Positions 1 to 49,547 of a stretch of DNA of 49,547 nucleotides are shown one piece after another. Position 1 is the first letter of the stretch, and the number at the start of each line of letters is the position of its first letter. The stretch comes from Okeania sp. SIO3B5 (GTDB taxonomy: Bacteria > Cyanobacteriota > Cyanobacteriia > Cyanobacteriales > Microcoleaceae), in assembly GCF_010692555.1 (NCBI RefSeq), contig NZ_JAAHHG010000002.1, positions 17,899 through 67,445 of the forward strand. The letters are read 5' to 3'. A program made the translations under genes and the position numbers. The notes beneath the pieces are model-generated. The model was not told the DNA's origin. It made no database searches and saw only the letters and a program-made list of their open reading frames with translations.

Positions 1-177
1 ATGGAAAAGAAACTATTGGACAATAGTAAGGGCGATCGCCTAAAAATGCCAAACAAACACTATTTTTCAATGTTCTTTTCCACTATTGTTCAATGGATTC
101 AACAACATCAGGACTCAGAATATGTCGGCAGAGGTATTGATGTGCTGTGGTATTTAGTCGTAGGCGAGGAAAATTGA
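1..177 (+). CDS. small hypothetical protein, 58 aa, first tandem copy
   Basis: ATG at 1 opens a reading frame ending at TGA 175-177. The product is basic at the N-terminus (starts MEKKLLDNSKGDRLK) and ends with an amphipathic stretch around WIQQHQDSEYVGRGIDVLW. I do not recognise the family. The identical second copy has the ribosome-binding sequence AAGGTGAG just upstream; for this copy that region lies outside the window, so the true start could be further upstream. The frame spans most of the unit without interruption, but at this length it could also be a fragment of a longer ancestral protein. Function unknown. Confidence 0.4.
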   Translation: MEKKLLDNSKGDRLKMPNKHYFSMFFSTIVQWIQQHQDSEYVGRGIDVLWYLVVGEEN

Positions 178-220
178 GATGCTGAGAGACATTTAGATTT
201 TCAACTTCAAAAGGTGAGTT

Positions 221-397
221 ATGGAAAAGAAACTATTGGACAATAGTAAGGGCGATCGCCTAAAAATGCCAAACAAACACTATTTTTCAATGTTCTTTTC
301 CACTATTGTTCAATGGATTCAACAACATCAGGACTCAGAATATGTCGGCAGAGGTATTGATGTGCTGTGGTATTTAGTCGTAGGCGAGGAAAATTGA
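221..397 (+). CDS. small hypothetical protein, 58 aa, second tandem copy
   Basis: Identical to the frame at 1-177. AAGGTGAG at 211-218 sits at a suitable distance before the ATG, which supports translation. The third, partial repeat also opens with the same ATG (441), but its frame soon diverges into unrelated sequence and ends near 572, so only the first ten or so codons are shared there. I do not recognise a domain. A small gene amplified in tandem just before a toxin-antitoxin pair could be an accessory or orphan factor, but nothing in the sequence shows what it does. Confidence 0.42.
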   Translation: MEKKLLDNSKGDRLKMPNKHYFSMFFSTIVQWIQQHQDSEYVGRGIDVLWYLVVGEEN

Positions 398-577
398 GAT
401 GCTGAGAGACATTTAGATTTTCAACTTCAAAAGGTGAGTTATGGAAAAGAAACTATTGGACAATAGTAAGCACGATCGCCCAAAAATGCGAAACAAACAC
501 CTGAATTCAATATTCCGTAGAATTCCCAAATATGCTAGGATAAAATCGTCATTAATATTCAAAATAATCTAAGCCCA

Positions 578-841
578 ATGAAAGCTTGCCAAATATCAAT
601 CGAAATTCCCGAATCAGTATTAGAAGCCACCAACGCAGACGCAGCGACATTTGCTAAAGAAATGCGCGTACTAGCAGCAGTAAAACTCTATGAAATGACT
701 CGCTTGTCTGATAGCAAAGCCGCCGAACTAGCAGGAATGTCCCGAGTAGAATTCCTACTCAACTTAGATAAATATCAAGTCTTTCCCTTCACTCAAGAAT
801 TACAAGAATTGGAGGCAGAACGTGCCAGCAGCCATCAGTAA
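578..841 (+). CDS. UPF0175 family antitoxin-like protein
   Basis: An 87-residue protein of the UPF0175 family, small proteins common in cyanobacteria and usually encoded just upstream of a PIN-like DUF3368 protein. The sequence shows the typical N-terminal strand (ISIEIPESVLEA), a helical middle with EMRVLAAVKLYEMTRLSDSKAAELAGMSRVEFL that resembles a helix-turn-helix, and a short C-terminal tail. Its stop overlaps the start of the next gene by 20 bases, so the two are translationally coupled. By family knowledge it should bind DNA at its own promoter and neutralise the partner toxin; this is inference from pairing, not proven here. Confidence 0.85.
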   Translation: MKACQISIEIPESVLEATNADAATFAKEMRVLAAVKLYEMTRLSDSKAAELAGMSRVEFLLNLDKYQVFPFTQELQELEAERASSHQ

Positions 842-1304
842 TACATCTCCCCTGCTTTATTTGCATAGAATAAGCTCCATAGATTGGTTGAGAACTTTAT
901 TCGATAGTATCTCGGTTCCCCAAGCAGTAGTTATAGAACTAACAGAAGGAAAGCGTCGAGGCTATGACGTACCAGATTTAGCCATATATCCTTGGTTGCA
1001 AGTAGTAGAACCAGTTACCATCCCACCTGAAATAGCCAATCTCGACTTAGGCAATGGCGAATCAGCAGTTTTAGCTTTAGCCATATCTAACACCCAGAGT
1101 TTGCTACTACTCGACGATGGGTTAGCCAGATGGGCAGCCCAAAATCTAAGTTTTACAGTGTGGGGAACATTCAAAATTTTGTTAGAAGCTAAATCTCAAG
1201 GATTAACTGATCGAATAGCTCCCTCGGTAGAACGCTTACAAACTTCTGGTATGTGGATTTCCCAAGACTTGCGCCAACGAGTTTTAGATTTGGCAGGAGA
1301 ATAA
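822..1304 (+). CDS. PIN-like DUF3368 toxin
   Basis: A 160-residue PIN-domain-like protein. It begins with GTG at 822, preceded by GGAGG at 811-815, which fixes the start inside the antitoxin gene. Acidic positions expected of a PIN nuclease are visible: the N-terminal strand with SNTSPLLYL (DUF3368 proteins often carry S/N here in place of the classic DxS), E39/E42 in VIELTEGKRR, GNGESAVLAL with E79, and LLLDDGLAR with D97/D98. The usual role is a metal-dependent RNase toxin controlled by the UPF0175 partner. Length is normal for the family. The locus looks intact. Confidence 0.85.
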   Translation: MPAAISNTSPLLYLHRISSIDWLRTLFDSISVPQAVVIELTEGKRRGYDVPDLAIYPWLQVVEPVTIPPEIANLDLGNGESAVLALAISNTQSLLLLDDGLARWAAQNLSFTVWGTFKILLEAKSQGLTDRIAPSVERLQTSGMWISQDLRQRVLDLAGE

Positions 1305-1334
1305 TTCGCCTCTGGCAAAGAGCGATCGCCCCTA

Positions 1335-1466
1335 CAGAAATATCAATGTCAAGCCTGCAAAAGACAATTTGTTCCCAATAACTCCAAAGTATATATCAAC
1401 AACCAAACCAAAGAATTGATTGATAAATTATTACTAAAAAAAAATAGTTTGGCTGGTATTAAATGA
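1335..1466 (+). pseudogene. IS1-family transposase fragment (InsA-like zinc finger)
   Basis: Read from 1335, the frame gives KYQCQACKRQFV, then PNNSKVYINNQTKELIDKLL and SLAGIK before a TGA at 1464-1466. This is the characteristic CxxC zinc-finger and helix-turn-helix start of IS1-type InsA transposases in cyanobacteria. Only about 43 codons remain, with no start codon and no catalytic DDE part. No inverted ends could be recognised. It is a decayed remnant. Confidence 0.75.
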
Positions 1467-1504
1467 AGCGATCGTTTCACCATAATTTTATCACTATAGC
1501 GCTG

Positions 1505-1542
1505 TGCGCAGGCAACAGGCAACAGGCAACAGGCAACAGGGG
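1505..1542. repeat. heptanucleotide tandem repeat (CAACAGG)n
   Basis: About four to five direct copies of CAACAGG, a cyanobacterial short tandemly repeated repetitive (STRR) sequence. The rest of 1467-1656 shows no gene; a 10-bp palindrome CCTAATTAGG lies shortly before the kinase start. Confidence 0.85.
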
Positions 1543-1656
1543 GAATAAAAAGCTTATCATATAACACTTTCAGCTATTGGACACCTCCAGCAATTTGTAA
1601 ATATGCCAGCGCTCATTGCTATACATATACAGGACTACCTAATTAGGTAACATAAC

Positions 1657-4600
1657 ATGAATAAAACTTTTATTAAACGACTCTTGATTTTGATAATTGT
1701 TGGTTTCTGTTTATTGATTTCTGCATCTAAGATTTATGCTCAAAATAATCAGAACTTAAAACATATCAATAATCCTGTTATTTTAACGGATGAAAATACA
1801 AAATATCCTTTGGGATTACATTTAGAAATATTTGAAGATCAGACTAGGGAATTAACTATTGAAGATGTTGTCAATCAAGAATTTACTCCTAGTGATAAAA
1901 ATATCCCCAATTTAGGTATCAAAACATCAGCAATCTGGGTTCGTTTTCGAGTCAAAAATCAAGCAAGTTTAACACAAAAATGGATATTAAGTTTCAATGA
2001 TACTCGTACAGGTACAGTAGATTTTTATTTTCCTCAAGGAGATAAAGAAGGATTTAAAACCATTAAAACAGGCAGATTTTTACCTTTTAGCACTAGAGAA
2101 TTTAACCATCGTTTTTTTATCTTCAGTTTGCCTTTTACCGACAATAACGAAAAAACTATTTATCTGCGCTTAACTTCAAAAGCAGGTTTAGCTATTTCCT
2201 TAAATATTTATTCCTTAGAAACATTTTTCCAGGAGGATCAATATCAACTTTTATTTTTAGGAGTAGGTTATGGAATTATTGTAATAATGATTGGTTATAA
2301 CTTGTTTTTATTTATTTCTTTAAAAGACATAAGTTATCTGCATTTTGTCTTGTTTACTACAGGTTATTTATGTTTTAAATTGTGTCGAGAGGAAATAGGA
2401 CATCAATTATTTTGGTATGACTTTCCTAGCTATTTTGAGATTCAATCATTCGGAGTCTTATCAATGTATTTTTTCTTGATAAAATTCACCCAATCTTTCT
2501 TAAAAACTAAAAAATATCTTCCTAAAATAGATAGATTTTTATTTATTATATCTTTAGTTCTAGTTATAGTAATTATTATATCCATGCCAACAAAATGGAA
2601 TAATATTATCGTAATTTTTAATGGCATAGTTATTAGTGTCATAATATTAACAACTGCTTTGATCAGATGGAGACAAGGATATAAGCCAAGTAAATATTTT
2701 TTATTAGCTATGTTTGCCCCTCTTTTAGGAATAATTATTCGTTGTTTTAGTGCCCTTGGTTTTATACCTTATGGTTTTTATCTACAGAACCGTTCAAATT
2801 TCGTTTTTAGTTTATCGGTCTTATTATTTTCCTTTGCTTTAGCAGATAGAATTAATCTGATTCAAGATGAAAGAGAGAAAGCACAAAATGAAGCATTGAA
2901 AAATGCTGAACTTAATCAAAAATTAATTCAAGAACAAAATATTGTTTTAGAAAAAAAAGTTGGAGAAAGAACGGAATAATTATCCATTGCTAAAGAAAAA
3001 GCGGAAGTTGCCAATCAAGCAAAAAGCAATTTTATCGCTAATATGAGTCATGAACTACGCACTCCTTTAAATGCTATTTTAGGCTTTTCTCAAATTATGA
3101 TGCGCTCTCAAAGTTTATCTCAAGAACAGAAAGAAAATACAACTATTATCAATAAAAGTGGCAACTATTTATTAACCTTAATTAATAATATTTTAGATTT
3201 ATCTAAAATTGAAGCCGGGAAAATGACAATCTATCCCCATAATTTTGACTTTTATTCTTTCTTAAACGAACTGGAAGACTTATTACATATAACCGCCGAA
3301 AATAAAGGATTAACATTAATTTTTGACTACCAGAATGATGTACCTCAATATATCTATACTGACGAAACTAAGCTCCGTCAAGTCTTAATTAATTTAATCA
3401 ATAATGGGATTAAATTTACATCTGAAGGGGGTGTGAGTGTCACAGTTGTGAGTCAAAAAGAATCTCCCCTTAATCCTTCCTTGGAAAGGCAAAAAGAATC
3501 CCTCCTTAATCCTTCCTTGGAAAGGCAAAAAGAATCCCCCCTTAACTCCTCCTTAGAAAGTGGGGAAAGTTCTGGAAAAAATCCATTCTTAGAAAGGGGG
3601 GAAAGTTCTGGAAAAAATCCATTTTTAGAAAGGGGGGAAAGTTCTGGAAAAAATCCATTCTTAGAAAGGGGGGAAAATTCTGGAAAAAATCCATTCTTAG
3701 AAAGGGGGATTTTTTCCTCCCTTAATCCTTCCTTAGAAAGGCAAAAAGAATCCCTCCTTAATTCTCCCTTAGAAATTCAAAAAGAATCCCCCCTTAATTC
3801 CTCCTTAGAAAGTGGGGAAAGTTCTGGAAAAAATCCATTTTTAGAAAGGGGGATTTTTTCCTCCCTTAATCCTTCCTTGGAAAGGCAAAAAGAATCCCTC
3901 CTTAATTCTCCCTTAGAAAGGCAAAAAGAATCCCCCCTTAATCCTTCCTTAGAAAGGGGGAAAAATCATGGAAAAAATCCATTCTTAGAAAGGGGGAAAA
4001 ATCATGGAAAAGCCACAATTATTTTTGAAGTCAGAGATACAGGAGCAGGAATAGCTGAAGCTGAAATGAGCAAATTATTTGAAGCATTTGCCCAAACAGA
4101 AACAGGCAAAAATAGTCAAGAAGGAACAGGATTAGGATTACCCATTAGTCGTAAATTTGTACAGTTAATGGGAGGAGATATTACCGTCAAAAGTAAAGTA
4201 GGAAAAGGTACAACTTTTCGATTTGATATCCAAGTTAAAATTGCCAATAAAACAAATATAAAAACTCAAGAAAATCCACGTCATGTCATAGCTTTAAAGC
4301 CCAATCAACCCCGTTATAGAATCTTAATAGTGGATGACCGTTCTACAAATCGTTTATTATTAATTAAATTATTACAACCATTAGGATTTGAATTAAAAGA
4401 AGCAGAAAATGGAAAACAAGCAATAGAAATTTGGTCAGAATGGCAACCTCATTTAATTTGGATGGATATGAGAATGCCAGTAATGGATGGTTACGAAGCC
4501 ACCCAAATAATTAAAGGCACAACCAAAGGAAATGCCACAGCAATAATTGCTTTAACAGCAAGGGTATTAGAAGAAGAAAAGTCAATTATTTTATCAGCAG

Positions 4601-4938
4601 GATGTGATGATTTTGTCAGAAAACCATTCCGAGAAGCCATGATTTTTGAAACTATGAAAAAGCATTTAGGAGTGGAATATATTTATGAATTAGAAAGTCC
4701 AGATAAAACTCCCAGTGAATTGCCAAGTTTAACAGTAGGAGATTTACAGAAAATGCCGATAGAATGGTTAGAAGAACTGTATGATGCAGCCAAAGCTTTA
4801 GATGATGATAGGATTTTGGAATTAATAGAACAAATTCCGGTTGAAGAATCTTTATTAGCGGAAAAATTAACTAATTTGGTGGATAATTTTCAATTTAAGA
4901 CCATTAGACAATTAATTGAATCTCTTAAATCAGGATAA
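1657..4938 (+). pseudogene. 7TMR-DISM hybrid histidine kinase, interrupted by an in-frame TAA
   Basis: Two frames in the same register (1657-2979 and 2980-4938) form one gene. Signal peptide about residues 1-28, an extracellular sensory domain (7TMR-DISMED2-like) about 35-185, seven membrane segments about 195-400, then a coiled-coil linker. TAA at 2977-2979 follows VGERTE and is directly followed in frame by [21 protein letters not shown] and the H-box MSHELRTP (ATG 3043). The second part has DHp, N-box ([12 protein letters not shown]), G1 (DTGAGI), G2 (GTGLGL) and a C-terminal receiver with WMDMRMP. A CAA-to-TAA change (ERTEQLS is common) would explain the break. Without readthrough, the sensor and kinase halves would be separate; ATG 3043 could restart the soluble kinase but cuts into the DHp helix. 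A 185-codon repeat block sits between N-box and G1. Confidence 0.85.
3457..4011 (+). repeat. 36-bp coding tandem repeat inside the kinase ATPase domain (about 15.4 units)
   Basis: 555 bases encode fifteen 12-residue units plus five residues. Unit types are [48 protein letters not shown] and [12 protein letters not shown]; the order of types itself repeats, so larger blocks were duplicated. Each unit carries a C-rich run (CCCCTTAAT) followed by a G-rich run (TTAGAAAGGGGG), giving hairpin potential like intergenic cyanobacterial repeats. The period is a multiple of three and the frame is preserved throughout. It lies between the N-box and the G1 box. Confidence 0.95.
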
Positions 4939-4949
4939 ATCATAAAAAT

Positions 4950-6578
4950 ATGAATAATATATCAGAAAAAAACTCAGAAGGAACTATTTTAATCGTTGAC
5001 GATCAACTTTCTAATTTGAAAATTTTAGCTACTCTTTTAAAAGATAATAATTATAAGGTAAAAAAAGCCATTGATGGAGAGAGTGCATTAATTTCTATCG
5101 AAACGGACATTCCCGATTTAATTTTATTAGACATAAAAATGCCCGATCTGAATGGCTATGAAGTTTGTGAACGTTTAAAAAATTATCCTAAAACTAAGGA
5201 TATTCCAGTGATTTTTATTAGTGCTTTAAATGAAGTTTTTGATAAAGTAAAAGCATTTGAAGTAGGAGGAATAGACTATATTACTAAGCCTTTTCAAGAA
5301 GAGGAAGTTTTAGCAAGGGTTAAAAGTCAGTTAATTATTCAAAAACAGAGAAAACTATTAGAAATAGAACGAGAAAATCTTAAACAAGAAATTAAACAAC
5401 GCCAAGAAGCAGAGGCGATTTTATATCAATCTAGAGCATTGATTTCTGGTATTTTAAATTCTTCTCTTGATGGTATTGCAGCGATGGAAGCATTGAGAGA
5501 TAAAAGAACAGGAAATATTATTGATTTTTCTTGTTTAGTTCTTAATCCAGTTATTGCTAGAGCTTTTAATCGAGAACCACAAGATTTAATTGGTAAATTA
5601 GTGCTGAAAAAGTTTTTAAATAGAATTAATGATGATTTATTTACAGATTTAGTTAATGTAGTAGAAACTGGAAAATCTTTAGAGCAGGATATTTATTATA
5701 GTGACCAAAAAGAAGGAAAATGGTATCATTTCATAGCTGTTAAATTAGGGGATGGTTTTGCGATTACAGTTAGAGATATTACAGAAAGGAAAAATTTAGA
5801 ATTAACCCTGGAAGAAACTAATAAAGAATTAGAAGCTTTTAGTTATAGTATAGCTCATGATTTCCGCAACCAATTAGAAACCATTGAGTCATTAACTCAT
5901 TTTCTCCAAGAAGAATATGAAAATGATAATTATACCACTCAAAATGCTCAAGATTATTTTGATTTGATGTTTAAATCGACTGCTCGGACACAGCAAATTA
6001 TTAAAGATTTACTCACGCTGTCAAAGATTAAAAAAAGTCAAATAACTCTGGAATTAGTGCATTTTAGTAATATAGTTCAAGAAATACTAAGGAAACTGCA
6101 AATAAAAGAACCACACAGAAAAGTTGAGTTAGTAATTCAGCCTAATATTAAAGCTACAGCAGATCTAATATTTTTAACAATAGCTTTAGAAAATTTAATT
6201 GATAATGCTTGGAAATATTCATCTAAAAAAGATTTTACTCATATTGAATTTGGAGTTTTATCCGCAGATAATCAAAAATTAGATTCAATCATTAATCAAT
6301 GCTTTTTATATTACAAAGACAAAAACTTATGTGCACAAAAATTAGATGTAATTTATTTTATTAAAGATAATGGAGCTGGTTTTAATATGGAAATATTCAC
6401 AGAATTATTTACTCCTTTTAAGCGATTCCATTCAGATGATGAGTTTGAAGGAACTGGTATTGGTTTGTCAATTGTGAAAAGGATTATTAATTGTCACCAA
6501 GGTTTAATTTGGTGTATTTCTCAAGTGGAACAAGGAACAACTTTTTATTTTACTCTTAATAGCAGTAGAAAAAGTTAA
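4950..6578 (+). CDS. response regulator - PAS - histidine kinase
   Basis: A 542-residue cytosolic signalling protein. Residues 12-128 are an intact receiver domain (ILIVDDQ, phospho-acceptor D61 in LLDIKMPD, K113 in ITKPF). A coiled coil (130-160) leads to a PAS-like domain (about 160-280, ending FAITVRDITERK). The DHp domain has the variant H-box SYSIAHDFRNQL with H303, as in phytochrome-type kinases. The ATPase has LENLIDNAWKYS, DNGAGF and GTGIGLSIVKRI. It starts 11 bases after the upstream hybrid kinase, so the two form an operon; the upstream kinase's receiver and this protein probably belong to one phosphorelay, which is inference. No strong ribosome-binding site is seen. Confidence 0.9.
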   Translation: MNNISEKNSEGTILIVDDQLSNLKILATLLKDNNYKVKKAIDGESALISIETDIPDLILLDIKMPDLNGYEVCERLKNYPKTKDIPVIFISALNEVFDKVKAFEVGGIDYITKPFQEEEVLARVKSQLIIQKQRKLLEIERENLKQEIKQRQEAEAILYQSRALISGILNSSLDGIAAMEALRDKRTGNIIDFSCLVLNPVIARAFNREPQDLIGKLVLKKFLNRINDDLFTDLVNVVETGKSLEQDIYYSDQKEGKWYHFIAVKLGDGFAITVRDITERKNLELTLEETNKELEAFSYSIAHDFRNQLETIESLTHFLQEEYENDNYTTQNAQDYFDLMFKSTARTQQIIKDLLTLSKIKKSQITLELVHFSNIVQEILRKLQIKEPHRKVELVIQPNIKATADLIFLTIALENLIDNAWKYSSKKDFTHIEFGVLSADNQKLDSIINQCFLYYKDKNLCAQKLDVIYFIKDNGAGFNMEIFTELFTPFKRFHSDDEFEGTGIGLSIVKRIINCHQGLIWCISQVEQGTTFYFTLNSSRKS

Positions 6579-6585
6579 AAAAGAA

Positions 6586-6624
<39 letters not shown>

Positions 6625-6737
6625 AGAAAGAAGAAGAAGGAAGAGGAGAAAAAGGAGAAAGTTTTTTGGTCGCGCTCTTACCCGGACATAATATTAGGAG
6701 TCAAATTAAAATAGCGATCGCTTCACCTTATCTCCAA

Positions 6738-7664
6738 TTATTCCAACCAATTCGACAAATCCTCCAAACTAATAAAACTTAAAATTGCTCCTCCTAAATC
6801 TTCTAACCTTTCCATAGATAATTGTTGAATATTTTCTGTTATTTTTTCAGTTACTTCTCCTAAAAACTTTCTCTCCAGTTGACCTAATATTAATCTTTGC
6901 ATTGATAACTTACCAACTTCCAGTCCCTCTTGCCGTCCCTCCTGTAGTCCCTCCTCTCGAGCTAATAGAACTTCACCTGTACGATCTTCCAAAAAAAATT
7001 CCCGCTTGTGTACTTCCTCTAATTCTTTTCTAGATAAATTTGCTTGATTGGCAATATTTAAAGCTTGCTTTATCTCTTTTATTTCTGCCAAAGTATTAGG
7101 AATTATATCTAAACTTGGAGCTGACTTCATAAAATATATCCATTTATCTGTAATAGTTTCTAAATCTTCTAACTCTTTGGGGAATTTCGGTAATTCTACA
7201 AATATCATGGCAACTTCTTCGTCTCTATAGTCAAATAACTGATCTTTCTCTTTAAATACAAAATGATTTATATATTTAGCTGTTTCTTCAAACATTTCAA
7301 AATCTGTAATTGTTAAAGAAATTACTGGTTTTAACTTGCGATATCCTTCCCCATTTTTTAATTGATTGCCATAAGTTTTACATAGATTATAAACTACTCG
7401 TTTTTCAAAAGCCAGAACATTCAATACTTGCATTTCAATAATCACATTGGAGCCGTCATTTAAGATAGCTTTCACATCTAGAGAACTATCTTTTAAACTC
7501 ATAGTATCTCCCGGATTATATTGGTCAATTATTTCCAAATCTTGAATCACAGATTCACCATTATATATCAGGGCATTCAAGAAGCTAATCAAGATATCTT
7601 TACTCTCAGTTGAACCAAATATTTTTTTGAAGGCAAAATCTGTTTTAGGACTAATAAATCTCAT
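6738..7664 (-). CDS. Rpn/YhgA-type PD-(D/E)XK nuclease (transposase-like)
   Basis: A 308-residue member of the Rpn recombination-promoting nuclease / 'PD-(D/E)XK nuclease family transposase' group. The start MRFISPKTDFAFKKIFG is typical. The nuclease core is visible as D63 (SSLDVKAIL), E77 and Q79 (VIIEMQV, the ExQ variant common in this family). The C-terminus is helical and charged, with a Gly/Glu-rich stretch (EEGLQEGRQEGLEVGK) typical of cyanobacterial members. By family knowledge it is a DNA endonuclease that promotes recombination. It is a lone gene. A MITE-like element begins about 17 bases upstream of its start codon, so its promoter would lie within or across that element. Confidence 0.9.
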   Translation of the reverse strand: MRFISPKTDFAFKKIFGSTESKDILISFLNALIYNGESVIQDLEIIDQYNPGDTMSLKDSSLDVKAILNDGSNVIIEMQVLNVLAFEKRVVYNLCKTYGNQLKNGEGYRKLKPVISLTITDFEMFEETAKYINHFVFKEKDQLFDYRDEEVAMIFVELPKFPKELEDLETITDKWIYFMKSAPSLDIIPNTLAEIKEIKQALNIANQANLSRKELEEVHKREFFLEDRTGEVLLAREEGLQEGRQEGLEVGKLSMQRLILGQLERKFLGEVTEKITENIQQLSMERLEDLGGAILSFISLEDLSNWLE

Positions 7665-7681
7665 GGTTTTACTCTATAATT

Positions 7682-8122
7682 AGGGTTTGCGCTCAAAAGT
7701 CTTTTTGCGCTCGGCAGGGAGTAGGGAGTAGGGAGTAGGGAGTAGTGAAGAGTTAGGAGAAATCAGGAGTTGTAGAGGATGTACTCCGAAAAATTATCCC
7801 AAGATTTTTCTGTATCTATCTTACCCCAATACTCACTTTTTGAGCTTTCTTATACCAATTCCCAAAAATAATGCTATACTTCCAATAAACTTCAGTTATT
7901 AAGTAATAATAATGATTCAGTAATGTTTGCAAGGATTATCGGCATTAATCAAAAATATCTTATGCCTTTAAACCCTACTCCCTACTCCCTACTCCCTACT
8001 CCCAAGGAAATGTAGCAAAACTTTTGAGAAATGGTATTAGGCAAATACCTGCTACTTTTTCACTACCTCAACAGGGCAAAACCTTTATATATCAAGACTT
8101 TTATATTTAATCAGCAAGCCCT
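7682..8122. mobile_element. MITE-like element, family R2
   Basis: Ends are inverted: AGGGTTTGCGC at the left and GCAAGCCCT at the right. AATT lies at 7678-7681 and AAAT at 8123-8126. The right 120 bases, read in reverse (TAATATAAAAGTC, GGTAGTGAAAAAGTA), match the copies near 38.2 and 45.9 kb. The middle contains (GGGAGTA)n and (CCCTACT)n heptamers and about 200 bases without recognisable content. Confidence 0.75.
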
Positions 8123-8264
8123 AAATAAAAAATAAAATCAATTATCGTACAGAAATTATCAGTTATTTCCCCCTATTCCCTATTCCCTATTCCCTATTCC
8201 CTATTCCCTATTCCCTATTCCCTATTCCCTATTCCCTATTCCCTCTTTTCTGGAGATGTCTACT
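8123..8264. repeat. R5-type repeat with internal (CCCTATT)n array
   Basis: Begins with AAATAAAATCAATTATCG and ends GGAGATGTCTA, the two ends seen in the R5 element at 23082-23230. Between them, 8171-8244 is an uninterrupted heptamer array of about ten copies of CCCTATT. Confidence 0.75.
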
Positions 8265-8293
8265 GATAACTGAAATGACTCCTGAACTACTGA

Positions 8294-9136
8294 CTAATTT
8301 TTTTTCTCACTTCTAGTCCGCAAAAATTCTCCAACAATTGCAATCGCTCCTGAGCCTAAAATTAAAATTACACTCAGGGCATTAATATCAGGTTTTACCC
8401 CTGTACGAATCCTACTAAAAATTTCCATTGGCAAAGTTGTTGCCCCACTTCCTGAAGTAAAACTAGCAATTAAAAAATCATCCATACTTAGTACAAAAGC
8501 TAGCAAACATCCAGATACAATTCCTGGTATTAATTGAGGTAACAATACTTGTAAAAAAGCTTGTACTGGAGTTGCCCCCAAATCCAGGGCAGCTTCCTCT
8601 AAATTAGGGTCTAAATCTGCTAATCTTGTGGAGACAACTAAACCCACATAAGCTAGACAAAAAACAATATGAGCTGCAATAATTGTCCATAAACTTAATC
8701 TAATTGCCAATGCTGCTAAAAAGACTAAAGTCGCAACAGCGATCGCTATATCAGGAATAATTAATGGTAAATAAGAAACACCTAAATATAAAGATTTGCC
8801 TCTAAATTTATATTTTGCTAAACCTACTGCCATTAAAGTACCAATAATTGCTGAAACAGCTACAGCACAAAGAGCTACAGTTAAACTATTTTGTAAAGCA
8901 TTTAAAACCCTAGTATCTTGAAAAAGCTTGACATACCATTGCAGGGTAAAACCATCCCATCCTGCACTATATTTAGATTTATTGAAACTATAAAAAGTCA
9001 AGACAAAAATTGGCAAGTACATAAAAAAGAACATTAAAATTGTAAATATTACTTGCCAAGAAATCTGAAATTTTGATTGAGATTTAGACATATCTATTGG
9101 GATATTATCTTCTGGATTTATTAAAGTATTTGTCAT
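8294..9136 (-). CDS. potC: spermidine/putrescine ABC transporter permease PotC
   Basis: A 280-residue inner-membrane permease with six hydrophobic segments and the BPD-transport inner-membrane motif (EEAALDLGATPVQAFLQVLLP, about 178-198) that docks on the ATPase. The FTSGSG...TTLPMEIFSRIRTGVKPDINALS region is characteristic of PotC. It forms the membrane channel with PotB and imports polyamines. It is the last gene of a minus-strand potA-potD-potB-potC set, 188 bases after potB, and that gap contains repeated short motifs. Length is normal. Confidence 0.93.
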   Translation of the reverse strand: MTNTLINPEDNIPIDMSKSQSKFQISWQVIFTILMFFFMYLPIFVLTFYSFNKSKYSAGWDGFTLQWYVKLFQDTRVLNALQNSLTVALCAVAVSAIIGTLMAVGLAKYKFRGKSLYLGVSYLPLIIPDIAIAVATLVFLAALAIRLSLWTIIAAHIVFCLAYVGLVVSTRLADLDPNLEEAALDLGATPVQAFLQVLLPQLIPGIVSGCLLAFVLSMDDFLIASFTSGSGATTLPMEIFSRIRTGVKPDINALSVILILGSGAIAIVGEFLRTRSEKKN

Positions 9137-9214
9137 CTTTAAGTCGTTAGTTAATCTTGATTTTTTGTTGAAAATAGGGAGTGTGGAGTAGGGAGTAGTC
9201 TTATAAATTAAAGA

Positions 9215-9330
9215 ACTGCTATATTACTTTTAACTTTTGACTTCTAACTTTTGACTTTATACTGTACCTCATAGATTAAAGAACTGCTATATTACTTTTA
9301 ACTTTTGACTTCTAACTTTTGACTTTACTT
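9215..9330. repeat. short direct repeat in the potB-potC gap
   Basis: Two copies of a roughly 60-base sequence (TAAAGAACTGCTATATTACT, then TTTTAACTTTTGACTTCTAA and TTTTGACTTTA) lie in tandem at about 9207-9263 and 9272-9327. The second reaches the end of potB. Confidence 0.8.
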
Positions 9331-10260
9331 AGAGGGTTTACCATCGCCAAATTTTAGTAAAAGAGCGATCGCTATACTTACCCCAAAAATCATAACCATA
9401 CTTAAAGCAGAGCCAAACCCCCAATTTTGAGTAGCTCCTAAAAATTGATTATAAATTAATCGAGCAGCCGTCATACTAGAAGCACCACCCAATAATTCAG
9501 GGTCAACAAAATCTCCTAAAGAACTAATAAAAACTAATAAAGAACCAGCAGCAATACCAGGTAAACTTTGAGGAACAGTCACTTTCCAAAAAGTTTGTAT
9601 AGGGGTTGCTCCTAAATCTGCCGATGCTTCTAATAATCTCCGGTCTAACTTTTCTAAAGAAGCATAAAGAATAGTCACAATATAAGGTAAATAACTATAG
9701 CTCATACCAATAAAAACAGCCGGAGTTCGATTCAATACTTCTAAAGGAGGTAATCCGATAATGCCAATAACTGAGTTTAATACACCAGTGGGTCGTAAAA
9801 TTGTAATCCAAGCATAAGAGCGTAATAAAGATGAAGTCCAAAGGGGCAAAACAAAACCTAATAAAAGTAAATTTCGCCACTGTTTGGGTGACATTAAAGC
9901 AATCCAATAGGCTACAGGAAATCCCAATAATAAACATAAAATTGTTGTACCTGTAGCAAAATAAATTGAACGCCAAATTACTTTTAAATTAATCAGGTCA
10001 AATACTCGTAAATAGTTGCCAATACCATCAGGATTTACTAAATCTCCCGGCCGAATATTTTCTACTAAACTCAGTTGGAAAATTACTAAAGTTGGCAAAA
10101 CTAATATTAACAGTAACCATAAACCTGCCGGGCCCAATAAAACTAAAGGACCCAACAGTTTAGAAAATGTTTGACTTATACCATGTTTGGACAGAAAATT
10201 AGGGAAAGCTGGAGCAGATGATTTAGTAGGTGTAGTCATATTTGTCAAGTCAAAATTCAA
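9325..10260 (-). CDS. potB: spermidine/putrescine ABC transporter permease PotB
   Basis: A 311-residue permease with a longer N-terminal cytosolic stretch (about 45 residues), six membrane segments and the EAA docking loop LLEASADLGATPIQTFWKVT (about 214-233). The sequence SLGDFVDPELLGGASSMTAARLIYNQFL is typical of PotB. It pairs with PotC to form the channel. Upstream, 638 bases of tandem repeats separate it from potD, an unusually large gap for this operon. The start at 10260 gives a rather long N-terminus; a downstream ATG would also keep all membrane segments. Confidence 0.92.
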   Translation of the reverse strand: MNFDLTNMTTPTKSSAPAFPNFLSKHGISQTFSKLLGPLVLLGPAGLWLLLILVLPTLVIFQLSLVENIRPGDLVNPDGIGNYLRVFDLINLKVIWRSIYFATGTTILCLLLGFPVAYWIALMSPKQWRNLLLLGFVLPLWTSSLLRSYAWITILRPTGVLNSVIGIIGLPPLEVLNRTPAVFIGMSYSYLPYIVTILYASLEKLDRRLLEASADLGATPIQTFWKVTVPQSLPGIAAGSLLVFISSLGDFVDPELLGGASSMTAARLIYNQFLGATQNWGFGSALSMVMIFGVSIAIALLLKFGDGKPSK

Positions 10261-10499
10261 AAGTCAAAATTCAAAAATAATATTGTAGAAATTGGAAAAT
10301 TTCTCAAGCATTGGGTTCTTTTATCAAGTCAAAATTCAAAAGTCAAAATTCAAAAATAATATTGTAGAAATTGGAAAATTTCTCAAGCATTGGGTTCTTT
10401 TATCAAGTCAAAATTCAAAAGTCAAAATTCAAAAATAATATTATCGAAATTGGAAAATTTCTCAAGCATTGGGTTCTTTTGTCAAGTCAAAATTCAAAG
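10245..10499. repeat. 79-bp tandem direct repeat, three units plus part of a fourth
   Basis: Units begin at 10245, 10324, 10403 and (partial) 10482, each opening TCAAGTCAAAATTCAAAAG and containing GGAAAATTTCTCAAGCATTG. The first unit overlaps the 5' end of potB, so the array grew from the gene edge outward. A small open frame across the array has no other support and is not called. Confidence 0.93.
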
Positions 10500-10726
10500 G
10501 TTTAAAGCCTCTCACTCGCCGTGGATAAACGAGAAAAAATTTTCCTTTTATTCAATCCTATCCGTTTTAGGGAGAGATAATTATTAATTATCAATTATCC
10601 ATTATCAATTATTGAATTCCTCCTTCTTCTTTACCGAATAATTAAGGTTTAAAGCCTCTCACTCGCCGTGGATAAACAAGAAAAAATTTTTCTTTTATTC
10701 AATCCTATCCGTTTTAGGGAGAGGTA
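10497..10726. repeat. two direct copies of an R3-type interspersed repeat
   Basis: 10497-10577 and 10644-10726 share AAGGTTTAAAGCCTCTCACT, CGCCGTGGATAAAC and TTCAATCCTATCCGTTTTAG. Their reverse complement matches the R3 copies at 12095, 15161, 26346 and 31213. (TTATCAA)n-like spacers separate them. Confidence 0.85.
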
Positions 10727-10786
10727 ATTATCAATTATCAATTATCAATTATCAATTATTGAATTCCTCCTTCTTTCAATTATCAA

Positions 10787-10898
10787 AATAATATGGGTCG
10801 CGCAACCCTGACTTTTAAGGCGAAATATTTTTGGAGGGTTGCTCAAATCCCCGTTACAAAAATAACTTCTGACTTCTGACTTCTGACTTCTGACTTCG
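10787..10898. repeat. R7 repeat, inverted copy of 22817-22950
   Basis: Shares TCAAAATAATATGGGTCGCG and AAGGCGAAATATTTTTGGA and a trailing (ACTTCTG)n array with the inverted copy in the GTPase cluster. It ends at the potD stop. Confidence 0.8.
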
Positions 10899-12065
10899 TT
10901 ATCCACTTCTTAACTTCGTCCAGTATTCATCATAAACCTCTTCATATTCACCCAGTGGAGCTAAACTTTCACACTTTTCAATAATTGACTCTGGGGGAAA
11001 CAAAGTAGGATCTTCTTTTAGTTCTTCCGGTAATTTTTGATAAGCTATCCGAGAAGGTGTAGCAAAACTGAGTCTCTCCACAATTTCAGCAGCTATATCT
11101 GGCTGTAACATAAAGTTAATCCACTGATAGGCACCATCAGGGTTAGGAGCATTTTTCGGAATTACTAATGTATCCATCCACAGAGATGAACCACTGCGGG
11201 GAGTAATATATTCTAAGTCTTCATTTTCTGGTTTAATTTCTGCAGCATCAGAAGAATAACACATGGCTATCAATAAATCTTCTACCAAAATTTGAGAACG
11301 CCAACCATCTGTAGTAAAAGAAGCGATCGCTGGTCTAAGTATGAGTAACTCTTCATAAGCTCCCCTGATACTTTCTATATTGGTAGAGTTATAGGAATAT
11401 CCCAGCTTTCGCAAAGCACACCCCATCACCTCCCGCACGTCATTAACTAGAGTCAGGCGCTTCGATATTAAATCTTGATTTTCCCAGAGATACTCCCAGT
11501 CAGTGGGGGCAGTTGGTAACAGTTTGCTATTGTAAATTAAACCAGTAGTACCCCAACTTATGGGTACACTATAGGTATTACCACGGTCATATATAGGGTC
11601 TTGAAATTCTGGGAACAGATCGTCTAAACCCAGAATTAGAGAATGGTCTAACTCTGTCAACAAACCCAGAGATTCCATTTTTTGCACCATATAATCAGAT
11701 GGATAGATGATGCTATATGCTCCACCACCTCCAGCTTGTATTCTAGCTAGCATCGACTCATTAGAGTCAAACACATCTGCAACTACTTTGATTCCTGTTT
11801 CATCGTAGAAGCGATCGAGCAAATCCTGGTCTGTATAACCTGCCCAAGTATAGATATAAAGTAAATCTGAATCTCCCTGCATTCGGGGGTTGGATTTGAC
11901 TTCAGCTAATCTCCAACCACAACTAGAAAGAGCTGAAGCTGCGATGGTAGCTACTGACGTTTTGAGAAATTGACGTCTAGAAGTGCCAGCATCTTGCTTG
12001 TCAACAGATGTAGCAATCACATTTCCCCGATATTTCTCGAAATTAGTTGGAGGCACTTTTAACAA
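10899..12065 (-). CDS. potD: spermidine/putrescine-binding lipoprotein PotD
   Basis: A 388-residue extracytoplasmic binding protein. The N-terminus carries a twin-arginine motif (SRRQFLK, R30-R31), a hydrophobic segment and a lipobox ending at C49 (SALSSC), suggesting Tat export and lipid anchoring. The mature part starts LLYIYTWAGYTDQDLLDRFYDETGIKV-like, typical of PotD/PotF, and contains the ligand-binding aromatics expected of the family (W, Y and W in WAGYTD, ISWGTTGL and NPDGAYQWINFML). It delivers polyamines to PotBC. It lies 214 bases downstream of potA; an R3 repeat and heptamers fill that gap. Confidence 0.93.
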   Translation of the reverse strand: MLKVPPTNFEKYRGNVIATSVDKQDAGTSRRQFLKTSVATIAASALSSCGWRLAEVKSNPRMQGDSDLLYIYTWAGYTDQDLLDRFYDETGIKVVADVFDSNESMLARIQAGGGGAYSIIYPSDYMVQKMESLGLLTELDHSLILGLDDLFPEFQDPIYDRGNTYSVPISWGTTGLIYNSKLLPTAPTDWEYLWENQDLISKRLTLVNDVREVMGCALRKLGYSYNSTNIESIRGAYEELLILRPAIASFTTDGWRSQILVEDLLIAMCYSSDAAEIKPENEDLEYITPRSGSSLWMDTLVIPKNAPNPDGAYQWINFMLQPDIAAEIVERLSFATPSRIAYQKLPEELKEDPTLFPPESIIEKCESLAPLGEYEEVYDEYWTKLRSG

Positions 12066-12237
12066 TTAATAATTAATAATTAATAATTAACAATTACCTC
12101 TCCTTGAAAAGAAGAGGGTTGACGCTGAAGGAAAATTTTTTCTTCTCTTGGTCGATTGGATATGTCGAGGAGACCTCGCCATCCCACCCTACGGGAAGCT
12201 GCACTACGACCGCTTTTTTCTCCTTGTAAAGGATCGG
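12066..12237. repeat. (TAATTAA)n array and R3 interspersed repeat
   Basis: 12066-12094 is an array of TTAATAA heptamers. 12095-12237 is an R3 copy opening ACCTCTCCTTGAAAAGAAGA, with TCTTCTCTTGGTCGATTGGA and ending CTTTTTTCTCCTTGTAAAGG. Its two ends can pair (CCTCTCCTT with AAGGA..). Confidence 0.8.
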
Positions 12238-12279
12238 TAATTTTTCAATCAATAGTGAAAATTTAGTTTACGTTATTTG

Positions 12280-13428
12280 TTATCTTGTCTCGCTGAGAGC
12301 TAAACAATCTTGTTTTGCCCAATAAAGATAGATAGGAGTATCTGCGCTGGGCAAAGTTCCTTCTGTATTGGGTTGTCTTACCGTCATGCGATCGCCTGAC
12401 AACAAATTTACATGATAATATACATGAGTTCCCATATACATTACATTGATTAACCTACCTTCAAAACAATTTTCTGATACATCTGGGGAATAAAGACTTA
12501 GATCTATTTTTTCTGGCCGCACACTGACGACTACGGAAGCACCTACATAAATCTCTCCATTTTTTGCTTCTTCACTAACTGTTGACTGTTGTACAACAAT
12601 TTGAATACCACGATCTGTCTCAACTACTATATTTGAATGATCGATAAATTCAATTCTACCCTGAAATAAATTCGTCTCTCCAATAAAATCTGCTACAAAA
12701 GGACTTTCAGGCCGCTCGTAAATTTCTTGAGGGGAACCTATCTGCTCTATTCTACCTTCGTGCATCACCGCAATACGGTCAGACATACTCATAGCTTCTT
12801 CTTGATCGTGAGTTACCATCACAAATGTAACGCCTAAATCTCGATGTAAGCTAGACAATTCCATTTGCATTTGTTTGCGTAATTTCAAGTCTAGGGCACC
12901 AAGAGGTTCATCCAATAATAATACTGCAGGACGATTTACCAATGCCCTTGCCAAAGCTACCCTTTGTTGTTGCCCACCAGATATTTGATTGGGATAGCGA
13001 TCGGCAAATTTTTCCATTTTTACCAGTCGTAAAGCTTGTGCCACTTTTTCCTCAGTTTCAGTTTTTCCTAAACGTTTAATTTTTAGTCCAAAGGCAATAT
13101 TATCTTTGACACTGAGATGATTAAATAGAGCGTAGCTTTGGAAAACAGTATTTACAGGGCGACGGTAAGGGGGAGTTTGATTCATGGATACTCCCCTAAT
13201 CATTATTTCACCTGCTGATGGGGATTCAAACCCAGCAATTAAGCGTAATGTTGTGGTCTTGCCACAGCCAGAAGGGCCAAGAATACTAAAAAATTCTCCT
13301 TGACGGATATTCAGGTCCACACCTCTTACTGCTGTATGGCCTTCAAACACTTTGAATACTTTACGCAGTTCAACGTCGTTTTGGGTGTCGGTTACTGTTG
13401 TCCCTAGATTAAGTGCAGTTTGAGTCAT
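12280..13428 (-). CDS. potA: spermidine/putrescine ABC transporter ATPase PotA
   Basis: A 382-residue ATPase. Walker A is GPSGCGKTT (51-59), the Q-loop FQSYALF is at 96-102, the signature [15 protein letters not shown] is at 149-163, Walker B is [11 protein letters not shown] (170-180) and the switch His is in MVTHDQEEA. The C-terminal third (about 280-375) is a TOBE domain, containing [10 protein letters not shown], as in PotA. It energises PotBC. It is the first gene of the set, so the operon promoter should lie in 13429-13890. All four subunits are present and look intact. Confidence 0.95.
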
Positions 13429-13634
13429 GGTTGTTATGTCATAATCGGGGAATTTACTCTGGAAATTTGGGTCTTATTGAATTTAAGTCTAATGTTTTTC
13501 AATATTTTAGCAGTTCTGGCTATTACGTTTCATCTATTTCGAGTAAAAGTAGCTTAATTAACTGGAGGATAATACAGACATTTATTACATCTGTTATTCC
13601 AATTTGAAGAAAGAATACTATACTTAAGTAACAC

Positions 13635-13678
13635 TTAAATAATTAAATAATTAAATAATTAAATAATTAAATAATTAA
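13635..13678. repeat. octanucleotide tandem repeat (AATTAAAT)n
   Basis: About five copies of AATTAAAT upstream of potA. Between 13429 and 13887 I see this array, short GGGAGTA heptamers near 13731-13747 and no gene. Confidence 0.85.
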
Positions 13679-13887
13679 CATATAGCAATTCCCAAAAAGC
13701 GTGAGGTGCAAAACTCCTTGGTTTTAGGAAGTAGGGAGTAGGGAGTAGTAATTATGGTTCCGTAGGAATCGATAAAGAAGAAAAACAACTGTAACTCATT
13801 ATCCTAAAACAATTACAAATCAATACTTTTGACTTTTAACTTCCGCGTAGCGACACTAGGATATCAAAAATCAGATTTTCTATTTTT

Positions 13888-14222
13888 TTAATCTCCTACT
13901 GCAAAAATATTTTGGGCAGTTAATTTAAACTCTGGAAATGTAGGAGAAATAATTTTTTTATCTCCTCTAAATTGTTGTACTTGATATTCCCCATCAATTA
14001 ACTGATAAATTGACAAAGTTGACTGTTTGGGGTCGCCGATATAACGTTTTCCTCATAATCCTAAATAATCAACTATCCAATATTCTGGTATTTCTAATTT
14101 CTCATAATCAATTAATTTATGACCATAATCATCACGCCAATTTGTACTCACAACTTCAATAATTAGCTTAATTGTTTTTCCTTGAGTAATTGTGGAACGT
14201 TTTTTCCATAAAGGCTCATTTT
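13888..14222 (-). pseudogene. Uma2-family nuclease remnant with in-frame stop
   Basis: Read on the minus strand from 14222 the frame gives EPLWKKRSTI, then GKTIKLIIEVVSTNWRDDYG, HKLIDYEKLEIPEYWIVDYL, GL, a TGA stop, GKRYIGDPKQSTLSIYQL, and so on to a TAA at 13888-13890. This is the second half of a Uma2 (DUF820) endonuclease: the EVVSTNWRDDY nuclease motif and IPEYWIVDYLG are diagnostic. TGA replaces the Gly of GLGGKRYIG. The N-terminal half is missing, so the gene is both truncated and interrupted. Confidence 0.85.
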
Positions 14223-14276
14223 TAAAGCAGATTTATCCAAAACAATGTAGGAGGAAATAATTGATTTATATAGTGT

Positions 14277-14315
14277 GATAATTGATTTTATTTTTTATTA
14301 TTGGAGATGTCTATT
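14277..14315. repeat. R5-type repeat end
   Basis: GATAATTGATTTTATTTTTT, then ATTATTGGAGATGTCTA: an R5 end, inverted relative to 23082. It directly abuts the stop of the DUF4340 gene. Confidence 0.7.
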
Positions 14316-15072
14316 CTGTCAGTAAATAATCATCATTAGGTGAAGGAGATAGCTCCGGTTTAGGAGATGATTTTTCTATTTGCAGGTCGTCTTTTTTTTC
14401 AGTAGATTCTTCTAACTGCTCGGTAGATTTTTCTGAGGATGGTTTAGCTGTTTCTGGTTCATCTTTTTTCTCGATAGATTCTTCTGTTTCTGTAGATGAT
14501 TCTTCCGATTTTTCTTGTTTTTCCCATTCTGCAACTGGTTTAGTTAAAACATTTTTGAAATTGACAGATAATAATAAAACAGACACCTCTTTTGGTGGTT
14601 CTCCTTCTGCTTCTACTTGAGAATATATAGAAGTACCATCAAAATCTGCTTTTCCTAAAAACAATCTCCTAGTTCGCTCATCTTGAAGTTTAATTTCTAC
14701 AGTAATTTCTGGTTTTTCTAAACCATATTCAGATAACTGAGAAACAGGAGTATTAATAGAGCGATCGCTTTTTAATCCTGTTATTTGGTCTAACAAAAAT
14801 TCTACTGTTGGTAGAGCTGCTTCTTTTTCTACAGGTGCAGTTATTTTCCAAGTTGTTTCTTCGGCATTTTCATCCTTTGTTAAAGTTAATATTTCTGATT
14901 CTTGTTTGATAGAAATAGCCTGAATTTCTTCTGAATCAAAATCAAATACCTGCTTTTGTTGTTCTTGCAATTCAGTTTGTTGCTGCTTACCTCTAATTTC
15001 ATAAAAATAAACAAACCCACCTAAAGCAAGTGCTGTTAATATTAATGTTAAAGTTGTTCTCTTGATTTTCAT
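14311..15072 (-). CDS. DUF4340 domain membrane-anchored protein
   Basis: A 253-residue protein with one N-terminal membrane segment (about 7-24, TLTLILTALALGGFVYFYEI) and an extracytoplasmic DUF4340 domain (about 40-190: AISIKQESEILTLTKDE, TTWKITAPVEKEAALPTVEFLL, YGLEKPEITVEIKL, LFLGKADFDGTSIYSQV). The C-terminal 60 residues are a Glu/Ser/Lys-rich tail with near-repeats (ESTEKKD, EESIEKKDE). In cyanobacteria DUF4340 genes commonly follow the GldG-like subunit of an ABC export module, and that gene lies immediately upstream here. The domain probably works with that complex at the cell envelope; the substrate is unknown. Confidence 0.85.
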   Translation of the reverse strand: MKIKRTTLTLILTALALGGFVYFYEIRGKQQQTELQEQQKQVFDFDSEEIQAISIKQESEILTLTKDENAEETTWKITAPVEKEAALPTVEFLLDQITGLKSDRSINTPVSQLSEYGLEKPEITVEIKLQDERTRRLFLGKADFDGTSIYSQVEAEGEPPKEVSVLLLSVNFKNVLTKPVAEWEKQEKSEESSTETEESIEKKDEPETAKPSSEKSTEQLEESTEKKDDLQIEKSSPKPELSPSPNDDYLLTE

Positions 15073-15096
15073 ATTATTTAGTTTGAGGGAGCAGTT

Positions 15097-15281
15097 TAAT
15101 AATTAATAATTAATAATTAATAATTAATAATTAATAATTAATAATTAATAATTAATAATCACCTCTCCTTTAAAAGAAGAGTATTGACGCGGTAGGAAAA
15201 ATTTTTTCTTCTCTTGGTCCATTGGATATAGTGAGGAAACCTAGCCATCCCTCGACCGCTTTTTTCTCCTTTAAAGGAGAG
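15097..15281. repeat. (TTAATAA)n array followed by R3 repeat
   Basis: 15097-15160 holds about nine heptamers of TTAATAA. 15161-15281 is an R3 copy with ACCTCTCCTTTAAAAGAAGA, TTCTCTTGGTCCATTGGATA and CTCGACCGCTTTTTTCTCCT, TTAAAGGAGAG. The ends are complementary. 15282-15477 holds only an (AATTCAG)/(AATTCTA) heptamer array near 15428-15476. Confidence 0.85.
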
Positions 15282-15477
15282 ACTTTAAACGTTAATTATT
15301 CAGTAAAAATATTCCCGAACGTCAGTTGTACTACCAATTTGAAAAAAGAATGCTACAAAAAGGTAGACCTCGATCGGATATGCTTAAAAATAGCTAATCC
15401 AGCTCATTAATGAACTGGAGTAGCTATAGAATTCAGAATTCAGAATTCTAAATTCTAAATTCTAAATTCTAAATTCA

Positions 15478-17220
15478 TTATCGTCTTCGCCACCAGATTA
15501 TTCCGCCAATTGTAAACCCTAAAAGTGGTAAAATAACTACTGCCATCCAACTTAAAAATCTAGCTTGTACCAACTTCATTGCAATACGACGATTTGTGTT
15601 TTTTCTCGGACTAATAGAAAGAGTTTCTTGTTCTGATTTACCTAACCAAGAAACTGAATTAAGAAAAACATCTTTATTGAGTTGTTGTTGAAACCAACCA
15701 TTTGTTGCAAATTGAGAATTTCCTAACACTACTAAACGCGCTTCTTCAGATGTATTTTCTGATTTTTCTACTATTTCTGTAGGGTCAAATTCATCTGGTG
15801 GTTGACCAGGAAGTGGGGGAATAACTTCTGCTGAAGTTATCTCTTTTTGCTCTTCTAACTCTGAATTAGAATTTGCCACAGGTTCATTCGGTGGTTGACC
15901 AGGAAGTGGAGGAATAGGAGTAAGGTCCAATCCTGTTTCATTACTTTTTTCCACAGCAGAAGAACGAGTAAAAGCTACACCTATAGATAATGGTCCAAGG
16001 CGATCGCGACCCTCATTAAACTGTAACTGACCCCTTAAATCTGTTTCGGCCCAACTTTGGTCATTAGTCCAAATTAGAGGACTTTCTACTATTCCATCCA
16101 CGGTTTCACTTTCTATAGGCCGTGCAAAAGGATACAATGAAATACCATTACTAAAATCATCAGTAATAGGATGTTCTCCATAGCTGCTAACTAATACCAC
16201 CCAAGGGTCAAGACCTACTAACCGACCAATATTTGGGTCATCTATTGCCAGGCGATCGTCAACTAATACTCCCCATTCTTCAAATAAATCATCTAACCCA
16301 GGGTTAGTGCTTGGATCTAACATGATAAACAGACCACCACCTCGATCTAAATAGTCTCTTAAAGCGGTAACTTCTGCCTCTAAAAATTCTCTTTGCGGAC
16401 CGGCAATAATTATTACATCTGCATCTTCAGGTACTTGAGAAATACTTGCCAAATTTATCGACTCTACTATATATTTTTTATTTTCAAGAGCTTTCAGAGC
16501 TTCGGAAAAGCCTCTTTGCCCTTCTTCTAATTCTCTTTCACCGTGACCTTGAATAAAGTATATTTTTAAAACTTTGTCGCCGAGTATTTCTTCTATGCTA
16601 TTAGTTAGTTTAGATTCTGTGAGAGGTTCTAGTTTTCTATTAATAATAACTTCTTTTCTTTCTCCTGCTTCAAGATGCATTTCTCCTAACTGTTGAACTC
16701 CAAATTCGTTAGCTTTTCCTGGTTGTTCCTGGGGGTCTACTAACTCAAAATTAAATTTACCATTTCCCTGTCTTTGATAGTTTTCTATCAGTTGAGTGTA
16801 TTGAGGATTTTCCCCTCGGTCAAATATCCAAAGCTTGACTGGTTGTTCGAGATTTTCTAATACTTCAATAGTTTGTGGTGATAATGTAAATTTTTGGTTT
16901 TCAGTAAAGTCTATTCTAGTTTCGTAGCGAACTGCTAGAAAGTTAATTAATCCCAGAATTACTAATACAGAAATCGTGGCAAAAATTGCGTTTGTACCTG
17001 CTTCGGTTGCTCGGCCACTCCACCAGGTTGTAGTTGAGTTTTGTTCTACTGAATAAACCTGATAAAAAATCCACAAACCAATTATGACTATGCCAGTAGT
17101 TATTAAACTTAATGGTATAGGTTCCCAAGTTCCTGAAACAACACCTGCTGATACACCGATAATAGTTAAAATTGGTCCTAACCAAAATAAATAATTCCAA
17201 GTACCTTTGATAATTTTCAT
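15478..17220 (-). CDS. GldG-like ABC transporter auxiliary protein
   Basis: A 580-residue protein of the Gldg/ABC-type uncharacterised transport family. Two N-terminal membrane segments (about 12-55), one at about 77-95, a large extracytoplasmic part (GldG-type: LSPQTIEVLENLEQPVKLWIF, KIYFIQGHGERELEE, ADVIIIAGP, DYLDRGGGLFIMLDPSTNPG) and a C-terminal membrane segment ending WWRRR. Within 420-480 a motif IPPLPGQPPNE recurs as IPPLPGQPPDE, a coding duplication. By family knowledge it works with a GldA-type ATPase and GldF-type permease. Here those partners are at 29972-31069 and 26476-27276, separated by inserted DNA. The downstream DUF4340 gene completes the module. Confidence 0.88.
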   Translation of the reverse strand: MKIIKGTWNYLFWLGPILTIIGVSAGVVSGTWEPIPLSLITTGIVIIGLWIFYQVYSVEQNSTTTWWSGRATEAGTNAIFATISVLVILGLINFLAVRYETRIDFTENQKFTLSPQTIEVLENLEQPVKLWIFDRGENPQYTQLIENYQRQGNGKFNFELVDPQEQPGKANEFGVQQLGEMHLEAGERKEVIINRKLEPLTESKLTNSIEEILGDKVLKIYFIQGHGERELEEGQRGFSEALKALENKKYIVESINLASISQVPEDADVIIIAGPQREFLEAEVTALRDYLDRGGGLFIMLDPSTNPGLDDLFEEWGVLVDDRLAIDDPNIGRLVGLDPWVVLVSSYGEHPITDDFSNGISLYPFARPIESETVDGIVESPLIWTNDQSWAETDLRGQLQFNEGRDRLGPLSIGVAFTRSSAVEKSNETGLDLTPIPPLPGQPPNEPVANSNSELEEQKEITSAEVIPPLPGQPPDEFDPTEIVEKSENTSEEARLVVLGNSQFATNGWFQQQLNKDVFLNSVSWLGKSEQETLSISPRKNTNRRIAMKLVQARFLSWMAVVILPLLGFTIGGIIWWRRR

Positions 17221-17416
17221 ATTATCTTTTTTTTCAATCTCTAAATTGTCTCGAATAGGAAATTAGGAATAACATATAAATGATATTATAAATAAATTTA
17301 GGAATTTATGCAATGCAATAGTTTATACCTAATCTGATTTAGAAAAGCTAATAGAGAATTATTATAATTAACTTTTAAAAAAAAAGCATTCAGCGGTTAG
17401 CTATTAGCTATGAGTT

Positions 17417-17538
17417 GGGTGCATCTCATAGCAAGCAAAAATACTTTTTTCCTATATATTCCCTGTTCCCAGATCCGGTGTTCCCTGTTCCCTAAAAGCG
17501 ATAAATTTTTGGCTTTATTCACGCATTGAGATGCACCC
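17417..17538. mobile_element. MITE-like element, family R4, copy 1 (122 bp)
   Basis: Ends GGGTGCATCTCA and TGAGATGCACCC are perfect inverted repeats. TATGAGTT lies immediately on both sides (17409-17416 and 17539-17546), a clean 8-bp target duplication. No coding capacity. The interior has TTCCCTGTTCCC-type sequence. Confidence 0.93.
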
Positions 17539-17735
17539 TATGAGTTATTATATAATTCATTATCTTGAAAGCACAAAGTCGTTGCTTGCATAAGTTCAAA
17601 AGCTGATAGCTGACTGCTAATATAACAATCCTAAATAAGTTGTAAAAAACCAAAAAGTAGATAAAAAAACTGAAACCCCTACCTGTTCCCTGTTCCCTAA
17701 AAGCGGTAAGATTTTTATACACAAATAAAATAGGA

Positions 17736-17857
17736 GGGTGCATCTCATAGCAAGCAAAAATACTTTTTTCCTATATATTCCCTGTTCCCAGATCCGGTGT
17801 TCCCTGTTCCCTAAAAGCAATAACTTTTTGGCTTTATTCACGCATTGAGATGCACCC
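17736..17857. mobile_element. MITE-like element, family R4, copy 2 (122 bp)
   Basis: Same length and almost the same sequence as the copy at 17417, in the same orientation. AAATAGGA flanks it on both sides (17728-17735 and 17858-17865), another 8-bp target duplication. The two copies differ by very few bases, so movement was recent. 17547-17735 between them holds no gene. Confidence 0.93.
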
Positions 17858-17910
17858 AAATAGGATTGCTATAGCTGTTTGCGCAGCAGTCCCCAGGAAA
17901 TGCTTACTTC

Positions 17911-18477
17911 TTAATAATCTAACATCACATTTAATCCAGGTAAAACATTTTCACCTGATAACATAATAGGCATAGTTACAATTTCTACCTCTTGATTTTG
18001 ACGATAAATTTCTACTTGTTTTTGTTGAGGATTAATTAACCAACCTAACAATAAACCTGATGCTAAATATTCTCTCATTTTTGCTTGTAAAGGTGGAAGT
18101 CGATCGGATTTAGACCGTAATTCAATCACAAAATCTGGACAAATAGGAGGAAAACTTTCTCTTTCTTGTTGAGTAAGATTTTCCCATTTTTCTAAAGATA
18201 CCCAAGCAACATCAGGGGAGCGGTCGCCTCCTCCTGGTAAACTAAATATAGTAGAAGAACTAAAAACTATTCCTAACTGAGTTTGACGATTCCAAAGGCT
18301 AATATCAACAATCAAATTAGCTTCTTTTTGACCACTTTCACCACCTACTGGGGACATAATAATTAATTCTCTTTGAGTATTTCTTTCTAATTGTAATTCA
18401 GGATTAGCTTGACACAATTGAACAAATTGTTCTCTAGTTAGTTTTGTAATTGGATTAAGATTTAATACAGTAGTCAT
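17911..18477 (-). CDS. Uma2 family endonuclease
   Basis: A 188-residue complete Uma2 (DUF820, PD-(D/E)XK-like) protein. Visible family landmarks: MTTVLNLNPITKLTREQFVQ N-terminus, the SPVGGESGQKEANLI segment, RSPDVAWVSLEKW with the catalytic-type D, CPDFVIELRSKSDRLPPLQAKM with E and K, and a C-terminal LPGLNVML. Such proteins are present in many copies in cyanobacteria, often near mobile DNA. Biological role is not settled; a nuclease linked to mobile elements is the usual inference. It stands alone on the minus strand between the GldG gene and the downstream island. Confidence 0.9.
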   Translation of the reverse strand: MTTVLNLNPITKLTREQFVQLCQANPELQLERNTQRELIIMSPVGGESGQKEANLIVDISLWNRQTQLGIVFSSSTIFSLPGGGDRSPDVAWVSLEKWENLTQQERESFPPICPDFVIELRSKSDRLPPLQAKMREYLASGLLLGWLINPQQKQVEIYRQNQEVEIVTMPIMLSGENVLPGLNVMLDY

Positions 18478-18705
18478 TTCAGTTATCAGTTATCAGTATC
18501 TCTGGTTGTTTGTGCAGCATTCCGCAGGAAAGCTAGAGGCTTAAAATATTGAATCGAATATTTTTTTCATCCCTTTGTAAAGAGAAGACTTGAGACATTA
18601 TTGTTTGCTCATAAGTTGAAATACCCTATCGAGGTTAATGATAATTAAACATTAATAATATACAGCAAATTTCGGATAAATAAAGTACAAGGTATGAAGA
18701 GTAAA

Positions 18706-18800
18706 GTCTTATAGTGCGGGCATCTTGCCCGCGATGGTTTTACCTCATAACATATAGGCATCTTGCCCGCGATGGGTGTACCTGATAACATCGGGAAATG
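18706..18800. repeat. short GCGGGCATCTTGCCCGC palindrome-containing repeats
   Basis: GCGGGCATCTTGCCCGCGAT occurs near 18716, and GGCATCTTGCCCGCGATGG again near 18758, each followed by TTACCTCATAACAT-like sequence. Inverted counterparts occur at 24770-24845, the other side of the GTPase cluster. 18478-18705 and 18801-18828 contain no gene. Confidence 0.75.
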
Positions 18801-18828
18801 CCATATTAATTTTTATAATTAAAATATT

Positions 18829-19446
18829 TTAATTCTCTACTCCTTCCAAAATACCCACTAAAACTTTCCCCAAGTCTTTTATATCGTCTGGGATTTTAAA
18901 TAAATTAATATCTTGTGTAATTTGTTTTTCGGCTTTATTTAATTTACCAAAACGCCAGATATCTCCCATTGTGACTGCGCCATAAAAAATATTGTTTTCT
19001 TCGACTTCAGCTAATGCAATTAACTCGGCAGCTAGCTGAGTAAAACCTCTAGTTAAATCATCATTTTTCGCTTCAATAACTAATAAACTATTGGTAGAAC
19101 GTAATAAATAATCCAAATTACCTTTCAACCAATCATTGACTTTCAGATAATATTCAATTCTTAACTGACAATGACAATAATGAACAATTTCCAATAAAAT
19201 TGGAGAGACTAAAATTTCTCGTCTAGCAGTTTCATTACTTAAACTAACAAAGGGTAAAATATTCTCTAGTTTATTCTGTACTTCGGATAAAATTTCTAAT
19301 GTTTTGGTTGTCCTTGGCAAAGATAAACGAGATTTAACTAATGAATAATTTAACTCTGCTAAGATTTCATCAGCTTCATAAGGTAAGTCAAAGTAAGACT
19401 GAAAAGTATAAGATTGATCTTCTTGTAATATTTTGATTTTAGGCAT
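18829..19446 (-). CDS. PD-(D/E)XK nuclease-like hypothetical protein
   Basis: A 205-residue protein. Central region GNLDYLLRSTNSLLVIEAKNDDLTRG (split here as GNLDYLL, LLVIEAK and FTQLAAEL) gives D112, E125, K127 and Q137, matching a PD-(D/E)XK nuclease fold with a trailing QxxxE-like helix (Q137, E141). The N-terminus (SYTFQSYFDLPYEADEIL) is typical of a cyanobacterial family of unknown role. No partner gene is obvious; it heads towards the Uma2 gene on the same strand but 351 bases away. A nuclease activity is inference from the motif. Confidence 0.7.
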   Translation of the reverse strand: MPKIKILQEDQSYTFQSYFDLPYEADEILAELNYSLVKSRLSLPRTTKTLEILSEVQNKLENILPFVSLSNETARREILVSPILLEIVHYCHCQLRIEYYLKVNDWLKGNLDYLLRSTNSLLVIEAKNDDLTRGFTQLAAELIALAEVEENNIFYGAVTMGDIWRFGKLNKAEKQITQDINLFKIPDDIKDLGKVLVGILEGVEN

Positions 19447-19642
19447 CGCGAGACTCCATTAATTCAGTTATCCGTTATCAGTTATCAGTCCCTTCTGGAA
19501 TCAGGGACTATTAACTTCATTGATTGGTCAGGATAAATGGCTTCAATACTATTTTTTAGGTCGGAAATTAAGTAGGTAAGTGAAAAAATTTACAACTACG
19601 TCTATAAATAATATAATTGACTCATAGAAAAAATTAAATACT

Positions 19643-20476
19643 ATGGAACAATGCCCGATATGTGATACTAAATTTACTACAGGAAAGGTTAAGTATTGTT
19701 CTACTTGTGGTTGGGATTTAACTCCATATCCGATAGATTTTCAATTACCAGAGTATTTTGCTCAGAAGGAACAAGATAAAATTTCTTGGGCTAGGACTTT
19801 ATGGCAGAAAATGGAATCTCAATTAGGGCAATATAAATCTCAACTCTCTCAACTACAATTTCAATTATCTGAGGCACAGTCAAAAAGAGTAGAATTGGAG
19901 GTACAAAATAGAGGACTTTTGTCTCAAACACAATGGTTAAATCAAGTACAATCTGACTTAGAAACTCAGAAAAAAGAATTAGAAGAGCAATTAGAAAATT
20001 CAGAGTCTAATCACTCCCTGCTGCAAAGTAAAATAGACAAATTGGAGGCAGAAAATCAAGGGATTTTATGCCGAATAGAAGGGGTAATTCAACAATATTA
20101 TGACTTACAAACTCAGGAAGAAGAATTAGAAAAGGAATTAGAAAATTCAGAGTCTAATCGTTCCCTACTGCAAAGTAAAATAGACAAACTGGAGTCAGAG
20201 AATAGAGTATTTTCATCCCAAATAGAAGGGTTAAATCAACAATATTCTGACTTACAAACTCAGAAAAAAGAATTAGAAGAGCAGTTAAACTTGTCTCATT
20301 ACAAATCTTTTCACTTGCAAACTGAAAAGGAGAGGTTGGAGCAAGAAAGGAAAAATTTTTTGTCTCAAATAAAACAGCTAAATCAAGAACTATCAGATGT
20401 AAAAAATGAGTTATTTAAGTTGCAACAACCCAAAGGTGGAAACTCTAGAGAAAAAAAAGATATGTGGGAAATCTAA
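19643..20476 (+). CDS. zinc-ribbon coiled-coil protein
   Basis: A 277-residue soluble protein. The N-terminus is a zinc ribbon with C4, C7, C19 and C22 (CPIC...CSTC), followed by GWDLTPYPIDFQLPEYF and SWARTLWQKM, a start shared with many cyanobacterial multidomain proteins. From about residue 65 to the end it is a continuous coiled coil. A 52-residue segment (QKKELEEQLENSESN..., LLQSKIDKLEAEN) is tandemly duplicated (about 111-162 and 163-214). It is convergent with the GTPase-like gene, 78 bases apart. A scaffold or sensor role in the adjacent GTPase cluster is possible but inferred only from proximity. Confidence 0.75.
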   Translation: MEQCPICDTKFTTGKVKYCSTCGWDLTPYPIDFQLPEYFAQKEQDKISWARTLWQKMESQLGQYKSQLSQLQFQLSEAQSKRVELEVQNRGLLSQTQWLNQVQSDLETQKKELEEQLENSESNHSLLQSKIDKLEAENQGILCRIEGVIQQYYDLQTQEEELEKELENSESNRSLLQSKIDKLESENRVFSSQIEGLNQQYSDLQTQKKELEEQLNLSHYKSFHLQTEKERLEQERKNFLSQIKQLNQELSDVKNELFKLQQPKGGNSREKKDMWEI

Positions 20477-20553
20477 AAAAATTATTACACATTAATCCCT
20501 TATTGCTTGTTGCTATTCTCGATGAGTAAATTTATTTTGCACAACTACTAAAA

Positions 20554-21546
20554 TTAATTCAAATCAATTTTGATTTTTTTTCCACTTAAATAAATATCTG
20601 TACTACTTAAATTACTACTTAAATCTTGTTCTAGTATTTTTATCATTTGTATAGTTTTTTTTAGTTGTATATCCGCTTTTTTTAACTTTCTATCCAGCGC
20701 CCTAATTTCAGCTCTATTAATCCATTTCTTAATTAGATTACTACTTTCTAAAATATCAAGTTGATCCTCAATTTTTCTAACTTCTTGCTGCTGCGATCGC
20801 GCCTGTTCTGCCAAGATACAATATAATACAAAAGCTACAGGAACATCAAGATTTTTAGGTTCAATTTTTCCATTATCTTTGTCTTGAGCAAGCTCCTTAC
20901 CTAAAGTAATTGGACATATCATTACTAACCAACCAGAATTGGGAGCAAATAAAGGAGGAAACATTTTTTTGACATCTTCCATTAATTCTCTTTTTTCTCT
21001 ACGATAACAATAGTCATACTGAGTAACAATAATAATAATTGGAAAAGATTTTTTTCGAGCTGGTCTTCTATCAATACTCAAATATTGAAGATACTTACCC
21101 ATGAGGTTAGCTTTACTTTGAATTGCAATCTTTTGCAGATTAGCATCAGTAACTGGATCTTTTAAATATTTACCTGATATACAGAAGAAAAAGCCATTAG
21201 ATTCAGCAGCATAATCTCTAAGTTCTCTAACATTATCGTCACTAGATAGGTCTAACATAGAACTACCACGGTAGTCCAGCCACTCAAAATCTATCAATGG
21301 TTTGTATGCGTAGCAAAGTTCAAAGTTGTAGATTGTATTTTGATCGGCAGTTGGAGGCCAACGTTCATCACCAGTTCCGTCCACAATTGCTGACCATAAA
21401 AGAGTTAGTCGAATGCCTTCATCTGGATCAGTTGCTTTGAGGCTGAATGTACTGCTATCTTGAATAGCTGTATACATTCCTACCATAAAGCAGGTTTTGC
21501 CTGAACGTGAATCTCCTAGCATTAGAATTTTAATTTTCTCAGACAT
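20554..21546 (-). CDS. GTPase-like P-loop NTPase (DO-GTPase2-like)
   Basis: A 330-residue protein. Walker A is GDSRSGKT at 11-18, preceded by the strand KIKILML. A DxxG switch motif is D91-Y-R-G94 (FEWLDYRG), and TQYD at 175-178 sits after a hydrophobic strand (IIIIVTQYD), in the position of the G4 (N/T)KxD motif but with Q for K. This fits a TRAFAC-class GTPase, and the MLGxxxSGKT / WPP / LDYRG pattern recalls the DO-GTPase group; this assignment is from memory and not searched. Residues about 245-300 are a coiled coil. No membrane segment. It lies 44 bases after the 363-residue membrane-anchored gene and is probably co-transcribed with it. Confidence 0.72.
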   Translation of the reverse strand: MSEKIKILMLGDSRSGKTCFMVGMYTAIQDSSTFSLKATDPDEGIRLTLLWSAIVDGTGDERWPPTADQNTIYNFELCYAYKPLIDFEWLDYRGSSMLDLSSDDNVRELRDYAAESNGFFFCISGKYLKDPVTDANLQKIAIQSKANLMGKYLQYLSIDRRPARKKSFPIIIIVTQYDYCYRREKRELMEDVKKMFPPLFAPNSGWLVMICPITLGKELAQDKDNGKIEPKNLDVPVAFVLYCILAEQARSQQQEVRKIEDQLDILESSNLIKKWINRAEIRALDRKLKKADIQLKKTIQMIKILEQDLSSNLSSTDIYLSGKKIKIDLN

Positions 21547-21590
21547 TTTGCTCTTCTTGACTCAACTAATGATATTTGGAAATTTGAATA

Positions 21591-22682
21591 TCAACGACGG
21601 TTTTTTTTATTTTTAGTTATTGAAGTTATTGAATCTTTAGTTGTAATGTGGTCAAATATTATTCCTAGATAAAAGCCAAATATTATACTGATAACTATAG
21701 CTATAGCTAATATATAGTTTTGCCTGGTAACTAAGAGTATCAAAAAAATAACAATTGAGATTAATAATATTGTAATTATACGTTTCCAGGAAATAGAATA
21801 TAATAACCTTTTTATAAGAGTATCAAGTGAATTACTGGAGGTATCTCTTCTATTGGAACCATCTCTGTTGTCAATTTTTGTAATGTTTGAGGAATCATTT
21901 ATAACTTTTGAATTCCGTTTAGGTAACTTAGATAACTTTAGATGTTGAGTTAGATCAGAATTATAAGTTGTGGCATTTGAGAATGGTCCTTCTAAAACAT
22001 CTTTGTTTTGGGGAAGACCCAGGCAAAGAGAGACAGGTATATATTTATGTGGATAATCAAAGAACTTACAACAGTTTTCCCACAATTTTTGTCTATTCTC
22101 TGGATTGTCAGGGCAAATAAAAGCTCGATTTTCTCCTTCCAAACACGGGATAAATTCTGGGGGTATAAATTTATCAATATAACCTATAGATTCTGTCACT
22201 CTAAAATAGTTTAGTTCCTCCTTATAAGGATATTCATCAATCTTTCCGTTAATTATTTGGTAATCTTTGAGATGCCATGATTTTTTTAAAGATATTAATA
22301 AATACTCAGGCTTAAAAAATTCAAAGTTTTCTAAGCCAGGCAAAATTTTCAATGAATTAAAATTATATTTGTTGATCTGAGCAACATAACCAACAAAAAT
22401 ATGGAGTGGTCGCCCACCACCATCCTTGGCCATATGTTCATACCCTCGCTTGGAACCAATCAATTCTTTAGCCATACAAGTTACGCCGAAAACACAATGC
22501 TTATGATTTTTAAATAGAGACCAACGAGGATTCCCCGGTAACTTCTCTCGATATACTGTAGTCCCATGAATATATTTGCGTGCCCAATTCTGTTCTTCTT
22601 TTCCAAAATCATCAGGGATGGCCAGAAAACGATAATCTGCTTCTTTGGTTCTACCGTAAATTATTACAGACCATAAGGTCAT
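21591..22682 (-). CDS. membrane-anchored GTPase-cluster protein, short paralogue
   Basis: A 363-residue protein. Residues 1-235 form a soluble domain (LWSVIIYGRTKEADYRFLAIPDDFG, FGVTCMAKELIG, RPLHIFVGYVAQI, ENRAFICPDNPENRQKLWENC). A polar linker follows, then two membrane segments (about 300-320 and 325-347) and a basic C-terminus. No known domain is recognised with certainty; the arrangement of an N-terminal domain beside a GTPase recalls GTPase-associated (GAP1-N-like) proteins, which is a guess. It is the first gene of a two-gene unit with the GTPase. The close paralogue at 24871 shares the promoter-proximal and coding sequence, so one copy arose by duplication. The start is supported by matching starts in both. 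Confidence 0.65.
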   Translation of the reverse strand: MTLWSVIIYGRTKEADYRFLAIPDDFGKEEQNWARKYIHGTTVYREKLPGNPRWSLFKNHKHCVFGVTCMAKELIGSKRGYEHMAKDGGGRPLHIFVGYVAQINKYNFNSLKILPGLENFEFFKPEYLLISLKKSWHLKDYQIINGKIDEYPYKEELNYFRVTESIGYIDKFIPPEFIPCLEGENRAFICPDNPENRQKLWENCCKFFDYPHKYIPVSLCLGLPQNKDVLEGPFSNATTYNSDLTQHLKLSKLPKRNSKVINDSSNITKIDNRDGSNRRDTSSNSLDTLIKRLLYSISWKRIITILLISIVIFLILLVTRQNYILAIAIVISIIFGFYLGIIFDHITTKDSITSITKNKKNRR

Positions 22683-22816
22683 AAATTTATACCTCTAACT
22701 CTACAATTAGGGACATCATTTCATATATTATCTACTCTTTTATTGAATTTTCAAATGAAGACCTCTCCTGCAAGAAGAGGGGAAATATACACCCCCTTTC
22801 TTCTATCATGGGAACT

Positions 22817-22950
22817 GCTTTAACGAAGTCAGAAGTCAGAAGTTAACCCACCCCTAGCTCCTAGGACGGGAAATAGGGGATTTGAGTAACTATCCAAAAA
22901 TATTTCGCCTTAAAAGGCGGGGTTGCGCGACTCATATTATTTTGATAATT
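22817..22950. repeat. R7 repeat, inverted copy of 10787-10898
   Basis: GAAGTCAGAAGTCAGAAGTT leads to TTTCGCCTTAAAAGGCGGGG and GTTGCGCGACTCATATTATT. The core CGCCTTAAAAGGCG is itself a palindrome. It lies between the two divergent genes of the GTPase cluster. Confidence 0.8.
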
Positions 22951-23081
22951 GATTGTTAAATCTGGAATATTACCATTAAAATTATCTATATAGGCATTTC
23001 CAAAAAAGAATCTAGGAGCGTTAAATTCAACATCTTACAAAGGTTTGAAAAAGGGTTGATGATTTTGAGAGATATCTATCT

Positions 23082-23230
23082 AATAGACATCTCCAATAAT
23101 AAAAAATAAAATCAATTATCGCACTCTTATTCATTAATTATTTTTCCTTACTCCTGTACAGAGAATTCACGTTTGCGCAGCATTCCGCAGGAAATCGCCC
23201 TTACTCCCTCTTTCCTAGAGATATCTATTG
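23082..23230. mobile_element. MITE-like element, family R5
   Basis: Opens AATAGACATCTCCAATAATA and closes with an imperfect inverted end (AGAGATATCTATT). The first 40 bases recur at 8123, 14277, 29810 and 37029. It sits just upstream of the 461-residue membrane protein gene, so it forms part of that gene's promoter region. 22683-22816 and 22951-23081 contain no gene. Confidence 0.65.
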
Positions 23231-23284
23231 TTAAGAGCCTCAATATTATAATTGTTTTAATATCAGAAAAAAAATAAACTAATT

Positions 23285-24670
23285 ATGACAAATATCTCTC
23301 AGCGTCGTTCTAGTCGTAAGAATCAACCCCAAGAAGAGCGCGACTTACTCTTAATGGTTGTACTAACATTTTTTAACTTTGGCAGCGGTGCCACAACTAT
23401 CTTGGGAGCGATACAGATATTACCAGTATATTTAGCTTGGACTGTTGGTGGTGCTGTTCAACTAATGTTGTTTCTCTTACAAGCTGGATTAACCGCAAAG
23501 CGTACTCCTTTACGCAAATGGTTGGCGATTATCATACTAGCTAGCGCCAGTGTTTATACTAGCTTTTTTACTTATTATGGAGAATTAGCTCAAGAAACGA
23601 ATGAAAAGCGGGCTATGGATCGCGCAATCGAAGCTCATAACAGATTAGTTTCAGAGGTATACACGCCAATAAAAGACCATCTTCGAGATTTACAGCAAGA
23701 AGCTAACAATCAGAGGGCAATTGCCGAAGCAGAAAAACAAAGAGGCATTACCACCGGAGAGGTTGGTTATGGACAGCAAGCAAGGAAACTAGATAAGCTA
23801 GCTCTAGACAAAGAGATTAAAGCTGAAAATTTTCAGAATACAGTTAATGAACTGCGTCCATTGTTTGAATACAATTTTGAAAAGCTCGAACCAAAGGATA
23901 TCCTGAACAATGATAGAAAAGCTCTATCTTCTGCACCACAAGAATTTCGTAATAATTATCCTGAATTAAAGCGTGGTGACTACATAGATGAAGGATCGGA
24001 AATTTCCTTACTTGCTCCATATCTTAAAGTAAGGAATCAGGAGGAAGCTGCTTTCATAGCTTTGTTAATTGCAGTAGGAGTAGATGGAATGGCAATTATG
24101 TTGGGAACGGCAATTGTTACTAAGTTGGTACCACCGGAAGAACGTCGCTCTCCTGTCGCTGTTGTTGGTAATTCTATTGCTACCTCTATTAGAGAGGTTA
24201 GAACATCCTTTGCCAAAGTAAATAATGCAGGTAGAGAGTCTTTTCTAGCAGAAGACGAGGATTTGCAAGCTGCGGTAGAAATGGTGACTTTGAATGTGAA
24301 AGGAAAAGGTTCAGATTTTCTCAACAATTTTTACTATGCTATCTCGGAAATAGAACCACATACTATTAATTATTCAGCACTGACAGAAAAATATAGAACA
24401 GATGAGAATATGCACAATCCAATCCGAGCATTTATTGACAAACTAAGAGAACCAAGAAGAGCATGGGTGGTAAGAAACAACAACAATACTGAGTGGGTAG
24501 TACCACCGGAACATTATCATCAACTTGTAAATTGGCTACAAAAAGAAATTAAACGCCAAAAATTTTCGGAAGCAGAGATGGGGGAAGAGATAGATTTTGG
24601 TTTTGGATTTTCTGAACTTCAAGAAACTCCTGTCCAATTTAAGATACCAGTAAATCCTAATTCTAACTAA
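23285..24670 (+). CDS. four-TM coiled-coil membrane protein of the GTPase cluster
   Basis: A 461-residue protein. Three membrane segments near the N-terminus (about 21-45, 47-70, 78-98), a long soluble helical region (about 100-250, containing LRDLQQEANNQRAIAEAEKQ) and a fourth membrane segment (about 256-280, AFIALLIAVGVDGMAIMLG), then a 180-residue C-terminal soluble domain with WVVRNNN and HYHQLVNWLQKEIKRQ. I do not recognise a named family. It is transcribed opposite to the two paralogous genes that flank it. A membrane sensor or effector for the neighbouring GTPase is a reasonable hypothesis only. The coding sequence is uninterrupted and has ordinary base use for the window. Confidence 0.72.
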   Translation: MTNISQRRSSRKNQPQEERDLLLMVVLTFFNFGSGATTILGAIQILPVYLAWTVGGAVQLMLFLLQAGLTAKRTPLRKWLAIIILASASVYTSFFTYYGELAQETNEKRAMDRAIEAHNRLVSEVYTPIKDHLRDLQQEANNQRAIAEAEKQRGITTGEVGYGQQARKLDKLALDKEIKAENFQNTVNELRPLFEYNFEKLEPKDILNNDRKALSSAPQEFRNNYPELKRGDYIDEGSEISLLAPYLKVRNQEEAAFIALLIAVGVDGMAIMLGTAIVTKLVPPEERRSPVAVVGNSIATSIREVRTSFAKVNNAGRESFLAEDEDLQAAVEMVTLNVKGKGSDFLNNFYYAISEIEPHTINYSALTEKYRTDENMHNPIRAFIDKLREPRRAWVVRNNNNTEWVVPPEHYHQLVNWLQKEIKRQKFSEAEMGEEIDFGFGFSELQETPVQFKIPVNPNSN

Positions 24671-24769
24671 GGGTTATGTCTGATTAAGTTCGTGATTAAG
24701 CGGATTTCATATTACTCAAATAAAACAGTAGTTATAGTGCTTTGAAACATTCATTATTACAGCGTTTCC

Positions 24770-24843
24770 CATTGTTATGAGGTACACCTATCGCGGGCAA
24801 ATTGTTATGAGGTTCACCTATCGCGGGCAAGATGCCCGCACTA
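24770..24843. repeat. tandem GAGGTACACCTATCGCGGGC-type repeats
   Basis: Two direct copies of ATTGTTATGAGGT(A/T)CACC, TATCGCGGGCAA, followed by GATGCCCGCACTACA. They are inverted relative to the copies at 18706-18800. The two sites bracket the cluster 18.8-24.8 kb. Confidence 0.8.
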
Positions 24844-24870
24844 CATGATTTTTACCATTTACCCTGTACA

Positions 24871-26187
24871 TTATTTAACCGAAACGTGCTGTACATACAA
24901 ACCAACTAATAGACTCATTATTATATGTATCGCTAAGGTATATTTTTTCCATATAACTAAAAGTACCAAACCAATAGAAATTGAGATTAATAATATCATC
25001 TTAATTAGAAAACTTCTCCTGTCAAAAGAGTGTGATGAATTATGTGTTGTCTTGGAAGCATATCTTTTGTAAATTTCTGTAGTGTTCGAGGGATTATTTG
25101 TAACTTTTAAATTCCTTTTAGATAACTTTCTATTTAGAATTGCATAATCTTTAATTGTAATGTGTTCAAATATTATTCCTAGATAAAAGCCAATTAATAG
25201 ACTCATAAATATAGCTATAACTAATATATAGTTTTGCCTGATAACTAAGAGTATCAAAAAAATAACAGTTGAGATTAATAATATCGTAATTATATGTTTC
25301 CAGGAAATAGAATGTAATAACCCTTTTATAGGAGTATCAAGTGAATTACTGGAGGTATATCTTCTATTAGAACTATCCCTGTTGTCAATTGCTGTAATGT
25401 TTGAGGAATCATTAATAACTTTTGAATTCCGTTTAAGTAACTTAGATAACTTTATATGTTGAGTTGCATCAGAAGTGGTGGCATTTGAAAACGGTCCTTC
25501 TAAAACATCTTTTTTTTGGGAAAGACTCAGGCAAAGAGAGAGAGGTATATATTTATATGGATAATCAAAGAATTTACAACAGTTTTCCCACAATTTTTGT
25601 CTATTCTCTGGATTGTCAGGGCAAATAAAAGCTCGATTTTCTCCTTCCAAACATGGGATAAATTCCGGGGGGATAGATTTATTAGTATAACCTGTAGATT
25701 CTGTCACCCTAGAATAATTTAGTTCTAAGTTATAAGGATATTCATAAATCTTTTTGTTAATTACTTGGTAATCTTTGAGATTCCACGATTTTTTTAAAGA
25801 TATTAATAAATACTCAGGCTTAAAAAATTCAAGGTTTTCTAAGTCAGGCAAAATTTTCAATGGATTAAAATCTTCGTTTATCTGAGCAACATAACCAACA
25901 AAAATATGGAGCGATCGCCCCCTAGCATTTTTGGCCATATATTCATATTGTCGCTCAGAACCAACCAACTCTTGAACCATACAAGTTACGCCGAAAACAC
26001 AATGCTTATGATTCTTAAATAGAGACCAACGAGGATTCTCCTGTAACCTCTCTGGATACACTGTAGTCCCATGAATATATTTGCGTGCCCAATTCTGTTC
26101 TTCTGTTCCAAAATCATCGGGGATGGCCAGAAAACGATAATCTGCTTCTTTGGTTCTACCGTAAACTATTACAGACCATAAGGCCAT
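24871..26187 (-). CDS. membrane-anchored GTPase-cluster protein, long paralogue
   Basis: A 438-residue paralogue of the protein at 21591-22682. The N-terminal soluble domain is nearly the same (LWSVIVYGRTKEADYRFLAI, FGVTCMVQELVG, RSLHIFVGYVAQI, ENRAFICPDNPENRQKLWEN), with two membrane segments at about 300-345. It then has an extra unit: a linker resembling the first one (KLSKRNLKVTNNPSNTTEIY beside LKRNSKVINDSSNITAID) and two more membrane segments (about 392-410 and 415-432). The extra third is therefore an internal duplication of linker plus hairpin. No GTPase follows it. Function unknown. Confidence 0.65.
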   Translation of the reverse strand: MALWSVIVYGRTKEADYRFLAIPDDFGTEEQNWARKYIHGTTVYPERLQENPRWSLFKNHKHCVFGVTCMVQELVGSERQYEYMAKNARGRSLHIFVGYVAQINEDFNPLKILPDLENLEFFKPEYLLISLKKSWNLKDYQVINKKIYEYPYNLELNYSRVTESTGYTNKSIPPEFIPCLEGENRAFICPDNPENRQKLWENCCKFFDYPYKYIPLSLCLSLSQKKDVLEGPFSNATTSDATQHIKLSKLLKRNSKVINDSSNITAIDNRDSSNRRYTSSNSLDTPIKGLLHSISWKHIITILLISTVIFLILLVIRQNYILVIAIFMSLLIGFYLGIIFEHITIKDYAILNRKLSKRNLKVTNNPSNTTEIYKRYASKTTHNSSHSFDRRSFLIKMILLISISIGLVLLVIWKKYTLAIHIIMSLLVGLYVQHVSVK

Positions 26188-26345
26188 AAATTTATACCTC
26201 TAACTCTACAATTAGAGATACTAATTCATATATTACCTCCTGTTTTATCGAGTCTTTATGGGATACAAACCTTTCTTTCCCTTCTTCCCTCTTCCTTCTT
26301 ACCGAATTATTAATTATTCATTATTCATTATTAAATAATTATGGT

Positions 26346-26425
26346 ATAGAGCCTCCCCTTTTAAGGGGAAAAAAAATAAATAATATTTCCTTATATTCAA
26401 TCCTCTCGGTTTTAACTAGAGGTAA
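26346..26425. repeat. R3-type interspersed repeat
   Basis: TAGAGCCTCCCCTTTTAAGG, then ATATTTCCTTATATTCAATC and CTCTCGGTTTTAACTAGAGG. Inverted relative to 31213. TAATTAT/ATTCATT heptamers lie on both sides. Confidence 0.75.
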
Positions 26426-26475
26426 TTATCAATTATCAATTATCAATTATCCATTAATGAATTCTTCCTTCCCAT

Positions 26476-27276
26476 TTAAGACCGCTGAAACCGTAAAGCA
26501 TCAATTGATTGAGCAGTTAAAAATACTCCCAAAACAATATAACTCAATAACATAACTATACTGCTAGTATCTACAAGTCCCTGAATAATATTAGTGTAAT
26601 GTGTCAGCATTGATAAATGTCTTAATGCCTCTGCTAAAGGACCACTAACATTATTTGCTACAACATCAATTACCCACAAAAATAATACTAATGCAAAGGT
26701 AAGAATGGCAGACAAAATTGTACTATCTGTCAAAGAAGAAATAAACATTCCTAATGATAATACTGCTCCTGCAAGTAATATTAAACCTCCATGTCCTAAC
26801 AAAAGTAACACTGGCGAAATAGGTGGTTCAGCAGCACTAATAGCAATAGCTTCCAAGCCTAATAATGGCAACACCATAGAAGTATAAAACGTTAATACAG
26901 CTAATAACTTTCCTGTTGCTACTGCCCAATTTGTAATCGGAGAAGTGGCTAATAATTCTAAAGTTCCTCTTTTTCTTTCTTCCGCATATAAACTCATAGA
27001 TAACATCGGCAGTAAAAACAAAGAAAGAGAACCCATAATACCCAGATAAGCTTTCAAAAATTCATATGGTGCATCAACTGGCGGTTCAGTAATTCCTAAT
27101 TGGTCTCTAGTCGCAATTTGTTGAATAATTCCATCTGGTCCTAATAAAATAGCAACTAAAAAATATCCTCCCAATAGCCAAAATATTCCTGTAATTGCAT
27201 AAGCTAATGGTGATGCAAAATATCCCTGTAATTCTTTTCTGTAGATTGCCAAAATATTGCTAATTATTACTAGCAT
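26476..27276 (-). CDS. GldF-like ABC-2 permease
   Basis: A 266-residue inner-membrane protein with six hydrophobic segments. The start ISNILAIYRKELQGYFASPLAY and the motif SLYAEERKRGTLELLATSPI are characteristic of GldF/ABC-2 type permeases. It would pair with the ATPase at 29972-31069 and the GldG-like subunit at 15478-17220. The gene ends facing about 9 kb of inserted material before GldG. Substrate unknown; in gliding Bacteroidetes the family was linked to motility, but cyanobacterial copies have no settled role. Confidence 0.9.
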   Translation of the reverse strand: MLVIISNILAIYRKELQGYFASPLAYAITGIFWLLGGYFLVAILLGPDGIIQQIATRDQLGITEPPVDAPYEFLKAYLGIMGSLSLFLLPMLSMSLYAEERKRGTLELLATSPITNWAVATGKLLAVLTFYTSMVLPLLGLEAIAISAAEPPISPVLLLLGHGGLILLAGAVLSLGMFISSLTDSTILSAILTFALVLFLWVIDVVANNVSGPLAEALRHLSMLTHYTNIIQGLVDTSSIVMLLSYIVLGVFLTAQSIDALRFQRS

Positions 27277-27315
27277 CGCTTAAATTCCTTTTGATTTTTT
27301 TGTAGTCTGGAAATG

Positions 27316-27340
27316 ATATCAAATCCGGTTGAATACTTAT
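27316..27340. repeat. R1-type MITE end
   Basis: ATATCAAATCCGGTTGAATA, CTTAT matches the left end of R1 elements (ATATCATGTCCGGTTGAATA) with two changes. It lies 12 bases before the group II intron boundary. No matching right end was located nearby, apart from a weak AATATCATATCCGATATGAA near 27450 inside the intron. Confidence 0.5.
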
Positions 27341-27352
27341 TATATAGTTGAG

Positions 27353-29743
27353 GTGCGACACGTTTCTTAAAAGGACAGAAATGTCTGAATTAGGAGGTAT
27401 TATTCGTAATGAATAATAGATAACTTATACATAATATAGGTGAGTAGGAATATCATATCCGATATGAATACAAGTCCTATCGTCCGGGTGTTGGATTGAA
27501 AGCATATCCCTGGGTTCGGGAGATTGAACATCAAAGAACCTACATCAGCAATAGGGATAAAACTGAATCAAGAAGTTAACTGGGACAGAAAGATTCAGGA
27601 GCAAGATGATATGACCAACAATATGTGAATCTTAAAAAGCTCAGTTATTAGAAGTAGCCAAATCCAGGGTAGGGCTATGCCAAAAAGGCAAGGAGAAGAG
27701 GTGAAAGGAAATTCAGCTCCCGACACAACACCCCATAAGTACCCCTGAGCATTGAGAGAGTCTAAAGTCATCAAACAATTATGTATAGGAACGTGGGAAC
27801 CCTTAAATATCTCCAATCTGAAAATTACAAAGGTCGAAAAAGGTTGGTAGCATTTCAAGCGCAAGATATTTAGGGAGAAGATTTGACAAAAAGCAAATGC
27901 CTGAATGTAATGTTCACGGATAAGCTGACGTGTCAACTCTTGCAGAAAAGTAAATTGAGGAGTAACATTTAATGCCTAATATCAAAGGATGGAAAGATAT
28001 CGACTGGAAAATAATCAATCGATATGTGGACAAGATGCAAAACAAAATATACTTAGCCAGCAAAAGTGGAAATGTCAGGGAAGTCCGCAGGTTACAGCAT
28101 ATAGTCCAAAATAGTTTCAGGTGTAAACTCAGCGCTATAAGGAAAGTCACACAAGACAATTCTGGCAAGAAAACTGCGGGAATAGATGGAAACAAAAGCC
28201 TCACACCCACGGAAAGATTTGCTCTAGCAAAGAGTATGAAACTGAACGGCAAAGCCAAAAAAGTCAAAAGAGTAGAAATACCCAAATCTAACGGCAAGGT
28301 CAGAAAGTTGGGGATACCCACCATAGAAGACCGAGCAAAACAAGCCTTAGCCCATATTCTACTAGACCCAGAATGGGAAGCCAAATTCTCTAATAATTCA
28401 TACGGATTCCGAAAAGGGAGAACGTGTCACGATGCCATAAGCGACATATACATACAAATCGGACAAAAACCGAATAAATGTCATGTATATGATGCAGATA
28501 TTAAAGGATGCTTCGACAACATCAACCACGATTTTCTTCTAAATAGGTTAAACACTTACCCAAAACTAAGAAGACAAATCAGAAGTTGGTTAAAATCAGG
28601 AGTACAAGTTGGATTCAACAATTCACTAGATACATATGAAGGAACCCCACAAGGGGGAGTCATAAGTCCACTTCTTGCCAATATAGCATTAGATTACTTT
28701 GACAAGAAAATGGACGAAATAGTGGAAAAAGAAACAACAATGAACGGAACTGGAATCAGAAAAGATTTCTCCTACGTTCGATATGCAGATGATTTCGTAC
28801 TCATCAAAAAAGAGAGTGAAAAAGCGTGTATCGGACCAATAAAGAGAATGAAGAGAAGAATTCAGGGAAAAGTAGAAGAAGCTCTAAAGCCTATCGGTTT
28901 AGAAATAAGCCAGGAAAAGACCAAATGGACAAAGCTCAATGAAGGGTTTGATTTCCTGGGGTTTAACGTCAGGACATACAAAGTTGGAAAGTATCGCGCA
29001 AACAAAAGTGGATGCAAGATATTAATTAAACCCACAAAGAAAGCAATCCAAGAGCATTATAGAAGTCTAGCAGAAACGGCACAAAAATTAAAGAACGCTC
29101 CCAAAATAGCAATCATATCCGGTTTGAATCCTATCATCAGAGGATGGTGTCAGTATTACCAAAAACAGGTCAGCGCAAGAGCATTCGCAAAGCTAGACCA
29201 CATGGTACACAAGCTAATTATGAGAATACTACACTACAAATGTCCAAAAACAGGAACGAAGAAAATAGTTGAAAAATACTTTGAAAAGAAAGGGGATAGA
29301 AATTGGTGTTTTGGGAATTTGTTATGGCATAGAGATACAAAGATTGAAAGGCACGTCAAAGTCAGAGGAGATAAAAGTCCTTACGATGGAGACACCAAAT
29401 ATTGGGGACAAAGATTAAGCAAATATAACTGCTTAACTGAAAGAGAAAAACATCTACTCAAAAGACAGAAGGGCAACTGTGCAATCTGTGGAGAACCCTT
29501 TAAAATTACAGACACCATTGAAGTAGACCATATCAAAGCAAAATGTAACGGTGGTTCCAATACATGGAGCAATCTTCAATTGGTACATAAACATTGCCAC
29601 GAAACCAAAACTCCTCTGGACATAAAAGAAAAGAGAGAGAATGGCTCCAGACTCGGATAAGCAGGAGAGGAGCCGGATGAGGTGAAAGTCTCAAGTCCGG
29701 TTTTGAAGTAGAGTTCCAGGGGTAATCCTGGTTCGACTATTAA
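27353..29743 (+). mobile_element. group II intron with multidomain reverse transcriptase
   Basis: The 5' boundary is placed at GTGCGAC (27353-27359), matching the GUGYG consensus. About 600 bases of structured RNA (domains I-III) precede the ORF. Domain V is at about 29672-29708 (GAGCCGGATGAGGTGAAAGT, then CTCAAGTCCGGTTTTGAA), with domain VI following (GTTCCAGG, CCTGGTTCGACTAT; probable branch A at 29736). The 3' end is at about 29740-29745 and is uncertain by a few bases. The element is intergenic, between the Gld-type ATPase and permease genes and antisense to their transcription. Confidence 0.88.
27972..29660 (+). CDS. ltrA: group II intron reverse transcriptase/maturase with HNH endonuclease
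   Basis: A 562-residue intron-encoded protein. N-terminal RT-0 region, RT fingers/palm with GIPTIEDRAKQALAHIL (114-130), SYGFRKGR (143-150), YDADIKGCFDNINHDFLL (173-190), TPQGGVISPLLANI (225-238) and the catalytic YADD at 271-274. A maturase X domain follows (about 365-430, IRGWCQYYQKQVSARAFAKL). The C-terminus is an HNH nuclease with zinc ligands (CAICGEPF, VDHIKAKCNGGSNTWSNLQL, HKHCHETK). All catalytic parts are present, so the intron may be active. It splices and reverse-splices its own intron RNA and nicks target DNA. Confidence 0.95.
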   Translation: MPNIKGWKDIDWKIINRYVDKMQNKIYLASKSGNVREVRRLQHIVQNSFRCKLSAIRKVTQDNSGKKTAGIDGNKSLTPTERFALAKSMKLNGKAKKVKRVEIPKSNGKVRKLGIPTIEDRAKQALAHILLDPEWEAKFSNNSYGFRKGRTCHDAISDIYIQIGQKPNKCHVYDADIKGCFDNINHDFLLNRLNTYPKLRRQIRSWLKSGVQVGFNNSLDTYEGTPQGGVISPLLANIALDYFDKKMDEIVEKETTMNGTGIRKDFSYVRYADDFVLIKKESEKACIGPIKRMKRRIQGKVEEALKPIGLEISQEKTKWTKLNEGFDFLGFNVRTYKVGKYRANKSGCKILIKPTKKAIQEHYRSLAETAQKLKNAPKIAIISGLNPIIRGWCQYYQKQVSARAFAKLDHMVHKLIMRILHYKCPKTGTKKIVEKYFEKKGDRNWCFGNLLWHRDTKIERHVKVRGDKSPYDGDTKYWGQRLSKYNCLTEREKHLLKRQKGNCAICGEPFKITDTIEVDHIKAKCNGGSNTWSNLQLVHKHCHETKTPLDIKEKRENGSRLG

Positions 29744-29749
29744 TAGTAG

Positions 29750-29890
29750 GGAACCCACCCCTCGCCCCTCCCCCTCCCAGGAGGGGAATTTGGGGAGATG
29801 GGAGATTAAATAGACATCTCCGATAATAAAAAATCCAATCAATTATCGTATATGGCACAGAAATTATCAATTATTTCCCTATAGGAACAT
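29750..29890. repeat. CCTCCCAGGAGGGG repeat and R5 end downstream of the intron
   Basis: 29751-29786 reads GGAACCCACCCCTCGCCCCT, CCCCCTCCCAGGAGGGGAA; the same motif recurs at 36978-37010 and 39706-39737. An R5-type start (TAGACATCTCCGATAATAAA) begins at 29811 and runs to about 29885. 29891-29960 has (TTAATTA)n heptamers. Confidence 0.7.
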
Positions 29891-29971
29891 TGTATGCAAC
29901 GTCCCTACTCTTTTGGAGGAGAGGTAATTATTAATTATTAATTATTAATTATTAATTGTTGAACGATCGCC

Positions 29972-31069
29972 TCAATTTTTCTTTTCTTGTTGAGCATCTG
30001 TTTCTGTCACATCTTGCCAAGGATCGGGAAGTAAGTTTTGATTTTTCTGAAGTTCAATATTTCGGTCATTATTAACTTTATCTATGAAAGAATTTGCCGA
30101 TACCTCAATCGATGAATTTTTAGGAATATCACCTGTAGTTAACCCTAAGAAAACATCTTCTAAACTAGCACGAATTCGGCGCAACTCGCATAAACTCAAA
30201 CCATTAGAAATTATAGTATTAGCAATTTCTTTTCCTGGTTCCATATCTGGCTCAGATTTTATTTGTATTCTGAAGCGACTTTCATTATCTGACTTAATTT
30301 TTTCTAGAGATTGAACCCCCGGAACTTCAGCTAATAATTTTAATCCTGTTTCCATTGCCAGATTTTCTCCCTCAATTTCTACTTCATATCCCCACCCACT
30401 TGCTGATTTATTACTCATTTCTTCAGGACTATCTGTAGCCACAATTTTCCCCTGATTAATAATTGCCACTCGATTACAAGTCATACTAACTTCCGGCAAA
30501 ATATGAGTAGATAAAATAATTGTATGGTCATTAGCCAAACTTTTAATTAAATTTCTCACTTCAATAATTTGTCTAGGATCAAGACCCACAGTAGGTTCAT
30601 CTAATATAATTACTTGCGGATTGTGTACCAAAGCTTGAGCAATTCCCACCCTTTGTTTATATCCTTTCGATAGTTTTCTAATCAAAACTTTCTGCTTATT
30701 TAATAAGCCACATCTTCTCATTGCCAACTTAACTCTAGCAGAGCGATCGCCCGCAGGAACTCGTTTAATTCTTGTCACAAAAAATAAAAAACTTTCCACA
30801 GTCATTTCTGGATACAAAGGCGGAATTTCTGGTAAATAACCAATCAATTGTCGTACTGCCATAGAATCTTCATGGACATCATAACCAGCAATTTTAGCCG
30901 TGCCACTCGTAGCAGGCAAATATCCAGCTAATATCCGCATTGTTGTAGTTTTACCTGCACCATTCGGACCTAAAAATCCTAATATTTCTCCTTGTTGTAC
31001 AGCAAAGGATACCTCCTTAATTGCTGAGGTTGAACCATAAATTTTGCTTAACTTCTCAACTTCAATCAT
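29972..31069 (-). CDS. GldA-like ABC transporter ATPase
   Basis: A 365-residue ATPase. Walker A GPNGAGKTT (about 34-42), signature LSKGYKQRVGIAQAL (about 136-150), Walker B VIILDEPTVGLD (about 155-166), switch His in LSTHILPEV. The C-terminal region (about 225-320) is the DUF4162-like regulatory part, ending with LRRIRASLEDVFLGLTTG, and a longer unstructured tail follows. It should drive the GldF-like permease at 26476-27276; a group II intron and repeats now lie between the two. Divergent from psb28. Confidence 0.92.
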   Translation of the reverse strand: MIEVEKLSKIYGSTSAIKEVSFAVQQGEILGFLGPNGAGKTTTMRILAGYLPATSGTAKIAGYDVHEDSMAVRQLIGYLPEIPPLYPEMTVESFLFFVTRIKRVPAGDRSARVKLAMRRCGLLNKQKVLIRKLSKGYKQRVGIAQALVHNPQVIILDEPTVGLDPRQIIEVRNLIKSLANDHTIILSTHILPEVSMTCNRVAIINQGKIVATDSPEEMSNKSASGWGYEVEIEGENLAMETGLKLLAEVPGVQSLEKIKSDNESRFRIQIKSEPDMEPGKEIANTIISNGLSLCELRRIRASLEDVFLGLTTGDIPKNSSIEVSANSFIDKVNNDRNIELQKNQNLLPDPWQDVTETDAQQEKKN

Positions 31070-31212
31070 TATGACCTTAAATAAGCTATTAAGTATAAAC
31101 TTTTAATGATAAACTATTCAATAGGTAAAATAGCAATTTCCATTCAAATTCAGCTATTAATTATAACAGAGAACAGGGAACAATTGATAATTGATAATGG
31201 ATAATTGATAAT

Positions 31213-31336
31213 TACCTCGGGTTTTAACCGTTATGGAATTGAATATAAGGAAATATTATTTCTTCTCTTGGTCCATTGGATATGATTAGGAAACCCATCC
31301 ATCCCTCGACCGCTTTTTTCCCCTTAAAAGGGTCGG
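31213..31336. repeat. R3 interspersed repeat
   Basis: ACCTCGGGTTTTAACC, then ATTGAATATAAGGAAATATT, TTCTCTTGGTCCATTGGATA and CTCGACCGCTTTTTTCCCCT with a complementary end. (ATTGATA)n and (TTAATTA)n heptamers sit on either side. 31381-31682 holds no other gene. Confidence 0.8.
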
Positions 31337-31638
31337 CTTGAAACCAGAATTATTTAATTATTAATTATTAATTATTCGGTAAAACACTATATTTAAAGTT
31401 AAATATCAAGATATTTATACCATTTAGAACTAATCTAGGATTGGGTAAATATTTTAGAGTTATTAAATCGGAATTTTATTAATGCCAACTAACAGAAGTA
31501 GTGTCATAAATTCTTTCTGTTAATAAGAGTTAAATGATTTATCTAAAATGATTGTTATTTAAAGTTTTTAGCCAAATCCATATTTTTCTTGACTTTTTTT
31601 AGATACTGATGTTCTGTGAAACTTGATCGGATTGTGTT

Positions 31639-31644
31639 TATAAT
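31639..31644 (+). promoter_or_regulatory. candidate psb28 -10 element
   Basis: TATAAT lies 39 bases before the psb28 start codon. No good -35 is present at 17 bases upstream (GTGAAA), so this is a tentative call. Confidence 0.35.
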
Positions 31645-31682
31645 AATGTTTTAACGATTTCTTAAGGATTAAAAAGATACTG

Positions 31683-32018
31683 ATGAGTGCAATTCAATTT
31701 ATTCAAGGTGTTGATGAAGAGGCTATACCAGAAGTACGTCTAACCCGTTCTCGTAGCGGTAATCAGGGGACGGCCACGTTTATTTTTGAGAATCCCAAGG
31801 CTTTAGGCCAGGATGTTACTGATAATATTACAGGAATGTATATGATTGATGAAGAAGGCCAAATTAGCAGTCGCGAAGTTAAGGCCAGATTTGTTAATGG
31901 TGAGCCGAAAGGGCTGGAGGGACTTTATGTGATGAAATCTAAAGAAGATTGGGACCGCTTCATGCGGTTCATGGAGCGTTATGCTAAAGATTATGGTTTA
32001 GAATTTAATCCAGCTTAA
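31683..32018 (+). CDS. psb28: photosystem II assembly factor Psb28
   Basis: A 111-residue protein that matches Psb28 along its whole length: [59 protein letters not shown]-like [13 protein letters not shown], and the C-terminal [20 protein letters not shown]. By established knowledge it binds the cytosolic face of the RC47 intermediate near CP47 during photosystem II assembly and repair. Single-gene unit, divergent from the ATPase gene, with about 600 bases upstream. It marks the organism as an oxygenic phototroph. Confidence 0.97.
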
Positions 32019-32203
32019 TGTATTTAGGGGCTGAAAAAGTCCTAAGCGTGAGGTTAGGGAACACCGGAATAGGGAATAGTTTTCGCCTTACTTTAATTTC
32101 ATGACTTTACAGCTTTACCTTGTACTGTTTGAAATTTTCAATAGTTCTCAATACTTTACTTTAAATAATCAGAGCTTCAAATTTTTCAGTAAGCCTTATT
32201 TAA

Positions 32204-32232
32204 CCCCAGGTCAGTAATTCTTAAACCTGGGG
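32204..32232. mobile_element. hairpin at the left side of the tnpB element
   Basis: CCCCAGGT...ACCTGGGG forms an 8-bp stem with a 13-base loop. A 20-base direct repeat AAATCTGGTATTATCT follows at 32251-32287. This position and shape suit the left end of an IS200/IS605-type element, whose ends are hairpins and not inverted repeats. It could also be the transcription terminator of psb28. Confidence 0.45.
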
Positions 32233-33130
32233 CTTGTAACTGTTGGCTAAAATCTGGTATTATCTATAAAAATCTGGTATTATCTGTTTATGCTACTTGG
32301 ATTCAAAACTGAACTGCACCCAAATAAGCAGCAAAAAACATTACTGGCTAAACACGCAGGTGTAGCTCGTCATGCTTGGAACTGGGGATTATGGTTAACT
32401 AGAAATATCCTTAGTCATAATTCCAATAATCCTGATAGTAAACTTAAATTTCCTACTGCAATCGACCTGCATAAGCTTTTAGTAGCAATGGTTAAACCTA
32501 AGAACTTTTGGTACTACGAAGTGTCTAAATGTACACCTCAATATGCTTTAAGATATTTATCTCTAGCTTGGAAGCGTTGCTTTAACAAAATTTCTGGTCA
32601 ACCTAAATTCAAGAAAAAAGGTAGAGATGATAGTTTCACTTTAGATGGTTCCATATCATTAGGTTTTAATCGTATAAAGTTACCTCGAATTGGTTGGGTA
32701 AAAACCTTTGAAATCTTGCCAGATAATGTTACTCCTAAATCTGTAACTATAACTAAAAAAGCTGATAGATGGTTTGTTAGTTTTAAGATAGACTCAGCTT
32801 CCATAAATACTGAGAAATCAGTAGATGTAGTTGGTGTAGATTTAGGTGTAAAATCTCTGGCTACGTTATCCACGCTCTGAGGTTTTTGTTGGTGCCAAAT
32901 CTTACAAAAAGTTAGAATCTAAACTATCACAACTTCAATACCTTAACAGACATAAAACCAAGTTTTCGCTCTAACTGGAAAAAAGCACAACTAGAAATAG
33001 CTAAACTACACGCAAAGATAGCCAACATCAGAAAAGATGCATTGCATAAACTGACTACTTATTTGGCTAAAAACCACAGCCAAATAGTAATAGAAGACTT
33101 AAATGTATCAGGTATGATGTCAAATCACAA

Positions 33131-33158
33131 GTAGGGGCGATTCGCGAATCGCCCCTAC
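33131..33158. repeat. 28-bp perfect palindrome inserted in tnpB (R6 type)
   Basis: GTAGGGGCGATTCG followed by its reverse complement. CAAG flanks it on both sides; removing 30 bases restores SNHK-AVADMGF in frame. Related GTAGGGGCG...CGCCCCTAC ends bracket 38132-38246. Confidence 0.88.
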
Positions 33159-33356
33159 AAGGCTGTTGCTGACATGGGTTTTTATGAGTTTCGTAGACAG
33201 TTAGAGTACAAGTGTGAGTTATACGGTTCTCAACTCACCGTTGTAGATAGATGGTTTCCTAGCTCTAAGACTTGCAGTAGGTGTGGTTTTGTTAAAGAGT
33301 CTCTGTCTTTATCTGAAAGAGTGTTTAACTGTGAACACTGCAATTTTAGCTGTGAT

Positions 33357-33378
33357 TGCTCCGCAACGCTAGCGCGAA
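33357..33378. repeat. 22-bp REP-like insertion in tnpB, copy 1
   Basis: TGCTCCGCAACGCTAGCGCG, AA splits the codons for CD and RDLNAALNLA. Removing exactly these 22 bases restores the TnpB frame. It contains the palindrome CGCTAGCG. Confidence 0.88.
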
Positions 33379-33421
33379 CGAGATTTGAATGCAGCGTTAA
33401 ATTTAGCTATGGCGGGCAGTT

Positions 33422-33443
33422 TGCTCCGCAACGCTAACGCGAA
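33422..33443. repeat. 22-bp REP-like insertion in tnpB, copy 2
   Basis: TGCTCCGCAACGCTAACGCG, AA differs from copy 1 by one base and lies 65 bases further on, in the 3' part of tnpB before SVSACGLDNADVAR. Confidence 0.85.
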
Positions 33444-33595
33444 CGTCCGTGTCAGCCTGTGGACTGGATAACGCCGACGTTGCCAGGTAGAAGCAGGAAT
33501 GGAACAGATCATCATAGATTTTTATAGATTATCGTAGGTTTCTAAGAACGGATTTAGAATAAAGTTATTTTGAGAAATTCCTAAAATTTATAGAT

Positions 33596-34105
33596 ATGGA
33601 TATAGATATCCCTCATCCAACTCCTGAAAATATTTCTTTAAGTTGTGCTGTCATTACAGTTAGTGATACCCGCACTCCAGAAACAGACAAAAGTGGTCAG
33701 TTACTCCAAGAATTGTTGAACAATGCTGGTCATTCTGTAGCAGCATACATAATTATCAAAGATGAAAAATTGGAAGTTGTCAAACAACTGCAACATCTAT
33801 GTCAGATAGAATTTCTAGATGCTGTAATCTTGAATGGTGGTACAGGAATAGCTCCCAGAGACACAACTTACGATGCTATTGAGAATTTATTAGAAAAAAC
33901 TTTACCTGGTTTTGGGGAATTATTTCGATGGCTGAGTTATCAAGAAATTGGCTCCAGGGCGATCGCTTCTCGTGCTGTTGCTGGAACTTATCAAGGTAAA
34001 TTAGTGTTTTCACTTCCAGGTTCTAGTAACGCAGTCAGACTAGGGATGGAAAAACTAATTTTACCAGAAATAGTTCACTTGAGAAGGCAGTTGCGTGGAG
34101 ATTGA
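33596..34105 (+). CDS. moaB: molybdopterin adenylyltransferase-like protein MoaB
   Basis: A 169-residue MoaB/Mog protein. Landmarks: CAVITVSDTRTPETDKSG (16-34), DAVILNGGTGIAPRDTT (75-91) with the GGTGxxxRD nucleotide/molybdopterin-binding loop, PGFGELFRWLSYQEIGSRAI (104-124) and LPGSSNAVRLGMEKLILPE. Family knowledge: adenylates molybdopterin before Mo insertion in molybdenum cofactor synthesis, although some MoaB proteins are inactive paralogues of Mog. Complete, single gene. A second sequence feature of note is a HIP1 site inside it (33960-33967). Confidence 0.93.
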   Translation: MDIDIPHPTPENISLSCAVITVSDTRTPETDKSGQLLQELLNNAGHSVAAYIIIKDEKLEVVKQLQHLCQIEFLDAVILNGGTGIAPRDTTYDAIENLLEKTLPGFGELFRWLSYQEIGSRAIASRAVAGTYQGKLVFSLPGSSNAVRLGMEKLILPEIVHLRRQLRGD

Positions 34106-34144
34106 TTCCAGTACAATTAGCGATCGCTACTATCGGATAATTAC

Positions 34145-34225
34145 TGATAATAAAGTTTTTGTTTGTAATTGGGCTTGAGCTTCTGCAATAGTTACTATTA
34201 GGGCTAAAGCCCAACTACGAGCTTA
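34145..34225. repeat. TTTGTAATTGGGCTTGAGC repeat
   Basis: ATAAAGTTTTTGTTTGTAAT, TGGGCTTGAGCTTCTG recurs as ATAAAGTTTTTGTTTGTAGT, TGGGCTTGAGCCTCTG at 39589-39630. The rest, GGGCTAAAGCCC, is a palindrome. Confidence 0.75.
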
Positions 34226-34308
34226 ATTATAACTGTTCTACCGAACATCATATAAGTGGGAGCAGGCATCCTGCCTGTCTCCATCCTGCCTGTCCCTGCC
34301 AGGGAATG

Positions 34309-34437
34309 ATATCATGTCCGGTAGCATCGGAGCGTGTATAAAATTAAGGTGACAATAAGAGAAAACCTTCTGCCTCCTGCCTCCAGCATAGCTGCCTTCC
34401 TTCCACCAAAGTCTAATTCTTAAACCGGACATGATAT
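34309..34437. mobile_element. MITE-like element, family R1, copy A (129 bp)
   Basis: Perfect 14-base inverted ends ATATCATGTCCGGT / ACCGGACATGATAT. Its interior, read in reverse, shares GGAAGGAAGGCAGCTATGCT with copy B at 38495. No coding capacity. It lies downstream of both moaB and the processing protease gene. 34230-34305 holds GCAGGCATCCTGCCTGTC-type short repeats. Confidence 0.92.
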
Positions 34438-34555
34438 GAAAATATCAGGAACGGGCAAGATGCCCATTCCACAAAACTATAACTATATTTACTCTAATTC
34501 CAACTTTTATAGCTCTTTTGAGCAATTTCTCAGCCTCAAATCATCATTCCTGACT

Positions 34556-35863
34556 TCAATTTTGTTGGTTCCGCAATACTAACGGACGTAACAATATTTT
34601 ATTTTTCAAGAGATTTACCGCTCTAGAATAATAAGGGTCTGATATAGTAGCGATCGCCCCTGGTTGCCTATACAAACGTCGTTTTTGAGAATCTGTCAAA
34701 TTTATACTGACATCAGGAGTAACACCTTTTTTACTAATATCAGTTCCTTTCGGAGTATAATAATGAGCAATAGTTACTGCTAAACCCGAACCATCTGATA
34801 AAGAATGTACTGACTGTACCAAAGCTTTACCAAAAGTTTGATCTCCCATAATCACAGCACGACCATTATCTTTCAGTGCCCCTGCTAAAATTTCACTAGC
34901 ACTCGCTGAGTCACCATCTACCAAAACCACTATTGGTTTATCAGTTAAAGCTGAACGGTTTGCCCGCAATTCTTGCTTGTCTCCATTTCGGTCAACGGTA
35001 CTAACAATAGCACCTTTATCCATTAACATCCGAGCAATATCTATACTAATGCGCAATAAACCCCCTGGGTTGCCCCGCAAATCTAAAACATAACCATCAG
35101 CATTTTGATTATCCAGATTTTCGATCGCCTTCTGCATCTGTTCTCCCGCATGGGCACTAAATTCTTGTAAATGGATATACCCAATACGTTCATTCCCTTC
35201 ACGCTTAAGCTCGTAACGAACTGCTTGTAATTCTATTCTCGCCCTGGTTAAAGTTACATCAAATTCTGCTTCTCCAGAACGCATAACTTGCAGTACAACA
35301 TCTGTACCCACATCACCTCGAATTAGTTTTGCTGCTGCTGAGACATTCAAACTAGCAGTAGGTTTGCCGTCAATTTCCAGGATTTGATCTCCTGGTAATA
35401 AACCTGCTTTCATAGCTGGAGAATTTTCTACAACGTCCACTACCGTAATTACTTTGGTCAGCTCATCCTCCTTTAACTGCATTCCCACTCCAGACATTTC
35501 CCCAGATGTTTGATTAGTCAAAGTTTTGAACTGTTCCGGATCTAGGAAACGAGTATAGGGGTCATTAAGTTCATCTAATGCTTGGCGTAATGCCTCATAA
35601 GCTTGTTCCCTAGAAGTATAATTTTTCTCTAACAAAGTTCGCCTAGTCTCTTGCCAATCTGTCTGATTAAAACTACCATCAACATATTCTCGATTGACAA
35701 TTTGCCATGCTTCATCCAGAACTGCTTTCGGGCTATCTTCTAAGCTTGCCCCAGCAGGCTTACTCAGGGTAGGGGCCAATAAAGATAAAGCTGTGGTTGT
35801 AGCGATCGCTGCACTGTACAAAATGGCTTGAAGAACGGAGTTGCGTTTTGAGGCTGATTTCAT
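34556..35863 (-). CDS. ctp: C-terminal processing protease (S41 family)
   Basis: A 435-residue periplasmic/lumenal serine protease. N-terminal signal or anchor segment (about 10-35), a PDZ domain (about 120-205: GVGMQL, VVENSPAMKAGLLPGDQILE) and a Ser/Lys catalytic domain with GYVLDLRGNPGGLL (257-270), nucleophile S321 in DGDSASASEIL and general base K346 in GDQTFGKALVQ, 25 residues apart as in D1 processing peptidase. One of the cyanobacterial CtpA/B/C group; CtpA matures the D1 protein, but I cannot decide which paralogue this is. Complete. Confidence 0.93.
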   Translation of the reverse strand: MKSASKRNSVLQAILYSAAIATTTALSLLAPTLSKPAGASLEDSPKAVLDEAWQIVNREYVDGSFNQTDWQETRRTLLEKNYTSREQAYEALRQALDELNDPYTRFLDPEQFKTLTNQTSGEMSGVGMQLKEDELTKVITVVDVVENSPAMKAGLLPGDQILEIDGKPTASLNVSAAAKLIRGDVGTDVVLQVMRSGEAEFDVTLTRARIELQAVRYELKREGNERIGYIHLQEFSAHAGEQMQKAIENLDNQNADGYVLDLRGNPGGLLRISIDIARMLMDKGAIVSTVDRNGDKQELRANRSALTDKPIVVLVDGDSASASEILAGALKDNGRAVIMGDQTFGKALVQSVHSLSDGSGLAVTIAHYYTPKGTDISKKGVTPDVSINLTDSQKRRLYRQPGAIATISDPYYSRAVNLLKNKILLRPLVLRNQQN

Positions 35864-36109
35864 TGAATTTTTTTAGTAGTTGGACATTTATTGATATTGA
35901 CATTCCCACTAATTTATGATATATGGGATAATATTTTCTTGAAAGAAGTCTAATATACTACAATATTAGCTGAATATATTGATTATTGTATCTATAGTGA
36001 CAAGGGAATTTACTGTCAGTCAAATAGACATTTCCTCCATGCATAGAGTAGGGAATAGGGGGAAAGAATTGATAATTTCTGTAGTTTTCTTTACATAAAA
36101 ATTTAAGAC

Positions 36110-36916
36110 ATGATGGAAACAAAAGCCAAAACTTCAAATTGGCTAGGTTCATTCGTAAATCTAGCAGTTTTCATAACAGCTTTAGGAAGTATCGTCACTT
36201 TACAGGTATTCTGGCCCTCAGAAAATTCTCCCTTAAAAAAAGAAATCGTTTCAGACATGGCAGATAGAGTAGAAGCTGAAGAAAAAGAAGCTCTACAGCT
36301 AAAGTTATTGAAGGCATCTCCGACTTTTGGATTTGATAATTTGATTGCAGATTGGGTGTTTCTCCAATTTCTGCAATATTTTGGGGACGACTCTGCCAGA
36401 AATCAAACAGGCTATTCTCTTAGTGAAGATTACTTTGATATCATCACCCGCTTAGATCCAAGATGGGTTGATACCTATCTATTTGTGTCTAACTCTTTAT
36501 CTATATATGAAGGTAAACCAGAAGTCGCTGTAGAATACATGACTCGTGGTACTGATGTACTTTCTCCAGAAATAGATCAGAAAGCTTGGCAAGTATGGAG
36601 ATGGAAAGGTATAGATCAATTACTGTTAGTAGGTGATATTCCTGGAGCAATTGATTCTCATGAAATGGCAGCTGAATGGGCTGAAAATACATCGTATCAA
36701 AGCTTAACATCTCTGTTTAGACAAACAGCAAAATTTCTGAAGCAAGACCCTGATAGTAAATTAATCAAGTTTAATGCTTGGTTATGGGTATACGGTCAAA
36801 CAAGAGACCAAAGAGTACGCGATCGCGCTCAAAAAGAAATTCTCAAACTTGGAGGGAAAGTAGAAATCGATCAAAATGGAGAAACTCGTTTTGTCTTGCC
36901 AGAAGCTTCTGAATAA
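36110..36916 (+). CDS. conserved cyanobacterial TPR-like membrane-anchored protein
   Basis: A 268-residue protein with one N-terminal membrane segment (about 12-34, LGSFVNLAVFITALGSIVTLQ) and a helical extracytoplasmic or lumenal region. Helix pairs such as YFDIITRLDPRWVDTYLFVS, VEYMTRGTDVL and AIDSHEMAAEWAE look like tetratricopeptide repeats. I recognise it as a conserved cyanobacterial hypothetical but know no function. Divergent from the protease gene, 246 bases away. ATG 36110 is directly followed by a second ATG (MM), either of which may be used. The C-terminus ends FVLPEASE. Confidence 0.75.
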   Translation: MMETKAKTSNWLGSFVNLAVFITALGSIVTLQVFWPSENSPLKKEIVSDMADRVEAEEKEALQLKLLKASPTFGFDNLIADWVFLQFLQYFGDDSARNQTGYSLSEDYFDIITRLDPRWVDTYLFVSNSLSIYEGKPEVAVEYMTRGTDVLSPEIDQKAWQVWRWKGIDQLLLVGDIPGAIDSHEMAAEWAENTSYQSLTSLFRQTAKFLKQDPDSKLIKFNAWLWVYGQTRDQRVRDRAQKEILKLGGKVEIDQNGETRFVLPEASE

Positions 36917-36919
36917 AAG

Positions 36920-37064
36920 AGGGAACAGGGAATAGGGAATAGGGAATAGGGAATAGGGAATAGGGAATAGGGAATAGGGAACCCACCCCTAACCCCTCCC
37001 AGGAGGGGAATAATTGATCATCTATGGATAATAATTGATTTTATTTTTGATTATTGGAGATGTC
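36920..37064. repeat. (GGGAATA)n array, CCTCCCAGGAGGGG motif and R5 end
   Basis: 36924-36980 holds about seven heptamers GGGAATA. 36981-37010 is ACCCACCCCTAACCCCTCCC, AGGAGGGG. 37029-37064 is an R5 end (ATAATTGATTTTATTTTTGA, TTATTGGAGATGTC). Confidence 0.85.
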
Positions 37065-37182
37065 AATTGTAGGAGAAAGTTTTTCCATCAGATTTCACAT
37101 GACTTCAAATTATAAATTCCCCTAATTACCCCTATAATTATATAGATACAGTCCACCCTTAGTCATAAGAGAGACACTAAAA

Positions 37183-37926
37183 ATGGTTCTACAAATAAAA
37201 CCCACTAAACCAGAACCAACTGTAACTTGGAAAGCACTACCAGCAGACTTTACCTTACCAGACGATCCAGTGGAAAATATTCAACAACCTATCCTTGCTG
37301 CTGCTCTGAGTGATGCTTTGGGAGCTGCATTGCTCATTCAACCTCAAATGCTCATTGGTTCAAATTTTGGATTAGTAGCCACCGTCAACAACAAAATAGT
37401 TGTCAAAGCTCCCGATTGGTTTTATGTCCCCCAAGTACAACCAGTGGCAGAGGGAGTCATTCGCCGTAGTTACACTCCCAATCTAGAAGGCGCTCCTGTA
37501 GCTGTAGTGATGGAGTTCCTCTCAGAAACAGAATGTGGGGAACTATCAGTGCGTTCGACTCCACCATATGGCAAACTTTACTATTATGAACAGATTCTCA
37601 AAGTACCAACCTATATAACTTATGACCCCTACGAAGGGAATTTAGAGGTGCGTAGTTTGCACAATGGAAAGTATCGCTTTTCCTCAGCCAATGAGAATGG
37701 ACATTTTTGGATACCGGAATTAGAGTTGTTCTTGGGAATTTGGCAAGGGGAAAGACTAGGGCAAAATATTAGCTGGCTCAGATGGTGGGATAAGTCCGAA
37801 AATTTGTTGTTGTGGAGTAGCGAACAAACCGAACAGGAAAAACAACGGGCCGAACAGGAAAAGCAACGGGCCGAAAAATTAGCTGCTAAATTACGCGATT
37901 TGGGTGTCGATCCAAATTCGCTCTGA
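37183..37926 (+). CDS. Uma2 family endonuclease with charged C-terminal coiled coil
   Basis: A 247-residue Uma2 (DUF820) protein. Landmarks: KAPDWFYVPQV (PD motif), VAVVMEFLSETECGELSVRS (the E of the nuclease motif), YYYEQILKVPTYITYDPYEG and FWIPELELFLGIWQGER. The C-terminus has the repeated heptad EQEKQRAEQEKQRAEKLAAKL followed by LRDLGVDPNSL, a common tail in cyanobacterial Uma2 proteins. Complete, single gene. It differs from the 188-residue copy at 17911 in length and belongs to the longer subtype. Confidence 0.9.
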   Translation: MVLQIKPTKPEPTVTWKALPADFTLPDDPVENIQQPILAAALSDALGAALLIQPQMLIGSNFGLVATVNNKIVVKAPDWFYVPQVQPVAEGVIRRSYTPNLEGAPVAVVMEFLSETECGELSVRSTPPYGKLYYYEQILKVPTYITYDPYEGNLEVRSLHNGKYRFSSANENGHFWIPELELFLGIWQGERLGQNISWLRWWDKSENLLLWSSEQTEQEKQRAEQEKQRAEKLAAKLRDLGVDPNSL

Positions 37927-38131
37927 TATGGGAAATTATATCCGATTCAATAGTTATAGCACTACGGCCTAGAAGTGAGGGAGTAGGGGAGTAGGGAGCA
38001 TTTTTCTACCTGCTTGGTGCCCGTTCCCTTGCGTCTGCTACCCACGCGGGGTCTTACCGCTTGCGTCTAACACCAATGCGGGGTCGCATCCACTTTTTCC
38101 CCCTATTATATTTCTGAATTTCCTGGCTTCT

Positions 38132-38246
38132 GTAGGGGCGTTTTGCTGACTCATAACTATCGTTAACGCTCCGCGATATGTAAAGTGGCAGTTCTACGTT
38201 AGCAAACGGCCTTTTGCTGACTCATAACTATCGTTAACGCCCCTAC
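38132..38246. repeat. palindrome-bracketed repeat (R6 type)
   Basis: GTAGGGGCG at 38132-38140 and CGCCCCTAC at 38238-38246 are inverted. Inside are two direct copies of TTTTGCTGACTCATAACTAT, CGTTAACG. The ends match those of the 28-bp palindrome in tnpB. 37927-38131 has no gene, only GCGGGGTC-containing short repeats near 38045-38090. Confidence 0.75.
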
Positions 38247-38248
38247 TT

Positions 38249-38490
38249 AGGGCTTGCTGAATAAATATAAAAGCATTGACAGATAAAGGTAAGTGCCTTT
38301 TTGGGTCTTGAAAAAGTACAAGGTTTTCGTTCTAGGGAACTCAAAAAGCTAGGATTTTGGGTTGACTATCGCAGAAAAATCAAGGGATAATTCTTTCTAC
38401 TGCCTCCTTTAAATTCCCCATTTCTCCAGTATAGCTGTCTCCTGTCTCCTGTCTCCTACCTCAGCAAAAAGACTTTTGAGCGCAAACCCT
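38249..38490. mobile_element. MITE-like element, family R2 (242 bp)
   Basis: Ends AGGGCTTGC / GCAAACCCT, with ACTT on both sides (38245-38248, 38491-38494). The left part CTTGCTGAATAAATATAAAA and the right part AGCAAAAAGACTTTTGAGCG recur in the copies at 45899 and 46168. (CTGTCTC)n heptamers lie near 38436-38458. Confidence 0.85.
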
Positions 38491-38494
38491 ACTT

Positions 38495-38621
38495 ATATCA
38501 TGTTCAGTTGAATAGTTATACTTAGGACGAAGGAAGGCAGCTATGCTGAGGGCAGAAGGCAGAAGGGAATATTGGTTTAAAGGGAGAAGGTTTTTTGTCA
38601 CTAATTATCCGGACATGATAT
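38495..38621. mobile_element. MITE-like element, family R1, copy B (127 bp)
   Basis: Left end ATATCATGTTCAGTTGAATA, right end TTATCCGGACATGATAT. It starts four bases after the R2 element ends. Shares GAAGGAAGGCAGCTATGCTG with copy A and TTTTTTGTCACTAATT with copy C. Confidence 0.85.
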
Positions 38622-38742
38622 TACTCCTATGCCAAAAGTACATACCGCATGCAAAGATATTATAAGAGTTCTATAAAAAATAGGAAACAGGAGGATCAGT
38701 GGGCAGATTAGAGATAAGCTCAAAGAACCCGCTATAATTTCT

Positions 38743-39504
38743 ATGATCAGAAATCCAAACATTCGTGGCAATCATAAAATCAGGAAAATACTGTTGTTGT
38801 TCCTTTTTTCTATATTTTCTAGTCTATTAGTGTGGCTAGTTGGAAATACTATTTCACTCCAGTCAGCAGCAAAATCTCCTGTGGATACTTATTTAGTTTT
38901 AGGTGGAAGTATTAAACGGGAAATGTATATTGCTAAAGTGGCTAAACAACACCCTCAAACCCCAATATTAATTTCTAGTGGATCTCAAGACCCTTGTATT
39001 GTGGGATTATTTCAACGGGAAAATGCTCCTGTAGAGAAGGTTTGGTTAGAATATTGCTCTAAATCTACTTTTGGTAACTTGTATTTTACTTTGCCAATTC
39101 TCAAGAAATGGGGAGTGGAGCATATTAAACTTGTGACATCTGCTAGTCATTTACCTAGAGCTAAATGGTTAGCACAAATTATTCTGGGTGCTAATGGGAT
39201 ATGGGTAGAAACTGATATTGTTGAGGAAATAGGTGTGCCCGGTAATAAAGAATCTACTCTCAAGACTGGTTTGGATGTAATTCGTAGTTTATTTTGGGCT
39301 TTGGGAAGTAAGATAATAGAACCAAGATGTGCTGATGTGCTAAAACTTACACAGGTAAATATGACACAATGGTGCAACCATGGTTTTCGCTGCGAGCGTC
39401 AAGCAAAATTGAAGTCTAAGTCAATTTGTCGGGGAAAAAGGAAGAAGGAAGACGGAAGACGGAAGAGGGAAGAGGAGAGACGGAAGAGGGAGGAAGGCTA
39501 TTGA
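38743..39504 (+). CDS. YdcF family (DUF218) protein with repeat-derived C-terminal tail
   Basis: A 253-residue protein. One N-terminal membrane segment (about 14-36) and a DUF218 domain (about 44-205): DTYLVLGGSIKREMYIAKVA, ILISSGSQDP, EYCSKSTFGNLYFTLPIL and VTSASHLPRAKWLAQ. Family proteins are membrane-associated, with roles suggested in envelope metabolism; the substrate here is unknown. The last 22 or so residues (KRKKEDGRRKREEERRKREEGY) are encoded by a purine-rich short tandem array (GGAAGAC/GGAAGAG units, about 39437-39495) and are not part of the family. The original stop was probably lost when the repeat arrived or grew. Confidence 0.82.
   Translation: MIRNPNIRGNHKIRKILLLFLFSIFSSLLVWLVGNTISLQSAAKSPVDTYLVLGGSIKREMYIAKVAKQHPQTPILISSGSQDPCIVGLFQRENAPVEKVWLEYCSKSTFGNLYFTLPILKKWGVEHIKLVTSASHLPRAKWLAQIILGANGIWVETDIVEEIGVPGNKESTLKTGLDVIRSLFWALGSKIIEPRCADVLKLTQVNMTQWCNHGFRCERQAKLKSKSICRGKRKKEDGRRKREEERRKREEGY
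39437..39495 (+). repeat. purine-rich (GGAAGAG)n array within the YdcF gene
   Basis: Direct heptamers GGAAGAC, GGAAGAC, GGAAGAG, GGAAGAG and related units. They read in frame as alternating Arg/Lys and Glu residues. Confidence 0.85.
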
Positions 39505-39658
39505 GAAAGAAAAAAAGCTCAATTTTCTTTAGATATTCAACCTTGAGTTTACAAAAACGATACCAACGAATATCATATCACTTATAATAAAGTTTTTGTT
39601 TGTAGTTGGGCTTGAGCCTCTGAAATACTTAGTATTAAGGCTGAGGTAATTATTAATT

Positions 39659-39890
39659 AGGGTTTGCACTCAAAAGTCTTTTAGTAGGGGTAGGAGACAG
39701 GAGACAACCCACCCCTCGCCCCTCCCAGGAGGGGAGGGAGATGGTTCTATTGTAGTGATTGAAATGCAGGTTGCTAGAATGGCTGGTTTTAATAAACGAG
39801 TAGCTTATAACGCGCTGCGCCTGATGGTGTCCCCCGCAAAGGGAGGCGCCCATGCGCATCGGTATCATCGTGACTTTTTCAGCAAACCCT
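39659..39890. mobile_element. MITE-like element, family R2 (232 bp)
   Basis: Ends AGGGTTTGC / GCAAACCCT with perfect AATT on both sides (39655-39658, 39891-39894). Includes CCACCCCTCGCCCCTCCCAG and a segment TAACGCGCTGCGCCTGATGG not seen elsewhere in the window. 39505-39658 contains the second copy of the GGGCTTGAGC repeat; 39895-40024 holds no gene. Confidence 0.85.
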
Positions 39891-40024
39891 AATTATTAAT
39901 TCTTCGGTAAAGCACAAGGTCTTATTGCTGATAGCTGATGGCTAATAGCTGAATGCTTACAATAGCGATCGCTCAATTAAGATTAAAAAGTTATTGATGT
40001 TCCATGGAACGTCCCTACTGTTGT

Positions 40025-41077
40025 CTACCGTGCAGGAAAACCGCTGTAAGGAATTGTTCGCAATGCTTTAGCTAAAGCACAATCATTTTCTCTGAGACCT
40101 TCATAGAAAAATAACACTTCTCCATTAATCCCTACAGAACGATTATAAGCGATCGCCTCCAAAAGATAATCTACACTAATTCGATAAGAGCCAACTTTAA
40201 TTAAAATCCCTGGAAACACTTTGCTTAAATGACTACAAATAAACTGCTGTTTCACTAACTGTTGGACAATAGATTTGTAACTAGCAAAATCACGACGGTA
40301 AAGTTGAGGATGAATAATATCCACAATTCCTTGATTTATCCAAGTGGGGTAGTCTTGTAAGTATTCATTCAAACTCCACTTGTAAAAACTGGGAGCCATT
40401 GAAACCAAAAGTTCAGGCTTAATTGCTTTCACTTCCCGATGTAAACGAGTTAGAAAATTTGTCAGAATATCTGCACGCCACTGTAACCATTTGTGATGTT
40501 TATGGTTTCGGGGTGGATGACAAGAAAATTGCTGACGATAACGTTCCACTGTTTTAGCATCGTAGCCACCTTCTGAAGGAAATGCTGGCATTCGATCATC
40601 TCCCTGGATACCATCAATGTCATAGTTTCTCACAACTTCCAATACTAGATCGATCAGAAAATTCTGCACTTGCTCATCCAAAGCATTCATCCACTCAAAA
40701 CCATTTTTTACCAATAAATTTCCCTTACAGTCACGAGCTGCCCATTCTGGTTTTTTTGCCAGAAGTAACCCTCCATTTTGTTTGTAAGAGCTGACAAACC
40801 CGTATTCAAACCAAGGAATAATTTTAATACCGACTCGCCGTGCTTCTATAATTACTTCTGCTAAGGGATCGCGACCTTTGTATTGGGGGTCTATCTCTCT
40901 GCCAAAAATTGTCTGCATCAGTTGACTGGGGTAGAGAGTAAATGCTTTATTCCAGACCACCGGAAATACAACATTAAATCCTGTTTCAGCAAGAAAGTCT
41001 ATTGCTTCAGCGATATTATCTCTGGAATGGAGGACTTTACTATCAACATTTGTGAGCCAGATACCGCGTAATATCAT
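40025..41077 (-). CDS. family 10 glycosylhydrolase-like protein (GHL10/DUF187)
   Basis: A 350-residue protein with a TIM-barrel-type signature of GHL10: RGIWLTNVDSKVL (4-16), GFNVVFPVVWNKAFTLYPS (33-51), AGIKIIPWFEYGF-like VGIKIIPWFEYGF, DIDGIQGDDRMPAFPSEGGYD with acidic catalytic-type residues, and LVSMAPSFYKWSLNEYLQDY. It lacks a signal peptide, so it is predicted cytosolic; the polysaccharide substrate is unknown. The start codon (CAT at 41075-41077 on the plus strand) lies inside the left end of an R1 MITE, so ATGATAT of the gene is contributed by the element. Matching starts in relatives suggest little was lost. Confidence 0.83.
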   Translation of the reverse strand: MILRGIWLTNVDSKVLHSRDNIAEAIDFLAETGFNVVFPVVWNKAFTLYPSQLMQTIFGREIDPQYKGRDPLAEVIIEARRVGIKIIPWFEYGFVSSYKQNGGLLLAKKPEWAARDCKGNLLVKNGFEWMNALDEQVQNFLIDLVLEVVRNYDIDGIQGDDRMPAFPSEGGYDAKTVERYRQQFSCHPPRNHKHHKWLQWRADILTNFLTRLHREVKAIKPELLVSMAPSFYKWSLNEYLQDYPTWINQGIVDIIHPQLYRRDFASYKSIVQQLVKQQFICSHLSKVFPGILIKVGSYRISVDYLLEAIAYNRSVGINGEVLFFYEGLRENDCALAKALRTIPYSGFPAR

Positions 41078-41180
41078 GTTCGGTTGAATACTTATAAATA
41101 AACGACGGAGGAGTCAGAAGTCAGGAGTTAGGAGGGAAGAAGAAGGAAGTTTTTTATCACTAATTCAACGGACATGATAT
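41071..41180. mobile_element. MITE-like element, family R1, copy C (110 bp)
   Basis: Left end ATATCATGTTCGGTTGAATA, CTTAT; right end CAACGGACATGATAT. Shares TTTTTTATCACTAATT with copy B. It overlaps the start codon of the GHL10-like gene by seven bases and would carry that gene's promoter and ribosome-binding region. 41181-41483 is the ho1 upstream region, without other genes. Confidence 0.88.
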
Positions 41181-41483
41181 AATCCCATAAATTAAGGAAG
41201 AAGTAAGGTGAAGTATTTACATCTAAATTATATATAACAAAACTGTCATGTTTTTGTAGTGCTAATATCTCGATTCATAGGTATAGTTTAGTTTAAATGC
41301 ACAACTGCTTATTCCTGAAGTTAGGGAAAGTCTAATATATCCTAGCAGTTGCTTCTTAATCATTCTTAATGTAAATTCCGATCCATTCATTTTAATCTAT
41401 AGAAATAGGCAATAAATTTCTAAATTTCTGTAGGAATTGATACGCCAAGTTGTATAATCTAGTATTCGTCAGGAAAATTTAAC

Positions 41484-42203
41484 ATGAGTGTAAACCTAGC
41501 AACTCAATTGCGTGAAGGAACCAAAAAATCTCATACAGATGCAGAAAACGTAGGTTTTGTCAAGTGTTTTTTAAAAGGTGTTGTAGAAAAGAAGTCCTAC
41601 CGGAATTTAGTTAAGAATCTTTACTTTGTTTATTCCGCAATGGAAGAAGAGATGGAACGCCACCGGGAACATCCCATCCTTTCCCAGGTTTATTTTGCAG
41701 AGCTAAACCGTAAACAGAGTTTAGAGAAAGACCTACACTTTTATTATGGTGCTGGTTGGCGCGATCAAATTGCTCCTTCTGCTGCGGGTGAAGCTTATGT
41801 ACAGAGAATTAGAGAAATTTCAGAAAAAGAACCAGAATTGTTAGTAGCTCACTCCTATACTCGCTACTTGGGAGATTTGTCTGGCGGTCAAATTCTCAAG
41901 AAAATTGCTCAGAGAGGTATGAATTTAACTGATGGGGAAGGTACTGCTTTCTATGAGTTCACAGAAATTTCTGATGAGAAGGCATTCAAGAATATGTATC
42001 GTCAGGCGATGAATGATTTACCCATCGATCAGGCAACAGCAGATAGAATGGTTGATGAAGCGAATGCTGCTTTTGACATGAACATGAAAGTGTTCAATGA
42101 ACTAGAGGGTAATTTAATTAAGGCGATCGGTGTGTTGTTGTTCAATACTTTAACTAGAAGACGTAGTTCAGGTAGTACAGAGTTAGCTCCTGCTGCTGAA
42201 TAA
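41484..42203 (+). CDS. ho1: heme oxygenase HO1
   Basis: A 239-residue heme oxygenase. Proximal heme ligand H17 in KKSHTDAEN, the distal-helix motif LGDLSGGQ (129-136), and LATQLREGTKKSH at the start are all standard. It opens heme to biliverdin IX-alpha with ferredoxin-derived electrons; biliverdin is the precursor of phycocyanobilin for phycobilisomes. The C-terminal tail after FNTLTRRRSSG is short and polar. Single gene, ending at a terminator-like hairpin. No ribosome-binding site is strong; the ATG at 41484 follows AGGAAAATTTAAC. Confidence 0.97.
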   Translation: MSVNLATQLREGTKKSHTDAENVGFVKCFLKGVVEKKSYRNLVKNLYFVYSAMEEEMERHREHPILSQVYFAELNRKQSLEKDLHFYYGAGWRDQIAPSAAGEAYVQRIREISEKEPELLVAHSYTRYLGDLSGGQILKKIAQRGMNLTDGEGTAFYEFTEISDEKAFKNMYRQAMNDLPIDQATADRMVDEANAAFDMNMKVFNELEGNLIKAIGVLLFNTLTRRRSSGSTELAPAAE

Positions 42204-42264
42204 TAACGGTTAATTGGTTAATATTTCCATCTTTGTAGAAAGTATAACACTTTTAAGTTGTATT

Positions 42265-42316
42265 AAATGTTGGGGGTTTGATGGCTCTAGAGGAGTCACC
42301 AAATCTCCAACATTTT
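42265..42316 (+). terminator. ho1 terminator-like hairpin
   Basis: AAATGTTGG (42265-42273) pairs with CCAACATTT (42307-42315), with further pairing inside (TTTG..TGGCTC / GAGTCACCAAA). A T-rich stretch (TTTTGCTTTT) follows, 60 bases after the ho1 stop. Confidence 0.75.
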
Positions 42317-42420
42317 GCTTTTGAACAGGAGTAGGACACCTTCTTGAAAACTAGACAAAGCTAGACATCTGCCATCGGTGATTGCAAATGATTTCGTGGC
42401 TCACCCGTTTCAATGTGTAC

Positions 42421-43963
42421 TTACTGTGAAAGTTGATGTTCCGCCCATAAACTATGGGTGAGGATACCCTCAAGAGCTTTCCTCCACTGAAAAAGTTGAG
42501 TCCTTCGGATACGATGTAGTTTAATAAAACTAGCAACTCGCCTCCAATGACTCCAATCATGTTTGTTGACATCCTCTGGTCTCAACAAACAGTGTGGTAT
42601 TTTTTCTGATAATTTTAACGCTCTACGGCCAATTACTAAAGCAGCAGCAGTGCCACTATTTAGGCCATACTTAGCCATATAATTAATCATCCCAATCACG
42701 CTGGTAAAAGCTGGATTTACTTTAATTAATTCCACCCCAAATCTTCTACAACGTGACTCTAAAGTTTCTCTAAACATTCCAGTAGATAAGTTGGAAAGCA
42801 TCTCATTGTAAACTTTGCTTTCTTCGCTCATCTTGGCCTTTTTTTTACTAAAGTCTAGAGATTCAATGGCAATAGCACATTCAAAAAATTCTGCTAAGAA
42901 AACAATTTGAGAAACAATATTTCTCATGGATGCTTGTCGTTGTCCTGTTGTTTGATTTTTCCATTTATACGGAATTTCTTCTAAATATTCAATGTTACCA
43001 TCCCACTTCACATAAGTAACTGAAATTGAATCAGCATTAAAATCAATACCAAGACAACCATTTTTTCTTGTATGAACTACTGGTATTTCTGGTACATAAG
43101 TTGAAAGATGTACATACCAATTATCCTGTTTATGTTCTCTACGAAAAATAGAAGTTGTGATTGGTTTTAAATTGTTTATGGCATAATCTAAATCTGTTGC
43201 TCTATATCTGCCATTCCTATCTGAAATACTAAATTCTAGCTGTATTTTCTGACCATATTTATCCTGTAACGGTCTAGGTAGTTGAACTTGTAGTTGATAT
43301 AACCCATCCTCTTTTAATGGGAAAACTTTGAGCATAGTTCCACCCCCTGGCTGAGATTTTCCCACACAGAAAAATCTGCCTGAGCGTTTTTTTCTCCAAT
43401 CTACACTCCATCCCGATCGGGTTTTATATCCATTTTCTGCTAAATTATGTTGAGCGTTAAATAATTTCTGTGAACCAAAACAAATATGTAGACGTTCTGT
43501 TTTTTTTAACTGCTTTAATTTTTGTTTCAGACTAGCTATTTTCTGAATTTTACTTTTTAACCCTAGCAATTGATTAAAAAATTTATTTCGGGCTTGTATA
43601 TGTGGAAAACCTTTTTTTGTTGCTAATTTTAAAGTTTTTTCTAGTTTGGTGATGAGTTTTTTTGTCGCAGTTGTTTTGGCGCTTAATTGCAACTCTAATT
43701 TAGAAATATGGTTTTTTTTGGCTGTTTTTAATTGGTTTAAACATGTTCGTGCTTCAGTAGCAATTGAGTCAGCATAAGCCCATTGAATGTTAAACTTTTT
43801 CATTACTTCGCTTTTCTAGTTCAGATTCTGATAATTTCTCAGTTTGCATCCAGTTAACAGCAGAGCGTTTCCAGGATTCATATAATGCTCCGAGTTCTTC
43901 AAATACGGGATGGTATTCAATTTTAGCTTCTATTCCTGTCAAGGAACCGTGAGATTTGGCCAT
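42421..43963 (-). pseudogene. TnpB-like transposon protein, split by a frameshift
   Basis: Minus strand. The first part (43790-43963, ATG at 43963) encodes MAKSHGSLTGIEAKIEYHPV, FEELGALYESWKRSAVNWMQ, TEKLSESELEKR, then SNEKV and TAA. The remaining 460 codons (ATG 43803 to 42421) overlap it in another frame and continue with FNIQWAYADSIATEARTCLN. The two are one TnpB-related protein of about 510 residues, shifted near the A-rich GAAAAAG at about 43795-43810. RuvC-I (GCLGIDFNADSISV) and RuvC-II (AIAIESLDFSKKK) are visible; at RuvC-III the sequence is YGLNSGTAAALVIGRRAL, with no Asp where one is often found, and no zinc ribbon. A programmed shift is possible but unproven. Confidence 0.8.
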
Positions 43964-44134
43964 TACTCACATTGAATTACTTTACTCAAGGTTAGCAGAG
44001 CTTGCCTTTTTGTGTCAATAATATTTGCGCTTTGCTTTGACATGAACTCAAGTTTCGTGTCTGGTTCCTAATTTTTCTACCTATTTGCCATTGTGTAATA
44101 TCCTAGACATTTTGTAGATGTTTGTCTAGGATAG

Positions 44135-45748
44135 TCCATATTTTTTGATGTTAGCAAGCAACAGATTAAAAATAATGTTGAGACGGCCCATATTCCAATT
44201 ATTTTCTTGACCGTATTCTCAGATACGGAAAAAATAACCACCGGCTTATCCCTCGAAGCCGTAGACTACATAACCAAGCTCTTTCACGAAGCAGAACTAT
44301 TAGCACAGGTGCGTACCCATTTGCAGCTACACCAGTTAACCCAGTTTGCGGTTGACAAGACTGCATTAGAAATCTTCTGTCATATGATCAACGAACTCCA
44401 GACCCCGCTTAACTCCATTTTGGCTTTATCTAAAGCCTTGCAGGATGAAGTCTTTGGTCCATTGACTGAGGAGCAACTCAAATGTATGAAAACAGTTGAA
44501 CAAAGTGGCAACAATTTACTAAACCTAATTAACGATATTATACACCAAACCCAGTTTGCAGTTGACAAGGCTGCATTAGGAATCTTCTGTGATATGAGCA
44601 ACGACCTCCGGACTTCGCTTAATGTCATTTTGGGTTTTTCTGAAGCTTTGCAAGAGGAAATCTTTGGTCCATTGACAGACAAGCAACTCAAATGTCTGAA
44701 AACAATTGAACGAAATGGTTACCATTTACTCGACCTAATCAACGATATTCTGGATGTCTGCAAAATTGAGTCGGGACAAGTTGAACTAGATTTAAAGGTA
44801 ACTAATATTGGTAATTTGTGTGAGTCGAGTCTGGCATTTGTCAAACAACAAGCGGTCAAAAAAAGAATTTCTCTCAATACGACTATCCCCCCCCATCCCC
44901 TAAACCTGCTCATTGATAAGCGACGCATCCTTCAGAGCTTGGGCAAGTTACTCAATAACGCGGTGAAGTTCACTCCTGAAGGTGGATGTGTTACTCTGGA
45001 GATGAGTTGTCATAGCCAGAACAAAAATGGGCAAACATTAGACTCGCAAGAGCCATCTGAGAAAGTCAAGAATCCAAATCAATTAGTGTGGGAGTCTGGC
45101 CTATTGACGGCTGAAAACTACATCAAAATCAGTGTAACGGATACTGGAATTGGCATTGCTCCAGAACAAATCACCAAATTGTTCAAACCTTTTTCCATAA
45201 TTGATAGTGCCCTAAATCGAAAATATAACGGAACAGGTTTAGGATTAGTTCTTATTAAACAAATAACTGAGCTTCACGGGGGAACGGTTAGTTTAACGAG
45301 CGAAGTCGGTGTGGGTAGCTGTTTTAGTATCAACCTTCCCTATAATCCTGATTTGTCTCTATCTTCTGTTCAACCAAAAGATTTACCTCTGATCTTGTTA
45401 GCTGAAGACAACGAAAGGAATATTAGTGTAATGGTTTTCTACTTAAAGGCTCGTGGCTATCGCCTAATTGTGGCTAAAAATGGGCTTGATGCAATTCAAT
45501 TGGCACAAACTCACCATCCAGACTTAATTTTAATGGATATTCAAATGCCAGAGTTAGATGGTCTCGAATCTATTCAGCGGATTCGTCAAGACTCAAACCT
45601 TAAAAACATTCCCATTGTTGCTCTAACAGCTTTTGCCATGGCAGACGATCAAGAACGTTGTCTAGCGGCTGGTGCTAACCTGTATATCAGTAAACCAGTT
45701 AGGCTCAAACAGTTAGTCTCGTCCATTCAAAGGTTGTTAGCTCAATAG
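44135..45748 (+). pseudogene. degenerate hybrid histidine kinase with duplicated, His-less DHp domain
   Basis: An open frame from a TTG at 44207 encodes 513 residues; the same frame upstream to the stop at 44132-44134 still resembles a receiver domain (FFDVSKQQIKNNVETAHIPIIFLT), so the N-terminal receiver is truncated and has lost its phospho-acceptor region, and TKPF has become TKLF. Residues 45-114 and 115-184 are a 70-residue direct duplication of the DHp domain. The H-boxes read MINELQTPLN and MSNDLRTSLN: Asn (N62, N132) replaces the phospho-accepting His in both. ATPase (LLNNAVKFTPEGG, DTGIGI, GTGLGLVLIKQI) and the C-terminal receiver (LILMDIQMPELDG) look intact. Could be a pseudokinase. 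No histidine is available for autophosphorylation at the usual site. Confidence 0.8.
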
Positions 45749-45779
45749 ATATTTCTACAAAATAGGGATTAGGCAGTAG

Positions 45780-45894
45780 GGATAGAAGTACATTAATTGA
45801 TAATGGATAATTGATAATTACCTCTTTGCTCATTCCCATTTCTCCTGTCTCCTGTCTCCTACCCCAGCAAAAAGACTTTCCATACGCAAACCCT
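45780..45894. mobile_element. truncated R2 element end
   Basis: The right end AGCAAAAAGACTTTCCATAC, GCAAACCCT (45866-45894) is preceded by (CTCCTGT)n heptamers and ATTGATAATGGATAATTGAT. No matching left end is clear. Confidence 0.65.
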
Positions 45895-45898
45895 AATT

Positions 45899-46163
45899 AG
45901 GGCTTGCTGATTAAATATAAAAGTCTTTACTGATATTGGTTTTAGGCTTTTTAGGTAGTGAAAAAGTACCCCTGAACTCCCCTAAGAATACTCAAAAATT
46001 GAGTATTTGAGTAAGAATTGGGTAGACTTGGGCCTGGGATAATTTTTCCTTTGTATGTCTTCTACAACCCCTGATTCCTCTTGACTCTTGACTCTTGACT
46101 CTTCACTACTCCCTACTCCCTACTGCCTGTCGAGCGCAAAAAGACTTTCCATACGCAAACCCT
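45899..46163. mobile_element. MITE-like element, family R2, tandem copy 1 (265 bp)
   Basis: AGGGCTTGCTGATTAAATAT at the left, CATACGCAAACCCT at the right, with AATT on both sides (45895-45898, 46164-46167). Contains TTAGGTAGTGAAAAAGTACC and (GACTCTT)n, (CCCTACT)n heptamers. Confidence 0.9.
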
Positions 46164-46167
46164 AATT

Positions 46168-46425
46168 AGGGCTTGCTGATTAAATATCGCGCGCATTGAC
46201 TGATATTGGTTTGAAGAATTTTAGGTACTGCTGAAATACCAGCTTTTCGGTTGATGGAGGGAAAAAAGTGAGGATTTTGGGGTAATGATGGAAAAAAAAC
46301 TAAGGGGCAACGCCTGAATGACTACCTCTTCTACAACTCCCCTAAATCCGCTCCTCTTAACTACTCCCTACTGCCTACTGCCTACTCCCTACAAAGAGCA
46401 AAAAGACTTTCCATACGCAAACCCT
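46168..46425. mobile_element. MITE-like element, family R2, tandem copy 2 (258 bp)
   Basis: Same ends and orientation as the preceding copy, sharing the AATT between them; CATT follows on the right. The interior has diverged (GAAGAATTTTAGGTACTGCT) and ends in (CTGCCTA)n heptamers. Confidence 0.88.
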
Positions 46426-46445
46426 CATTATTTTAGGATTTTGTA

Positions 46446-46590
46446 ATATCATGTCCGGATAAGAGCGATCTGGAAAAAACTTATCATGAGTGCTTAAACA
46501 GTAAATCTTTCTATTTTCCCTACTCCCCTACTCCCCTACTCCCCTACTCCCCTACTATCTTAATAATAAGTATTCAACCGGACATGATAT
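46446..46590. mobile_element. MITE-like element, family R1, copy D (145 bp)
   Basis: ATATCATGTCCGG at the left, TTCAACCGGACATGATAT at the right. The right side carries the GTTGAATACTTATTATTAAG arm in reverse, so the element is inverted relative to B and C. It includes a (CCCCTACT)n octamer array (46519-46557). It ends 187 bases before the chlH start. Confidence 0.9.
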
Positions 46591-46777
46591 AACTGGTCAG
46601 TTATTTCCGCCATCCTCCAATAGTACATATTCAGCATTTTGTCAATCAATGTAACAAAAAATTTTGACTTTCTTATCGAATTGTATCAAATCAAGACTTT
46701 ACTCTACCTTTTATTAACGTTTTCTGGTAAATATACTCATTAAGTATCAGCAATTATCCTCAAGGAGCAATACTTAA

Positions 46778-49547
46778 ATGTTCACATCCGTTAAACCCAC
46801 CGTTCGCCACATTGTCCCAGAAGACCTAAAAGGGCGATCGCTCTTAAAAGTTGTATATATCGTTTTAGAAGCACAATATCAGAGTTCTCTCTCAACAGCG
46901 GTGCGCTCTATTAACGAAAAAAATCCTAATTTGGCCATAGAAATAAGTGGCTATTTAATAGAAGAATTACGAGACCCTCAAAATTACGAAAACTTTAAAA
47001 AAGAAGTTTCTGAAGCTAACATCTTTATCGCTTCCCTAATTTTCATTGAAGACTTGGCCGAAAAAGTAGTGGAGGCTGTAACCCCTCACCGAGATAAGTT
47101 GGACGCTGCTGTTGTTTTCCCTTCCATGCCACAAGTAATGCGCCTGAATAAAATGGGTAGCTTTTCCATGGCACAACTAGGTCAGAGCAAAAGCGCGATC
47201 GCTCAGTTCATGCGGAAGCGGAAGGAAAAATCTGGTTCTTCTTTCCAGGACGGAATGCTGAAGTTGCTGCAAACTCTGCCTAAAGTTTTGAAATATATGC
47301 CTATTGATAAGGCGCAGGATGCTAGAAACTTTATGCTCAGTTTCCAGTATTGGTTAGGGGGTTCGTCGGAAAACCTGGAAAATTTCCTGCTGATGTTGGC
47401 AGATAAATATGTTTTCAAAGACAAGAAAAATAGCTCTCTCCAATATGTCGATCCAGTAGTTTATCCAGACATGGGTATCTGGCATCCCCTCGCACCAAAA
47501 ATGTTTGAGGATGTTAAAGAGTATCTCAACTGGTACAACCAGCGCCAAGACATTTCTGAAGATTTAAAAGACCCCCTCGCTCCCTGTGTTGGGTTAGTAT
47601 TGCAACGTACCCACTTAGTTACAGGAGATGATGCTCACTATGTTGCTATGTTGCAAGAATTAGAAGCAATGGGAGCGCGAGTTGTACCTGTATTTGCCGG
47701 AGGGTTAGATTTTTCTAAACCAGTCGATGCTTATTTCTGGGAAGTTGCAGCTAAAGGAGTTGAACCAACACCATTAGTAGATACGGTCATCTCCCTGACA
47801 GGTTTTGCACTGGTGGGGGGACCTGCTAGACAAGACCATCCGAAAGCAATCGAATCGTTGAAACGGTTGAACAGGCCATATATGGTAGCTTTGCCTCTAG
47901 TTTTTCAAACTACCGAAGAATGGGAAGAAAGCGAACTTGGTCTGCACCCCATACAAGTAGCTTTGCAAATCGCTATTCCCGAATTGGATGGAGCGATCGA
48001 ACCTATTATTATGTCTGGGCGAGATGGGGCAACCGGAAAAGCGATCGCTCTCCAAGACCGGATCGAAGCTGTTGCTCAACGCGCTATGAAATGGGCAAGT
48101 CTCCGTCGCAAACCTAAACTAGATAAGAGAGTTGCTATTACTATTTTCAGTTTCCCTCCAGATAAAGGAAATGTGGGTACTGCTGCATATTTAGATGTAT
48201 TTGGATCTATCTATGAAGTAGTAAAGGCACTCAAAGGTAATGGTTACGATATCCAAGACTTGCCAGACTCCGCAGAAGAATTGATGAAGCAAGTTATTCA
48301 CGATGCTACTGCTCAATATCAAAGTCCGGAGTTGAACATTGCTCACCGGATGTCAGTAGAACAATACGAACGTTTGACTCCATACTCGGAAAGGTTGCAT
48401 GAAAATTGGGGACCACCTCCAGGAAACCTCAACAGTGATGGGGAAAATTTACTAATTTATGGTAAGAGTTTCGGCAACGTTTTTATTGGAGTACAACCAA
48501 CATTTGGTTATGAAGGCGACCCCATGCGGTTATTATTCTCCCGTTCCGCAAGTCCCCATCATGGTTTTGCTGCTTACTATACCTATTTAGAACAAATTTG
48601 GAAAGCTGATGCGGTGCTGCATTTTGGTACTCACGGTTCCCTAGAATTTATGCCTGGTAAGCAAATTGGAATGTCTGGAGATTGTTATCCAGATAATCTC
48701 ATTGGTAGTACTCCCAACATCTATTATTATGCAGCGAATAATCCTAGTGAGGCGACTATTGCCAAACGCCGTAGTTATGCCGAAACTATTTCTTACTTGA
48801 CTCCCCCTGCGGAAAATGCTGGTTTATATAAGGGTTTGCAGGAGTTGAACGAGTTGATCGGTTCCTATCAAACTCTGAAAGATAGTGGGCGAGGTATTCC
48901 CATTGTCAACACTATTATGGATAAATGCCGGATAGTGAATTTAGACCAAGATATTACCTTGCCAGAAAAAGATGCTCAAGAGTTGAGCGCTGAAGAACGA
49001 GATAACATTGTTGGGGATGTTTACCGCAGGTTGATGGAAATTGAGTCCAGGTTGTTGCCTTGCGGTTTGCATATTATTGGTAAACCTCCTAGTTCTGAAG
49101 AGGCGATCGCTACTTTGGTAAATATTGCTAGTCTAGACAGAGAAGAGGAAGGGATAACTGGTTTACCTCGGATTATTGCTAATAGTCTCAATCGGGATAT
49201 TGAGGAACTTTACCAAAACAATAATAAGGGTATTCTTGCCGATGTTGAGTTACTGCAAAAAATTGTTGAAGCGACTCGCAGTGCTGTAGCTGCATTAGTT
49301 CACCAACAAACTGATGCCGATGGTCGAGTTTCTATGGTCAGCAAACTCAATTTCTTCAATATGAAGAAAAAAGCACCTTGGATAGAAGCTTTGGAAGCAG
49401 CAGGTTTTCCTGATGTTGATGGGGAAGTTATTAAACCTCTGTTTGAATATTTGGAATTTTGCTTAGAGCAGGTTTGTGCTGATAATGAGTTAGGTTCCTT
49501 GTTACGAGCGTTGGAAGGGGAATATATTTTACCCGGGCCCGGAGGCG
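46778..49547 (+). CDS. chlH: magnesium chelatase subunit H (partial, 3' end outside the window)
   Basis: 923 codons in one frame from ATG 46778 to the window edge. AAGGAG at 46762-46767 is a good ribosome-binding site. The start [20 protein letters not shown] and segments such as [40 protein letters not shown]-like [38 protein letters not shown] (here [17 protein letters not shown]) and the final [12 protein letters not shown] identify ChlH. It binds protoporphyrin IX and, with ChlI and ChlD, inserts Mg2+ in the first committed step of chlorophyll synthesis. About 400 residues should lie beyond the edge. No frameshift is evident. Confidence 0.96.

Follow-up and report, generated by a model that had tools for sequence, protein, structure and literature searches.

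How does a block of tandem repeats come to lie in frame inside the ATP-binding domain of a conserved sensor kinase, and where did its unit come from? These questions are raised by a hybrid histidine kinase gene (1657-4938) on a 49,547-nucleotide stretch of the genome of Okeania sp. SIO3B5, a filamentous marine cyanobacterium, referred to here as the window; the gene and its parts lie on the forward strand. The array consists of 15 units of 36 bp and an 18-nt half unit (3454-4011, delimited with TRF and a unit list). These 558 nt, read in register, lie between two boxes of the HATPase_c domain, the N-box at 3373-3420 and the G1 box (DTGAGI) at 4036-4053. The best identity at a lag of 36 nt, taken over 540 nt, reaches 0.74 in the window vs 0.33-0.35 in 20 windows resampled from a first-order Markov model. 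The analysis thus confirms a fifteen-unit in-frame repeat between the two boxes, as an earlier note had read from the sequence; of the boundaries given there, 3457-4011, the end stands and the start is one codon late. The spacing from GGV to DTG is 200 aa in this gene and 27 aa in relatives that have no repeat, which corrects the 185 residues previously said to have been added to a net gain of about 173. Each unit is made of six variable residues, which come in three types (QKESPL-, GESSGK- and GIFSSL-like), ahead of an N..LE. core (e.g. NPSLER). Four units together make a higher-order block with a period of 144 bp (TRF, 91% matches): the first copy of this block (GIFSSL, QKESLL, QKESPL and GESSGK types) occupies 3706-3849 and the block restarts at 3850.

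The host gene, whose extent is based on open reading frames, translation, Pfam matches and full-length open orthologs, encodes a 7TMR-DISM extracellular and 7TM sensor (7TMR-DISMED2 and 7TM, 1819-2850; PF07696, E 5e-36, and PF07695, E 3e-40), a HisKA domain (3019-3219; PF00512, E 2.6e-22), the HATPase_c domain with the array (C-terminal half 4009-4236; PF02518, E 2e-25) and a receiver domain (REC, 4321-4653; PF00072, E 9e-23). All the domains of a hybrid kinase are therefore present, and open full-length orthologs exist, whereas the window copy is broken by an in-frame TAA (2977-2979), evident from comparing its translation with the orthologs and absent from the earlier note. This stop, which stands in place of the Glu, Gln or Lys codon of the orthologs (ERTE-E/Q/K-LS), sits between 7TM and HisKA, upstream of the array, and separates sensor from kinase. 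The first ATG past it, at 3043, begins at the H-box, and a separate start there would miss the front of HisKA. The HisKA/N-box part nevertheless evolves under strong constraint, with an omega of 0.08-0.12 between the window gene and its orthologs and 0.03-0.11 among the other orthologs. Given this conserved core, the TAA is recent, tolerated or a sequence error, and the protein of the window gene is probably split or decaying.

For the gene in the window genome (11.06 Mb in 789 contigs), the nearest named orthologs are those of Okeania, at 82-85% identity over the sensor, and related kinases show 0, 1, 2 or many units at the same loop. Four kinases have no repeat, with 27 aa from GGV to DTG (G002:C8, G001:C206-51k, G004:C22-413k and G003:C235-95k, named by genome and contig). 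One, G016:C145, has a loop of 29 aa containing a single intact palindrome, ATCCCCCCTTAATCCCCCCTTTGAAAGGGGGG. Three have two units and a loop of 44 aa (G001:C206-62k, G004:C22-424k and G003:C235-98k), and other relatives carry longer arrays of up to about 10 units and up to 147 aa, compared to the 15 units of the window gene. Among the orthologs with a DISM sensor the copy numbers are 0, 1, 5-6, 8-9 and 15, all taken from draft assemblies and possibly collapsed. Arrays are also carried by several paralogs with other sensor domains. Since the insertion at the loop is common to several Okeania paralogs and to G016, the seed is older than the window gene copy. The suggestion that the expansion is very recent accordingly holds for copy number, which is young and lineage-specific, and fails for the insertion itself. 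The 27-aa loops and the 29-aa loop differ throughout, which indicates that the seed took the place of a variable loop, or overwrote it, and was not a clean insertion; comparing no-repeat and one-unit loops reveals no target duplication. We infer that the series runs from 0 through 1 and 2 to many. A tree of the kinase core, in which 10 of 20 inner branches are open, leaves the order of the one-unit state and the arrays undecided, and the one-unit state could instead be a contraction.

Did each gene grow its own array, or did gene conversion spread arrays among the paralogs? In favour of conversion, the kinase cores of paralogs are homogenised within genomes: the O. hirsuta kinases G002:C8 and G002:C55 differ at 1 of 393 nt on one side of the loop and at 1 of 507 nt on the other. 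The same two genes, however, have wholly different loops, one with no repeat and the other with about four units and a stop. Array variants moreover track orthology and not genome. NLPLER is found only in the DISM orthologs of G003 and G004; NPFLER occurs six times, all in the window gene, and NLSLER mainly in kinases of the Reg_prop type. We consider it unlikely that conversion rather than separate growth distributed the arrays, although it may have moved the first seed. In a Reg_prop-type kinase of O. hirsuta (L097), the array starts with an in-frame TAA.

Separate growth of the arrays raises the question of what selection acts on them. The earlier note took the uninterrupted frame as a possible sign of selection. 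A stop-free unit of 36 bp keeps the frame whenever it is duplicated, and pooled pN/pS within arrays is 0.71 (pairs inside one array being non-independent), so the open frame says little about selection. The unit sequence is weakly constrained, far less than the kinase core, where omega over the HisKA/N-box part of the array-bearing genes is 0.03-0.12. In most or many units the two remaining forward frames are closed by stops, and a frameshift would therefore truncate the kinase. Ordinary selection against truncation would be in line with the frame being kept in all the arrays of relatives that were read, one O. hirsuta copy having a stop but no frameshift. We read this pattern as tolerance combined with such selection, and not as selection for the peptide. 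A different role would be that of a contingency locus, with selection on changes in copy number because the kinase is tuned or switched by the length of its array. Copy number does vary among the DISM orthologs while the kinase core is under strong purifying selection, but the unit is nearly unconstrained, its changes come in multiples of three and hence switch no frame, repeat-free kinases coexist in the same genomes, and stops interrupt both the window copy and an O. hirsuta paralog. Such a role appears quite improbable to us, and tolerance under selection against truncation is retained below.

The origin of the unit is to be sought outside the kinases. The pattern CCCCTTN{2,5}AAGGGG has 559 matches in the window genome vs 1 for the reversed control pattern, and from 0 to 614 per genome across the order. 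In a 665-kb sample, 400 kb of which came from contigs picked because earlier searches had named them, 40 of 49 hairpins lie outside ORFs of at least 200 aa and 9 inside, while these ORFs cover 59% of the sample; hairpins with an upstream tag are inside such ORFs in 4 of 19 cases. The 559 hairpins are of at least two kinds, a short AT-flanked hairpin, which in the sample lies only between genes, and a tagged palindrome that is often arranged as inverted pairs. These counts agree with the proposal that the unit looks like a dispersed, mostly intergenic repeat. The link to the kinase array is provided by the G016 palindrome: allowing up to 3 mismatches, it has matches in 5 of 6 genomes searched, also outside the kinase family, and the reversed control has none. 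Dispersed matches to the intact 32-bp form, with 1-3 mismatches, are found in G016, G000, G001, G003 and G004, in unrelated genes as well as in spacers. The palindrome is thus present both between genes and in other genes, and is not confined to this gene family. Among the ORFs with in-frame coding copies are those for GcvP, NACHT-like NTPases and a serine/threonine-kinase-like ATPase. It is very unlikely that the repeat is instead an old coding segment specific to the kinases whose C-run and G-run resemble intergenic palindromes by chance, for although a query with the translated array has strong matches in seven genomes, all of them within the kinase family, and a short QKSPLSNP loop in a more distant paralog resembles QKESPLNP, the intact G016 palindrome is matched by dispersed copies in five genomes.

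The copies in NACHT-like NTPases lie near one site in the five genomes giving hits; in these genes (L006-L008, L137-L140, L145 and L146) the in-frame palindrome, sometimes in several copies, stands a few residues past Walker A in every genome where it was found. GcvP was considered as a case of clean insertion and rejected: in a comparison with a solved bacterial enzyme (4lgl), the element takes up a variable spacer and adds little net length. Seven copies of a related unit (NPPLPPFERGGF) are in frame in a CobB-like cobyrinate synthase of G016 (L058).

Taken with the series at the loop, the dispersed copies make it likely that the array began as a dispersed palindrome in a kinase loop, grew by tandem duplication of a decaying copy, and has been tolerated with selection against truncation. 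The seed would have been a palindrome of about 32 bp, ATCCCCCCTTAATCCCCCCTTNNNAAGGGGGG, that came to lie, in frame, within a variable beta-hairpin loop of the HATPase domain at a time when the present Okeania paralogs did not yet have their arrays; in the frame used it would encode ESPLNPPFERG. This copy would then have lost perfect hairpin pairing, and the linker together with half of the copy would have become the 36-bp unit. Predicted folding energies bear on this step: the G016 seed folds at -17.8 kcal/mol vs -4 to -12 kcal/mol for the derived units, as growth from a decaying copy, and not repeated insertion, would predict. The weakly folding units, together with the private unit variants of individual genes, fit one early seed followed by separate tandem duplication. 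Slippage or unequal recombination may have multiplied the unit in each gene and lineage, with selection acting mainly against truncation, so that the frame would be kept while the unit sequence drifts.

From the general layout of the Bergerat fold, the turn joining the two strands that flank the array would lie at the end of the sheet distal to the nucleotide and the lid; the earlier suggestion of a loop near the ATP lid is not supported. The array would form a disordered, exposed loop there that the kinase tolerates. Long loops do occur at this position, as 67 residues separate the matching points in the solved chain 7p8e. AlphaFold models with and without the array, built from shallow alignments, are poor (mean pLDDT 35.7 and 43.2).

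In-frame palindromes are already known. Rickettsia palindromic elements (RPE) are dispersed palindromes that also occur in frame inside unrelated protein genes (reviewed in PMC10969869), and intragenic REPs have been reported in several species (PMC3733652). The Okeania palindrome is likewise an intragenic palindromic repeat in the general sense, being dispersed and in frame in unrelated genes. By size, on which this comparison is based, it differs from an RPE, which is about 150 bp long and encodes a conserved peptide, whereas the Okeania element is about 32 bp and became a tandem array. With REPs and REPINs it shares a palindrome of 20-40 bp, a mostly intergenic location with some copies in ORFs and frequent inverted pairs; unlike them, it has no GTAG or CGTC tag at the palindrome end in the copies printed, as judged by eye, and it grew as a 36-bp tandem in a coding loop. 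The array also resembles a coding VNTR or minisatellite, with an in-frame tandem unit, private variants, higher-order blocks and a copy number that differs between close relatives. It differs from these in that its origin from a dispersed palindrome can be traced. A search of a literature collection on the unit letters and on in-frame palindromes of cyanobacteria returned no paper on the Okeania element. What is new is that the passage from a palindrome to a coding tandem array can be followed within one family of kinases.

Mobilisation by a RAYT was considered and is not supported. The window genome has four RAYT-like genes (L193, L196, L197 and L198; Y1_Tnp, PF01797), each accompanied by a short palindrome or repeat that differs from gene to gene and is GATTCGCGAATCGCCCCTAC-like in one case; only L193 has a single CCCCTT-type hairpin nearby, and none of the four could be linked to the palindrome as its mobilising enzyme.

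The series of 0, 1, 2 and many units at one site in related genes offers a readable path from a dispersed palindrome to a coding tandem repeat. It thus makes an old question testable in one kinase family, with repeat-free natural controls in the same genome: do selfish repeats that are translated serve proteins as raw material, or are they noise that is tolerated? A more speculative idea, to which we give little credence at present, is that a mobile palindrome lands and expands repeatedly in the kinase hairpin, giving it a loop of variable length by which signalling is tuned. If true, sensor kinases would draw regulatory variation from a genome-wide repeat.

Other repeats are present in the window. 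A second hybrid kinase (44207-45748) contains a tandem duplication of a HisKA segment, with another residue in place of the phospho-accepting histidine (INELQTP, SNDLRTS). A 220-bp unit is repeated 2.3 times with 98% matches at 1-500, and many short heptanucleotide tandem repeats (e.g. CCCTATT, TTAATAA and AGGGAAT) are scattered over 6589-46556.
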